From Panagrolaimus kolymaensis (taxonomy: Eukaryota; Nematoda; Chromadorea; Rhabditida; Panagrolaimidae), in the NCBI GenBank assembly GCA_028622995.1, contig JAJQJQ010000036.1, forward strand, positions 2,108,001 to 2,172,000: a stretch of DNA of 64,000 nt. The letters are read 5' to 3'. Made by a program: the position numbers and the translations under genes. This document shows positions 1-64,000 of the stretch, piece by piece (position 1 is the first letter of the stretch; every line of letters begins with the position of its first letter). A model generated the notes under the pieces. That model saw nothing but the letters and a program-made list of their open reading frames with translations. It searched no databases and was not told where the DNA came from.

Positions 1-389
1 TCCTATTTGATTTTTAATGCTTCGATGAGTAAATTTTGAAACAAATGGCCAAAAATTCTAAAAAAATATAAAGACAGTCATAAAACTTTCTGCAACTCTT
101 CAGACAACAAGAAACTCACAGGTTCTGGATATTTAGAAAATCGTGAACCTTTAAGAAAAAATGCATCTTTTAAACCATGAATAAAAACTGCTTCAATCAC
201 ATTGCATATTGCTTGAACCGTGTCACTAAAATTTTATATATATTTTAAAAATATTTTGGAAGAAAAATAATAAAAAGTAACTAACTCAAAAAGTTTATCT
301 TCTTCATGAAATTGTTGAACCGCAGTTTTTAATATTGCATCCAATTCTTGTCGAATAACATTTTTAGCTTTTTCTAAAGCTTCAACCAT
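1..389 (-). CDS. RUN-domain protein, PLEKHM1-like (5' part only, runs off the window)
   Basis: Three exons on the minus strand (389-286, 225-120, 57-1) join in frame through GT-AG introns of 60 and 62 bp. The start is the ATG at 389. The roughly 88 visible residues open with a helical stretch (VEALEKAKNVIRQEL), then AICNVIEAVFIHGLKD (about residues 43-58) and PEPNFWPFVSKFTHRSIK (about 68-85). The EAxFIHGL and PxPxFW...H motifs are those of the RUN domain as found at the N-terminus of PLEKHM1. PLEKHM1 is an adaptor at late endosomes and lysosomes that links Rab7, HOPS and autophagosomes. The rest of the gene lies beyond position 1, so PH or C1-like domains cannot be checked. Another RUN protein (RUBCN, FYCO1, RUFY type) is possible. 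Confidence 0.75.
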
Positions 390-1691
390 CCTTTTTTGCT
401 ATGAATCAAATAAATTTTTTGACCCAAAAAAGTTAAAGCAAAAAATAACAATAAAAATTTTGTTGAAGAATAAAGAAAAAAAGGCACGCGAAAAAATATA
501 TGAATTAAACAAAATAAAAAGTTTGTTGTTGTTGATGCTTATTTTTCTTTTTTAATCGACGACGTCCATTAGGTTTTTGACCAAATAGTTTGAGTTCCGT
601 CGTTTTTTGTTGTTGATAATTATTGCATATTGCTGTTGCTTCTCCCTGAATGAATAACGATTGATAACAAACAAATATTGTTTTTCTTCTACAAAAAAAA
701 TAAAATAAAATAAATAGATTATTCACTATGAAAAAAAAAATTGGAATGTAAACATATAAGCAGCATAGTCGTCTGCTCGCAAAAAAAAAAAGCAAGGGAA
801 AGGAAACGTTTGGAGCTTGTTGTAATAAGCTATTCAATGAAATCACGAAAAATGTAAAAAAGACAGAGGTCTTTGATGATAAAAAAAATTCAGACAATGA
901 AACAATTTTTTTTTCAAAGGACAAACAAGAAAAAAAAGTTTGTAAACAAAACAAAAAACGTAAGCAGCTAGAAGAATATCTGTCTGCTCCCATTAAATTT
1001 TGCCTTGGAAGTTAACTAAAAAAATTAAGCAAAGTTCTTTCAAGCATTCATTTATTTTTTTTATTGATTGAAGTCAGAAACGCAGAAAGAAAAAAGAGAA
1101 ACTAAAAACGGAGATAAAAGAAGAATTTTTTTTGTTGGTAAACTTTTTTTTAATTATTTGATTGTCTGAAAAAAAAGAACGAAGGTGATGATCACGTTGA
1201 AATAGAAGAGCGATGCTTTGCAGCTTGTTTTATTATTTTATTGTTTGCTCATAAAGAACATTTTGCCAGTAAGCATGTGCTCCATTTTAGAAATATATTT
1301 TTTTTCTTCATTGAAATAAAAAAACTTTCTTTTTTGGTTAGTATTTACAAAATTTTTATTTTAACTTTTCTGTATTTTTTTTATTCTAAACAATTTTCTG
1401 AAATAATTTGAGTGACAAAAACTTTGTTAATCGCTGAAAATATTGCATCTTAAAGGTAGCTCCATCCAAAAAAAATATAAGAGTGAAAGATTGTTCCAAA
1501 TTTTTCCATTGTCATCGCTCGCGCGTTTACTTTTTTTTCAAACTTTGTTTTTCAAAAATAAAAAATCCATTTCATTTAATAAAAAGTTTTTTGTTTCAGT
1601 ATTATTATAATTTTTTGTATATTTATTTACTAAATAATTTATCTTCCATCTTCCTTAATCTAAACGGTTTTCTTTATCATTCAAAAAAAAT
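390..1691. other. divergent intergenic region between the RUN gene and Vps15
   Basis: About 1.3 kb of poly-A/T-rich spacer separates two genes read away from each other, so both promoters should lie here. Open frames exist (for example minus 993-505), but they are built of Phe, Leu, Ser and Lys runs and lack any recognisable motif. I see no RNA gene. Confidence 0.5.
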
Positions 1692-4600
1692 ATGGGTAAT
1701 GTACAAACTGCACCAATACCTCGAGTAATTCCATCATTGGAATCATATTTTAATGATGTTCCTGAACTTCGATATTTTCAAAAGTAAGTAACCCATCAAA
1801 TTTTCTTAAACCTTTCTAAACTTAATTAATTTTAGCCTTGGAAATACTTGTTTCATGAAAGTTGCAAGGGTAGAACATTTTGATGGACCAATGGTGGCTA
1901 AAGTTTTTGTATTTCCCGATACATTTATTTCGGACAAATTTCTTCGAGAAATCAAGAAAATTCAAAAGAAAGTTTCAAATTCAAAATATTCAAATTGTCT
2001 TGGGTTTTCAAGAATTTATGTGAGTGTCACTTATTTTTGGAATATATATAAATTTGCATATATCTTTTTTTTAGAAAAATGATAAAGTCGCAATTTTGTG
2101 TCGCCCATATCACAAAGATACCCTTTACGAACGATTAAGCATTCGACCATTTTTGATTGATGTTGAAAAGCGATGGATTGCATTTCAATTGCTTAAAGCT
2201 TTGGAACAATGTAAACGAGAAGGGGTGGTTCATGGAGATATAAAATCTCATAATATTCTCGTGTCTTCGTCAAATTGGGTTCATTTAACCGATTTTGCTA
2301 GTTTTAAACCCACTTTTATTTCATGTGTAAGTGTTTTTTTTGTTTTAACAATTTCTTGCAATGATTATATATTCCTAGTTTTTATTTTATTTTTAGGATA
2401 CTCCCTCTTCCTTCACTTTCTTCTTTAATGCCAGTCGACAAAATATGTGTAATGTCGCACCCGAAAGATTCAAGCGTTCCAATGATTACGATAACTTCAA
2501 TACCGAATTGCCCGTTTATCTTCACGACCTCACAAAAGGAAGAAAAGAAGAAATGGATATTTTTTCTGTTGGTTGTGTGCTTCTTGAATTATTCACCGAT
2601 GGTCGTCGATTTGCATTTAATTTTGCTAAACTCATCGATTATTGCACGATGGATGATGATTCTGCGAGGGAATATATCAATAAAATAGTTTCGGAAGTGC
2701 CCAAAGAATTTCAAGAATTAATTTCGATTATGCTTCTTAGAATTCCTGATGCACGAAAAGATTTATATTATCAGGTAATTAATTAATTTTAGTGTTTCCT
2801 AAAGTGCAAAGGATGATTTAAATATAAAAATTTTTTTTAGTATAAACCATTCCAAAATCATAAACTTTTTCCACCCATTTTTGAGTCTTTTCTTTACCAA
2901 TATATGGGAGAATTTCGAATTAAAACATCACTTGGACATGAAAATGAACATCTTGAAGAACATATCGTTCCAGATTTACCTGATAATGTTATAACCAAGT
3001 TAGTTTTCTTGCTTTCCCAAATTTGGTTTCTGTAGCCAAAAAAAAATTTCACTCGCCTGCTTTTTTAAATTCAAGCATTTTTTTCCTTGATTAGTAAAAC
3101 ATTCTGTTTTTTAGGCTCTATGTTGAAAGAGAGCGATTTATGCCAGAATTTAAAAAAGATGATCGAAAATCTGTGATACTTTTAATTACTTTAATAACTT
3201 CCAATATTCGAGTGTGTCGAACAATTCGAGCTAAAATGGATGCAATTTGTTTACTCAAAGAATTATCAACCATTTCTTCTGAGGCTTTAATTGCAGAAAG
3301 AATTGTTCCATATTTAGTAAATTTTTACTTTAATTTTTCTTTTCGATGAAAGTTATTTTTGGGAAATTTTAGGTTTGTTTATTATCCGACCCATTCGTTC
3401 ATGTCCAAACTGAAGCCATTCATGTTTTAACTGAAATTGTTGCAAATTTTAAACATATTCCCGTGGAAGAAAGTCGACTGTTCGTGGATTATATTTTTCC
3501 AAAAATGGTTTGTTTGTTTTTATAAATTCTCAAAACCCAATATAATTGTTTTTGTATTTTTGTAGAAAAAACTTTTGGATGATTCAACAACTTCTCCAAT
3601 AATTAAAATGGCCATAGCTTCCAATCTCGGAACATTGGCTTTAACAGCGCTGAAATTTTTGGATGAAGGCAATAAACACGCTCTCGATGAAGGAGGAGTA
3701 ATTGGTCCAGATGTGGATCCAAATGCTAAAAATGAAAAAGAAGCCCGCGCAGCTAAAACCAAAGAAACGCCTGCAGCAAAATTGCCAAACATAGAAAAAT
3801 ATGCTTTGAATCAAACTATTTCAGAATTTTATCAACAATTAATTACTCAAGATAATAACAATGCAATTCGACAAACAGTGATGGAAGAAAAAAATTTGGA
3901 AAAATTATGTCGATTTTTTGAGCTCGTCGGAAGTAAGCTAGCTTTCTTTATTTTTTTGAACGAAAATTTTTTCCATTTTTTAAAACAAAAATATTTCCTC
4001 CCGCAACGAAATTTTTTAAATTAATAACTATAATTAATTTTCTTTTTTTTATAGCTAAAACCAACGATGTTTTAATGCATATGATTACGGTATTAAATAA
4101 CAAAAAAGATTGGAGATTGATAACTTCATTCTTTAAAAATTCTCCAATTGTTGCAAGAAAGGGTTCAAAAAGTGATAATAGTGGCTTCTTTTTTCCTTTG
4201 CTTCAACAAGGCCTCCAACATAGCGAAGAATTTGTGGTTCTTGCTGCATTGAGATGCATTCGGGATTTATGTAATGAAGAAAGATTGGAAAAAGCTACCG
4301 TTTGGGAATTGTGTAAAGAATTTGTTCCATTTATTGTTCATCCGGTAAGTTTAATTAAAATATAGGTAAAATTAGAAGGTTGAAAGGCGCATTTTAGAAC
4401 AAAGTTTTATAAAAAATTTGTGGTCAAAAAAATAGTTTTCGCTTTTACAGTTTTTTGAGTCGAGTTTTTTTTAAGAAATATTTTAAATTTAGCCTCAAAA
4501 AATGCATAAAAGTGTTAAAATAAACTAAATAAATTTTAGTTTCAATTTTGTATTAAATTTTTACTTTTTTCCGAGACAATTTTAAATTATTAAAAACTCA

Positions 4601-7600
4601 AAAAACTTTGAAGCACTTGCAATTCTGATTTCCAAAAGTGTATTATTTTTTAATAAATTTCAAAAAATATGAAGCAATTTTTTTCTAAAAAAAGTTTCTT
4701 ATTTTTTCTAAAATTTTTTCAGAATGTTTGGCTCCGAATTGCCACCGTTGATATCCTTCAAATTCTCGACCTTATCTTTCCATTCGCAGATATTCTCTGT
4801 CGATTAATGCCAAATGTAAAACCATTTTTACGAGAAAATTTAATTCGTTTGAATGATAAAGCCGCAATTCATGAATGTTTGGTTGAACCCATTCCACGAG
4901 CCGCGTGGGATTTAGTTTATAGTTATAAATACCCCGACAAACTTATTCGAGAACTTGGAGATCGAAGAACCATGTATCAATTGGGAGGCGGAAGAAATTC
5001 AATGCTTTCCAATTCGCCACCAATGGATTTTCCAACAACAAATAAATTTACTTCAGCAAATAATTTAACAACCTCGCATTCATTGGATAATATTTTATTA
5101 AAATTATCTAATTTTGCCACGGAAGGTGAAGAAGCAGCGATGGAAGAAAAGATATTAGGTTTTGCTCCAATTTTGTCCAAGAAAAGTGTTGTTAAAAAGT
5201 TAGTTTTTTTTTCTAACGATTTTTTTCTTCAAAAAATTGTGAAATTTGCATAAATAAAAAATTAGTTAATTAACAATTTTTTAATTCCAGAAATGAATCA
5301 AAAACCAAAGTAATAAACAATATTTTGGTGGACGTCGACGATAGAATTCTAAAAGTCTTCGATCTTGAACGCGGGATTCATCGAGGCGATGCTAAAGGAA
5401 TTTCACTTTGGAGAAGTGGTGAAAATGATTTTGGTTCATCCTCCTCATATCCAAATAACACTGGAGAATCATCAGAGCATGAATTAATTTCAACTCAAAA
5501 CAAACAACAAAGAAAACGATCGAAAAGTAATTCAATGATTTCAAATGATTCAGGTTCGCTAAAAAAAAATATTTCGTTGTTTTGAGACTAAAATTTATAA
5601 TTATTTAAATTTTTAGTTCATTGTTTCACTTCCCGCCATAGCCTCGAAGAATTATTACTTCATAAACGTGAAAGATATTTAAAACAAAAAAGAGTTAGCA
5701 AACTTCGAGATCGAATAGTTGAAGGTGCAACACAATTTCAAGATAAATCTTCACCCGCTGATGGTCCACCAAATTATAGTAAACCTGAAATTCGTGTAGT
5801 TGCACATTTACATGAACATTCTGAAAAGGTCACGAAACTCACCGTGCATTCAGATCAACAAATTTTTGCTTCAAGTAGTTTGGATCGAAGCGTAAAATTA
5901 TGGACGATTGCTCAAATTCCTAATAAACAACCATCCGCTGTCACTTCGATTCATACCATTCCACATCGTAAGCTTTTTTTAGTTTTTGATTTCCAAAGTA
6001 TTTCGAAAAGTTAAAAAATTATGCAAATTTTTTCTTACTTTTTGGATTTTTTTTTGAGTTTTCCATTTTCCATTTAAAATAATATTTCCAAGTTTTTGAA
6101 GTATTTTGTTTTTTGTAAAAAAAATATGCAAATTTTGTCTTTTTTTTTTTCAGCTCATGCAATAAATTGTTTACAATTTATGACCGATAATACCAATCAC
6201 CTAATTTCTGGTTCTGAAGGTGGCGTGCTCTCAATTTATGATATTGAAAAGAATAAATTCTTAAGTAGCACGGTAACAGTGGATTCTCAAATTGATGGAG
6301 GTTTTACAAAGTTATATTCTGTGGATCATTTAATTTATGGTTTAACTTCTCAAAGTTCCATTTATTGTTTTGATAAAAGGTAAAAATTTAAGAAAATCCC
6401 AAAAAGCTTCCAAAGAAGAAGAAAAAAATTTCCATAAATTGTGCATTATTTTTTTTTCAGAGCCTCATCTTCCAAGCATCCCATATTTGGATTTGATTCA
6501 GTTTTCCACAGAAGAGCTCGAAATAATTATGGCTTCATTACTTCGCTAACCATTGATCCCATGAATCAACATTGGATGGCATTGACTTCAAGTACAGCGG
6601 GAGCTAAAAATATTATTATATATGATTTACGTTTTTTGGCTTTGGAAATAAATTCTTGGGCTCATCCATGCAAAAAAGGATTAGTTCTAAATTCTTGGCC
6701 ACTTCTTTCTGGTGCTGAATGTAATAAACTCGTGACAGGGATTTCAAGAGAAGGGGAAATGTCGATTTGGCAATTGGATGCGGGAGAAATAACTCGAAGT
6801 CATTTACTTTGGCCCGGAAATACTTCAAGTGGAATAGAAAGTGCATTTTTGAAAGGCAATGATGCGGATTTAAAATATACTGTAAGTTCTTAAATTTTTC
6901 GAAGCTTTTTTTTAAAGCTTGAAAATTTAATAATTGCAATCTTTGCAACTTCAAAGACAAAATATTTTTTTATGAAAAAAAAATTTAATCCATAAAAATT
7001 TTTGCAACCATTTTCTTCGAACTCCACTCGAATTTCAAGCTTTCGTTGCAAGATTCGGTGTTAAAAATATTTTTTGGAACTTTATACAGTACTTTTTTTT
7101 AGTTATTTTTACTTATTTCTGAATAATATTTTTTTTAGCAAGAACATCAAACCAGTGCCTTTGCTCAATCCTTATCATTGGATGGAATATTTACGGGTGA
7201 TTCCCAAGGCTCCCTACGATTTTGGTCTTTAACTCAACCACAACGATGCAATTATTTATCTGGTCCACATCGACCATATTTAATTCCACCCCTTCTTAGT
7301 CGACAATGCAATAATGTTCCAACAACATTTTTACCGCCCATGGAAAATCCAGCAACAAAAAATTCTTCACCCATTCTTTATCGAAGAGTTGATCGCCCAA
7401 GTGGAGGAATATTAATTCATGAAAATTTAACAACCAAAAAATCTTCTCCAAATGAACCTCAAATTTTTGTTGATAAAAATCATCATAAATTAATTCAAGT
7501 TGGTGAACAACATCGAGATGGAATTACAGATATTTCATTGATTGGAAATGATTATCTCTCTTCCTCGGGAAGAGATGGAACAGTGAAAGTTTGGAAAATT

Positions 7601-7615
7601 TTTAATACTATGTAA
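1692..7615 (+). CDS. vps-15: Vps15 / PIK3R4, regulatory subunit of class III PI3-kinase
   Basis: Fifteen exons join in frame to 1423 codons (family about 1360): 1692-1783, 1836-2019, 2075-2326, 2397-2774, 2841-2998, 3115-3316, 3373-3507, 3566-3932, 4055-4344, 4723-5198, 5291-5553, 5617-5967, 6154-6379, 6461-6881, 7139-7615. The N-terminus is MGN, the myristoylation site expected for Vps15. The kinase-like domain (about 20-350) has HGDIKSHN at 145-152 and DFASFK at 165-170. HGD replaces HRD and DFA replaces DFG, both typical of this family. HEAT-like repeats fill about 370-850 (for example LLQQGLQHSEEFVVLAALR). A WD40 propeller fills the C-terminus from about 993 (VAHLHEHSEKVT) to the final SSSGRDGTVKVWK. 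Vps15 scaffolds Vps34 in the complexes that make PI3P on endosomes and autophagosomes. Intron 9 (378 bp) is the longest. No broken exons were found. Confidence 0.97.
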
Positions 7616-7867
7616 AAAAAATTTATTTATTTATAAATTTTGTAAATATTTTTTATAACTTTTGTTTGTTTTTCTGTGATAATTTAATTTTATTTTGCAA
7701 TAATAAAAATTTCTTTAAAAATTCCAATTTTGAATTCTAAATAAAAAAGTTATAAAAAACTTTGACATTTTTGGTTTATCTTTTTTTAACAATTTTAAAT
7801 TTTTATATTTTATCAAAGTCAAATTTTTTTTAAATAGCTTAAAACTTGTTTTTTGATTCCATTTTCC

Positions 7868-10800
7868 ATGGCTGCTGAACCTGAAGAAGAAAGGGAATAT
7901 ATTGAAGCAACATTGGAGGAAGATTGTAAAATAGTTTTTGGAACAGAAAATTTTTATGAAATTTTTGAAATCTCTGAATTTTTATTGGAAGATTTGACCC
8001 AAGAAAAACGTAGATTTTATTTTTTAATAACTAATTCTATGCAAAATTAAGGCTGGCTCGGGCCCGGTTTTTCAAGGCCCGGCCCGGCCCGGGCTTTTTT
8101 TTATTGGGCCCGCTCGGCCCACGGGCCGGGCAGGGCTTTACTCAAAATAGTCAAAAAAAATTTTTTTTATTAAAATCATCGAAAATAATCATACTTTTGG
8201 AGGGAAAAGGTGTAAACTATCCTCTTTATTACTAAAAACGTTAAAATTTGTTTTTATATGCTATAAAATCAACTTTTTTCAACTTTGGTTTTGGTTTGTT
8301 ATGATAATGGGTTATGATAAATCCATAACTGCCATCAAATAACGGTAAAAAAATAAAGTAATATGGGTTTTGGGCTAATTTTAAAGAATTCAAAAGCAAT
8401 TTTCTCTTATTTTTCAGTAGTTTTCTAAATAATTTTTTAATTTTTCAAGTCACGGGCCGGGCTCGGGCCTATCTCGGGCCCAAGTTCAAAGCCCGGCCCG
8501 GCCCGGCCCGAGAGAAGTTGAGCCCGGCCCGGCCCGGCCCGTCCATTTGGGCCCGTGAGCCACCCTTATGCAAAATTAATAACTTTGTTTTTGTTTTTTT
8601 AGTTGAAAAAGCATATAAAAAGCAACAACGTAAATGGCATTTCGATAAACATGCGGATAAATCTGAGGAAGTTCAAGAAAATGCAAGAATAAAATATAAA
8701 TTAATTTCTGAAATTTATGATGAATTAAAAGAAAAATTATTTTCATCAAAATGTACGTAAATTTAAATATTCATAGATTTTTAAGGATTACGGTTTCATA
8801 AAAAGAATTTTTAGCTGCTGATGGAGGATCTGAAGAAGCTGACGATCAAAATGGTGTTGATGAAGCTAATAGTTTAGAAAGTTGGGAAAATGAAATAGAA
8901 GCCAAAATAAATCGAATAAATAAAAACGTGGAAGAAAAACTGGATGCTTCCAGAGAAATTGTAAATTTTAAAACATATCCCTAATTTTAAAAAATAACTT
9001 AAACATTTCTAGATTTATGTTTTGGAGGATAAAGTAGCAGATTTGCAGGAAAAATTTAAGAAAATGGTAAATCTTTTTTTGTTGCTTTTATCAAAAAATT
9101 TTTACTCGCTTATTTATAGAGCAAGCAACACGAAAGGGAAACAAAATCATTGAAATCCGCCATTGAAACGCTAAAACTTGAAAATAAAAGTTTGAGAACC
9201 GATCTTGACAAAGCAATAGTTAAATCTGATAAAATTGAAAAAGAAATGGATACTTTCAAAATTAATATGAAAAAAGAATTTGAATCTTCTCAAAAGCTTT
9301 TTATGGAAAGAATAATACAACAGCTTGGAGCTACCAAAAATGGTTTTATGAAAAAAGTAATTTATTATTTTCTATTAATTTAAGTCAATTTGTTAATTGG
9401 GGTTTTTTTAGATCTCTGAAACCCAACAAAATCCTAATTTTATTCCTAATAGCCTTCAAGAAATAAATGGAACTGTTCAGCTTGAAAATTCCCTTAGTGA
9501 AAATTTGTTTATGGATATTCAACCAATGCTTTTTTCAACGCCTCTCAAAATTGAAAACAACAGTGACATTTTGAGTTCAAATTTAGAGCCCAGAAACCAC
9601 CAACAACAACATTTAACTCAAACTGCAATAATTTCTTCAACAAATCAAAACAACAGAGATTTAGCAAATCATTTACAAATGTTTGAAAATGAAACTTTGC
9701 AAGAACAACAAAATCAAGATAATAATAATATTGTTGATTATCCATTTGATGATAGCTTTACTGAACATATTTTTGGTGAGCCTCAAACAACCGAAGACAA
9801 TGCAGCAAATCATAATTTAGAATACAAAAATAAAGGTACAGCAGATCTCGAAGTTTTGGATGTTGATGAACCCACAATCATTGATTATCAAAATCAAGTT
9901 GGTTTGGTTTCACGAATGGTAAGAATTTTCATTTTATAACTAAATCAAAACAACCAAAAACAATCGAAAAATTTTGGCAGCAAAAAAATATTGAAATAAT
10001 ATTTCCATAATCTTCCATTTTAAAATTCTTTAAACCTCAAAAGAAAAAATATTTATTTTGATTCATAAAACTTTTTTTTGCAGTTCCGAAAAAGAAAACC
10101 ACCTGTTTCATTTAGTCCAACAGCTGATGAAACTTTTTCATCCCATAAAAAATCCAAGCGAGCTTCTCATAATCAAAATAATAATTACAATGGCGATGAA
10201 TCAAATTTTGGTGAAACAACTGAAAATGGCAGAAATAAGTAAGTTTTTAAAAAATTCTATTTTTAATTTGGGTTTAATGAAGCTAGTTTTTTTAGCCTTC
10301 CTTCAACTTCATCTTCTCGAGTCCACGCTTCTTTATATTCCACCATCGCCGAAATGGAAGTAAAAAAATTTTATGATTATGAAATTCAAGCAACTGACAG
10401 TAAATTAGGTGGAAAATATCCTAAAATTATTATCATGGATCCCAATGATTTGGAGGGAAAAAGATTTTATGCATTTTATTATCAATTAAAAAAAGGAAAT
10501 CAATCGAGATATTGCTGTAATAAATGTAAAAAACTTGGAAGATTAGTATCTGGAAAATTAAAAAGGGATGAAGAAAATGGGCAGGAATATTTTGCAACTA
10601 AAAATAATCATATTTGTAAACCATTTTTTGATTTTGAAAATAAAAATCAACAAAGATCAACGTCATCGTCGCCAACCAATAATTCTTCTGAGCAAAGTAT
10701 TCGAATAAAATCCCCAAATTTTATGTTTCAACAATCCAATGGCAAAAATGAAGTTTTAGTTATTTTTCACCCCCAAAATCGAACTTTATGTTATCGAATG

Positions 10801-11223
10801 AATTATAATAAAGGGTCATATCGATGCTCAAAATGTGGGCATCCAAGCATTCGAAAATATGTAACCGCTGAATTAATTAAAGATGATGAAAATGGGGAAG
10901 ATGTAATCGATTTAAAAGCTACCCATGTTTGTGAACCAGTAAAATTTGATGATACTTATATTATAAAATCACCTAATTTTATTATTCAACAATCAAATGG
11001 AAAAAATTCTGTTTTAATTATTTTTACAAATAATGAAAGCCAAGAATTTTGTTATAGAATGAATAAAAGTGGAAATAAATTTAGTTGTTCTAAATGTCGA
11101 AAAGTTACCGCTAAAGAAATGGAAGATGAAACAACAACAACGGGAACGGGTGAAAAAGTTATTTGTGTTAAAGGTGAACATGATTGTGAACCTGTAAGAT
11201 ATAAATGCCCAAGTAAAAATTGA
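7868..11223 (+). CDS. J-domain (DNAJC9-like) / coiled-coil / triple FLYWCH-like zinc-finger protein
   Basis: Eight exons join in frame to 772 residues: 7868-8009, 8603-8752, 8815-8960, 9013-9066, 9120-9356, 9412-9918, 10084-10238, 10296-11223. Residues about 20-85 resemble the DNAJC9 J domain (CKIVFGTENFYEIFEI, then KAYKKQQRKWHFDKH). The catalytic HPD is HFD at 60-62, so normal Hsp70 stimulation is doubtful. A charged coiled coil follows (about 120-250), then an Asn/Gln-rich stretch and a basic patch (FRKRKPP...KKSKR) that could be nuclear. The last exon encodes three repeats of about 90 residues, each with C-x2-C and a distal H-x-C (YCCNKC...HICKP; YRCSKC...HVCEP; FSCSKC...HDCEP). These resemble the FLYWCH/WRKY-GCM1 group of DNA-binding fingers. 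The phases fit one gene, but two genes spliced together by my model cannot be excluded. The ATG at 7868 is preferred to the upstream TTG. AATAAA lies near 11351. Confidence 0.7.
8051..8566. mobile_element. GC-rich non-autonomous DNA element with inverted ends in the first intron of the J-domain gene
   Basis: This 516-bp insert is packed with GGCCCGG/CCGGGCC arrays, in sharp contrast to its AT-rich surroundings. Its ends are inverted: the left begins GGCTGGCTCGGGCCC and the right, read on the minus strand, begins AGGGTGGCTCACGGGCCC. It is flanked by direct copies of TATGCAAAATTAA at 8038-8050 and 8567-8579, which look like a 13-bp target-site duplication. The middle (about 8145-8440) is AT-rich and non-coding. 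There is no transposase, so it would need one in trans. The family is unknown to me. Confidence 0.8.
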
Positions 11224-12015
11224 AAAAAAAAAGTCCTAAAAAATATCTCAATTTTTGGAGAAAATCTTTGGTTGGAAATTTTAATTAATTTATTTTTGCT
11301 TTTACCATATTTTTTTATTTCATTGACTTTTTTTGTAGACTTTTTACTGTAATAAAAGGATTTTTTGAATTTGAATAGCAAAAAAATACGCGTTTTAGTC
11401 TTTCATTCATTTTTTTGTTTTGAAAATGTTAATAAAAAATGCTTTAATAAAAACTTTAAAATCCATAGACTAATTATTTTAGCTTTCATGAAATTTATGT
11501 GGTTAAAGACATGATTGGAAAAGCTTCAAAGACATGCAAAATATGGAAAGCATAAATTTGGTTAATAGTTTTTTGTTTTATAAATAAATTTTGTTTATTA
11601 TACCATAGTCTTTTGCTAAACTTGCTGATTTTATTATGGTAAAAAAATGAGGGAACTTCTAATTATTTTTGTAAATGTCGAAAATTTAAGACGCAGTGTC
11701 TTTCGAAACGAAAAAGTGTACTGTCTTTCTTGTGGTTTCAAAAAAATTTGTACAAAAAACTGAACCTTGCCACTTTTTTATTTTTGTTTTGCATAAAAAC
11801 TTACCAAAGCTGAAGGTTATCAAAGATTTGTTAAAGCTTATTTATTGATTGAAACATTTAATGTGATAACTTAGTTTTATCTTTTCGCGTTTAACTCTAG
11901 GTTATTTCTGGCTATTTTCTTTGTATTAGCAACTTCCGATTATTGTTTGTATATTTCGTGTTATCTTTTTGACATGTTTAATATTTTTGATTTTTTCAGA
12001 AGCTTTTAGCTAAAC
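11224..12015. other. intergenic spacer upstream of the tandem array
   Basis: The first part is the 3' UTR of the FLYWCH-like gene. The right end (TTTTTTCAG at about 11991-11999, followed by 16 nt and an ATG) is a 3' splice site without a visible partner exon, as found before the other array genes. No coding signal was seen. Confidence 0.5.
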
Positions 12016-13189
12016 ATGGATAGCGTTTACCATATTGCTGCAATTGAATCTCTTCCAATGCCTCCGACTCTTGATGGAAGTATTCCTACGGTTGCGTTAC
12101 CTTTATCTCCTGAAAATCAACAATTGACAGGTGTAAATGGTTTCTTGGAATATACTATTAAACAAAAAAATGATGAAAACGCTCGACTTCAAAATGAAAA
12201 CTATGCCTTGAAGTACATGATTGAACAAATGAATGAAGGATCAATGGAAAATCAAAACGCTGGTCTTGAAGATGATGGTTCTAAGCGAGCATATGAAGAT
12301 GAAATCAATCGTTTGAATCAACTCGTTGCTGAACTTGCTCCTTTTCGACCTCTTGTTTGTAAGAAGCTTCTCAGTAATGGCGATCAAAAGAATTGGCATT
12401 GTTATACAACTCTTGATGAAAACGAAAATCCTTCAAAACTTTCAATGTTTAATTCAACTTTGTTTATTGATGATATCGTTTCTTCAAAACAACTTATTCT
12501 TGAAGGTGCTATATCTCAATATGATGATGATCCATTCAATGGCAATGCTCAAGGTCTTTGTTTTGGTCAACTGGATGTTTCTTACTTGCTTCCAAAAGTT
12601 CTTTCTTGTGATGTTACTGAATTGCTTCTATACAATCAAAACTTGCGTGCTAGCGAATTTGAAAAGCTCATCTCATCTGGTTTGATCAAGAACCTTTATT
12701 TATGCAACATCCAAATCTATTTGCTCAAATTCAAACAACCTGTTTTTACATATCTTGATATGATCCTTGAAAAGTTACCGAATGTTGAAAGAGCTGCATT
12801 GTAAGTTTTTGCACTATTGCTTCTGTCTAAATAATTATTGTCTTTTAGTTTATCTATGCATTGTTATTCAAAAGAAACTTTCAAAAAGCTTGCTAAACTT
12901 CCACCTTTCAAAAAGCTTAAAGAACTCAAATTGGATGGTATTTCTTATCCTGATTTTCGTGAAGATGATTTCCACGGTTTTATGAAGGTATGGATTATTT
13001 GTTTCACAAACTTTTTGATGTTAAACTCTGTCATCTCTTTTTTAGAAACATCCTAATACTCGTATTAGTCTTTCATTCATAACTCCTGGCAATGCTCGCT
13101 CAATCCAATCTGAATTTCAAGGAATGAAATTTATCCTTCAATCTCAAGCTCAACATTACAATGTTAATCTTGAAATGGAAATGTTGTAA
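12016..13189 (+). CDS. coiled-coil/LRR-like tandem family, copy 1
   Basis: Three exons (12016-12800, 12849-12987, 13046-13189) give 355 residues. The N-terminus (MDSVYHIAAIESLPMPPT) is shared with copies 3 and 10. A short coiled coil (about 45-110) runs straight into the family core without the intron that other copies have there, and about 25 residues are missing at that junction. The core holds the diagnostic order SKQLILEGAISQYDDDPF, a VLSCDVTELLLYNQ strand and FEKLISSGLIKNLYL. The last two exons encode a KLKELKLDGI strand, FHGFMK and the C-terminal tail. The core looks like the LRR/FTH-type C-terminal domains of nematode F-box proteins, but no F-box is present. Function is unknown; the coiled coil suggests oligomerisation. 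Confidence 0.85.
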
Positions 13190-14152
13190 TTTGTTTGTTT
13201 ATTTTGTGCAATTTTTCTCATTTTGTTTTGTTCGTTTATTTATAAATTTGTTAAACTATTGTTGTTCTAATTATTGGTTGTTGCATTGGGCAATTTGTGT
13301 AAGCACAGAGGGAATTACCAATTGCCACCATCGTTTATTGCTGCTTACTTTACAACTAAAATCATAGCAGAATTAATATGAATTTTTGTGTGTGTTTGTT
13401 AAACATGCCTTTTGGTTGCTCCAAATCCGTCATTTTTGTCTAAAGTTTATATGATTTTACTTTCATATTTTCGTTCAATAAGCAATAATATGTCAATAAA
13501 CGTGGTATGTATTAAAGCATTCGACTAGTAAACGTAAAAAAATGCGAATCGTTGAATTTCTTAAATCAGACGAACTTCAATGTTTGGTTCAACAAAAAAC
13601 AAGGTGATCATCCTTTTCCTGTTAAGGGAATTCCTGCTCTTCGATAGGAAAACACTTTTCTTTTTAACCGTATTGCTGACTTTGGATGAAATTGTTAAGA
13701 AACCGATTAAAAAGGTAAAGATTTCGTTCAAGTAACAAATTTTTCTCTCTCCCAAAAAGTTTCTAAATTGGAAAGCATTTATTTTAAATCCATCTTCATC
13801 CTACCGAGAAAAGCATGGTATACGGTTAAAATTCTAGCTCCTTTTCTTCTTCAAAGTTTTTTGTTGCTTCATTTTCTAATCAGTCAAGTCCAACGCTTTC
13901 AATCAATGTTGTTCATCCGTGCTTTTTTGGTTCGAATTATTAGTTTTTCCTTTGTCTAATCACTCACAATAGCATACTATTAATTATTTTTTCTTGTCAC
14001 AATTGCTTGTTATGGGCAACCTTGATTATTGATATTTTTCCATTATTGCCGTCTTCATATTCACTTTAGCCCTTTTTCCGTGATAACCATTTTACTTTTC
14101 TTGCGTTTTGATTGCTATTATTATAATATTGTTTTCAGTGCCTTTTGCTAAA
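13190..14152. other. intergenic region, duplicated before copies 2 and 6
   Basis: Non-coding. About 13768-14152 (from GGAAAGCATTTATTTTAAAT to the TTTTCAG before copy 2) is closely matched by about 21630-22099 before copy 6, so the upstream region was duplicated together with the genes. The stretch 13500-13760 holds no open frame with a motif. Confidence 0.6.
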
Positions 14153-14937
14153 ATGGGAAATCAAAAATCTACACTTGGATCTCTTCGACCACAATTGGCT
14201 GATCATGGTAACATGGATTTGCGTAATGGTAATATCGTTCCTCCAATGCATCTTATTCTTGAAGGTGTTGTAACTCAATACGAAGATGATCCATTTGGTG
14301 GTTATGCTGTTCGTCAAGATTATGATCTTCGCTATATTTCTCGTTCGCTTGCCAATGTTCATTGCTGTAAAATCACTCATTTGTTCTTACACAACCAAAA
14401 TTTAACATGGAATGAATTCAAGAAGCTCGCCTCATCTGGTATGATCAAGAAACTCTATTTCTCAGATGTTAAAATCAAAGACGAAAATATTGGTAATGTT
14501 CCACTTGAAATGATCCTTTATGAGTTACCTAATGTTGAAGAGTTTGCACAGTAAGTTTTCATCATACTTCTTATTCATCATTAAATGTTATGTTTTAGCT
14601 TGACTGTTTCTCCTGTTAAAAAAGAAACCTTCAAAAATCTTCTCAATCGTCCTATCTTTGAAAAACTTCAAGTATTCAAGTTGAATTACATCATTTACTG
14701 GAATTTTGATGCTGATGGTTTTCTTGATTTTATGAAGGTACAATTTTCTTCCTAAACTTTCTTGATTTTCATTTCTTGTTTAATTTTCAGAAGCATCCGT
14801 CAGTAAATTTCTCTCTTTCATTTGCTAAAGGTAGCATCGACGAAGATGATCAATCTGAATTTAAAGAGATGACAGAAAAGCTTAAAAAAGAATCAAAAGC
14901 AAATCCACCTGGAAAACTTAAAATTGAAGTTGTTTAA
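14153..14937 (+). CDS. coiled-coil/LRR-like tandem family, copy 2 (short, lacks coiled coil)
   Basis: Exons 14153-14550, 14599-14737 and 14791-14937 encode 227 residues. The N-terminus MGNQKSTLGSL carries a consensus N-myristoylation signal and matches copy 6. After about 30 residues the protein enters the core directly at HLILEGVVTQYEDDPF. Both the coiled coil and the first core segment (the CYSTLDG stretch of other copies) are absent. LFLHNQNLTWNEFKKL, PNVEEFA and the DFMK exon are intact. It is either a minimal membrane-anchored version or a deletion product that remains open throughout. Upstream, TTTTCAG lies about 14 nt before the ATG. AATAAA occurs about 65 bp after the stop. Confidence 0.85.
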
Positions 14938-15417
14938 ATGTTTTTGTTTTACATAATTTTTGTTTTGTTGATCACTTTTCGTTGTTGTTTTTTTGTTTTA
15001 TAAATAAATTTGTTTTATAACATTGTCTTTTTTGCTAAACTTGCTGATTTTACTATCGTATGAAAATGATTGAACTTTTAATTACTTTTTGTAATATTCA
15101 GGAAATTCAAAACCCAGTGGTTTTCGAAACGAATAAAGCATACTGTCCTTTTTCTGTATGTAAAAAATTTTGACCATTTTTTGTTTGCATAAAATTTTCA
15201 AAAAGCAGACGATTTTTATCAAAGTTTTATAAAAACTTATTTATTGATTGGAGGATAGATTTGTTGTGATTACAACATTTATCTTTTAGCGTTTAACTCT
15301 ATGTTATTTTTGGCTATCTTTTTTTGTATTAGGATCCTTCGATTTTCCTTTTGTATAATGACGTGTTATCTTTTTTGCATGTTTAACACTTGTGATTTAT
15401 CAGAAGCTTTCGCAAAC

Positions 15418-16698
15418 ATGGATAGCGGTGACCAAAGTGCTGCAATTGAATCTCTTCAAATACCTCCAACTCATGGTGTTACATCGGCTGCTTTACCTGC
15501 ATCTCCTGAAAATCAACAATTGGAAGAAGAAAATAAATTCTTTAAAAGTGTTATCATACAAAAAACTGATGAAAACACTCGGCTTCAAAACGAAATCTAT
15601 GCCTTGAAGTACGTGAATGAACAAATGAATGAAGGTGCTATGGAAAATCATAACTATGGTCTTGAAAATGATGGTTCTAAGAAAGTTATGCAAGATGAAA
15701 TCAATCGGTTAAATAAACTCGTTGCTGAATTGGAAGCTAGCAATAAGAAGCACGTTGATAAAGTAAATATTTTCTGCTTTTCTCTTTTTACGCTTTTGTC
15801 GTTTTCAGATTTCTTGTCTCGAAAAAGAATATGGAGATAAACCAACAGAAAAGAAAGCTTTTGAAGCCACTGTTACTGAAATGAACAAAAGCCGTTTTGA
15901 ACTTCTTATTATTAAGAAAATCGTCATTAATGAATCACAAAATGTATGGAAATGTTACTCAACTTTTGATGGGAATAAAGAAGCCGCCAATCTTTCCCTC
16001 GTGGATAACGCTTTAATGGTTGACGGCAACGTATCTCAAAAGAAATTGATTCTTGAGGGTATTCTTTCTCAATATGAAGCTGATCCGTTCAATGGTCATC
16101 CTCGCTATTATTGTGAAAGCCGATACAATGTTTCGCATTTACTTTCAAATGTTCTTTCTTGTAATCTTACTGACTTGTTTTTACACAATCAAACCTTAAG
16201 CTTGAAAGAGTTTGAAAAGCTCGTATCATCTCAAACTATTAAGAATCTTTATTTTCTTACCGTTGATTTCAAAGACTATCTAGCTGATCCTGTTCAAAAA
16301 ATCCTTGAAAGTCTTCCAAATATTGAGAAATTTTCTTAGTAAGTTACTATTATATATTTTATTCTCTAATAATTGCTCTTTTATAGTTTTCACTACACTA
16401 ATATACATAACTCAAAATTTGGAAACGTTTTCAATCTTCCAATTTTCGCAAATCTTCGTGTATTCAAAATTGGTAAAATTTGCTATCCTACATTTAATGT
16501 TCGAAGTTTCCTTACTTTTATGAAGGCAAATTTTTTCGTATTACATTTACTTTATTCATTTTTTATTTTTAGAATCATCCAAATGCCCGCTATAGTCTTT
16601 CATTTTTACCTCCTTCTGACAAGTCAGGTTTTGAAAAAATGAAACCTTTGCTTGTATCTCTTGCTCCAGCCGGGAAGCTTCACATTCAATCCTCCTAA
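15418..16698 (+). CDS. coiled-coil/LRR-like tandem family, copy 3
   Basis: Exons 15418-15762, 15809-16338, 16387-16525 and 16573-16698 give 379 residues. The N-terminal MDSGDQSAAIESLQ is followed by a coiled coil (about 40-115, EINRLNKLVAELEASNKKH). The second exon joins a short linker to the core: WKCYSTFDG, KLILEGILSQYEADPF, VLSCNLTDLFLHNQ, FEKLVSSQTIKNLYF, ILESLPNIEKF. The third exon ends in ATGAAG and its intron begins GC (GCAAAT) rather than GT. The site is otherwise homologous to the GT introns of copies 1, 2 and 5. A 3' splice site (TTATCAG) sits about 15 nt before the ATG. Confidence 0.88.
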
Positions 16699-17354
16699 TT
16701 CTTTTTATTTTGAACCTTTGTTCGGTTTTGTATTGTTGATCCATTGATCACTTTTAGTTGTTGTTTGTTGTTTTATAAATAAAGTTGGTTTTATACCGTT
16801 TTCTTGTATATCTATCATTTTTATTTTTAGGTGTAAATAAAAACATAAATATACTTTGCTTATATTAATAAACGAGTCAGTAATCCATGAAACTGTCGGT
16901 ATTCTTAAAAAAGCAGACGAAACAATGCAGAAATATTTATTAAAAAAGAAGAGGCAAAAGTAAAAAGTAATTCATCGCTTATCCTTTCATCCAAATTTTA
17001 AAAGACTCAAAGAAGAAAGAACCTTTGATTGAATTGCTTTCATTTTTACCACGAAAACTTTTGGCTAGAGTTTCGCTTTTTTTCGTTTATTCTCTTTTTT
17101 TTGCTTTTTTTGTGTCAAAAATTCAGTGAGGCCATTAGTTTTTTTTTGTCAAACACATTAGCTGAAAATATTAGCTACATCCTTCTTTAATCATTACTGA
17201 AATCTCACTCACAATCTTAATATTTTTTCGCGTTCTTTGATTAGATGGTTTTTAATTTTGTGCGATCCACTTGTTCCCATCTTTTAAGCGACATTTGCTT
17301 TGTTTTTCTTTTTTTGATAAATTTTATTAGGTAACTTTCAGAGACTTTGCAACA
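16699..17354. other. intergenic, copy 3 3' UTR and copy 4 upstream region
   Basis: It contains the family 3' UTR (GTTGATCCATTGATCAC, then ATAAATAAAGTTGG) and a TTTCAG acceptor about 14 nt before the next ATG. The rest shows no coding or RNA signal. Confidence 0.5.
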
Positions 17355-19012
17355 ATGGAAAATCTTGCTCATGTATCTTCACAACCAACTTCGACGACTA
17401 ATCTAGACAATGCTCCTCCAACTTTATCGGAACATGATGAAACTCAACAAGCTGATGAAAAAGTCACTGCTTTCATGAAATTTGCTTATGAAGAATTGAC
17501 AAATGAAAGAGATTTCTTTAAAAATGAAAACATGGCATTGAGATTTAAGTATCTTGAATTGGAAAAAACCTTGGAAGAGCAAAACGTTGAACTGGATTCA
17601 AAGAAGGCTATCGAAAATGAAATTGCTCGTTTGAATCAACTCAATGCTGAATTGGAAGCAGCAAATAAGAAATATATTGATAAGGTTTATTTTTCTTTGT
17701 TGCTTAATGTACTCTTTAGTTTTTCAGATTTCTAGCTTAGAAAAGGAAAGCCTTGCCGTTGCTAATGCTCGTGTTAAAGAAAAGAAATCGCTTGAAAGCG
17801 AAATCACTCGTGTGAAACAACTCAATGTTATATTAGAAATCTTCAATAAGAAAAATGTTGAAACGGTAACAATTCACTCTTTATATTTTTTTCTTTACAT
17901 TTGGGTTTTTAGATTGCTGTTTTAGAAAAGCAACAAGAAGCTGATCGTCATGTTCGTGATAAAGAAAAGAAAAAATTTGAAGGAACTCAGAAGGTTATGC
18001 AAGATGAAATCAATCGTTTGAATATACTCGTTTTTGAATGTCAAGCAAGCAATAAGAAACACGTTGAAACGGTAAATTTTTCTATTTATTTCCTTCATGC
18101 TATTGTTGTTTGCAGATTTCTGTTTTGGAAAAACGACATGAAGATAATCAAAAAGAAAAGAAGACTAGTGAAGCTCAAGTTGCTAAAATGAAACAAAGCC
18201 ATACTCCTCCTCAACCTCTTTGTCTTAAGAAAGTCGTCAGTAATGAATTTCAAAATGTATGGCAATGTTACTCAACTCTTGATGGAAGTAAAGAATCCGG
18301 CAATCTTTCTCTCATTGATAACAAGTTGTTGGTTAATGGCGTCATTTCTGAAAAACAATTCATTCTTAATGGTTTGCTTTCTCAATATGAAGCTGATCCA
18401 TTCATTGGCAAGCATCGAAGTTATTCCTATAGCCGATCAGATGTTTCTTGTTTGCTAAAAAAGGTTCTTTCCTGTAATCTTACTGACTTGTTTTTGCACA
18501 ATCAAACCATAAACTTGAAAGAATTTGAAAAGCTCGTATCATCTCGAACTATTAAGAATCTTTATTTTGATGCCGTTGATTTCAAAGACTATGAATTTGA
18601 TCCTGTTCAAAAAATCCTTGAAAATGTTCCAAATATTGAGAAGTTTGCTTAGTAAGTTTTTTTCTTCATTATTCCCTGATATTTGCTATGTTTTAGTATT
18701 CACAATTATAATATTATAAAATCAAGCAATGGAAATGTTTTCGAGCTTCCACTTTTTGCAAATCTTCGTGAATTCAAGATTTTTAACATTTTCTATCGTG
18801 CATTTGATGTTGAAGATTTCGTTGCTTTCTTGACTGTAAAATTTAGATATTTGTTTACTTTATTGATTTTTTTGATTTTTTAGAATCATCCAAATGTTCG
18901 TTTTGATCTTTCATTTAAACCTATTTATGATGGTGACATGGCTGGTTTTGATAAAATGAAACGTATGCTTGAATCTCGTGGACCAACTTGCAAGCTTCAA
19001 ATTCAATGCTAA
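17355..19012 (+). CDS. coiled-coil/LRR-like tandem family, copy 4 (three coiled-coil exons)
   Basis: Six exons (17355-17684, 17728-17865, 17913-18071, 18116-18651, 18697-18835, 18884-19012) give 476 residues. Exons 1-3 are almost entirely coiled coil: exon 1 ends ELEAANKKYIDK, and exons 2 and 3 start ISSLEK or IAVLEK and end NKKxVET. They are phase-0 modules of 46 and 53 codons. Exon 4 carries the core (WQCYSTLDGSKESGNLSL, FILNGLLSQYEADPF, LFLHNQTINLKEFEKL). Exons 5-6 give the LREFKIF strand and tail. The exon-5 donor is a normal GT, although the preceding FMK is replaced by FLT. Confidence 0.88.
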
Positions 19013-19541
19013 TTGTATTTGTTTTGAACCTTTGTTCGTTTTTGTTTTGTTGATCCATTGATCACTTTTTATTGTTGTTTTTCGTTTTGTAAATAAACTT
19101 AGTTTTATATCTTATTCTTGTATTTCTAATTAACTTATTCATAACCAAAACTGCCACACCTAACACTTTTGTTTGAACATCATTTCATTCCTACTGCGAA
19201 AGCTTGAGGTTACTGTCGTCATTCCCGCTTCTTTTTTCTTTGAAAGAGTTTGGCTTTCTTTTTCTAATTAATGAATTCAATCAATCGTTTTCGATTTTAT
19301 TCATACCCATTTTCTGAGTAATTAATTCTGATCCTGTTTAATTTTACAATAGCACATTATTATTGATTCTTTTCTTGCACAAATCAAGTATTTTGCATTG
19401 CAGTGTTTCTCACTCACTATATTTATGTTTTGCCGATAAACAATATTCCACTTTTCTCTGTTTTATTCGCGACTTTTATTTTGCTTTTTTATCTTTGATA
19501 TCGGTATTTACTTACATATTTTTCAGTGACTTTTGCTAAAG
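19013..19541. other. intergenic, copy 4 3' UTR and copy 5 upstream region
   Basis: The family 3' UTR (TTGATCCATTGATCACTTTTT, then GTAAATAAACTTAG) is followed by about 400 bp without coding signal. A TTTTTCAG acceptor lies about 15 nt before the next ATG. Confidence 0.5.
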
Positions 19542-21172
19542 ATGGAAAACGAAAATACTGCTAATGAACTCAATACTTTCATGGAATTTGCTATTGAAGA
19601 ATTGACAAATGAAAGAGATTTTCTAAAAAATGAAAACATGGCATTGAAATTTAAGTATTTTCAAATGGAAAAAACCTTGGAAGAGCTAAACGTTGAATTG
19701 GATTCAAAGAAAGCTATCGAAAATGAAAATGTTCGTTTGCAACAACTCAATGCTGAATTGGAAGCTACTAATAAGAAACATCTTGAAAAGGTGAAATTTT
19801 CTTTGTTTATTGATTTCTTTATACTTTGTTGTTTTTAGATTTCTGGTTGGGAAAAGCAACAAGAAGCAGCTCGCCATGTTCATGATAAAGAAAAGAAAGC
19901 ATTTGAAAGTGAAATAATTCGTTTGAACCAAGCCAAATATGAATTAGAAACATCAAATAAGAAGCAGCTTGAAAAGGTGAGAGTTCATCAACATCTTTTT
20001 TTGTTGTAGTTATTTTTGGTTTTTTAGATCTCTACCTTGGAAAAGGAAAAAGCTGCTCGTGATGCTGAAAAGAAGGCGCTTCAAGGAGAAAATAATCGTC
20101 TGGTCCATGCTTTTGCTGAATTAGAAGCTAAATATAAGAATCACCTTAATAAGGTAAGTCTCTTTCTTTAGTTTTACTTTACACTTCTTTATTTTTTAGA
20201 TCTCTGACTTGGAAAAACAACAACAAGCTACTCTTCTTGTTCGTGACAGAGAAAAGAAAACTCCTGAACCTCAAGTTGCTGAAATGAGACAAAATAAATA
20301 TGTTCCGCCACAACTCCGCAAAGCTCTTGAAACTACCATCAATGAAATGAAACAAAGCCATGATCATTTTGAACCTCTTGTGGTTAAGAAAATCGTCATT
20401 GATGAATCTCAAAATGTATGGAAATGTTACTCAACTCTTGATGGAAATGAAAAATCTGCTAATCTTTCCCTTGCTCATAACTCTTTGTTTGTTGACGGCA
20501 AAGTTTCTCAAAAGAAATTAATTCTTGATGGTTGTCTTTCTCAATATGAAGCTGATCCATTCTCTTGTCGACGACTTCAAGGATTTTGTGCTAGTCGAAA
20601 CAATGTTTCATATTTACTTCAAAAAGTTGTTTCTTGTAATCTTTCTGATTTGTTTTTACACAATCAAACCATAAGCTGGAGAGAATTTGAAAAGCTCGTA
20701 TCATCTAGAACTATTAAGAACCTTTATTTGGATTCTGTTGATTTTATTGACTATCAATATGTTCCTGTTGAAGATATCATTGAAAAGGTTCCAAATATTA
20801 AGAAGTTTGCATAGTAAGTTTCTATTTTTTGTTTACTTCCCTAATAATTGCTATGTTATAGTTTTCACAATTCTAATATTACAAAAGAAAAATTTGTAAA
20901 TCTTCTCGAACTTCCTGTCTTTGCAAAGCTTCGTGAATTCAAGATTGGTAAAATTTCTTTTCATGATTTTGATGCTCAAAGTTTCCTTGCTTTCATGAAG
21001 GTAAAATTTTCATCTTTTCTTTATTTTATTCCTTTTTCAGAAATATCCATGTGCTTGTTTTACTCTTACTTTTCATTATATTGGACCTAATATCATGGCT
21101 GAATTTCAAAAAATGGAACGTATGCTTCTTTCTCATGCAAGAACCCCCTTCAAACTTCAACTTAAATTATAA
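19542..21172 (+). CDS. coiled-coil/LRR-like tandem family, copy 5 (three coiled-coil exons)
   Basis: Exons 19542-19790, 19839-19976, 20028-20153, 20200-20813, 20862-21000 and 21041-21172 encode 465 residues. Exon 1 is near-identical in its EELTNERDFLKNENMALKFKY segment to copy 4, so these two are sisters, but copy 5 lacks the first 30 or so residues of copy 4. Coiled-coil modules (46 and 42 codons) follow. Exon 4 has an extra segment (RQNKYVPPQLRKALETTINEM) before the core, not seen in the other copies. The core and C-terminal exons are intact (KLILDGCLSQYEADPF, LFLHNQTISWREFEKL, LREFKIGKISFHDFD). The exon-5 donor is GT. Confidence 0.88.
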
Positions 21173-22099
21173 TTGTTTTTTCTTTGAATATTTATTTATT
21201 CGTTTTTTGTTCTGTTGATCACTTTTCATTGTTGTTTTTTGTTTTGTAAATAAACTTGGTTTTATAACGCATTCTTTTTTCTTTTTTTATTACCCGGCAC
21301 TTTTTTCGTTTTCACTGTTGTCTTTCATTATTTCATGTGGAAATATTTTTTGCAAAAAACGAGCAAAAGAAATATTTGCATAAATGTGAATAAACGTACG
21401 TTGAAGGAAGCTTGAGTTTGCATGCATTTCTCTGAAATGGATTTGGTGATAAAATGTTGTTGTTTTTTTGGATGAAATCTTGTTTTACACTGTTGTGTCT
21501 TCTCCCTAAACATATTTATCATTCATGAGTTAACTTTTTGTTAATTATGAAATTGCTAAGGTACTACCGACACAACAATCACCGATCTTAATAAATACCA
21601 AAAAAAATTTCTCCTAAAAAGTTTTTTAATCGAAAAGCATTTACGGGTAAACATCACTTGCTATAATTGAAGCAGCACTTACTATAATCGAGTGAAATTT
21701 TCACTCGATTATAGTAAGTGCTGTTTAGGATTATAGCAAGTGACGTCGCACCGCATTTACTTTAAATCCATCTTCATCCTACCGAGAAAATCATGGATAC
21801 GTTAGCATTCTTGCTTCTTCAAAATTTTTTGTTGCTTCATTTTCTAATCAGTCAAGTCCAATCACTGTTGTTCAAACGTATTTTTTTATTTGGATTTATA
21901 AGTTTTGCCTTTGTCTAATCACCAATAATAGCGTATTGGTACTTATATGTTCTTGTCACAATTGCGTGTTATGTGTGCTACATTGCTTCTCATTATTTCC
22001 GAACATTTCACTTTAATCCTTTTTTCGTGATAACCATTTTACTTTTCTTGCGTTTTGATTGCTATTATTATATTATTGTTTTCAGTGTCTTTTGCTAAA
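21173..22099. other. intergenic region upstream of copy 6, with a small inserted element
   Basis: About 21630-22099 is a duplicate of the region before copy 2, except for the insert described separately at 21645-21752. The TTTTCAG before the ATG of copy 6 is conserved. No gene was seen. Confidence 0.6.
21645..21752. mobile_element. 108-bp palindromic MITE with 8-bp target duplication
   Basis: The element is a near-perfect hairpin (CACTTGCTATAAT...ATTATAGCAAGTG with a central ACTCGATTATAGTAAGTGCTG arm). It is bounded by direct repeats GCATTTAC at 21637-21644 and 21753-21760. The homologous upstream region of copy 2 has AAAGCATTTATTTTAAATCC at about 13776-13795 with no insert, which acts as an empty site and shows that the sequence moved in. 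The 8-bp duplication fits hAT-like transposition. No coding capacity. Confidence 0.85.
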
Positions 22100-23761
22100 A
22101 TGGGAAATCATAATTCTGCGCTTGGATCTCTTCAACCACCGTCGGCTGGTGATGGTAATGCTGTTTCAATCTTTCATGAAGCTGATGATGTTCAAAGATT
22201 CAAGGATGAAAACGCTAAATGGACTTTGGAAGAAATGATCTATGGACTAATTGCAGAACGCTTTCGACTTGGTATTGAAAACCTGGATCTTAAATTTGAA
22301 AATGATCGAAAGAAAGAAAAGGAAAATGTTAAAGAAGATACAATGAAAGCTCTTCAATCTGAAAATGCTCATTCGGCCCAAGTCATTGCTGTTTTGGAAT
22401 TAACCAACAAGAAGCAACTTGAAATGGTAATAACTTCGTTTTTGTTTTCGTTTTACATTCGTTTATTTTCAGATTTCAACTTTGAAAATGGAAAAAGAAA
22501 CTGATCGTCTTTTTGGAAATGAAGAAAAGGAAGCATTCGAAAGTGAAATTACTCGTATCAAACAACTCAATGCTGATTTAGAAGCTAAAAATAAGAAGCA
22601 GCTTGAAATGGTAAACGTTTATCTTTTTCTTCTTCTCTTTATTATCTTTTTCTTTTCAGATTTCTGTTTTGGAAAAAGAAAAGTTTGCTAATCGACTTAT
22701 TCATGCTTCTGAAAAGAAGACGCTTCAAAGAGAAAATGATCGTCTGATCCAAGCCATTGCTAAATTAGAAGCTAAAAATAAGAATCACCTTGAAAAGGTA
22801 AGTCTTTATCTTTACGTTTACTTTACACTTCTTTATTTTCAGATTCCTGACTTGGAAAAACAACAGCATGCTAGTCCTCTTGTTCGTGACAGAGAAAAGG
22901 AAACTACTGAAACTCACGTTGCTGAAATCAAACAAAGCCATGATCCTTTTGATCCTCTTGTTATTAAGAAAATCGTCATTAATGAATCTCAAAATGAATG
23001 GAAATGTTACTCAACTCTTGGTGGAAATGAAGAATCTGCTAATCTTTCTCTCACTGATAACACTTTGTTGGTTGATGGCGAAGTTTCTGGAAAACAATTG
23101 ATTCTTGATGGCGTTGTAACTCAATACGAAACTGATCCATTCAATGGTTATCATCGAAATTATTCCTATGGCCCATCTGATGTTTCTCATTTACTTCAAA
23201 AAGTTCTTTCCTGCAATATTACTGACTTGTTTTTGCACAATCAAACCATAAGCTTGGAAGAATTTGAAAAGCTCGTATCATCTCGAACTATTAAGAATCT
23301 TTATTTTCTTACCGTTGATGTCAAAGACTATCAAGCTGATCCTGTTCAAAAAATCCTTGAAAATGTTCCAAATATTGAGAAGTTTGCTTAGTAAGTTTTT
23401 TATTTTCAGTTTATTTCCTACTAATTTCCATGCTTTAGTTATCACAATTCTAATATTAAGATAGTAACATTCGATGATGACAAACTTCCATTCTTTACAA
23501 AGCTTCTTGAATTCAAGTTGAGTAAAATTCCATATAATGCATTTGATGTTCAAAGTTTCCTTGCTTTCATGAAGGCAAGTTTTCATCATATTTCGTTTGC
23601 TTTATTAATTTTTTTGGTTTTTCCAGAAACATCCAAATGCTCGTTTTTATCTTTCATTTAGTTCTGAACGTATATGGGACAAGCCTGGATATGAAAAAAT
23701 GAAACGTATGCTTCAATCTCATGCTGATGAATCTGGCAAACTTCACCTAAAATTCTCTTAA
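22100..23761 (+). CDS. coiled-coil/LRR-like tandem family, copy 6 (predicted N-myristoylated)
   Basis: Exons 22100-22426, 22473-22610, 22660-22797, 22843-23390, 23439-23574 and 23627-23761 give 473 residues. It begins MGNHNSALGSLQPP, which pairs it with copy 2 and gives a myristoylation motif, but unlike copy 2 it keeps the coiled coil. There is one long exon and two 46-codon modules, the second almost identical to the third exon of copy 5. The core is intact (WKCYSTLGGNEESANLSL, LILDGVVTQYETDPF, LFLHNQTISLEEFEKL). Exon 5 is one codon shorter than in most copies and reads DDDKLPFFTKLLEFKLSKIP, shared only with copy 10. It ends ATGAAG and is followed by a GC donor (GCAAGT). Confidence 0.88.
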
Positions 23762-24126
23762 CTGTTTTTGTTTCCAATCTTTCTTTGTTTTTCTTTTGTT
23801 GATCCGTTGCTTACTTATCATTGTTTATTTATGTTTAATTAAATAAATCTTGTTTTATGTTCTGTAATCTTTTCTGAATTCGTAAATTTCTTGCGAGCTC
23901 TTAGGTTTTCACACACACAATTCAGTTTCATAGGAGGTTTAGGTCTTTAAGCGAATAATAGTTTACAGTAATTTACGCGGGATCCAATTTTTCGTTGATT
24001 TGTTTTTCTTCAATTCATTCTTCTCAACGTTTTCTTGCCTTTTTTATCGCGATATCATTCCTTTTTTTATGTATTTAGTTACTTTACTTGTATTACTTTT
24101 ATTTAATTTCAGAAGCGTTCGCAAAC
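23762..24126. other. intergenic, copy 6 3' end to copy 7
   Basis: It holds the 3' UTR of copy 6 (AATTAAATAAATCTTG) and about 250 bp whose inverted copy lies at about 32304-32700 upstream of copy 9. A TTTCAG acceptor sits 15 nt before the next ATG. Confidence 0.6.
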
Positions 24127-25447
24127 ATGGTTAACGCTAATCAACATCCTACAAATGGCTCTTTTCGTTCATCATCTGCTGAAGCTGATAAAGAAAAGGG
24201 TTCATCAACTTTGACTCAAACTGAAGAAATTCAACGACCAAATGAACTTTTCTGGGAAGCTGCTTATAAAAAAGAAGTTGCTCGTTTATCCGATGAAAAT
24301 CTTCGACTTCATCAAGAAAACAATCAACTTCGTCATGAAAAATTTGTGCTTGAATTTCAAAATGTTCAGTTGATGGATGGAAAGCAAAATGGTGGCTTTG
24401 ATGATGATTCCAAGATGGCCTTTGAAGCTGATATCGCTCGTAAACGGATTGATGGAGTAGAAACACCAAATCATAATTCTCTTGAAATGGTAATATTTTA
24501 CATATGCCTTTACAGATTTTCTTGCTTCATTGCTAGTTTTTCAGATTTCATCTTTGGGAAAGCAGCAAGAAGGTGAACATAAAGAAAAGCATGCTCATGA
24601 AATTGCTCAACCGGAATCAAAGCTTGGTGATTTGGAACCCATCGTTATTAAGAAGCTTAAATTTTTTGGATGTCCTAACATGTGGCTTGGTTATCTAACT
24701 ATGGACGAAGATGAAAAGCCAATTGTTATTTCGATCTTCAATTATGATTTGATTATTGATGGCTACGTTTCTCAAAAGAAGTTGATTATTGATGGTGTTC
24801 TTTCTCAATATGAATGCGATCCTTTCCGTTTTCATCATATCGGTCATTGCGGTGCTCGATGCAATGTTTCTCATTTACTTCAAAAAGTTCATTCATGTAA
24901 GATTACTGGTTTCTTTTTGTACAGTCAAATCTTGTACTGGAAAGAATTTGAAAAGCTCATTTCTTCTAAAACCATCAAGAATCTTTATATGGCTAACAAT
25001 CGAATTATTGATGAAAAGAATAATCTTGTTTCTATTGAAAAGATCCTTGAATATGCGCCAAATATTGAAAATGTTGCATAGTGAGTTTTTTTATATTATT
25101 TTTATATCTCTTATTTTTGATTTTTTCAGTTACGGCAATATCAATAAAGAAACATTTGTAAATCTTTCCAAGCTTCCTGTCTTTACAAAACTTCGTGTAT
25201 TCAAGATTGGTGAATTTTTTTATCATGATTTTGATGCTGAAAGTTTCCTTGCTTTCATGAAGGCAAGTTTTCATATTTTATTTACTTTATTCTCTTTTTT
25301 ATTTTTCAGAAATATCCTGATGCTCATTTTTATCTTGAATCTCGTGTTTATGTTCGCAGTGAATATGACAAAGCTGAATATCGAAAAATGAAACTTATGC
25401 TTGAATCTAGTGCTACACCCGATCAGCTTCATGACGATTCTTTCTAA
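24127..25447 (+). CDS. coiled-coil/LRR-like tandem family, copy 7
   Basis: Exons 24127-24489, 24545-25080, 25130-25262 and 25310-25447 give 389 residues. The N-terminus (MVNANQHPTNGSFRSSS, then QRPNELFWEAAY) and a coiled coil rich in QENNQLRHEK define a subgroup with copy 9. The core is diverged but collinear: WLGYLTMDEDEKP replaces WKCYSTLDG, then KLIIDGVLSQYECDPF, FFLYSQILYWKEFEKL and ILEYAPNIENVA. Exon 3 lacks two codons relative to most copies. Its intron has a GC donor (ATGAAG/GCAAGT), whereas the sister copy 9 has GT. Confidence 0.88.
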
Positions 25448-25990
25448 ATGTTTTTGTTTTGAACCTTTGTTCGTTTTTTTGTTTTGTTGATCCGTTGATC
25501 ACTTTTTGCTGTTTCTTGTTTTATAAATAAAATTGGTTTTATACTGTATTCTTTTCTGCTTACTAAATATAAGGATAGCTTTTGTGAAGGCATTATAGGT
25601 TTTGTGTATTATTTTATTGAAAAAACTTCCACTTGCAGGAAGGAATAACGAAGCAAGTATTAGCATAAGTTAAACTTGTTTAGTTGGCATCAGTAATCCA
25701 CCTTTGTTTCATCTCTTTGAAAATCGGAAATCTTACTGCAAAGTTGTATGATTTTGTTATTTCAAGTTTGAAACATGTTTCTGCACATCAGTAATGGTAC
25801 AAACCTAGAGACATGTTCATAGACTTTTTAGAGATAAAAACAGCTGGATTCACGGCTCTTCGACCAAGTACTAACCTTTTTTCTTTTCCATTTTTCTAAT
25901 GTTGCCCGAACAATCAAAATCAAGTTTATTTGGACAAACAAATAACATACATTAAATTATTAATATTTTTTGTTACAAAACGAAAAAAGA
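25448..25990. other. convergent intergenic region between copies 7 and 8
   Basis: The left part is the 3' UTR of copy 7 (TTGATCCGTTGATCAC, TTTATAAATAAAATTGG). The right part is the 3' side of copy 8. Nothing else was recognised. Confidence 0.5.
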
Positions 25991-28017
25991 TTACAAATCG
26001 ATAACAAGATTATCATCCGATGGAAAAGCTTTGCGGAGTTCTTCGACGATAGGATCAAAAAGTTTTTTCTCAGTTAAAACATATCTTTTATCATAGCGAA
26101 ATGAGATGGTAAAATGACAGTTTGGATATTTCTAAAAATGGTACATAAATATTAATAAGAATCAAAATGATGAGTTTACTGACCTTCATGAAATCTATGA
26201 ATGAGCCAACATCAAATGGATCAGAAGCAGTAATACCATATAAACGGAATATTTGAAGATTTTTGAAAAGTGGAAGCTCGAGAAGTTTGGCAAAAGTATC
26301 TTCTGTAAGTTTGATGGACCCAGTAGGATGAAATGCGCTAAAACACAAAAAGTTAATTAGACATTAGTGAAGACAAAGAAACCTTACCATGCAATTTTTC
26401 GAATATTAGTTAAATTTCCCATAATTTCTTCAAATGAAGCTAATGAATCATCTTCTTTTTTAATACAAACATTCGAAAAATAAAGACTTTTAGTTTTTGT
26501 AGCTGAAACAAGCTTCACATATTCCACCCATGATATTTGCTGATTACTTAAAAATAGATAAGTAAGATTACAGGAATGAACGTATCCTCCAAGCAGACGA
26601 GAAACATATGTTAGGTATACTCCACCATAATTATGAGTAAAACATTGGAATGGATCAACTTGAGATTGATATAGAAGGCCATCAATGATCAACTTTTTGG
26701 AAACAACTTTGTCATCAATAAGCAAATTAGAACCATTTATGCAAACTTTTTTTGATCGCTCTTTTTCATTTGATGTTAAATACGCTTTCCATTCAAGTCC
26801 ACCTCTCACATGAAAAAGCTTTTTGATAACGAAATGATCATTATCATTTGAAGCCTTTGCAATAGCACTAGGATTGACGGATGATGAAGTCTAAAAAGTT
26901 ACATTACAACCTTTATAAAGGCATAAATTCTACGAAACGTACTGCATCAGAATGGACGATGGAAGAATTCATTATAACCGTATTCGGATGAACATCTGAT
27001 GGAGAGGCATTGCTTTGTTCCATTTCAGCTATTTTAGACAATAATGCTTTCTTTTCTCTTTCATGAGCTTTACGATCAGTTTCCACATTCTTTTCCATTT
27101 CAGCCAGTTTAGTTTTATCGACTTCATGTTGCTTCTTCATACCATCAATCTAAAATGTGTAAATTAACGTTGTCTTTTTGTTGATTTATCAATACAAGAA
27201 GTAATACTACGTATACCACCACCTTATTCTCCTTCCCTTTTGACCAATAAAAAAACTAGCAGCTACTTACCATTTGATCACGATCCTTTTCCTTTGCATT
27301 CATCCTATCAATGTTTTTACGGAGAAGAGTATTTTCATTTTGATGAGTTTCTCTCAAAACTTTGATATGTTGTTCAACCTTTTCTCTGAGAACCTTCTTT
27401 TCGTTTTCTAAAGCTTTAAAAGCATCTTCTTGTTCTAATTCAGCAATTCTTAATTTGTCAACTTCTCGTTCCTTTTCCATATCAAGTATCTAAATCCATG
27501 GTGAAAGTTAGAAAAAGACAAACATAATTATCAACAGAAATCAAGCAAAATTATAAAAAGCTAACCATTTTGACACGTTGTTTAGCTTCGCCTTCCATTG
27601 TAACAAGAGCTTCATTCCAGCGAGATACTTGACTTTCATGAAATTTAGAAATATTTGAGCTTTGATTATCGAATTGCAGCTGAAGCTTTCCATATGCTTC
27701 TTGTAATTCTTCATTCTTTTGTTGAAGGTCATCAGCTTTCTCATTGAGTTCTTCATGTCTGCTTTGAAGTTCTTTATGCTTTATTTCCAAAGCCCATTTC
27801 TAACATATACAAGAAAAGTTAGCCATATGTATAAAGATAAGAAAATTAACTAACTAACCTCAAGCACTTTCTTTTCATATTCAGTTTTCCAGGAAGCAAT
27901 AACAGCATCAAAATTTGATTGAAAAGTTGATACTAAACCTCCTGGTAAAGTATTTAATGTGTCATCGAAATGAGATCGCGTCGCACCAGAACGGGAAAGA
28001 TGATGATCATCTTCCAT
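25991..28017 (-). CDS. coiled-coil/LRR-like tandem family, copy 8 (divergent, longest coiled coil)
   Basis: Seven exons on the minus strand (28017-27859, 27799-27566, 27489-27271, 27149-26943, 26890-26388, 26337-26184, 26131-25991) give 538 residues. The start MEDDHHLSRSGATR is unlike other copies. Exons 2-4 (78, 73 and 69 codons, phase 0) are continuous coiled coil (HKELQSRHEELNEKADDLQQK; EREVDKLRIAELEQ). The core is the most diverged: WKAYLTSNEKER, KLIIDGLLYQSQVDPF, LSNQQISWVEYVKL, IRKIA. The C-terminal exons keep KNLQIFRLYGI and DFMK, with a GT donor. It could be an older branch, caught between the forward copies and the inverted block. Confidence 0.85.
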
Positions 28018-28749
28018 AACGGACAAAAAAAATATTACCTAAAAAGTAAGATTTGTGAAAAATAAAAATAAAAGAATGATAAATGTGAAAGCACGCGCAA
28101 AAGAAGAAGAAAAAAAGCAGGATAAAGATGAAACGGAAAAATTTGCATAACGACGATTTGATGAAATCAAAAAATAAACAAAATAGTGTGTTCCATGATG
28201 CTTTTAGCTAAAGCTTTTAAATTTTTTTTTGTGATTGATGCTAAACGTTTGAATCAAAGGTTCAATGAATGATGGGCGAAATGTGTTTCAAAGACAACCA
28301 TTGCAAACTATTGAAAATTTACAGGGCTTGGAAAAAAGCAATTTGCCAATGACGATTTACCTAATTTTTCATAACTTGAAAAATTTAATTTTAAATGTTT
28401 TTATTTTGAACCTTTGCTAGTTATGTTAGTAATCATATTTTTCGTTGGTATAAGCTTTATGAATAAACTTGGTTTTAAGCCGTTACCTTTTTTTGAGCCT
28501 CATGCTAACAAGCTTCATTAACTGTATGAGTCTCATAAAAGTTCTGCGTTGTTTAAGATTTCTTTTCTTTCTAAACACTTTTTTTTGTTTATATTGTATT
28601 ATGGGTATTTAAATCTTCGATTTTATTTTTCTAATGCATCTAATAAATATTTTCACTTTGAAACAAAGAAAGAACTATAAACAAAGTGAAAAGATTGAAA
28701 TTTGTACAAAACACAATTTCTGAATGATTAGTTTTTAATTTAGCTTTTT
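28018..28749. other. intergenic with relic of a family 3' end
   Basis: The stretch 28018-28370 has no coding signal. At about 28391-28485 (+) lies a decayed copy of the array's 3' UTR: TAAATGTTTTTATTTTGAACCTTTG and later ATGAATAAACTTGGTTTTA, matching the 3' UTRs of copies 4 and 7. No core or C-terminal coding exon remains before it. Confidence 0.55.
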
Positions 28750-29981
28750 TTAAGGCATAAGAGTGGTTGGTGAACAAGTGCAGCTACATGTAGGTTTAGG
28801 AGTACCAATTGTTGGCATAGTTGGTTTGGGAGTAAGTCCATTTTTATATGGTCCACAATAGATGAGATCCATAAAGCTACCAAAATCATTAATACTGATT
28901 CCATAAAGTAATTTAACATAAATTTCATCGGTATACAATTTAAAGAATGAATTAAATTCTTTAATAATAACTGAAAGTCGAGCTTTTCCTGAAATAACCA
29001 ATGACATTTGTTGCTCAATTCGAGCTTCAAATTGAATTAAAGTTTTTTTAACTGTGCTTGAAATGGATGAATCTGATTTAATCATTTCTAATTGATTTTT
29101 GAATGAAACAATAAATGAACATTCTGATGCTTCACCTTCAAGAACAACATCGACTTGAGTTTTTTGATAATAGGTTCGAGTGATTTCAAAGAATTGTTGG
29201 AAACTTCCAAAACTAGAAATTTGAAATTGAAAGAATGATGATTGCCATTCAGAATTGATAGCGAAAAATTCTGAGATAGCTTGATAAATTAGGACGCTTC
29301 TTTCAGTAACGGACAAAGACATATTTCCACAAATTCCAATTAAGGTTTCATTGATAAAAGCATTACAAGCTGATTGTTGCTCATATGACCCATCGGTGCC
29401 ATTCATCAATGCTTCAAACAAAGGACAATTATCTTCATCATCCAAAGTCATAATCGATTCAATTTTGGTAGATTGTCTGTATTCCACGACTTTAGTGAAA
29501 GATACTAGATAGCCCCATGATGAAATATTTTGATATTGAATAAGTTCATAACAATCAGGATTTTCACTTTGGAATTTTTGGATGCTTGAAAGGGCGATGG
29601 TTAATCGTTCTTCGATAGAAACTTTAACGGAAAGAAGTGATTTGAGAATGGTGATCCAACTAATTATGGTAGTTTTTTGTTCTGGAGTGCAATCAACTTT
29701 ATCTGGAACTTCTTCAAGTCCATCAGTTAAATCACATTTTCCTTCATTATCATCTGAACCATCAACCAAGCGATCACAATCTTCATCCTTGTTTTCAAAT
29801 GAATCACCCCAACTTCCAGTTGAATCGCTACCAGAATCCGAGCCATTGCTATCTCCATCCTTAGCCACTAAAAAAAATATATTCAAATTTGTTATAAAAA
29901 TATTTAAAGAATTTTTTAAAATTTACTTGAAAAAGCTAAAAGAGCAACAACAAGAAGGGCAAGAAGTAATTTTGCTTCCAT
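28750..29981 (-). CDS. secreted three-repeat protein, function unknown
   Basis: Two exons (29981-29927, 29867-28750) give 390 residues. The first exon encodes a clear signal peptide (MEAKLLLALLVVALLAFS). An acidic Ser/Gly/Asp stretch follows (GSDSGSDSTGSWGDSF). The body shows three collinear helical repeats of roughly 100 residues, each closing on a short motif: ISSWGYLVSF, ISSFGSFQQF, INDFGSFMDL. There are a few Cys and N-glycosylation sequons (NGT, NET, NMS). The tail is Pro/Thr-rich and ends CSCTCSPTTLMP. It has no relation to the flanking array genes and is read in the same direction as copies 8-10. I do not recognise the family. Confidence 0.82.
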
Positions 29982-30995
29982 CTTTTTTTTTATTTTTTGA
30001 AATCACTTGGTTGGTTCCAAAACTGCTGTTGGAACTATGAATATGCCTTTTTTCCTATTCGTTTAGTTGCTTTTATACAGATTTTACAAAGTTAATAACT
30101 CATTTACATATTTTCCATGTCAATGATCAAACATTTTTTTAATTCTGTAAAAAAATCACATCACTTTTTTTGTTCTAGGTTTTAATCCATTCGATTTACA
30201 TTTTTTTACTTCTAACAAACATCATAAAAATTTATTTCAACCCGGAAACGCCCTAATAAAGTCAATTGTTTCTTTCCATCATCAGCTTTGCATATTTTTC
30301 ATTTAGGAAAAAAAATCTTTTTTCCATGATGTGTTTACATATTCCGATGATGTATGTTTATTGAGGTGTCTTTTTGACGAATTTGCTAGATTATATGATA
30401 ATGATTAAATTAATTTTTTTGTTTGTTAAAAGTTCATGCTTGTTTAAAGATAGTAAATTTAATATGCAAAAAAGCCAAATATGAAAGAGCTGTTTTATTC
30501 TTCGCAGAATCATGGCTCTGGAAACATATTCAGATAACTATCAACCTTAAAGTCGATGATAAACTTATAATATGTGGCAGCTATTAGCAGTTATAAGGTT
30601 GTATTTCTTAGGAATTTTTATGGTTACTTGCCGACAGATTTTTGCGGTTTATTAACCTAATATATGAAGCTTATAAAATAAAATGAAAGCAAAACTTGAC
30701 AAAAAAAGGTAAAATTTAGCCAAAAAGAATTAATGACTTTGAATACAATTAAACATTCACATCTTTTCATGCCATTTTTTCTTTCAAAGTCTGCAAATTT
30801 CGTTGATTTTATATTGAGATATTCCGAACAGCCTAAAACAAATTCAAAAAAATACACTTCTTTTTAGTGAGTAATAATAATAAGAAAAAATACGGTATAA
30901 AATCAGGTTTATTCATAAATCGAAAAACAACAACGAAAAGTGATCAACGGATCAACAAAACAAAAGCGAACAATGGTTCAAAACAAACAAAAAAA
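29982..30995. other. intergenic; right part duplicated downstream of copy 10
   Basis: About 30435-30990 is similar to about 32890-33455. For example TCTGCAAATTTCG, GATATTCCGAACAGCCTAAA and AGTGAGTAATAATAA recur in the same order, and both lie 3' of an array gene on the minus strand. The poly(A) signal of copy 9 (TTTATT on the plus strand at about 30908) lies here. No gene. Confidence 0.6.
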
Positions 30996-32303
30996 TTAGA
31001 GGCTTTCAATAAGAAGCTTTCCTTTTGGTGCACGAGATTCAAGCATACGTTTCATTTTTTGATATTCAGCCTTGTCATATTCACTGCAAACATAAAAAGG
31101 AGATTCACGAAGAAACTTAAGAGTAAAATGAGCATTTGGATGTTTCTAAAAATGAAAAATGAATAAAGTAAAGAAAAGATGTAAATTTTACCTTCATGAA
31201 AGCAAGGAAACTTTGGGCATCAAAATCATGAAAAGAAATATTATAAGTCACGAATTCACGAAGCTTGGCAAAGACAGGAGATTCGAGAAGCTTAACAAAT
31301 GTTTCTTTATTAATTTCATCGTAACTGAAAAAAGCAATTATATGGGAAATTGAAAGATAATGTAAACTCACTATACAACACTTTCAATATTCGGTGCATA
31401 TTCGAGGATCTTTTCAATAGAAACAAGATACTTCTTTTCATCAATAATTTGATTGTTGGCGAAATAAAGTCTTTTAATCGTTTTAGATGAAACGAGCTTT
31501 TCAAATTCTTTCCAGACCAAGTCTTGACTGAACAAAAAGAAATCTGTTATCTTACATGAAAGAACTTTTTTAAGCATATGTGAAACATCGAAACGACCAT
31601 TGGATTCACCAATATGGTGAAAAAGAAAAGGATCACTTTCATATTGAGTGAAAACGCCGTCAATAATCAGCTTCTTTGAAGTAACGATGCCATCAATAAC
31701 CAAATCAGAATTGACAATCGAAATAATTTTAGGCTTTTCATCTTCGTCCATAGTTACATAACCAAGCCAAGCGTTTTGATTTTCTTTATATTGAAGCTTC
31801 TTAATAACAAGTGGTTGCCAATCATCATGTGTCGATTTTGGTTTAGCAATTTCATGAGCTTGCTTTTCTTTATGATCACATTCTGGTTGCTTTCCCAAAG
31901 ATGAAATCTGGAAAAACGAGAGTTATGAAACAAGACAATAGGAAAGGCACATGTAAAATCTTACCATTTCACGAGTTTTTTGATTTGGTGCTTCAAATCC
32001 ATCATTACGTTTACGAGCGATATCATCATCAAAGCCACCATTTTGCTTTCCAGCTTTCAACTGAATATTTTGAAATTCAAGCACGAGTTTTTCTCCACGA
32101 AGTTGATTGTTTTCTTGGCAAAGTTGATTGATTTTATCGGTTAAACGAGGAACTTCGTTTCTATAAGCAAATTCCCAGAAAAGTTCATTTGGTCGTTGAA
32201 TTTCTTCAGCTTGAGTCAAAGTTGATGAAACCTTTTCTTTATCAGCTGCAGGAGATGATGAACGATGAGAGCCATTTGCAGGATGTTGATTAGCGTTATC
32301 CAT
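30996..32303 (-). CDS. coiled-coil/LRR-like tandem family, copy 9 (inverted sister of copy 7)
   Basis: Exons 32303-31965, 31907-31372, 31324-31192 and 31145-30996 give 385 residues. It begins MDNANQHPANGSHRSSS and matches copy 7 along its whole length, including QRPNELFWEFAY, NNQLRGEKLVLEFQN, WLGYVTMDEDEKP and ILEYAPNIESVV. About eight residues of copy 7 (after GGFDDD) are deleted. The third exon ends ATGAAG with a GT donor, where copy 7 has GC. Upstream, TTTCAGAAGCTGTCGCAAACATG repeats the 3' splice site next to the start seen in copy 7. The gene lies in an inverted duplicate of the copy 6/copy 7 region. Confidence 0.88.
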
Positions 32304-33458
32304 GTTTGCGACAGCTTCTGAAAATAAATAAATGTAATACAAGTAAGTACATACATAATAAAAAGTAATGATATCGCGAAAAAAGGGCAAGAAAACGTTG
32401 AAAAGATTGAATTGAAGAAATACAAATCAACAAAAATCGAAGAAGAAAATGTGATGCCTTCCTTTGGATGTTTATAAACAAGAGGGAGAATAATAAAATT
32501 ATATTATTTATCCTGAAAAATGCGTGTAGCTGAAACAGATCATATGTACATACTTGCGATAAAAATCATGCAATCAACCAATCAACGAAAAATGGGATCC
32601 CGCTTTATTACAGTAAACAATAATTCGCATCAAGACCTTAACCTCGTTTGAAACTAAATCGGATGAGTACAACAAAGATCTGCATGAAATTTACGATTTT
32701 TGAAAAGATTACAGTATTTAAAACAAGATTTATTTAATAATAAAACATAAACTAAATAATGATAAGGATCAACGGATCAACATGAGAAAAAACAAAGAAT
32801 GATTCAAACAAAAAGAATTAAGAGAATTTAAGTTGAAGATTGTCAGATTCGTATTTGCTAAATTTTTTTACATTGTTTATTTTAATTTTTATTTTTAAAC
32901 TTCATGCACTTTTAAAGATAGCAATCTTTACGTGGGAAAAAACAAATGGGATAAAGTTGTTTTCTTCTTTGCGGAGACTTGGTTCCTGAAACATGCTTTA
33001 GTTATGGAAGGTAGTGATCTCAAATAAAGCAAACGATAAGTTTATGATATGTAGTCGCATTGGAATATTTAAGGTTGTATTTGTTTGTAATTTTTATGGT
33101 TACTAACTAGATAATAGCTTTTCGAGGTTTATTAATCTAATTTTGCAGAAAGAAAAAGAAGGTGAAATTTGCCAAAAAAAATTTAACTTCAGAGTCGCGT
33201 GACTGATAAGTTTGAACATTCAATCTTTTTATGCCATTTTTCCTTTCAAAGTCTGCAAATTTCGATGATTTTATATTGAGATATTCCGAACAGCCTAAAG
33301 CACATTCAAAAAAACTCCACTTCTTTAAAGTGAGTAATAATAATCAAGAAAAAAATTAAGGTATAAAACCAAGTTTATTCATAAAACGAAAAACAACAAT
33401 GAAAAGTGATCAACGGATCAACAAAACAAAAACAAACAAAGGTTCAAAACAAAAACAA
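32304..33458. other. intergenic between copies 10 and 9: inverted duplicate of the copy 6-7 spacer plus a duplicated tail
   Basis: About 32304-32700 is the inverted match of 23880-24126. About 32700-32857 is a gene remnant listed separately. About 32890-33455 matches 30435-30990. No intact gene. Confidence 0.6.
32700..32857 (-). pseudogene. remnant of the last codons and 3' UTR of a copy-6-like gene
   Basis: Read on the minus strand, 32857 onward gives GAATCTGACAATCTTCAACT and then AAATTCTCTTAA (ESDNLQLKFS, stop). This matches the end of copy 6 (ESGKLHLKFS, stop), and is followed by a matching 3' UTR with TTGATCCGTTGATC and AAATAAATCTTG. All upstream coding sequence is missing: 5' of this point the sequence switches to the duplicated tail of copy 10. 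This marks the edge of the inverted duplication that carried copy 9. Confidence 0.75.
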
Positions 33459-34743
33459 TTATTTTGATTGAATGTGAAGCTTTCCGACGGGTGCAAGAGA
33501 TTCAAGCATACGTTTCATTTCTTCAAAATTATCCTTGTCCCGAAGATTATAAAGTTGCAAAAATGAAAGATGAAAACGAGCATTTGGATATTTCTGAAAA
33601 TCAAAAAAATGATTAAAGTAAATGAAATATGAAAACTTGCCTTCATGAAAGCAAAGAAACTTTGAACATCAAATGCAGAATATGGAATTTTACTCAACTT
33701 GAATTCAAGAAGCTTTGTAAAGAATGGAAGTTTGTCATCATCGAATGTTACTTTCTTAATATAAGAGGTGAGATAACTAAAGCATGGAAATTATTAGGAA
33801 ATAAACAGAAGATAAAAAACTTACTAAGCAAACTTTTCAATATTTGGAACATTTTCAAGGATTTTTTGAACAGGATCAGCTTGATAGTCTTTGAAATCAA
33901 CGGCATGAAAATAAAGGTTCTTGATACTTCCAGAAGATACGAGCTTTTCAAATTCTTCCAAACTTATGGCTTGATTGTGTAAAAACAAGTCAGTAAGATT
34001 ACAGGAAAGTACTTTTGAAAGTAAATGACAAACATGGTGTCGACTAAAGCAATATGCATTAGGACGAAAATTGAATGGATCGTTTTCATATTGAGTTACA
34101 ACACCATCAAGAATCAGTTGTTTTCCAGAAATGAAGCCGTCAACCACCAACTCTTTATCGAAGAGGGAAAGATTAGCAGATTCTTTATTTCCATCGAGAG
34201 TTGAGTAACATTGCCATACTTTTTGATGTTCATTAATGACGATTTTCTTAATAACAAGAGGTTGAAGAGGAGCATGGCTTCGTTTCTTTTCATCAATGGT
34301 AGTTTCAAGAACTTTCTTTTCTGTTCGATTGTTATCTCCATGTTGTTTTTCAAAACCAGAAATCTGAAAACAAGAAAAGCGTAAAGAGAAAAGCAGAAAA
34401 TATTTACCTTTTCAACGTGCTTCTTATTGCTTGTTTTCAATTCAGCGACAAGTTTATTCAATCGATTGATTTCATCTTGCATAATTTTCTTAGAACCATC
34501 TTCCAAAGCATTAGTTTGAGTTTCCAAAACAGCTTTTTCCATTTTATGAATTTTGTAATTCAAGGCATAGTTTTCATATTGAAGCCGAGTGTTTTCATCA
34601 GTTTGTTGTTTAACGGTATATTCCAAGAAATCATTTACATCTGCCGGTTGTTGAGTTTGTAAAGGTAAAGCAGCTCGAGGATCACTTCCATCTTGAGTTG
34701 GTGGCATTGGAAGAGATTCAATTGCAGCCAGTTGGTTAAACAT
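33459..34743 (-). CDS. coiled-coil/LRR-like tandem family, copy 10 (mosaic)
   Basis: Exons 34743-34408, 34363-33825, 33776-33641 and 33593-33459 give 381 residues. The N-terminus (MFNQLAAIESLPMPPT, then EYTVKQQTDENTRLQ) is that of copies 1 and 3. The third exon (DDDKLPFFTKLLEFKLSKIP) is nearly identical to copy 6, including its one-codon deletion, its preceding intron sequence and the GC donor (ATGAAG/GCAAGT). The final exon is again closest to copy 3 (KLHIQS). The core is intact (LILDGVVTQYENDPF, LFLHNQAISLEEFEKL, IKNLYFHAVDFKDY). TTTTCAGAAGCTTTTGCAAACATG precedes the start. Confidence 0.88.
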
Positions 34744-35748
34744 GTTTGCAAAAGCTTCTGAAAATAGAAACAATCAAAATATAAATCAAAAAAAATGTCA
34801 CGCAACAAAAACCAAAGCTAGCACCTCCAAACAACATCCATATATATTTGGGAATAACGGAAAAGTAAAATCTCTAAATCAAACATGATAACAAGAAAGT
34901 GTGCTACATTTTAACGAAACAAAAAGTTTTTATCACTTGCATCTTTTTAGGAAAGAGCAAAATAGTAAGCAAAAATGTTAATTTGTATGAATGATTTTTT
35001 ACAAAAGTATTCGAAGTAATTATAGCGCCATTAATAGGCTTTTCGTTATGAGACAGAGCATTTTTTTAAACTTTTGAATTTATAAAATGCTTGGATCTAA
35101 AAATGTTTGTGAAAAATGGTTATAACAAAAAAATCTTCAATTGTTTTTAAAATTGTTTAAATTATTTATTGCTCAGAATATCCATAAGTTTAACTTTCAA
35201 ATAAATCTGCAATATTAATATTATCTTTTAGATGCAATAAAAATAATTTCCGCCAATTTTGGCGACCAATAACTCTAATCTCCATCAACTTATATTTTTT
35301 TACACTTTCTTCCTTTTAAAGTTTTTATAGCATTTTTAAAAATGCCTAACTTGCAACTTTTAAAAGCGGAGGTCAGCAATTTCTTTTTTGCTGCTAACAT
35401 AAACCGATTAACATCAAAAGGAAAAGGAAAAGAAAAAAAGGGAATATATTTTGTGATGGCGCATAATTTTTTTATCAACTTTCTTTTTTTTTTGTGCTGC
35501 TTCATTCAATTTTTATGATTGATATCAATAAATTTTCATTTTCCTCTTTAATCATCGACTTTCTTTTGAGTCGAAAAAAAAAGTTTTTTTATATGGATTT
35601 TGTTTGCTCACTCTTTCTGTCTCTATTTTCTTGAAGGAGGTGATAGTTCTTTGAAGAAAAAAAAGAGAAAGTTAAAGTTGAAAGTTTATAAAAAAAATTG
35701 AAACTTTGGTTTAAAATTTCCCGAAATAGTTTTAAATTAAAATAAAAA
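34744..35748. other. divergent intergenic region between copy 10 and the PRR5-like gene
   Basis: AT-rich and unique, with no coding or RNA signal. It must contain the promoters of both flanking genes. Confidence 0.45.
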
Positions 35749-37351
35749 ATGTTTAGTCATCCTGCAGCAATTTGTAAGTTTGCTTTTTTTGATTTTTATA
35801 AATTTTGATTTTGTTTGTAGCTTATTCACAGCAAGCAAATAATACTCCACCACCAAGAAAACCATCAGAACTTATGAAATTTCCTAATTTTCCTACTCCA
35901 AATACACCAAGTACAAGTTCATCAAAAATGATGGATTTTAATTGGACGTAAGTTTTTAGTCTGCAGCTTTATTATCCCAAAAAGGCTTTTATCCTCCAAT
36001 TTTTTATATTAAAAATTAAATCAATTTTTTATGGCTTTTTCCTTTTGGAGCTCAAAAAAAGCTTCTTAATAATGGAATCTTATTTCAAAAATGTATTACA
36101 ACGAATTCAGATATCTTTGATCTGAAATTCGAAGTTAAAGCATTTTTTCAACTATGAAACAACTATGATTCATTTTCTAAACAAATAAATTTAGTTTTTT
36201 TAATTGAATTTTTTATAGCTGCCAAATAGAAATTCTCTCAGCTTTACAAGGAACCGTTCATAATTATGATAGTCGACATAAAATAGCTTCATCGATTGAA
36301 GCGATGGATGCTGTGACTCGTTTAAATTTAATTGATTTTTTATTTACTGAGGTTCGTCGTTTTTGATACACATATGCTTGCTTGCAAAAAAAAAAGCAAA
36401 CGAAGCGCAGTGATAAAAAAATAGAGTCACAAAGTCAAAAGTTTCTTTCTTTTTTTTAGAATGGAGTGATAGCTTCAACATTGGAAAATAATGCATGCAA
36501 ACATTTTCAATGTCCTCAAGAACAATTGGAAGGAATTTTGGATGAAGATTGTTTGGATTTATTTATAGATTTTTGGGAAAATATTTATTTACATATTTTA
36601 CCTAATTTTTTTGGAATGGTTTATGTTCTTGAGGTAATAAAAATAATAATATATTTTTTTCTATTTTCGTTTTGAGAATAAAAAATATAATATTTTTTTC
36701 GCTTTGAGACAATTTCTTCGATTTTTATATTTTTTTATAAAATTTTAGTCTTCCTTTTTTTTATATTTTTAAGTAAAGTAATTTTCAGAAATACAACCCA
36801 AATATTCAATTACGAAAAAAATTTCTTATCCATTTTCGAGATAAAGTTTTGATACGAGTTTTATCCGATGTAAATTTTACTGAAAGAAATGTCCAGCTAC
36901 TTTACCCCTTACTTTTTGCAATCGATATTCAAACAATGTCAAATACAAAAAATTATTGGAAATTTAAAACATTAATGAATAAATTAATGGGAATTGAAGC
37001 TATGGCAACTCGGCGATTAACGGTGCTTTCAGATGATCAAGATTTTTTGGTAAATAAAAATAATTTTTTAATTTTATGCAAATTTTTGACATAAATATTT
37101 TTTAGCCACCTTTACCAAATTTACCCCAGCGTTTGCCATCCACATCCAATTCTTCCAGATTGAATAGACAAACATCAGAAATAACAATTTCAACAATAGA
37201 AATGTCCGCGGCTAATTCGCATGCAAGACAAACTTCGCTAAATGAAACAAATAATAAAGAACGATTAAGCACGCTTTCGCCAAAGAGGAGCGTCCATTTT
37301 TCTGATGATGTGGAATATGATTTTGATGAAAGTTCCACCGTACATGTTTAA
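35749..37351 (+). CDS. HbrB/PRR5 (Protor)-like protein, candidate TORC2 accessory subunit
   Basis: Six exons (35749-35773, 35821-35947, 36219-36351, 36460-36633, 36789-37049, 37106-37351) give 321 residues. A Pro-rich N-terminus precedes a helical domain (about 50-235): IEILSALQGTVHN, LNLIDFLFTENG, DLFIDFWENIYLHILPNFFGMV, then LRKKFLIHFRDKVLIRVL. In PRR5/HbrB proteins the same order occurs: a W..FF..ILP.LQ..F motif followed by a P.V..L.L..FRD segment. That family binds Rictor in TOR complex 2. The C-terminal 80 residues are Ser/Thr-rich and probably disordered. The resemblance is by motif order only. AATAAA follows at about 37380. Confidence 0.55.
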
Positions 37352-40300
37352 ATTTTTTGATTTGTTTTCTTCTTTGGTTTAAATAAAAGTGAATGTAAAA
37401 AATTTTACCTATATCTTTTTGAACAAAGAAACAAATACCCATAAAAAATAGCAATTTTGCTTATACCATTCTTAAAAATTGAATTTAAGAAGTTTTTATC
37501 GAATCTCTGCTCGTTAAAAAAAATAACAAATAAGTAAAACAAATTTGTTTATGACAAATGGTGACTCATATGACTAACACATACGGAAAAAATCCGAAGA
37601 TTTTGACTTCAGTTGAAAGTCCGACATCGTATGTTACATTTATCTATTTTGGCTTCTTTAACTATTATCTTTTAAAATTTTAGCTGTTGTTGTTCTTCCA
37701 TATTAACAACATGATCTAATGGCAAAAATTTTTCCTTTAAATAAATATTTCCTCTGTTTTTTTCAAAGCGAAAAGTAGAAACAACTATCTTTCCTGAAAA
37801 CACATTATTTGATTTATTTAACACCTCCGAAAAAAATTTTTGTTTTTATTTTTATTCAAAAAGGTGTCTTTGTTTCTCTGTTCCTTCATTTACTAGAGAA
37901 AGACTAAAGCCGAATTTCTTTTTGTATTGCATTAAAAAAATATATGCTTTTTTGCTCTTTTGCTCTTTTAAAGCAAATTTCACTTCGATGCTTCTCTTCG
38001 CGCGTTTGCGATTCATTTATTAGTAGTTTTTTTCTTTGAATATTTTGTTAGTTTTTTTTCTTCTTTTTTTTGTTGTGAATATTAATGCAATTTGAAACAA
38101 AAATAACTTATTCGATTTCTGTTCGCTTAAAAATATATATTTACATACATATAAGCTTTAACCATTGATCAGAAAGTAAAATGAAAAATGCGTTTCAATG
38201 TCGATAATAAATTTAAAACATTTTCTAAAATATAAAAAGATTATTTCGCCATAATTGCCCACTTCGATTATGAAACAAAAAATGACCAATTTTACTTTAA
38301 CATCTTTTAAAATTGGATTTAATATAGTTTATTAAATTTTTTCGATCGCATCGCAAAAAAAAGAAGAAGAAATGGGTCAAACAAATTTCTTTATGTCACA
38401 GCCTGTCTTTTATTATGGTTGATACATCAGCGAAATGTTTCTTTCGTTAAGCGTAAATTTATTACCAAAATAATAATTTTTTAAAAAGCTGATTTACAAA
38501 AACAAAATGAAAAAATTATTAATGATTCCAGCGAAGAAAAACAAAGCTTTGAAACAAGAAAAGCAAAAAAAAAGAGACAACTTTTTTTCTAAAAAAAGAT
38601 TATTTTGTTTAATTATTGATTTGTTGTTACACATCGGCGAAAAGGTTATTTTGTTTTTTTACGACTAAAAAAGCTAAAGTTAAAAAGCAGATGGATGGAT
38701 GGATGTCCATCGCGCAATTTTTTTATTTTTTGCTGAATTTTTTACTTTCCTTTCTTGTTGCTTTTTTTTTCTTCTTTGAACATCGGTTGAAAAATTTTTC
38801 TTCTGGTTTTTAGTTTTTTTTGAATATTTTAACACTTTTTCTTTTGAGTTTTTGTTCTAAAATTTTTTTTAAATATAAAACTGCCGATTCCAAGTTAAAG
38901 GAAGGGTTAAGTGTTAAAAATAATTAAAACTTAAAAAGTCATTAACAGTTTTAAAGACATAAAAAAAATTTGTGTGCTCTATGTGCAATGGATTTCACCA
39001 CAATCAAATCAAATTTGATGTATGTTTTGGCTAGCATTCGATCAAAGCATTAAATAGGAATTGTTAAGAGCATGTTTACTTGCAAAAAAATAAAAAATGA
39101 ATAAACCACAAATTATTTTTTATCGCATATTATTGTTTCTCATATGACTGACTATTTCTTAAAAACGAAAAAAACTTTTCTTTGTTTAATAAAAAAAGAA
39201 GAAGATTTCATTAGAGGAAGAAACTAAATGCTAATATCAAATGAATGTTGTTTATCTTTCATATTTTTTTGCAGAATTTTTCTTCTTTCTCTCTTCTCTT
39301 TTTTTCTGTTCTACGAACAGAGCATAAAAATTTACATGATTTTGATAATTTTGTAAAAACACTTATAGCTTTAAAATAAATATAAAAAAACTCAGGAGAA
39401 GCATACAAATATATTTCGGCACAAAAGATTTAAAAAACAATTTTTCTTTTCTTTAATATTTTTGGGCCAAATTAATTAAGTTTACTTAACCTTCGATTAA
39501 ACTAAGCGTGTTTAAAATCATCGAAGTATTGTATAATTTTACAATATGATTTTGAAAAAACAAATTTTTTTGAATACAAAAAAAAGCAAAACAAATATTC
39601 TAATGGCATATTTATTGTCTTTTATGACTCATGTGCGAAATTCTCTTTTGTTTATATTTTAGAAAAAAAACTTTTTTTGCCCCGTGTGACAGACTTTGAA
39701 ATAAAAGGTTGAGATCGATACTCATCGCGTTTTGTTGCCATATATTTTTTTCACTTTGTTTTTTCTTTCTTTTTTATGCACGTCTTTCAAAAATTTTTAA
39801 AAATATTATTTTATTTTGAATATTTCGTTTCTTTTTTTTGATTTTTTTGTCGCAAAGTTTTATAATGATAATTTGATTTGACAAAAGAAGACCTCCTCCA
39901 GAGGTGGGATCGTAAGAAAGTTTGTTTTAAATTATATATGTTGAAAAAACCTTTAAAAAGTTTTATTTTCTTGAATATCATTAATATGTACATTGAAAAT
40001 ATGGAGCAAGTAATTTCGCAACAAAGAAATCCAATTATTTTAACAGCGAAAATTCGATTTTGTTTAAGAAAATATTTACATGTTTTAATTAATTTTTGGC
40101 AAGTTTTTGGTGTTTTTGTATTTTTGAAACAATATCGAAGAATGGTCAATGGCAAAGAAAATGATTGTGGAGGAATTAATGAAAGGTCTTTCATGGAATT
40201 GAAACGATTAAATTTAAACATTTTTATTAAAAGTTGAAAAACGATAAAAAAAATTGCGGACCTAAAAAGAGAGTGAGTGAAGAAAAAAATGGGTAAAAAA

Positions 40301-41256
40301 TCTCAAATCGATAAAGTTTTTTGTTTTTGGAGAGAAGCAAATAAAAAAATAGTTGGGTTAGAAAAAAAGACAATGAAAAAAAAACAATGTATGCCGTATC
40401 GAGTAGTGGCAGTTCGCGCATTCAAAAAAAAAGCAATGTCAATCAATTTATCCGAATGGGCCACTGCCGAACTTTACTCATCACATTTTTTTTGTTTTTG
40501 ACTATTGCGGGGTAAAAAAAGACTTTAATTTCAGGCGCCAATGCTGAATGAAATTATAATGAAAGAAGAAGTTAATTTTCAGTACCAAAAAAACGAAAAA
40601 AGCAAAATTCTTTCAGCAAAAGTTTTTTTATAATGATTTTTTTGATGTTGTTATAAAGTATTGTAAACAAAAAGTATTATCGTGTTGTGAGTAAAAAAAA
40701 CCAAAATAACATAAAGCATAGTTTAAAAGAAAGTCGCCAGTCAGACATCAAAATGCTTGAAAACTATTCAAAAAAAGGCACAGCATTTTTTTTTTGCTAT
40801 TAATTCAAAAGTATTAATGTTATTTATTTTTTTAAATTTTTTAACTCATTTCTGTTTTTTTTGTTGGTCATTACTATTATTCCACTTACATATTTACCAG
40901 AAATAGAAAGAAATTTAAAAAAAAAGAAAGAAGGAAAGGTGTCACAAAACAACGAGCGATGATGTCCAGGTGTTGTAAACTTTTTAGTTTACAACTTTGG
41001 TATACAATTATATTTTGTTTACTTTTATTAAAACCTTTTTTGTTGTCTATCATTTTTTTATTTGATATTAAATAATTGATATGTTTTTGAAAGTAATTTT
41101 CAAAAGTTAAAAAGTATGGAAAAAAACTATAACATATAATTAGCTCTGCCATTACTTTTTAAAACCCCTTTGAAGGCTGTCTTTTTTTAAAACGCAAAAA
41201 AGTTGTATTTTGTTTTGTTAGTTTTTTTCTGCCAACAAATTATTCTACCCTTAAAA
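37352..41256. other. 3.9-kb gene-poor spacer
   Basis: Mostly homopolymeric A/T. Two overlapping open frames on opposite strands occur at about 39811-40237 (119 codons on +, 136 on -), but both are Phe/Leu/Lys/Ile-rich and lack splice-linked neighbours or motifs. About 40380-40490 is locally more complex, with the interrupted repeat AGTGGCAGTTCG / GGCCACTGCCGAAC. No tRNA or rRNA was recognised. Confidence 0.4.
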
Positions 41257-43055
41257 ATGGCAATTTTTGCTCCTCATCAAACTGCCTCTTTTATGGATCA
41301 AATATCTTTAATTTTTATAATTTTGTTATTAATTTTTGAAATAATATTAACATATTTTTTGATTTGGCAATTTTTTGATAAAAAATCCCTTTTAAATGGA
41401 AGTTTTTATAAAATATTATTCTTTCAATATTTTGTTAATATTTTATTTTTATTTGCTGGTTTAGCATCGGAAGCATTTGGATATGATCCAAATTTAATGA
41501 ATTATATTGGAAATATAATTAAATGGTATGCACAAATTAGCGTAGGCGGATATTCAAGTGTTATTGGAGTAAATCGATGCATCGCTGTGGCTTATCCAAT
41601 TAAATATGACACTGTAAGTTTTAGCAGAAATATAAAAAAATGAAAAAATTTAATTTCAAAAATCAAAAATTTAAAAAAATGTATCTTTTCGTTCCAGGAC
41701 ACTGAGAAAAACAAAAAATTAGAGCTTTTTAAATTTAAATTTTGATTTAAAATTAATTTCTAAGGTAAAAATATAATTTTTTAGATTTGGTCCAAAAGAA
41801 ATACAGCTTTTGTTTTACTCGCATTGTTTTTTTATCCAATTATTATACAATCTATAGTAAATTCAGATTTTTATTGCCTCGTTCATATTGATTTGGAAGA
41901 ATGTCTTCCAACTCGAAGAATAAATGGCGCCTTATTTTTATATGCCAATAGTGTTTGCTCCATTTCTGCATTGTGTTTTTTCTTTTTTGGGATGTGGAAA
42001 ATTCGAAATATTAAATTGGATTTTGTACGAAAAATAGAAAAACGCTTACTTCTTCAAAGTTTATTGGAAACTATTTTGTTGATTTCCATATCGCTTGTTG
42101 CTGTGAGTTTTATTTTTACAAATTTCTAAAAAAAAGAGGCTAGGCTTTCTTCCTGGAAAATCAACAACTTAAACATTATTTTATTGGAAGCTAATATTAT
42201 GTTTTTATTTACAAACATGCTTATTTATTATTTGTACATTCAAACTTTTAAACATTTGTGAAACAAGCAAATAATAAACAACCATTAAAAAAAATATTGA
42301 AACATTTTTCAATAAAAAAATGTCGTAGCACCTGTTGGCACGAATTTCCTATAATTATTAATTCGGTGGTTTTTTTGGTAACTGTAATTCCTCATCTTAA
42401 AGACAGGTGTAAATAAAAGTTAAAGTAATAGAATAAGATTTTGGCTAGACTAGTTAAAGAAAAAAGAAGCACCCAAATTTTATAAAGAAAAAAATAATAA
42501 TTGAATACAAAAACTTTTATCTAGAAACAGTTATCGCAAAATATTCGTGTCCTTTTTAAAGATTTTTTTTCTGAAAAGACATTTTCCAAAACTAAAGATT
42601 GAAAGGCTTCGAGAGGCAAAATTAAAATTTTTTAAATTGATTAAATTAATAAAATATGTAAGAATGGAAAACATTTTTTTTTATAGTAGCAACTTTCACC
42701 TCTTTTTTGAAATATGAACCTTCTTTGCTTTAGGACCTTCCATTTTCAAAAATATGACAGAAGCAAAAATTCCTTAGTTATTATTAACCATTTTTTTCTT
42801 TAAAATTTATAAAAGCTTCAAATTAGTTTTTTTTAGTATATCCCATCAATTCAAAAACTTTTTGGAGCAACTATGGCAACAATATGGGTTAGCGTGACAT
42901 TTTTATTACAACATTTTCTTCCATCAATTTTATTATTTTATTCTTCATTAATATTTCGTAAAGGTTTTATTTATTTTTATTTTCGAAAAATTAAAGTTTT
43001 AAATATTCAATCTGAAAGTATGAATCGTTTCAATAATCAAATTGTACCAAATTAA
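41257..43055 (+). CDS. nematode serpentine 7TM receptor (Srx-like)
   Basis: Three exons (41257-41613, 41785-42102, 42837-43055) give 297 residues. Seven hydrophobic segments are visible. Exon 1 carries TM1 (SLIFIILLLIFEIILTYFLI), TM2 and TM3. TM3 ends in GVNRCIAVAYPIKY, the position of the DRY-like motif in the srx group of chemoreceptors. Exon 2 carries TM4-TM6 and exon 3 TM7 (VSVTFLLQHFLPSILLFYSS). Nematode serpentine receptors of this type detect chemical cues in sensory neurons. Intron 2 is 734 bp, long for this window, but contains no additional gene that I can see. Confidence 0.75.
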
Positions 43056-43180
43056 AAATTAGAAAGAAAAATTAGGGCCATTTTTTTTAAAATTTTTGTT
43101 TTGGTTCCAAGTTTGCGTTTTTTGTATTTATTTTAAGCAATAATAAACATTTAAATATTTATTTTCCTTTATAAATTAAT

Positions 43181-43798
43181 TTATGGAACAACGATAATGT
43201 TTTTAAAAGTATCTTCTCCAATTAAAGAATTGAAATATTTTCGAGTTCGAAGAATAACGGTGAAAGCAAAAATACTGTAAATTGTTAAAAGAAAGACAAT
43301 TCCAGAGCTAACAATAAATGCAACTCGAATAACTATAAATATTTTTTTATTAATTAAATTTTTTTTCTATCAAAAAATATAATTTACCATCTCCATTAGA
43401 TTCATCACCAAATTTTTTTATAATTTCAATGGGAAGACGAATTCCAATAAGAAGAAATCCAATAAAGAATGAAATTTTAAATATTATTTCAACTCCCTAG
43501 AAAAAATTATTTTATTTATTTATTCTATTTTTAAAGAAAAATATATGTAAAAAAAATTTACAAGGAAAAAAAGAGCAGAAAATAAAAAGGTTGTATCTTC
43601 TTTACAAACTCCAATTAAAACCAAAATATAAATAATTAATGAAAAAGAAGCCAAAGGAATATAATACCAATAAAAAATTGATGAAAATAATGAAAGAATC
43701 GAAGCTACAATAGCCAAAATGGAAAATACAATTCCAATAATTGAAACTATTGTGGCGCAAGTTTTTACATGAAAACACCAACATTGATTGGAAACCAT
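43181..43798 (-). CDS. tetraspan membrane protein, LAPTM-like, copy 1
   Basis: Three exons (43798-43562, 43496-43388, 43332-43181) give 165 residues. It starts MVSNQCWCFHVKTCATIV, followed by four hydrophobic segments (IGIVFSILAIVASILSLF; PLASFSLIIYILVLIG; ISFFIGFLLIGIRL; IVSSGIVFLLTIYSIFAF) and a basic RTRKYF tail start. The short Cys-rich N-terminus ahead of TM1 and the four-TM layout recall the lysosomal LAPTM4/5 family, but this is a weak resemblance. Exon boundaries fall at the same places as in the copies at 56001 and 58599. Confidence 0.8.
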
Positions 43799-43923
43799 AT
43801 TTTTATTAAAAAAAAATTTTTTTTATTACAATGTTAAAACTCTTTTTTAAAATAATTAATGACGCAGCTTTTTTTATTTGCTTAAATACTTTCTTTTTAA
43901 AACTTATGTTCTGACAAAAGAAA

Positions 43924-43990
43924 ACGTGTGGTGTTTACTTTATTACTCGAAGTTCACGTAAGAAGTTAAAACTATTCGTCATTCAAATAA
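43924..43990 (-). promoter_or_regulatory. conserved upstream block of tetraspan copy 1
   Basis: On the + strand the block reads GTGTTTACTTTATTACTCGA, then AGTTCACGTAAGAAGTTAAA and ATTCGTCATT. In gene sense it lies about 125-190 bp upstream of the ATG. Near-identical blocks lie the same way round before the genes starting at 48504, 53961 and 56001. It contains TGTTTAC, a forkhead (FoxO/FoxA) core. Confidence 0.6.
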
Positions 43991-44081
43991 CTTTTACTTT
44001 TTGTTCAGGTATGTAAAGAATGCATCAAATCCGCGTAAGTTATCGCCAAAGTTGAAATCTGAAAATCAATATCTTCCAAAT

Positions 44082-44355
44082 AAATCCTAAATGCCATCAA
44101 AAAAAAAATGGAACTCGAATTGAATATCATAATGGATTAGGTTCATGGCTTTTGGGTTGTGGATCCTTACTTTCTGGGTATAAAACATTTTAATATCTTT
44201 TTAAAACAAATCTTTTATATCTGAATATTTTATTTTTAAATGTTTCCTTGGATGTTGTTTTTTAATTCCATTTTGTCATCGCGAAAGCTACGATGTTGAA
44301 GATTATTGCCCGAAATTTGACTTTTATCTTGGAAAATTTAAGAAAATTGGTTAAT
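44082..44355 (+). pseudogene. LITAF-domain pseudogene
   Basis: The plus strand encodes GTRIEYHNGLGSWLLGCGSLLSG up to a GTATAA donor at about 44178. After about 70 bp it resumes CFLGCCFLIPFC...DYCPKFDFYLGKFKKIG and stop. The two parts align with exons 2 and 3 of the intact LITAF gene at 54702-55182. The acceptor expected before the second part reads TTTTTAAA instead of TTTTTAG, and the second zinc knuckle CPxC has become CPxF. Sequence 5' of GTRIEY is degenerate and has in-frame stops. I read it as a dead or dying paralogue. Confidence 0.8.
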
Positions 44356-44966
44356 TTTATCTGAAATCTTTGCTTTTATTTTTTTGAAGTATTTTCCCTT
44401 TTTTTGACTTTACTTTCTCTACAATAAATAAATAAAAAACCTTTCAATCTTTAATTTAAAAATATTTAAAAATACCGAAGAAAAGTTTAACTAAAAAAAA
44501 TGTGTTTACTTTATTTCTCAAAGTTCGCGTAAGAGTTAAAACAATTCGTTATCCGTCGATTTTAGTTATGAAAAAAAGAATGTTTGTTTTTTTTTGAAGT
44601 TAAAGTTACTCTAACAAAAAAAAGAACTTGTGTTTTTCTTTATTTACAATAATTGTTTTAGCCCACTTTTTTTTTAAATCCTGGAGTTACGCGTCATTTT
44701 TTTATTTATTTTAAAGCACTTTATTTTTTGTGTAAAGTAAATTTTAAAACATTTAGAAAAGTTTTTCTGTTTACTAAAAGCTTTCTTCTTTTCTGCTTGC
44801 ATCAGTAATATTTAAAATAAAAAAGATTTCCTAAATAACAAAACTAATATTTTATTTTTAACTGTTAGTAAAACCAAAGAAAAATTTCTTCAAAAATATT
44901 CAAATTTTATTTAACAATTTTTTTCAAAAATCAATTTTGCAAAAAGTCTAAAACAATAAAATTTTT
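44356..44966. other. intergenic with an orphan promoter block
   Basis: About 44501-44555 is a copy of the conserved upstream block (TGTGTTTACTTTATTTCTCA, then AAGTTCGCGTAAGAGTTAAA). It is oriented towards the left on the minus strand, where no minus-strand gene now begins. The rest is AT-rich spacer. Confidence 0.55.
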
Positions 44967-45767
44967 TTATAATTTACAAATTTCAGCAATTTTTTTATCC
45001 GCGAAACTTTCGGAATTATACCGAAGTTGAATGACATCATTATCGCCGCATTTCTTTTTCATAATATTATAATCACATTCTGTGACATTTTTTAATGAGA
45101 CCACTGAAAGATTATCACATCCATCATTTTTTCGTGGGCATTCAATGTCAAAATCAACATCATTTAAACATTCGATATCTTTTACAGAACCTGAAATATT
45201 TGAATATATACATATTATTAATTTTGAAGTTTTGTCAAATCAAGCGGCTAACCTTTTTCTGAATATCGGCAATAATCTTGATACATAAAATCATTATATA
45301 AAAGGTACCATGCATCGTTATTAGAAATATAAAAAACTTTTGCAAGGGTTGGAATATTCAAACATTTTAGTTCATAATCATCTCCAAGACATTTGGCTCT
45401 TTTGTTGATTGCTCTAAAAAATTTTTAATTTGTATTCAAAAAAATCTACAAAATACATGATATTTTTATTAAACTAACTCGCAAAGTGTTTCTTCATCTA
45501 TTTTTGCTATAGCTTCTCCAAAGGCTTTAAACACATCCGATGATGATAGTTCAGAACTTTCAAAACCTATAGAATTAAATAAATCGATGTAACATCTTGT
45601 TAAACCCTAAAAAATAAATAAATATTATTATAAAATTTACATACTTAAAATATTTTTAAACTATAAAATTAAATGTTTACCATTTCGCCTCGAGAATCAC
45701 AATCCTGAGAGTAGGCAACGTTTAAAAAAGTGAAAGCACAAATAAAAATAATTGGAAAAGATTTCAT
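44967..45767 (-). CDS. secreted 12-Cys family (CDSRGE family), copy 1
   Basis: Exons 45767-45681, 45606-45479, 45413-45253 and 45190-44967 give 199 residues. A signal peptide (MKSFPIIFICAFTFLNVAYS) is followed by QDCDSRGEM. The mature part has regularly spaced cysteines, including RCYIDLF, AKCLGDDYELKCLN, DYCRYSEK, IECLNDVDFDIEC, TECDYN, KKCGDN and AEICKL. The intron phases (0, 2, 1) recur in the whole family. It could be distantly related to the DUF19/T20D4.11-like secreted proteins of nematodes. In gene sense an ACTCCGCCC box (45842-45850) and TATATA (about 45831-45840) lie 60-85 bp upstream of the ATG. Extracellular role unknown. Confidence 0.85.
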
Positions 45768-46242
45768 TTTTTATTTCTTGAAAATTTTTAAACCTTAATT
45801 TGATTTCTCGACGACGCTCGTCTTATTATTATATATAAAAAGGGCGGAGTTTAAAATTCCAAAGTAACTAAAAGTAAAAAAAATTTTGTTAAAACAAAAA
45901 GCAAAGTTTTTTTCCGTGTGAAGAATTTTTTTAAGATTTAAGCAAATACAAAGAAAAAACCTCATTGAAATTTAAAAAAATTTTCGGGTAAAAAAAACCT
46001 TGGGTTGTTGTGTTTACATAAGAAAAAAAAATTCATGAATCGATAAATTTTAAATCCATCATATTTAATTTTAGAAAACTCTACTATTTTTTTTTTGTTG
46101 TTGAATAGTTACGCCAAAGTTTATGTTGCTTTTTTTTATAAAAATAGGAATAACTTTTTTTAAATATTGTATTTTCAAGGAGCAAAATTTCTTTAAAAAA
46201 TTTTATAACATTTATTATAAAAAACAATAAATTACATAAATT
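45768..46242. other. intergenic, promoter of copy 1 and 3' side of copy 2
   Basis: It holds the TATA/GC-box promoter of the copy 1 gene at 45830-45851. A GTTTAC core occurs near 46012. No other feature. Confidence 0.5.
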
Positions 46243-46993
46243 TTAAATGCATTTCAAAGCTATTCTTTGTAAAGCATAAATTTCAGTTTCAGAAATAATT
46301 TGAGCAAAATTTTTATTTCCGCATTCTTTAATTATAGCATTTTTATGACATTCTGCAGATCCTTTAAGAATATCACAAAAATCGCCTGAATCCGAACTAT
46401 GATGACAAATTTGATCGAAATCATTAATTTGCCTTAAACATTTGGCATCTTTTTGTGAAACTAAAAATTAAATAATTTTTGTTAGTAATTTTTAGTTTTT
46501 AAATTAACTAACTTTGATATGAATTTTTGCATAAATATTGGAAAGAAAAATCCATAAATAAAGTTGAAAATGCATATCCATAAGATAATCCAAAAACTTT
46601 TTCAAAAGTTTTGGTGTTTAAACAATTTTCTTCATAATCGGCTCCAAGACATTCAGATTTTTTGTTTAATGATCTGAAAATTACAGAAATAAATACTATC
46701 ATCCCTTAAAAAAATAAGGCTTTAACTTACTCGCAAAAGGTTTTAAAATCATCTTTTTCTAAAATTTTACCAATAGAGTTTAGCAATTCTGATGAAGCAT
46801 TGACTTTTAAATTTTTTAATAAATCTGACGAATAACATTTTTTTAATCCCTAAAATAAATAAATATTTGTTTAAAATTCGTAAAAATCTCAAAGTAAACA
46901 AATTACCATTTCACCTCGAGAATCACATTCTTGGGAATAAACAACATTCAAAAAAGTAAATGCAGAAATAAAAATAATTTGGAAAGAATCCAT
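46243..46993 (-). CDS. secreted 12-Cys family (CDSRGE family), copy 2
   Basis: Exons 46993-46907, 46849-46731, 46673-46513 and 46460-46243 give 194 residues. The signal peptide MDSFQIIFISAFTFLNVVYS is cut before QECDSRGEM. It then shows KKCYSSDLLK, SECLGADYEENCLN, TFEKVFGLSYGYA, YLCKNSYQ, AKCLRQINDFDQIC, AECHKNA, KECGNKNFAQ and a final C. The third exon is 161 nt, as in copies 1, 6, 7 and 8. In gene sense a CTCCGCC box (47083-47089) precedes a TATA-like TTATA (about 47049-47054), about 55-95 bp upstream of the start. Confidence 0.85.
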
Positions 46994-47725
46994 TTTTATA
47001 AGTTTAATCTTTAAAATGTTTTTTATTTAATTTTTTTTTCTCAAAAGTTTTTATACATACTTTAATCTTTAAAAAAATACAAAGGCGGAGTTCATTTATT
47101 TGTTCTAAGTACTTCAAACTTGACTTTTTCGTCAAATAAAAAACTTTTTTGTTTACTTAATTTTTAACAAATGGTTAAGTGAAATAAAATTCTTTTCGTC
47201 ATTTAATTTACCTTTGTTAAATGTAAAGAATGTTTGTTTTTTGTAGTTAAAAAGTTCATTCATAAAACTTTTGTTTACTTTTTTGTTTGCTTTTTAACCC
47301 ACGTCTTCTTTTTTTTTTGAAAATGAGAGGAGTAACTAACTTTTATAAAAAACGTCATATTTCATGTAATTTTTAAATCTTTGATCGGAAAAATTGTAAT
47401 AAATAAAATAAGCCAAAACTTTCAAAGAAAAAATTGTGCATTGATAATAACCGCTAAAATTCCTTTTAAAAATTTTCAACTAAAAATGTAAAGAAGAATT
47501 TTTTAATTGCCAAATTAGTAAGTTTAACAATTCGTAATTTTTATATTTATTTTTTGCTTAGAAAATTAGAGTTTTTCTTTTTTTTTCATTGCTAAAGACA
47601 AAAATATTTTTATTTATAAAAAACCTTTAAACAAAATAAAAATATTTCATTTGTAATAATAATTTAGCAAAGAATTTATTAATGAAAAATATTTCACAAA
47701 AACAAATTAATTAAATTATATATAA
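46994..47725. other. intergenic, promoter of copy 2
   Basis: It holds the TATA/GGCGGAG promoter near 47049-47089 and a degenerate relative of the upstream block near 47150-47215 (TTTACTTAATT, TTCGTCATTTAA). The remainder is homopolymeric spacer. Confidence 0.5.
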
Positions 47726-48504
47726 TTAAACGCATTTAGGAAGAATTAATTGTGTTGATTTCATTATGGCATCAGAAATAATTTGTCCTAAATTATCATT
47801 ACATTTTTCACTCACAGCTTTTTTGCTACATTCAGCATTGGATTTAATTGAATAACATGAATCACTGGCTGGGTCACTATTATCTGGACACTCTTTTACA
47901 AGAGAAATATCATCCAAACATTTGGCATCTTCATCAGAAACTAAAATAACGAAATATTTTTTAAATTATGTTTAGAGTTTTAAAAATTTTAATAAAACTA
48001 ACGATTCTTTGAGCAAACATTTTGTAAGAAAAAATCATAAACTATAACTTTTATTGCTTCTTGATCAGATAAACCAAAAACTTTAGCAAAAGTTTTTGAG
48101 GATAAACAATTTTTATCATAAACGTTTCCAAAGCATTCAGATTTTTCAATGACTTTTCTAAAACAAAATTAACGTTTAAATGCTTATTCGAAGGTATAAT
48201 TTTATGATATAGCTTTTCAATGAAATGATCAACCAAAATTTTTTTTTCTATGGACTAATTTGATTAAAAAAACACTTACTTGCAAACATCTGCAATTTGA
48301 ACACTTTCTAAATTGGCTAAACTTTTTATGTCGTCTATTAAAGGCGAATAGCATTTTTTTAATCCCTAAAAAAATATTTGTAAAAGTTTCAAAAAAATAT
48401 TTAAAATATTAAATATTTACCATTTCACCGCGAGAATCACATTGAGAGTAGGCAACATTAAAAAAAGCAAATGCACAAATAAAAATAGCAAGAAAACATT
48501 TCAT
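47726..48504 (-). CDS. secreted 12-Cys family (CDSRGE family), copy 3
   Basis: Exons 48504-48421, 48365-48280, 48157-48003 and 47940-47726 give 179 residues, the shortest member. The signal peptide MKCFLAIFICAFAFFNVAYS is followed by QCDSRGEM. Cysteines follow in KKCYSPL, DVCK, SECFGNVYDKNCLS, NVCSKN, AKCLDDISLVKEC, DSCYSI, AECSKK, EKCNDN and PKCV. Exon 3 is 155 nt, the length shared with copies 4 and 5. The promoter has GGCGGAG at 48601-48607 and TATA at about 48568-48575 (plus-strand coordinates, minus-strand gene), with the conserved block at 48661-48720. Confidence 0.85.
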
Positions 48505-48660
48505 TTTTGTTAGATTTTTAACTTTGAATTTATTTTAGCTCTTTTTTGTTAGCTTTGTTGCTACTGTTTTTATATTGCCTTCAAAAATGCAAGTAACAAA
48601 GGCGGAGTTCATTACGTTTTTAAACACTTCAAAAACTTAACCGCAAAACACAAAAATCCG

Positions 48661-48720
48661 TGGTATTTACTTTATTTCTCGATGTTCATTTAAGAGTTAA
48701 ACCTAACTATTCGTCATTCA
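48661..48720 (-). promoter_or_regulatory. conserved upstream block of 12-Cys copy 3
   Basis: TGGTATTTACTTTATTTCTC, then GATGTTCATTTAAGAGTTAA and TATTCGTCATTC. It lies about 157-216 bp upstream of the ATG at 48504, in the same orientation as the blocks of the other genes. It contains TATTTAC (TRTTTAC core). Confidence 0.6.
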
Positions 48721-48974
48721 AAAAATGTGAAGAATGACTGTTTTTTTTTTTGTAGCTAAAAAGTTCGAGGAAGAAAAGAATAACGTTTTTGTGTTTGTTT
48801 TATTTTTCGTTTGTTTAACTTCCGGATTTTTTTTTATTTAGTAAACGATTTTTTATTTTCGCTGGAGTATGTAATTGTTTGAGAAATAAATTTTTTAAAA
48901 AATTGATTATTAACAATTATAAAATAAAAGTTTCATCTTCAAAATAAAGATTATCAATATTTTTAATTTCAATA

Positions 48975-49849
48975 TTAGTGAAAAATTGTTGAATTTTCCA
49001 AATCATTTTTATATGGAACAATGGCTCGAACGCATTTTTCATCATTAAAAAGATCCATGAAACATTGAGAAACAGAATCAAACATTTGTTTAGGCGTTGC
49101 TTCCCAAATTTTATCAAAATGAAATCTATAAATTATTTTTAAAAAAATGTTAATACACTTTTTGAGTTTTTTAAAAAGATTAAACAAACTTTATCATTCT
49201 TTGATTTGGATGAATTCCATGAATATGCTCAACAAAAGAATAATGTCCAGCTTTTCTCACGTCGCTGACGGCTTCAATCCATTCAGAAATTAATTTTCGC
49301 TTTGCTGCTTCGAATAATTCTGCATTAATATTTTCAGAAATAATAGTTTCGAGCTTAAATTTAAAAAAAAAATGTTAGATGATTGGAACTAAGGTTGGCA
49401 AAAGGTAAATGTTCGAGAAATTTTTGATTTTTATTTTTTGTTAGATTATAAAAGATAGTATACAACTTTTTTTAATATCGAAAATTTAAAAAATGGAAAA
49501 ATTTCAATTTGTAAAAACAAAACAAAAAACTTACAACCACCCGTTTACTTTCTTCATAAGCTTTAATAAGATTTGTTGCTCGATAAATGGAAAACCGCAG
49601 CCCTGTGTTTCCTGTAACATAAAGATAAACCCCATATGCCAGGCCTTTGCCACGAATTTGATTATGTAAAGGCCCTTCAGTTTGTGATAAATATTCTGAT
49701 AAAAGTCTTGCATAAACAAATTTTGAATCCATAAAATCAAATTTGCATCCCAAAGCTTGAATGAGAAACGATGATTCGCTTGTTCCATGTGGAATGCAAA
49801 AACTTTTTCCCATATTTGTGAAAAGATCTTCAGAATATTCAGAATTTCC
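48975..49849 (-). pseudogene. M16 metallopeptidase fragment (C-terminal part only)
   Basis: Three exons (49849-49535, 49353-49190, 49125-48975) join in frame to about 209 codons ending in a stop. The sequence TEGPLHNQIRGKGLAYGVYLY followed by GLRFSIYRATN matches the C-terminal, non-catalytic half of M16 peptidases of the C. elegans C05D11.1 type (EGPLW..IRG.G.AYG). The N-terminal zinc-binding HxxEH half is absent. The first exon has a good acceptor (TTTTTTTAG) but only the membrane-protein segment lies 5' of it. It is either a truncated duplicate or part of a fused gene. Within itself it is undamaged. Confidence 0.65.
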
Positions 49850-49900
49850 CTAAAAAAATAATTTTGAACTTTACAAAAAAATAAATAATGGAAATCTTAC

Positions 49901-50469
49901 AATTAAAATTCGGCCAATTTGCCCATCAAAATTAAAAACAATTTTTCCTCTTGGTTCGAGAATAATTTCTGTTTCTTTTCCATTTGTATAAAGCATAAAC
50001 CAAATTCCAATAATTTGAAGGATAAAACCAGAGAAAATTTCAATTACATCAGAAATCAACCATGTAAATTCTTTATATCTAATAATAAGGCGTCAATAAT
50101 AAATAATTAAATAAAATGGGACATGACAAAGTGTCACGTGAATCCAATGAGCATGATTGTAATTGAAATGGTTGTATAAACTTAAAGCGGATGAAATAAG
50201 AATAAGGACCCGATTTTGTGACATTTCTTGATTTTCTGATGGAGTTAAATCATCCCAAAATATTGATTCAGAAAAATCACCTTTTTCATTCCAAATTTCA
50301 AAGAAATTACAAATATATTCTTTTAAAATTGAAATAGACCAAACAAATACAAATATTCTTAAACTCATGTACATTTGCTGTTTGACAAAGGTGTTGCGCT
50401 CGACATTTTTATTTATCACAAATGTGACAATGGCAGAGCCAACGCATAACCAAAGAAAAAATGTAAATT
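49901..50469 (-). pseudogene. multi-pass membrane protein fragment, possibly a damaged receptor
   Basis: Two coding-like segments occur on the minus strand: about 50469-50110 (FFLWLCVGSAIVTFVINKNV, then SLRIFVFVWSISILKEYICN and VLILISSALSLYNHFNY) and 50078-49901 (IEIFSGFILQIIGIWFMLYT). Together they suggest at least four membrane helices. The acceptor before the second segment requires phase 2, but no GT donor in that phase is available in the first, and no ATG leads the first. The second segment splices in frame to the M16 fragment, which may be accidental. The family was not recognised. Confidence 0.4.
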
Positions 50470-50764
50470 CTAAAAAGAAAAAAAATATATATATCTATAA
50501 AATTAACTTATTACCAACAAAAAAATCAAGGCCCAATGTTGAATTTATTTACTTAAAAACTTTTTTCATAAACTTTTTTTTCAAAACAAGTTTTTCTTTG
50601 TGCAATTTTCAAGCCATTCAAAAAAAGAAGTTTAAAACGATTCATCATTTATCAATTTTTATTTATTAGTTTAAAATATTTGAGGTAATAAAAAAAAATA
50701 GAATAAAACACAAAAAATTCAACCCGTAAAAATTAATTTAATATTGAACAATTAATTTATAATT

Positions 50765-51129
50765 TTATCGACCAATTTTTTTACTGATTATTTTTTTAGC
50801 AATAATTTTAGCTAAATTCAATTTTTTTATCTTGCGGTTGCGTGAATTGATGGAATCATTATTTTGTATGCAATCAGCTTTGTTTTCAACACAATTTCCA
50901 CCTTCACTATATCCTTGATTCCGACAACATGTGGCAACACCATCCTCTCCTCCTCCTTGGGAAGGGAGACGACAATGAAAGTCGCATTTTTCAATTAATT
51001 CTGCTGAAATTGATTCTGAAAAAATAAATGTATTAATAATTATTATGATTCAATTAATTTCTTTAACTTACCAGAAAAATAAGAAAGAGCAACAAAAACA
51101 AGAATAAAACTTATGATTAAATAACGCAT
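50765..51129 (-). CDS. small secreted defensin-like peptide with cationic tail
   Basis: Two exons (51129-51072, 51015-50765) give 102 residues. A signal peptide (MRYLIISFILVFVALSYFS) precedes a compact six-to-seven-cysteine core: EKCDFHCRLPSQGG, TCCRNQGYSEGGNC and KADC. The C-x3-C ... C-C-x3-GY-x3-G-x-C layout recalls cysteine-stabilised invertebrate defensin-type peptides. The last 30 residues are very basic and amphipathic (KIKKLNLAKIIAKKI). A role as an antimicrobial or secreted effector is inferred. Its promoter has GGGCGGG (about 51217-51223) and TATATC (about 51201) like the neighbouring 12-Cys genes. Confidence 0.7.
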
Positions 51130-51652
51130 TCTTATTTATTGTTAATTAAAAGTTATGTTTGAAAATTTTTTGAGTTTTTTAACTTTGTAGGACTCATTTT
51201 TATATCACTAAAATGAGGGGCGGGATATATGCATTTTGTTTTCAGTTTTTTTTAATGTTACATTTGTACAACAAGCAACTTATTTTCAATCAGAAAAAAA
51301 GATGTGGTGTGTTTACACAATCTTAAAAAAATCAAGCAAAATCTAAAACTTTTTTTATGACGTATTTCAGTTTTAAAAAAAATATATATTTTTTGTAGTT
51401 AAAGATTCACGCATAAAAGTTTTTATTGTTTGCTTTCTTTTGCTGGGGTTGTTAGCCCACTTTTTTTGAGTAATCGTGACTACAAAAATCCAAACATTCT
51501 TCTCATAACAGAAGCTAGAATGACGAATGGGTTTTAATCTTTTTAAAACTTTGTAAAAAATTGAGTAAGCAAAAATTTAAGATACTATACATATATTTAT
51601 TCATTTATTCTTTCAAAAAAAGTTAAACACATACAAACAAAAACATTAAAAA
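51130..51652. other. intergenic between 12-Cys copy 4 and the defensin-like gene
   Basis: It holds the promoter of the defensin-like gene (TATA and GC box at 51198-51225), a GTGTTTACA forkhead-type core at about 51308 and the 3' UTR of copy 4. The 3' UTR is near-identical to that of copy 5 (ACACATACAAACAAAAACAT). Confidence 0.5.
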
Positions 51653-52756
51653 TTATTTACAAAATGGAGATACTTTTTTTGTAGAATAATCAAAAGCATC
51701 ATAAAAATTTTGGGCCAAACTATCATTTCTGCATGTTTTGCTTATAGCATTTTGGGCATATTCTGCTTTTGATTTCCAGTATTCACATGGATTGCTCTTA
51801 TCAGTGTTGTTCGTTTTGATTTTTTCCACTGGCTTCATGCTTGCTGGGTGCCAATTTTGGGAAAAATTGAGATCTTCAGAATTATCTTCTGTGCTTGCCG
51901 ACAAGACCCGATTGGGGGGCCTAAAATTACGTCTCAAAAACTTAAAAATACCTCGACGCTTGCGTGCGGTCGATGAACAATCCTGCTGTTCACTTTTATA
52001 TTTGCATTGCAGTAAATCACGGGTAACTTCATTTAAACATTTGAAAATATCGTCCGAAACTAAAAAACTATGTTAAGTTTTTTTAGCTTTATTCATAAAA
52101 AAAAGACTAACCATTTTTCAAACATATTTGCTGTAACATAAGCTCACTTAATAATAATCCAACGGAATCATCAAAAGATAATTCAAAAACTTTTACATAA
52201 GTTGAAATATTTAAACCAGTGTTACATATTTTTTGGTTTATCGCCTCCGCCTCCGCCTCCGCCTCCGCCTCCGCCTCCGCCTCCGCCTCCGCCTCCGCCT
52301 CCGCCTCCGCCTCCGCCTCCGCCTCCGCCTCCGCCTCCGCCTCCGGAGGCGGAGGCGGAGGCGTGTAACACTGATTTAAACAACTTTCGGTAAAATTTTT
52401 TCCAAGACATTGAGATTTTTGGCTAATTTTTCTAAAAAATTAGATAGTTACGTTAATTAAACCAGGAATAAATTAACATGAAATTTACTGAATTTTGATA
52501 GTTAAAATGAAAAAAAAATCCCCCTACTTGCAAAGATCTGTATCATAAACAAAAGATCCATTGTTGAATTTTATTAAATCAATTAATAAATTTGGAGAAT
52601 AACAATATTTTAAAGTCTAAAAAATAATTATAACATTATTTGTAAGAGAATTAATTAATAAATTAAATGTTCTACCACTTCACCCCAAAAACCACATTCT
52701 TGTGAATTACCAACATTCAAAAAAGCGAAAATTGAAATAAAAACAAAAGCGTTCAT
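51653..52756 (-). CDS. secreted 12-Cys family, copy 4, with in-frame transposon-derived insert
   Basis: Exons 52756-52676, 52616-52528, 52431-52112 and 52059-51653 give 298 residues, over 100 more than its sisters. The signal peptide MNAFVFISIFAFLNVGNS is followed by QECGFWGEV (CDSRGE is lost). Exon 3 is 320 nt instead of 155, because a 157-bp element plus its 8-bp target duplication lies between CLN and ISTYVKVF. The frame stays open and adds a Cys/Tyr/Pro segment and 17 Glu-Ala pairs. Exon 4 carries a second extra stretch of about 64 residues with a basic patch (RKRRGIFKFLRRNFR), absent from copy 5. Whether it is still expressed is unknown. The closest relative is copy 5, with matching 3' UTR and C-terminus (AFDYSTKKVSPFCK). 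Confidence 0.78.
52217..52373. mobile_element. 157-bp hAT-like MITE built of a GCCTCC hexanucleotide array, inside an exon
   Basis: The ends are inverted repeats CAGTGTTACA / TGTAACACTG, and the element is flanked by 8-bp direct repeats ATTTAAAC at 52209-52216 and 52374-52381. The interior is (GCCTCC)n that turns at CTCCGGAG (about 52341-52348) into a short inverted arm. An 8-bp duplication and CAGTG-type ends fit hAT-superfamily non-autonomous elements. It contains no stop in the minus-strand reading frame of the host exon. Confidence 0.9.
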
Positions 52757-53209
52757 TTTTTTCTTGAACAATTCAAGACTTTGATTTGATTTTATTTTTT
52801 TAACTTTGCTATTTCAGATTTTATACTGCGACACGGAAAACATGGGTAATGGACATTTTTATTTTCTAAATATCTTTATTTGTTAAATAAGACAAAAACT
52901 TTTTCTTTGCGCATTTTTTTCAAACAAATAAAAGTAAGAGTTTAAAAACCATCCATCATTCGTCTACTTTTTTTTCTTTTTTAAAGAGTGTTCATTTTTG
53001 TTGTAGTAAATAAAGAAATGAAACAAAACACATAAAAAAGGAAAATAAAAATTAAAGTAGGTGTAAAAAATTATGGAATATATCGGATGTTGAGGTTTAA
53101 TTGGGAATATTATATTTTTAATTAAGTTTTTAAGAAGTTATATATATATTTATTCGTTTAATTATTTTTTCAAAAAAAGTTAAACACATACAAACAAAAA
53201 CATTAAAAA
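52757..53209. other. intergenic between 12-Cys copies 4 and 5
   Basis: The copy 4 promoter side has TTTTATAC at about 52814 but no clear GGCGGAG box. A degenerate upstream block (AAGTAAGAGTTTAAAAACC, ATTCGTC) lies at about 52932-52966. The copy 5 3' UTR is on the right. Confidence 0.5.
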
Positions 53210-53961
53210 TTATTTACAAAATGGAAATACTTTTTTTGTAGAAAAATCAAAAGCATCGTAAAAAATTTGGGCCAAATTCTCATCTCCGCATGTTTTATTT
53301 AAAGCATTTTTAACACATTCGCTTGATTCATTAAGAGATTTACATACATCATCGGTAATAGCTTTATTTGAACATTCTTTATCAAGATTGATTTTCCTTA
53401 AACATTCCAAATCTTTATCAGAGACTAAAAATAATAAATTTTTTTAAAGTAAATTTTTACCTATGTTTTTAAAAAACTAACTATTTTTTGAGCATAATTG
53501 CTTTAACAAAAAATCAGAGGATAAAACTCCAATAGCATTATCTTCAGTTAATTGAAAAACTTTTTGAAAAGTTTCAATGTTTAAACAACTTTCTTCATAT
53601 TCAGCTCCAAGACATTCTGATTTTTGGTTGATTTTTCTAAAAAACAAAAAATTATTTGATAATAAAATTTTATTTTTGCTGCTTCAAAAACATTTTCTAC
53701 GCTTTGAACTTATTAATGTTATTAAATCTTACTTGCAAATATTTTTAAAATCAAAATTGGTTGTTTCGGAAACCTTTTTTAAATCTTTTAATAAATCCAA
53801 AGAATAGCATTTTTTTAATCCCTAAAAAATATCACTATAAAATTAAAAAATATATTTAACTATTAAATGTTTACCATCTCGCCTCGAGAATCACATTCTT
53901 GAGAATAAACAACATTCAAAAAAGCAAAGGCTGAAATAAAAACAACAATAAAAGATTTCAT
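53210..53961 (-). CDS. secreted 12-Cys family (CDSRGE family), copy 5
   Basis: Exons 53961-53875, 53821-53733, 53636-53482 and 53424-53210 give 181 residues. The signal peptide MKSFIVVFISAFAFLNVVYS is followed by QECDSRGEM. Conserved cysteines lie in KKCYSLDLL, NICK, SECLGAEYEESCLN, LCSKN, LECLRKI, KECSNKA, DVCKSL, SECVKNA, KTCGDE and PFCK. It represents the pre-insertion state of copy 4. TTTTATAT (about 54024-54031) and GGCGGAG (54052-54058) form the promoter, with the conserved block at 54109-54170. Confidence 0.87.
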
Positions 53962-54701
53962 TTTCCTTTTAAATTTTTTAACTTTGAATTTAATTTGACT
54001 TTTTTGTTGCTTTGTTGCTACAGATTTTATATCCCTTCTAAAGAGATGAAAGGCGGAGTTCATTATTTTTTAAACACTTCAGAAATTTTTTTTCTTTCCG
54101 AAAAAAACGTGGTATTTACTTTATTTCTCGAAGTTCACGTAAAAGCTAAATCGATTCGTCATTTCAATTATTTTCAGATATCTAAAGAATGTTTGTTTTT
54201 TGTAGAAAAAAATTTCACATAAAAAAAACATCCTTCGTTGATTTTATTCTTGATTTGTTCAAAACAATTTTATTTTATCCATCTTTTTTTTATTTGTAAA
54301 TAAATAGCATATTCTCAAAATGTGTTTATTTGTACATAAAAAAGCTTGGTGTCATTGTGTTATGGTAAATTTCACACCAAAAACAAAAAATAATTATAAA
54401 ATTTTCAAATTTTGAGATTTTGTCGATAAAATTATCTACAAAGAAAAAATACAAAACCTTTTTATTAATATTATTTAATTTTAAAGTCACATTCGTTAAC
54501 TTTTCATTCTGCAGCGACAACTCAACTTTTGTTATGCTTCTTTTTGTACTGAAAACAAAGTGTTATAAACCTTTTTTTAAAATATTTAAAAAAAATATTT
54601 ATAAAATGAAACAAATTTTAGTTAAATAGTCAAAAAAAACAAGAAATAAAGAAAAAAATTCCAAGAAATTAAAACAAAAATTTTAAAAAATAATGTTTTA
54701 T
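53962..54701. other. intergenic, promoter of 12-Cys copy 5
   Basis: TATA and GGCGGAG lie at 54024-54058 and the conserved block at 54109-54170. The stretch 54200-54700 is AT-rich without coding signal apart from short low-complexity frames. Confidence 0.5.
54109..54170 (-). promoter_or_regulatory. conserved upstream block of 12-Cys copy 5
   Basis: GTGGTATTTACTTTATTTCT, then CGAAGTTCACGTAAAAGCTA and GATTCGTCATTTCA, about 150-210 bp upstream of the ATG at 53961. It is the best match to the blocks at 43924 and 55816. It contains TATTTAC and TTCTCGAA, a partial heat-shock-element arrangement. Confidence 0.6.
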
Positions 54702-55182
54702 TTAACTGATTCGTTTATATTTTCCAAGATATGAATTACATTTGGGGCAATAATGTTCAGCATCTTTACAGCCATCAATGCAAAATGGAATTAAACAACA
54801 TCCAAGAATCAATCTAAAAATTTAAAATTTGAATAATGAAAAGAAAAAAAGTAAAAAATAATTACATACCCAAAAATTATGCAGACTCCACAAAGTAACC
54901 ATGTAAGTAATCCATTTGTATATTCAATTCGAGTTTGGATGGTTTCATTACATTTGGGACAAACCAGTCCAAGAGGGTGTTGCTTAAAAGGTGGAGGAAC
55001 AGGCATAACCGTATAAATTGGAGGACCTAAGATAACTTTTTCAGCTGAAAAAAAAAAGAATAGTTTTTATTTCAAAAAAAAAAGAAGCAAAAGTTTTTAC
55101 GTTGTTCAGGCTGTGGCTGATGGGGCATTGAATCAGAATCAGGATAAATGGAATTATTTTTAGTTTCATAGAAATTAGACAT
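54702..55182 (-). CDS. LITAF-domain membrane protein
   Basis: Three exons (55182-55101, 55044-54870, 54813-54702) give 122 residues. A Pro-rich cytosolic N-terminus (MPVPPPFKQHP at about 42-52) leads to LVCPKCNETIQTR (first zinc knuckle). A membrane-inserting segment LLTWLLCGVCIIFG...LILGCCLIPFC follows, then the second knuckle HYCPKCNSYLGKYKR. This order, CPxC - hydrophobic - HxCPxC, is the complete LITAF/SIMPLE domain. Family members are zinc-dependent monotopic proteins on the cytosolic face of late endosomes and lysosomes. It is divergently arranged with tetraspan copy 2. A decayed copy lies at 44082-44355. Confidence 0.92.
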
Positions 55183-56000
55183 TTTTCTTTTTAAAAATAA
55201 AACTAAAAATAATTGCAACCAGAAAGAAAAGCAAAAAAATTAGTTAAATAACGAACGAAGAAACAATAAAAGAAAAAATCGATGCTTAAAAGTGATTCAA
55301 TGAAAAAAAGGCGGCCTTTCAGTTGAACAAAAGGAAAAAACAAACAAATGTATGGAAAAAAATTTCCAAAGCATTTTTTTATTTTAAAGCTAACAAAAAA
55401 TTTTAAGCAAGCTAATTCTGAAGTTTATTTTTGACAATGTCGCTTGATTTAAATTTTAAGATAAACACACAAATTTAAATGAGAGAAGTCAAAAGTAAGC
55501 TAAGAACAACAATTTAAAGAGGTTGCAGAACACAGATGCTACCTACCTAAGTTTTTAGTAAACAGTATTTTCTATTTGTTTTAAAACTTTTACATTACAA
55601 AATAAAATAAAAGAATGTATTTTTTTTTAAAAACGTAAGCAAAATTATGCATAAAATGCCTCGACTCCAGGAATACTTAACAAAAAAAATTGTGGGCTAA
55701 AATAAATGTAAAACAAAGGAAAAAAAGGAATCTCTTTTTTCGAGTGTAATTCTTGGCTACAAAAAAACATACAAACATTTTTTACATACCAGAAAAGAAA
55801 GTAAGTAAGTTGGTTAATGACGAATGGATTTAACTCTTACGTGAGCTTCGAGAAATAAAGTAAATACCACACGTTTTTCCTTTGTCTTAAAAAAAAATTA
55901 GGTTTTGAAGAAAGTATTTAACCAAATAAAAAATCAGCGCCTTCATTAATTATTTTCTTGTTTGTAAGAAAAAACTTAATTAAGAAATAAAAGTAGAAAT
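55183..56000. other. divergent promoter region, LITAF gene and tetraspan copy 2
   Basis: 818 bp. The conserved upstream block (55816-55875) faces the tetraspan gene. No coding signal was seen in the remainder. Confidence 0.5.
55816..55875 (+). promoter_or_regulatory. conserved upstream block of tetraspan copy 2
   Basis: AATGACGAATGGATTTAACT, then CTTACGTGAGCTTCGAGAAA and TAAAGTAAATACCACACG. It is the reverse complement of the blocks next to minus-strand genes, so its orientation relative to the gene is conserved. It lies about 126-185 bp upstream of the ATG at 56001, matching the spacing at the paralogue starting at 43798. It contains GTAAATA (forkhead core). Confidence 0.65.
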
Positions 56001-56661
56001 ATGGGTTCAAATCAATGTTGTTGCTTCAATATAAAGAATTGCGCCACAATTGTTGCAATTATTGGAATAGTTTTTTCCATTTTGACTATTATTGCTTCAA
56101 TACTTTCATTATTTTCATCAATATTTTATTGGTATTATATTCCTTTGGCTTCTTTCTCATTAATTATTTATATTTTGGTTTTAATTGGAGTTTGTAAAGA
56201 AAATCCAACTTTCTTACTTCCAGCTCTTATTTTCTTTGTAAGTTTTTTAAAATGTAAAAAAAATCAAAAATAGTATTTAAATTTTAGGGAATAGACATAT
56301 TTTGTAAAATTTTATATTTTATTGGATTTCTTCTTGTTGGAATAATCCTTCCTCAACGAATTGAAAAACTTTTTAATACAGACTTTGATAGAAAAGTTTT
56401 TGCTGAAAAATTTGATGAAAACACCGATAAAGCTATAAATGGTAAATTTCATTTTTTGTTTATCAAAAATTAAAAATGTAATAAACTTCTATTTTTTCAG
56501 TTATTCATTTGGCATTTTTTATTTCGGCTGGAATTGTAATTTTTTTAACAATTTACACCATTTTTGCTTTTATCGTGATATTTCGAACTCGAAAATATTT
56601 TAAATCTTTAATTGAAGAAGATACTCTTAAAGATAAAAATGATATTATTATTGTAGCATAA
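56001..56661 (+). CDS. tetraspan membrane protein, LAPTM-like, copy 2
   Basis: Exons 56001-56237, 56288-56441 and 56501-56661 give 183 residues. The start MGSNQCCCFNIKNCATIV and the first two TM helices are nearly identical to copy 1 (SSIFYWYYIPLASFSLIIYI). Exon 2 carries an extra 15 residues after the third helix (FNTDFDRKVFAEKFDEN...). The fourth helix is followed by FRTRKYFKSL. The change V2 to G2 gives MGSN, a possible myristoylation start, although the Cys cluster next to it would more likely be palmitoylated or metal-binding. Cellular role unknown. Confidence 0.85.
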
Positions 56662-57265
56662 GACATTTTTTATTTGTTGTATGTACATCGATTTATTTTT
56701 TTATTACTAAAATAAATTATTATAGAATTGTTTATCGCTTGTAAATCACAACTTTAGAGTTTAGGCGACTTCTCAAATGAATAATTATTTATTTTTGAAA
56801 GAAAAACAACAACATGAAAACACGGTTTTAAAGCAACAAAAAATTCAGCGATATAAGTTTTGATAATTTTTTAAATTTCCATTTATGTTTCTTGATTAAA
56901 AGTTTAGTAATTGTTTATTTTTTTGTAGTCAAAAAAAGTTTTCTCTAAATCTTTTCTTTGTTTTTTTCTTCTTCTTTTTTACAAATATTTCAAGCCCACT
57001 CTTTTTTCTAAAAAGAAAAAAAAAACTAAAGAATTAGGGAATTTAAGATTTTATAGACGTCATCATTTATTTTTCATTTACAAAACATACATATTTGAGG
57101 CGTTAAAAAAGTATTTTTCAAGTAAAAGGTTGTTGACACATCGTTAAAGTACTCACAGCTCTAAAATCGACCACGCCTTCTAAAACTTTTTTATGTATTA
57201 AAAAAAAATTTTTTGTTGAATTTTATTTTGTAAAATTGTTATTTTATTTTATAAAAAATACAATA
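56662..57265. other. intergenic, tetraspan copy 2 to 12-Cys copy 6
   Basis: A possible weak promoter lies before copy 6: CCACGCCTTCT at about 57171 and TTTTATGTATT at about 57188. Otherwise AT-rich spacer. Confidence 0.45.
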
Positions 57266-58055
57266 ATGAAACATTTAATTTTTGTTTTATTTATTTCTTT
57301 TGAATTTATTAATTTTATTTATTCTCAAAAATGTGATTCTCGAGGTGAAAAGGGTGTGAAACAATGTTATGAAAATATGTTAAAAACTTTAGAAGCAAAA
57401 GATATACCAGATTTTTTTTATTATTATTATACAGAAAAATTGGATTCTAAACCTATTTGCAAGTAAGATTAACTTTTAATTAAATTTATTTTAGCTTGAT
57501 ATTTTTAATTTAATTTTTTAGAGCATTCATTGATAAAACAAAATGCGTGGGAATCTATAATAATAAAGATTGCTTGAATTTTGAAACATTTTCCAAAGTT
57601 TTTGGAATTGATTCAGAATATAGTAATAGCTTTTTGGCTGAGGATGCTTTGATTCAATATTTTTGCGGTATAAATCTTTCACGTAAGTTAAAATTTGTAT
57701 TTAAAATTTTTTTATTACTTTATTTATAACATTTATATTATATTTTTCAGCTGTATATTTTTTAAGACATTTTGGAAGTTGTGATTCAGCATTACATTAT
57801 TATAAAACTTGTGTTGATGAACCAATTAATGAAGATAAATGCAAGTAAGAAACTTGGTTAAATTTAGCTATAAAATTATTTAAAAAAATTGATTTTTTTA
57901 ATTCTCATCTTTTTAGTGCAATTAATTCTCGAATAAGATGCTTTAAAGATATACCAGTCATAGAAACATGTTATACTTATCATTTAACTGATGGCTTTGC
58001 AAATACTCTTCTAGAATTTGAACAAAAATTTAATCCTGATTGTGTAATTTCTTAA
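57266..58055 (+). CDS. secreted 12-Cys family (CDSRGE family), copy 6 (first intron lost)
   Basis: Exons 57266-57462, 57522-57682, 57751-57844 and 57917-58055 give 196 residues. The signal peptide MKHLIFVLFISFEFINFIYS is followed by QKCDSRGEKGVKQCYE. In all sisters an intron lies between GEM and G(L/I)K; here the two exons are continuous, so that intron was lost cleanly. In exchange the last exon is split by an intron not present in the sisters (after EDKC). Other cysteines include PICK, KCVGIYNNKDCLN, YFCGINL, SCDSAL, KTCVDE, IRCFKD, ETCYTY and PDCVIS. The most diverged member. Confidence 0.82.
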
Positions 58056-58598
58056 AATTATAATTTAGAAAGATTTAAAAAATGTTTTTCTTTTTAATTA
58101 AATTTTTATAAATTTGCTTGAAATTTTGTTTAACGTTAATAATGAAGCTTATTCTGACAACTATGCTAATATAGTAAAACAATGGGTACTTATTTTTGTC
58201 AAAAAAAAAAAACCGGGGACTAGAACAATAAACAACTAAGCAAGCTTATCAAGCTAAGATTTTGACTACAAACAAACGTTCGTCATTCAAAATTAAAACA
58301 TTAAAACAAATAAAGATTTTAAATCTTCCTAAAACTTTTGAGAAGTTATGTAAACATAAAACCTCAAATACATAGTTTTTTGTGTATTTACTTAAATCTT
58401 AAAGAGAAGCTTCTTTCTTAAAAAATTACATCACTTTAAAAATTTAATTAACCAAGAATTTATTGCACCGCCTTAGTTTTTTCTGATAAACAATATAAAA
58501 GCTCGACAAATAATGGCTCGCGAAAAAAAGATATTACTTTAATTATTTTTAAGTAAAACTTTTTCTTGTTAATTAAAAACTTTTATAAAATTTAAGCT
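58056..58598. other. intergenic, promoter of tetraspan copy 3
   Basis: ACCGCCTTAG at about 58467 is followed by CAATATAAAA at about 58491-58500, about 100 bp upstream of the ATG. ACGTTCGTCATTCAAAAT at about 58276 and GTAAACATAAAACC at about 58351 look like a degenerate upstream block. Confidence 0.5.
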
Positions 58599-59183
58599 AT
58601 GGGTTCAAATCAATGTTGCTGTCTCCATGTTAAAACCTGCGCAACAATTGTTGCAATTATTGGAATAGTTTTTTCCATTCTTTCAATTATATCTGCCATA
58701 TTTTATTGGTATTATATTCCTTTGGGTGCTCTATCACTTATTATTTATGTTTTGGTTTTAATTGGAGTTCAAAAAGAAAATCCTACTTTTTTACTTCCAG
58801 CTCTTATTTTTCTTGTAAGTTTTTTTATTTAAATGTTGAAGATTTTTATAAATAAATAATTATTTTTAGGGAATTGACATATTTTTTAAATTTTTGTACT
58901 TTATTGGTTTTCTTCTTATTGGAATTTTTGTTCCTGAGGCCATTGAAAAACAATTAGGTGACGAATCTAATGGAGATGGTAAATTAAAATTTATTTGATT
59001 ACTTAAAAAATTAACTTCATAAAAAATTTTTTAGTTATTCGAATCGCTTTTTTTATTAGCGCTGGAATTGTCTTTCTTTTAACAATTTACACTATTTTTG
59101 CTTTCACCGTTATCCTTCGAACTCGAAAATATTTTAAATCTTCAATTGGAGAAAATACTTTTAAAAACACTATTGGCTTGTAA
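58599..59183 (+). CDS. tetraspan membrane protein, LAPTM-like, copy 3
   Basis: Exons 58599-58814, 58870-58978 and 59035-59183 give 157 residues. MGSNQCCCLHVKTCATIV is followed by four helices as in copies 1 and 2. Seven residues (IASILSL) are deleted between the first helix and SAIFYWYYIP. Exon 2 is 109 nt as in copy 1 and ends in DESNGDG, so copies 1 and 3 lack the insertion of copy 2. The fourth helix (IVFLLTIYTIFAFTVIL) and LRTRKYFKSS are conserved. Confidence 0.85.
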
Positions 59184-60195
59184 AATAATTTTTCTTTTAA
59201 TTTTAATAAATATTTAAATATATTTGTAATAAAAATAAAAAGCTTTCTTGAATGCATTGTAATTTATTTTTTACATTTTAACAAATGCAAGAGTGGGGAA
59301 GATTTGCGTTTCAATAAACAAAAAATTGTAGAATAAAAGTTTGCCGCTGACAATTCAACTTTTTTTTTTACTTTTCTGCAAATTTTGATGTTTCATTTAT
59401 TTTTTAAAGTCTGTTGAGAGTTATCTCTTCTAAAATAAAAAAAGTTAAAATAAATTTTAAAAAATATAACATCCAAAGAATTTTATCGGTTCCAGAAATT
59501 TTAATGAAAATTTGATGAAGCAAAAGAAAAAAGTAAACAGAATTTTTTATTATTATTTTTTTTAATTACAAAAAACAAGCGTCCTTTTAATTTTACAAAA
59601 AGGAAAGGAACACTTTAAAATTTGACATGAGTATAGAGAAATTATGTAAACACAAATTTTTTTTATTGAAATTAAATTTTTAATGTACTCACTCACGTAT
59701 TTAAAGAAAATGACGATTTATCTCTTTATATTGGAGTTTCAAAGGTAAAAACCTATGAGTTCTTCCGTCCTTCACAAAAAAAATTCCGTGGGTTGAAGCA
59801 AAAGAGAAAATAGCAAACATAAATATTTTTGTGGAATTTTTTGACTACAAAAAAATAAACATTTACTTTTTTTGTTTTAACGAAACTCAAACAACACAGG
59901 AACGCTTCTTTTTTTTTTAAATCTTGCTTAAACTTAGTGAAATTAAGTAAACACCACTTCTTTTTTTTGACAAAAAAATATTTGAAAGTTTAAAAAGTTT
60001 TCTCTTGTATTTTCTTAAATCTTTTTAAAAATGCGTCATTCTAAGAAACTTTACATCACTTTTTTAGTTTTTAATTATTCAAGAATTTTAAACCCGCCTT
60101 TATTTTAAGTGTTTCGTGAGCAATATAAAGACTGAAGCAATAAACTTAGAAAATGAAAACTAAATCAAAGTTTTTAATTATTTTTTAAAAAGAAA
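59184..60195. other. intergenic, promoter of 12-Cys copy 7
   Basis: The promoter core is AAACCCGCCTTTATTTTAAG (about 60090-60109) and CAATATAAAG (60121-60130), about 65-105 bp before the ATG. A forkhead-type GTAAACACCAC lies at about 59947. No other feature in the 1 kb. Confidence 0.55.
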
Positions 60196-60943
60196 ATGAA
60201 AACTTTCCAATTTATTTTTATTTCTGCATTTGCTTTATTGAATATCGTTTATTCCCAAGATTGTGATTCTCGAGGCGAAATGGTAAACAATTAATTATAA
60301 AAAAATTTTCATAGATTTTAAAATGATCTTTATTTTTTTAGGGAATTAAACAATGTTATTCGGGTTTAATGAAAGTTTTTAATGTTAATGATGCTGCAGA
60401 TCTCTATCAAACTTTTGATGGCGTAAATAAAGATACTCTTTGCAAGTAAGCGTATTTATGAATTATTACAAATTATTTATTTACTCTGAAATTTTTATAG
60501 AGGTTTAACAACAAAATCTCAATGTCTTGGAACCGATTATGCAGAAAAATGTTTAAATGTTCCAACTTTTTCGAAAGTTTTTGGAATTTCTAATGATGAT
60601 GCCTTTTATGTTTTATATAACGATGCTTTGTATGGAAATGATTGCAAAGATCAATATTATGGTTAGTTAGCTTTAGCAAAACTTAAAAGTTAAAAATAAA
60701 ATTAATATAATTATTTTAGCACCCGATAAAGATATTGGATGTTTAAATAACCTTGATTTTGCAACTGAATGTCAAATTGATAATGATGGATGCGATAAGC
60801 TTACCCTTGAAAAACTAAAAAATAGAAGCGAATGTAAGAAAAAAGTTTCAAATGAAAAATGCGGAAATTCTGATTATGCTGAAAAACGTTATAAAAGTGA
60901 AAGCGTCGCTGACGAAAAAATGGCTCAAATTTGTGGTTTATAA
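60196..60943 (+). CDS. secreted 12-Cys family (CDSRGE family), copy 7
   Basis: Exons 60196-60282, 60342-60445, 60501-60661 and 60720-60943 give 191 residues. The signal peptide MKTFQFIFISAFALLNIVYS is followed by QDCDSRGEM. It is closest to copy 1: SQCLGTDYAEKCLNVPTFSK, NDCKDQYY, IGCLNNLDFATEC, DGCDKLTLEKL, SECKKK, EKCGNSDYA and QICGL. Copies 1 and 7 are at opposite ends and on opposite strands of the cluster, which suggests the cluster is partly an inverted duplication. There is a strong TATA/GC-box promoter upstream. Confidence 0.87.
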
Positions 60944-61631
60944 ATACAAAATTAGTTAAAAAACTGCCTTTCTCAAATTTTATAAAATTTCAATATTTAT
61001 TTTTTGAAAAATAAAATTAATATATAATAATTTCGTTAGTTAAAAAAAACACATTTCTTTTTTCTTTTATTTTAAAGCCAAACATAAATAAATTGAAATT
61101 ATTCCCAAAAAGAAAAGGAATAATAAAAAAGTAAAAATCGCATTTTTTTGGTTTTGAAAAGTGGAAATGAAAAATACTTTATTCGAATTTTAATTGAATA
61201 GGAACTGGCTTTTCTTAAATTTAAAAATTAACAAAAGTTAACTATTTAGCGGATTTAAACCTTGCATGAACTTCAAGAAATTGTGTGTAAACATAAAATA
61301 AATTTTGTTGAGAGAGAAAGAAAACGATTTTGTACTTGTTGAAACTTCAAAATACATTATTTCTTTTAAATTCTTATATTTACTTTATTTTCAAAAAGCC
61401 TTCCATTCTTCTTTTTTTTTAATTTGACATCGATTTTTCCGGTAAACATAAGTTGAAAAAAAAACAAAAGGCTTAAAATAAATGACTCTTTTTTGTTGAC
61501 ATATGTTCGTTCTGTTTAAAATTTTTTTTCAGGAATTTTAAACCCGCCTTTTTTTTAATTTTTGAGTGCAATATAAAAGCTGTAAGCAGCATAGCAAAAA
61601 AAAATCAGAGTTTAGAAAAGTTTAAAAAGAA
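60944..61631. other. intergenic, promoter of 12-Cys copy 8
   Basis: AAACCCGCCTTTTTTTTAAT (about 61540-61559) and CAATATAAAAG (about 61569-61579) repeat the promoter of copy 7. GGATTTAAACCTTGCATGAA, TTCAAGAAATTGTG and TGTAAACATAA (about 61251-61290) form a diverged upstream block. Confidence 0.55.
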
Positions 61632-62432
61632 ATGAATTCCTTTATTATTATTCTTATTTCTGTATTTGCTTTTTTGAATGTTGTTCATTCTCAACAATGT
61701 GATTCCCGAGGCGAAATGGTAAAAATATTTAATTTTAATAATTTTCGTTTGAAATTTAAACTATTCTTTCAGAAAGTGAAACAATGTTATGCAGGTTTAA
61801 TGAAAGATTTCAACATTCAACCTGCTTCAACCACGTACGAAAATCGTGTTTATGATACTATGGAAAATATGGATATCGTCAATATTTGCCAGTAATAAAA
61901 ACAAAAACTATAGATTTGTCTTTTTTCAAATATTTGATTTTTTTTAGAAAATATAACCAAAAAACACAGTGTCTTGGAACAAATTATGAAAAAAGTTGTT
62001 TAAATTCTGGGACTTTTATTAAAGTTTTTGGAATGTCCAGTGATGATTCAATTCAAGTTTTAAGATCGGATTTTACCTTTCAATATGCATGCAAAAATTT
62101 AAATCAAAGTTAGTTGCATTTGTTTTTGGGTTTAATAAAAAAAACTAAAACAGTTTTAAATTTTTAATAAAAAAAACTAAAATAGTTTTTAATTTTTAGT
62201 TACTGGAAAAATTTCTGAAAAAGATAAACAATGTTTAAAAGGTGTGGATTTAAAGGAAGCCTGTTATATCAAAACTAGTCCATGCGAAGACATTGCTTTT
62301 GAAGCAAATAAAGCAAATGCGTTATGCATCAAAAATGCTTTGATTCAAAAATGCGGCAATAAGAATTGGGCTCAATTTCGATATGAAAGTGATATTTATG
62401 CTAATCAAAAATTGAAGGAAACTTGTCTTTAA
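61632..62432 (+). CDS. secreted 12-Cys family (CDSRGE family), copy 8
   Basis: Exons 61632-61718, 61773-61891, 61948-62108 and 62200-62432 give 199 residues. The signal peptide MNSFIIILISVFAFLNVVHS is followed by QQCDSRGEM. It continues KQCYAGLMKDF, NICQ, TQCLGTNYEKSCLN, TFIKVFGMSSDDS, YACKNLNQ, KQCLKGVDLKEAC, SPCEDIA, ALCIKNA, QKCGNKNWAQ and ETCL. The intron before the last exon contains a short direct repeat (TTTAATAAAAAAAACTAAAA). Confidence 0.87.
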
Positions 62433-62573
62433 TAAAATTTTATTATTATTCTTTTATTCTGTTCAAATAAATTTTTTGCTGTTAAACCAAATTCAAAAAA
62501 AAAATAATTGAAATAGATTTTACAAATGGATTTGAGAGTTGAGAAACAAAAAAAATATTGATAATAACTCAAT

Positions 62574-64000
62574 TTAGTATTGCAACCAATGATCATCATC
62601 GGTATTAAAATATTTAACATTTCCATCTCTTTGATTGGTTAAGGAAAAATTAAATGGATTACCAGGTTCATTACCAGGTTCTGAAGTTTCTTTGAAATTA
62701 GTCCTCCATTTTATAAGTTCATTATGATGGGTATTTGGATCAATATTCATTGTAATGCCAAAATTAATATAGGCATCGTTGATTTTTTTCTAAAATAAAA
62801 TAACAAAATAAATATTTTTTTTTTAAAAATTAGGTCAAAGGAGAAATAAACAAACTTCACAAAATTCATAAAATTTGTGAAAATCAATATGATCATTTGG
62901 TAAATTAATCGAAAATTTTTGGAATTTAATTTTGGGTGAAAAATGATTTGATAAAATATTGAACGTGTTTTCAGTTATTGAGACAAGATTAAATCTGTAA
63001 TAAAAAAATCAACTTTTTTTTGTTAAATTTCAAAATTAAAAAATAAATAAGTTTTTTACTCAATACTATAAACTTCCTTGGAAGTTCTTTCCATTAAATT
63101 TTCCAAAGCAATTAATTCGTCATTTTCATTATGAGTAACTCGGTCGATATGGATTTTTTTAATATTTGAAAATTCAGTTAAAAAACAATATTCGTCAAAA
63201 GAAATCTTTAGCTCAGGAAGAAGTAAAACTTCTAAATGACATTTATAAATTTTTGTTTGCAAAAAGATTTTCCATAAATTTAAATCAGGAATTTCAAACA
63301 GGGTTGCACGAAATTTCGTTTCGTCTTTCGCTTTCGCGAAATTTCGCCTGTTTTTTCAATTTCGTTTCGTTTCGCGTTTCGCGAAATTTTTAAAAAAATT
63401 TCGTGAAACCTATTTTTGGAAAAAAAATTCAAGAGAAAATTTAAAAAATTTCAATTTTTGGAAAAAAATTTATGTTTGAGAAAAATTTTACATAAAAAAT
63501 GTAAAAAAAACTGAAGTTCACTTTATGAAGTCAAAAATAATAGATTTCAAGCATTGATAATAGTTATTTTTCGAAAAAAAAATTATCAGCATCCATAAAC
63601 AAAAAACGAATTTTTACTTTCGTTTCGTTTCGTTTTCGCGAAATTTCGCGAAATTAAACTTTAATAATTTCGTCTTTCGCGAAAGCGAAAGTTTTTCACT
63701 TTCGTGCAACCCTGATTTCAAATCTTAATGAATTTGTAAGATAAAGCTTGGCAGGAATTTTGTGAATTTGGTTTTCAGAACAACAAAAAATAGCATATTT
63801 TGAAAAGCCAGGTTTTGAGTTGGAATTTGCACAAAAATTTTGACAAAGATAATATAATTTTGGAATAAAATATTTGGAGGTTTTTAATAATTTGTATTGA
63901 ATTGTTGGAACTGCTCGGGTTTGGATATAATAAATAATATTTTCAGGAAAACAGAAGCTTTGATGACAAATTTGACTATTTTGGAATGTTTGATCATTCT
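62574..64000 (-). pseudogene. F-box-like nematode gene interrupted by a transposon (5' end outside window)
   Basis: The minus-strand coding segments are: 64000-63715 (SFCFPENIIYYIQTRAVPT, KLLKTSKYFIPKLYYL, i.e. an F-box-like start); then, after the element at 63299-63714, 63290-63059 (LLLPELKISFDEYCFLTEFS); 62994-62856 (LVSITENTFNILSNHF); and 62789-62574, ending QRDGNVKYFN...HWLQY and stop. Removing the element and one copy of its 8-bp target duplication restores one continuous frame (LRFE joined to IPDLNLWK). With it, the exon gains 424 bp, which is not a multiple of three. The C-terminal region resembles the LRR/FTH-like domain of nematode F-box proteins. It is either a null allele or a recent pseudogene, unless the element is spliced out. 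Confidence 0.75.
63299..63714. mobile_element. 416-bp hAT-like MITE in a coding exon
   Basis: The terminal inverted repeats are CAGGGTTGCACGAAA at the left and TTTCGTGCAACCCTG at the right, with subterminal palindromic arrays of TTTCGCGAAA. The element is flanked by ATTTCAAA at 63291-63298 and 63715-63722, an 8-bp target-site duplication. It has no open frame for a transposase. CAGGG ends with 8-bp duplications are typical of hAT non-autonomous elements. The sharp ends and intact target copies imply a recent insertion. Confidence 0.93.

Follow-up and report, generated by a model that had tools for sequence, protein, structure and literature searches.

A hexanucleotide-rich MITE inserted in frame in a predicted coding exon of the nematode Panagrolaimus kolymaensis

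Introduction

Can a short mobile element enter a coding exon, keep the reading frame, and leave behind a gene whose predicted product is simply longer? The question is raised by copy 4 of a small secreted Cys-rich gene in the window, that is, the whole stretch of 64,000 nucleotides of Panagrolaimus kolymaensis DNA that was analysed. A preliminary description, made from the letters of the window, had placed in exon 3 of this gene a 157-bp element with inverted ends and an 8-bp duplication. The element was found to be present there as described, and its reading as a hexanucleotide-rich MITE inserted in frame in a predicted coding exon has since gained strong support, including that of two homoeologs in which the site is empty.

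Structure of the insertion

Gene models built from splice motifs and paralogs gave copy 4 as a four-exon gene on the minus strand, running from 52756 to 51653 and encoding a predicted protein of 298 residues. Exon 1 (52676-52756, minus strand, as are all four) has a signal-peptide-like start and a weak donor, GTGGTAGAA; exon 2 (52528-52616) likewise has a weak donor, CAAGTAGGG; exon 3 (52112-52431) is 320 nt long and holds the element in frame; and exon 4 (51653-52059) includes an extra stretch of about 60 residues common to all three homoeologs of the gene. The element occupies 52217-52373 and is bounded by perfect 10-bp terminal inverted repeats (TIRs), CAGTGTTACA at one end (52217-52226, plus strand) and TGTAACACTG at the other (52364-52373, minus strand), outside of which a perfect 8-bp duplication, ATTTAAAC, stands on both sides (52209-52216 and 52374-52381, neither assigned to a strand), its left copy fitting the pattern nTnnnnAn. 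Between the ends, on the plus strand, an A+T-rich subterminal stretch (52227-52242), which together with the TIR forms a 26-mer, is followed by a pure (GCCTCC)17 array (52243-52344) and its palindromic partner (GGAGGC)3 (52345-52362), for an overall build of CAGTGTTACATATTTTTTGGTTTATC-(GCCTCC)17-(GGAGGC)3-GTGTAACACTG. Tandem Repeats Finder reported 100% matches over the hexamer run, and the 17-fold array shows zero silent changes, as is expected of a young or slipping tract.

Element and duplication together amount to 165 nt, or 55 codons, and introduce no stop into the modelled exon, in agreement with the earlier statement that the frame is kept. The exon-length arithmetic was also reproduced: against 320 nt in copy 4, exon 3 as modelled has 155 nt in copies 3 and 5, and its length is 161 nt in copies 1, 2, 7 and 8. 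In the minus-strand reading the (GGAGGC)3 segment yields Pro-Pro pairs and the long array Glu-Ala pairs, and translation returned the 55 additional residues first proposed, with a Cys/Tyr entry segment, a Pro run, 17 Glu-Ala pairs, and an exit segment containing a further Cys. The insert reads QCYT-P6-(EA)17-INQKICNTGLN, and its end peptides in the predicted protein are QCYT... and ICNTGLNISTYVK.

A mobile family in the genome

The genome searched comprised 265,843,910 bases in 807 contigs. Exact occurrences of the 26-base element end numbered 27, the copy 4 locus included, and at up to 3 mismatches there were 25+20 matches as against 1+0 for the reversed pattern; the 17-base other end occurred exactly 54 times, with 62+73 matches at up to 2 mismatches versus 0+1 reversed. 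The bare 10-mer constitutes weak evidence, since its enrichment is slight (115+111 versus 86+95 reversed), and a partner end accompanied none of the first eight 10-mer sites fetched, all on contig C1. A further view of the family was given by 20 close end pairs picked regardless of content from 100 listed of the 226 10-mer sites: the octamer duplication was exact in 18, carried one mismatch in one, and misfitted in one, and GCCTCC/GGAGGC words were present in all 20.

The genome-wide search for relatives that the preliminary description had proposed recovered, from all fetched loci, 40 copies with a duplication (38 exact), using a script that demanded GCCTCC/GGAGGC words and no more than one mismatch in the duplication. 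Among these, L059-L061, with exact 8-bp duplications, have ends CAGTGTGACA or nearly so and belong to a sister family; without the three there are 37 copies of the element's own family, 35 of which have an exact duplication. Copies lacking a good duplication were L018 and L035 (5 bp shared), L041 (none), and L090 and L099 (degenerate end). Lengths among the copies range from 55 to 512 bp, and the TIRs are exact at both ends in 33 of the 40. The element in copy 4 belongs to a mobile family, and the family has the features of a MITE, being short (55-512 bp), multi-copy (37 copies), bounded by inverted ends, and devoid of transposase coding capacity.

Several related sequences were noted in the course of these searches. 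The sister family, whose ends are CAGTGTGACACGCCTCC, likewise occurs in multiple copies (for example, at C2:4348414), and other long GCCTCC arrays lie at C67:373255-373338 (about 14 units), C34:1868472-1868525 (about 9), and C12:4010296-4010349 (about 9). The ends of another copy of the element's own family are found at C28:772919-773091, some 12 kb away from the C28 homoeolog of the gene; the rough counterpart of that position in the window, at about 40.1 kb, has no matching ends.

Affiliation with hAT elements

The target duplications point to a particular superfamily of transposons. Of the 40 duplications, 29 have T as their second base and 29 have A as their seventh (for either count, p is about 5e-6 with a background of 0.37); when the sister family is left out the figure is 26 of 37 for both. 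The nTnnnnAn pattern is given as the duplication consensus of Ac-family hAT elements (PMC8961557), a consensus that was looked up after the duplication counts had been seen. With an 8-bp duplication of this pattern and short TIRs (10 bp, within the range of 10-25 bp), the family has the characters of the Ac type of hAT.

The hAT dimerisation domain (PF05699) was found at no fewer than 150 places in the genome, that is, at least the 150 that were scored of 216 candidates, all of which matched; the matches fall into sets of identical scores and contain few stops, and 14 control genomes yielded none. Among 100 listed of the 226 ends, no listed PF05699 place lies inward of an end within 9 kb, and one lies inward at 9.2 kb. 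For the hAT element Hermes, BED domains have been described as binding short subterminal repeats (PMC10368747), and by analogy the GCCTCC words may act as subterminal repeats of the Hermes type.

Empty homoeologous sites

The P. kolymaensis assembly has been described as triploid, and as made from HiFi reads (PMC10374039); the genome that carries copy 4 looks triploid here as well. Three homoeologs were compared, namely that on contig C35 (copy 4, with the element) and those on C28 and C59 (the latter locus L069). Identity over the left flank is 92% with C28 and 88% with C59, and over the right flank 87% and 86%, and in both the two flank matches abut exactly at the target site, with a BLAST flank overlap of 8 bases on C28 (subject 1501-1508) and 7 bases on C59. 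A three-way alignment places the octamer once at each empty site, as GTTTAAAT in C28 and as GTTTAAAG, with one base changed, in C59. Both sites are existing sequences and were not made by removing the insert from copy 4; the two homoeologs are natural empty sites.

Length, frame and base composition

The build of its relatives bears on how the frame is kept in copy 4. The closest short relative, the 61-bp copy L041, has the same build with 2/2 hexamers in place of 17/3, a difference of 96 bases or 16 hexamers. It belongs to a linkerless set of 12 copies of 55-157 bp, made up of L041, ten others of up to 112 bp, and the copy 4 element, and in 11 of the 12 the length is 1 mod 3 (the exception being L058, of 66 bp). 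A length of 1 mod 3 plus the 8 duplicated bases gives a multiple of 3, so that the frame is kept on insertion, and because hexamers are gained or lost in steps of 6 it is kept afterwards too. Outside of the linkerless set are L102 (156 bp, with a variant linker) and four copies, 345-512 bp long, whose interiors differ. In the other copies longer than 125 bp (n=29), length plus 8 is 2 mod 3 in 22, 1 in 6, and 0 in a single copy.

The absence of stops has a different origin, and follows from the 71% G+C composition of the element. Three of its six frames are open, as compared with a mean of 3.08 in same-letter shuffles and 0.41 in neighbouring genomic stretches. An unusual freedom from stops was considered as a property of the element and rejected, as the shuffles equal it. 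It is the minimal form that brings the frame rule with it, and the G+C content that accounts for openness; given the two, selection in the copy 4 gene is not needed to account for the kept open frame.

Further copies within genes

A crude codon-score scan was applied to the 40 copies, after which the flanks of seven were read, six in addition to the copy 4 locus, and five of the seven were read as lying inside coding sequence; there may be more among the remaining copies. An open frame runs through the element in two of these five, copy 4 and L087, both in predicted genes; in the other three the gene is broken, by frameshift in L110 and L050 and by a stop inside the element in L091, so that a majority of in-frame coding insertions, as expected of an element resembling the palindromic elements of Rickettsia (RPEs, discussed below), was not found. 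A further candidate for in-frame capture, L085, was rejected on reading as just inside an intron.

The L087 copy (112 bp, 1406-1517 of that locus) adds 120 nt to an exon of an SGTA-like cochaperone gene. The exon matches SGTA_dimer of Pfam with E 0.0076 and 16.5 bits, against a cut-off of 26.8, the match ending at residue 38, three residues before the first codon of the element, and TPR repeats follow downstream of the element (E 3.5e-09). The copy would add an Arg-rich stretch inside an SGTA-like dimerisation domain. Neither a close homoeolog of the gene nor an empty site was found, the spanning search returning mostly element copies among the 40 scored of 135 candidates; the left exon resembles three other places at 77% and the right side other places at 67-74%, and the gene may therefore be a diverged duplicate. 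As for the six gene pieces beside L091, L110 and L050, Pfam gave no family for five and a sub-threshold RQC match for the sixth. The gene at L091 may be "old yellow enzyme-like", a resemblance that Pfam did not bear out.

The host gene and its predicted product

The proteins of copy 4 and its paralogs constitute a nematode family that, by sequence comparison, appears weakly DUF19-like. Three of six paralogs match DUF19 (PF01579) at E<=0.5, with a best E of 5e-05; one paralog scores 17.3 bits against the Pfam cut-off of 23.2, exon 4 of copy 4 scores 13.9, and the whole copy 4 protein gives no DUF19 match. Two queries against a large protein set found no relatives at E<=1, and neither the paralog profile nor the SGTA-like piece of L087 matched the PDB at E<=1. 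The roughly 60 additional residues of exon 4 (51653-52059, minus strand) are absent from the six modelled paralogs and include a basic ARKRRG motif, presumably furin-like, and after it a cationic stretch; as they occur in all three homoeologs, they are older than the element. Also noted were a further copy of the gene, at about 57.2 kb and on the plus strand, outside of the modelled set, and, at 12000-35000, a large multi-exon gene family on both strands with an LILDG...QYE.DPF motif, two scanned members of which had no Pfam match at E<=0.1. In searches of the genome, the SL1 leader sequence, in what we take to be its canonical form, had 38 matches versus 0 reversed, which marks the genome as that of a nematode. 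A 66-base Mi-Tel seed from clade I root-knot nematodes had none, which by itself does not settle whether the host is a root-knot nematode.

The preliminary description had called the protein possibly effector-type, a label that found no support, the host being P. kolymaensis, of a free-living genus, and the gene family only weakly DUF19-like. A study of panagrolaimids describes those that it covers as free-living (PMC10771965). A single-sequence structural model of exon 3, of low confidence (mean pLDDT 62.4, pTM 0.34), predicts a helix over residues 29-71 that covers the Glu-Ala tract, and a guess from their positions is that the two new Cys may pair with each other.

Proposed explanation and alternatives

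The explanation that we favor, at a probability of roughly 0.7, is that a non-autonomous element of the Ac type of hAT was cut and pasted into exon 3 of one of the three homoeologs, duplicating 8 bp. Transposase supplied from elsewhere in the genome would have moved it. The minimal form would have been inserted first, adding 61+8 = 69 nt or 23 codons, and the array would then have grown by slippage in steps of 6, or would already have been expanded in the donor; with a minimal insert of 69 nt and growth in steps of 6, the frame could not be lost, whichever stage expanded. Counting against this explanation, L041, the closest short relative, is itself without a target duplication. Exon 3 would be spliced as in the paralogs and translated, placing in the protein a Pro6-(Glu-Ala)17 stalk flanked by two Cys, one from each inverted repeat; the pair is perhaps bridged, with the stalk projecting as a loop from between two host-fold helices. 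The function of the insert, if any, is probably passive, the insertion being tolerated rather than selected as a new domain.

It is quite possible, if somewhat short of an even chance, that the element is a bystander in a dying duplicate, its frame kept by luck and by its frame-neutral length, and that the gene yields no stable protein. Copy 4 has weak donors in two of its three positions, after exons 1 and 2 (scores of 0.6 and 3.7, versus 4.4-11.0), and a premature TAA lies in exon 1 of the C59 homoeolog, which looks broken, so that the gene may be decaying; the same weak donors are, however, common to the empty homoeologs and hence are not a consequence of the insertion, and all four exons of copy 4 are open with the insert in place. 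That three of the five coding copies break their gene, and that the stop-freedom of the element is no better than that of shuffles, would also fit a bystander. Over 239 codons dN/dS is 0.36 for C35-C28, which tells against a bystander, 0.45 for C35-C59, and 0.47 for C28-C59, which tells for one; for the 49 codons of exon 3 alone the values are 0.57, 0.61 and 0.33, respectively. Silent and replacing changes on the branches, counted without exon 1 and some of exon 4, are 6/12 for C35, 7/10 for C28 and 9/27 for C59, and those on the C35 branch are too few for constraint after the insertion to be read from them. Taken as sequence comparisons, the data fit a gene under past constraint.

Removal of the element from the mRNA, by cryptic splicing or by skipping of exon 3 and with the protein thus unchanged or truncated, is unlikely. 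Internal GT dinucleotides exist, and the element RNA can pair into a G+C-rich hairpin; but donors inside exon 3 reach 1.7-2.6 at best and acceptors 4.4, against 7.9-14.2 for known acceptors; the one pair worked out (donor 107 to acceptor 361 in scan coordinates, 254 nt) would shift the frame, and so would skipping the 320-nt exon. An assembly error that placed the array in the exon is very improbable. A pure hexamer run of 102 bp is admittedly difficult sequence, and the length of the array could be off by a few units, but a perfect octamer duplication and inverted ends surround it, the 26-base end recurs at 26 other places, and the HiFi reads, with a mean of 14,425 bp at 84x (PMC10374039), are far longer than the element.

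Relation to known systems

The nearest analogue found in print is the Rickettsia palindromic element. RPEs are described as mobile palindromic elements of about 150 bp whose insertions in protein genes give in-frame fusions that modify the product, with 44 integrations in unrelated genes of R. conorii and with the frame likewise kept in 11 of 12 homologs elsewhere (PMC10969869). Like RPEs, the elements in copy 4 and L087 are in-frame, stop-free insertions within predicted genes; unlike those bacterial elements, the copy 4 element is a eukaryotic hAT-type MITE, with an open frame in only two of five coding insertions. The Mar element of Drosophila shares with the copy 4 family its short length, non-autonomy and 8-bp duplications, and has 11-bp inverted ends, but it is given as A+T-rich and of the Buster type with an nnnTAnnn target duplication (PMC3517528), whereas the copy 4 family has GCCTCC/GGAGGC words and nTnnnnAn. 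Among nematodes, the Tm1 element of root-knot nematodes is likewise foldback or MITE-like with repeated terminal motifs, and one such element underlies the Cg-1 locus; Tm1 differs in its 9-bp duplications and Mutator-type transposase (PMC3169594). In the asexual nematode Meloidogyne incognita, MITEs are over-represented among polymorphic insertions, some of them inside genes; the MITE insertion described there sits in a 3' UTR, and the passages listed include no in-frame coding capture (PMC8288018).

Both hAT MITEs (PMC3517528) and MITE activity in asexual nematodes (PMC8288018) are well known. Among the listed titles and abstract openings of open-licence papers there was no report of this element family or of a nematode gene with a hAT MITE inserted in frame, nor was a description found there of the build from hexamers, of the length rule, or of an in-frame insertion accompanied by two empty homoeologs. 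A broader and rather doubtful reading would make the family the eukaryotic counterpart of RPEs, a selfish MITE family that is frame-neutral by construction and that, in a triploid asexual animal, adds new stretches to proteins time and again. The parts of this reading, no firmer than the whole, would be GCCTCC/GGAGGC words that are stop-free in all six frames, tunable Pro/Glu-Ala or Arg-rich stretches, some with a Cys pair from the element ends, and spare homoeologs that buffer the trials.

Conclusion

In summary, many transposon-made protein changes have been inferred only long after they took place. P. kolymaensis is kept in culture (PMC10374039), and the copy 4 insertion is testable in the cultured nematode. 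With two empty homoeologs, a minimal relative and a length rule at hand, the first step in the life of a transposon-derived sequence becomes accessible to test by RNA and peptide work.
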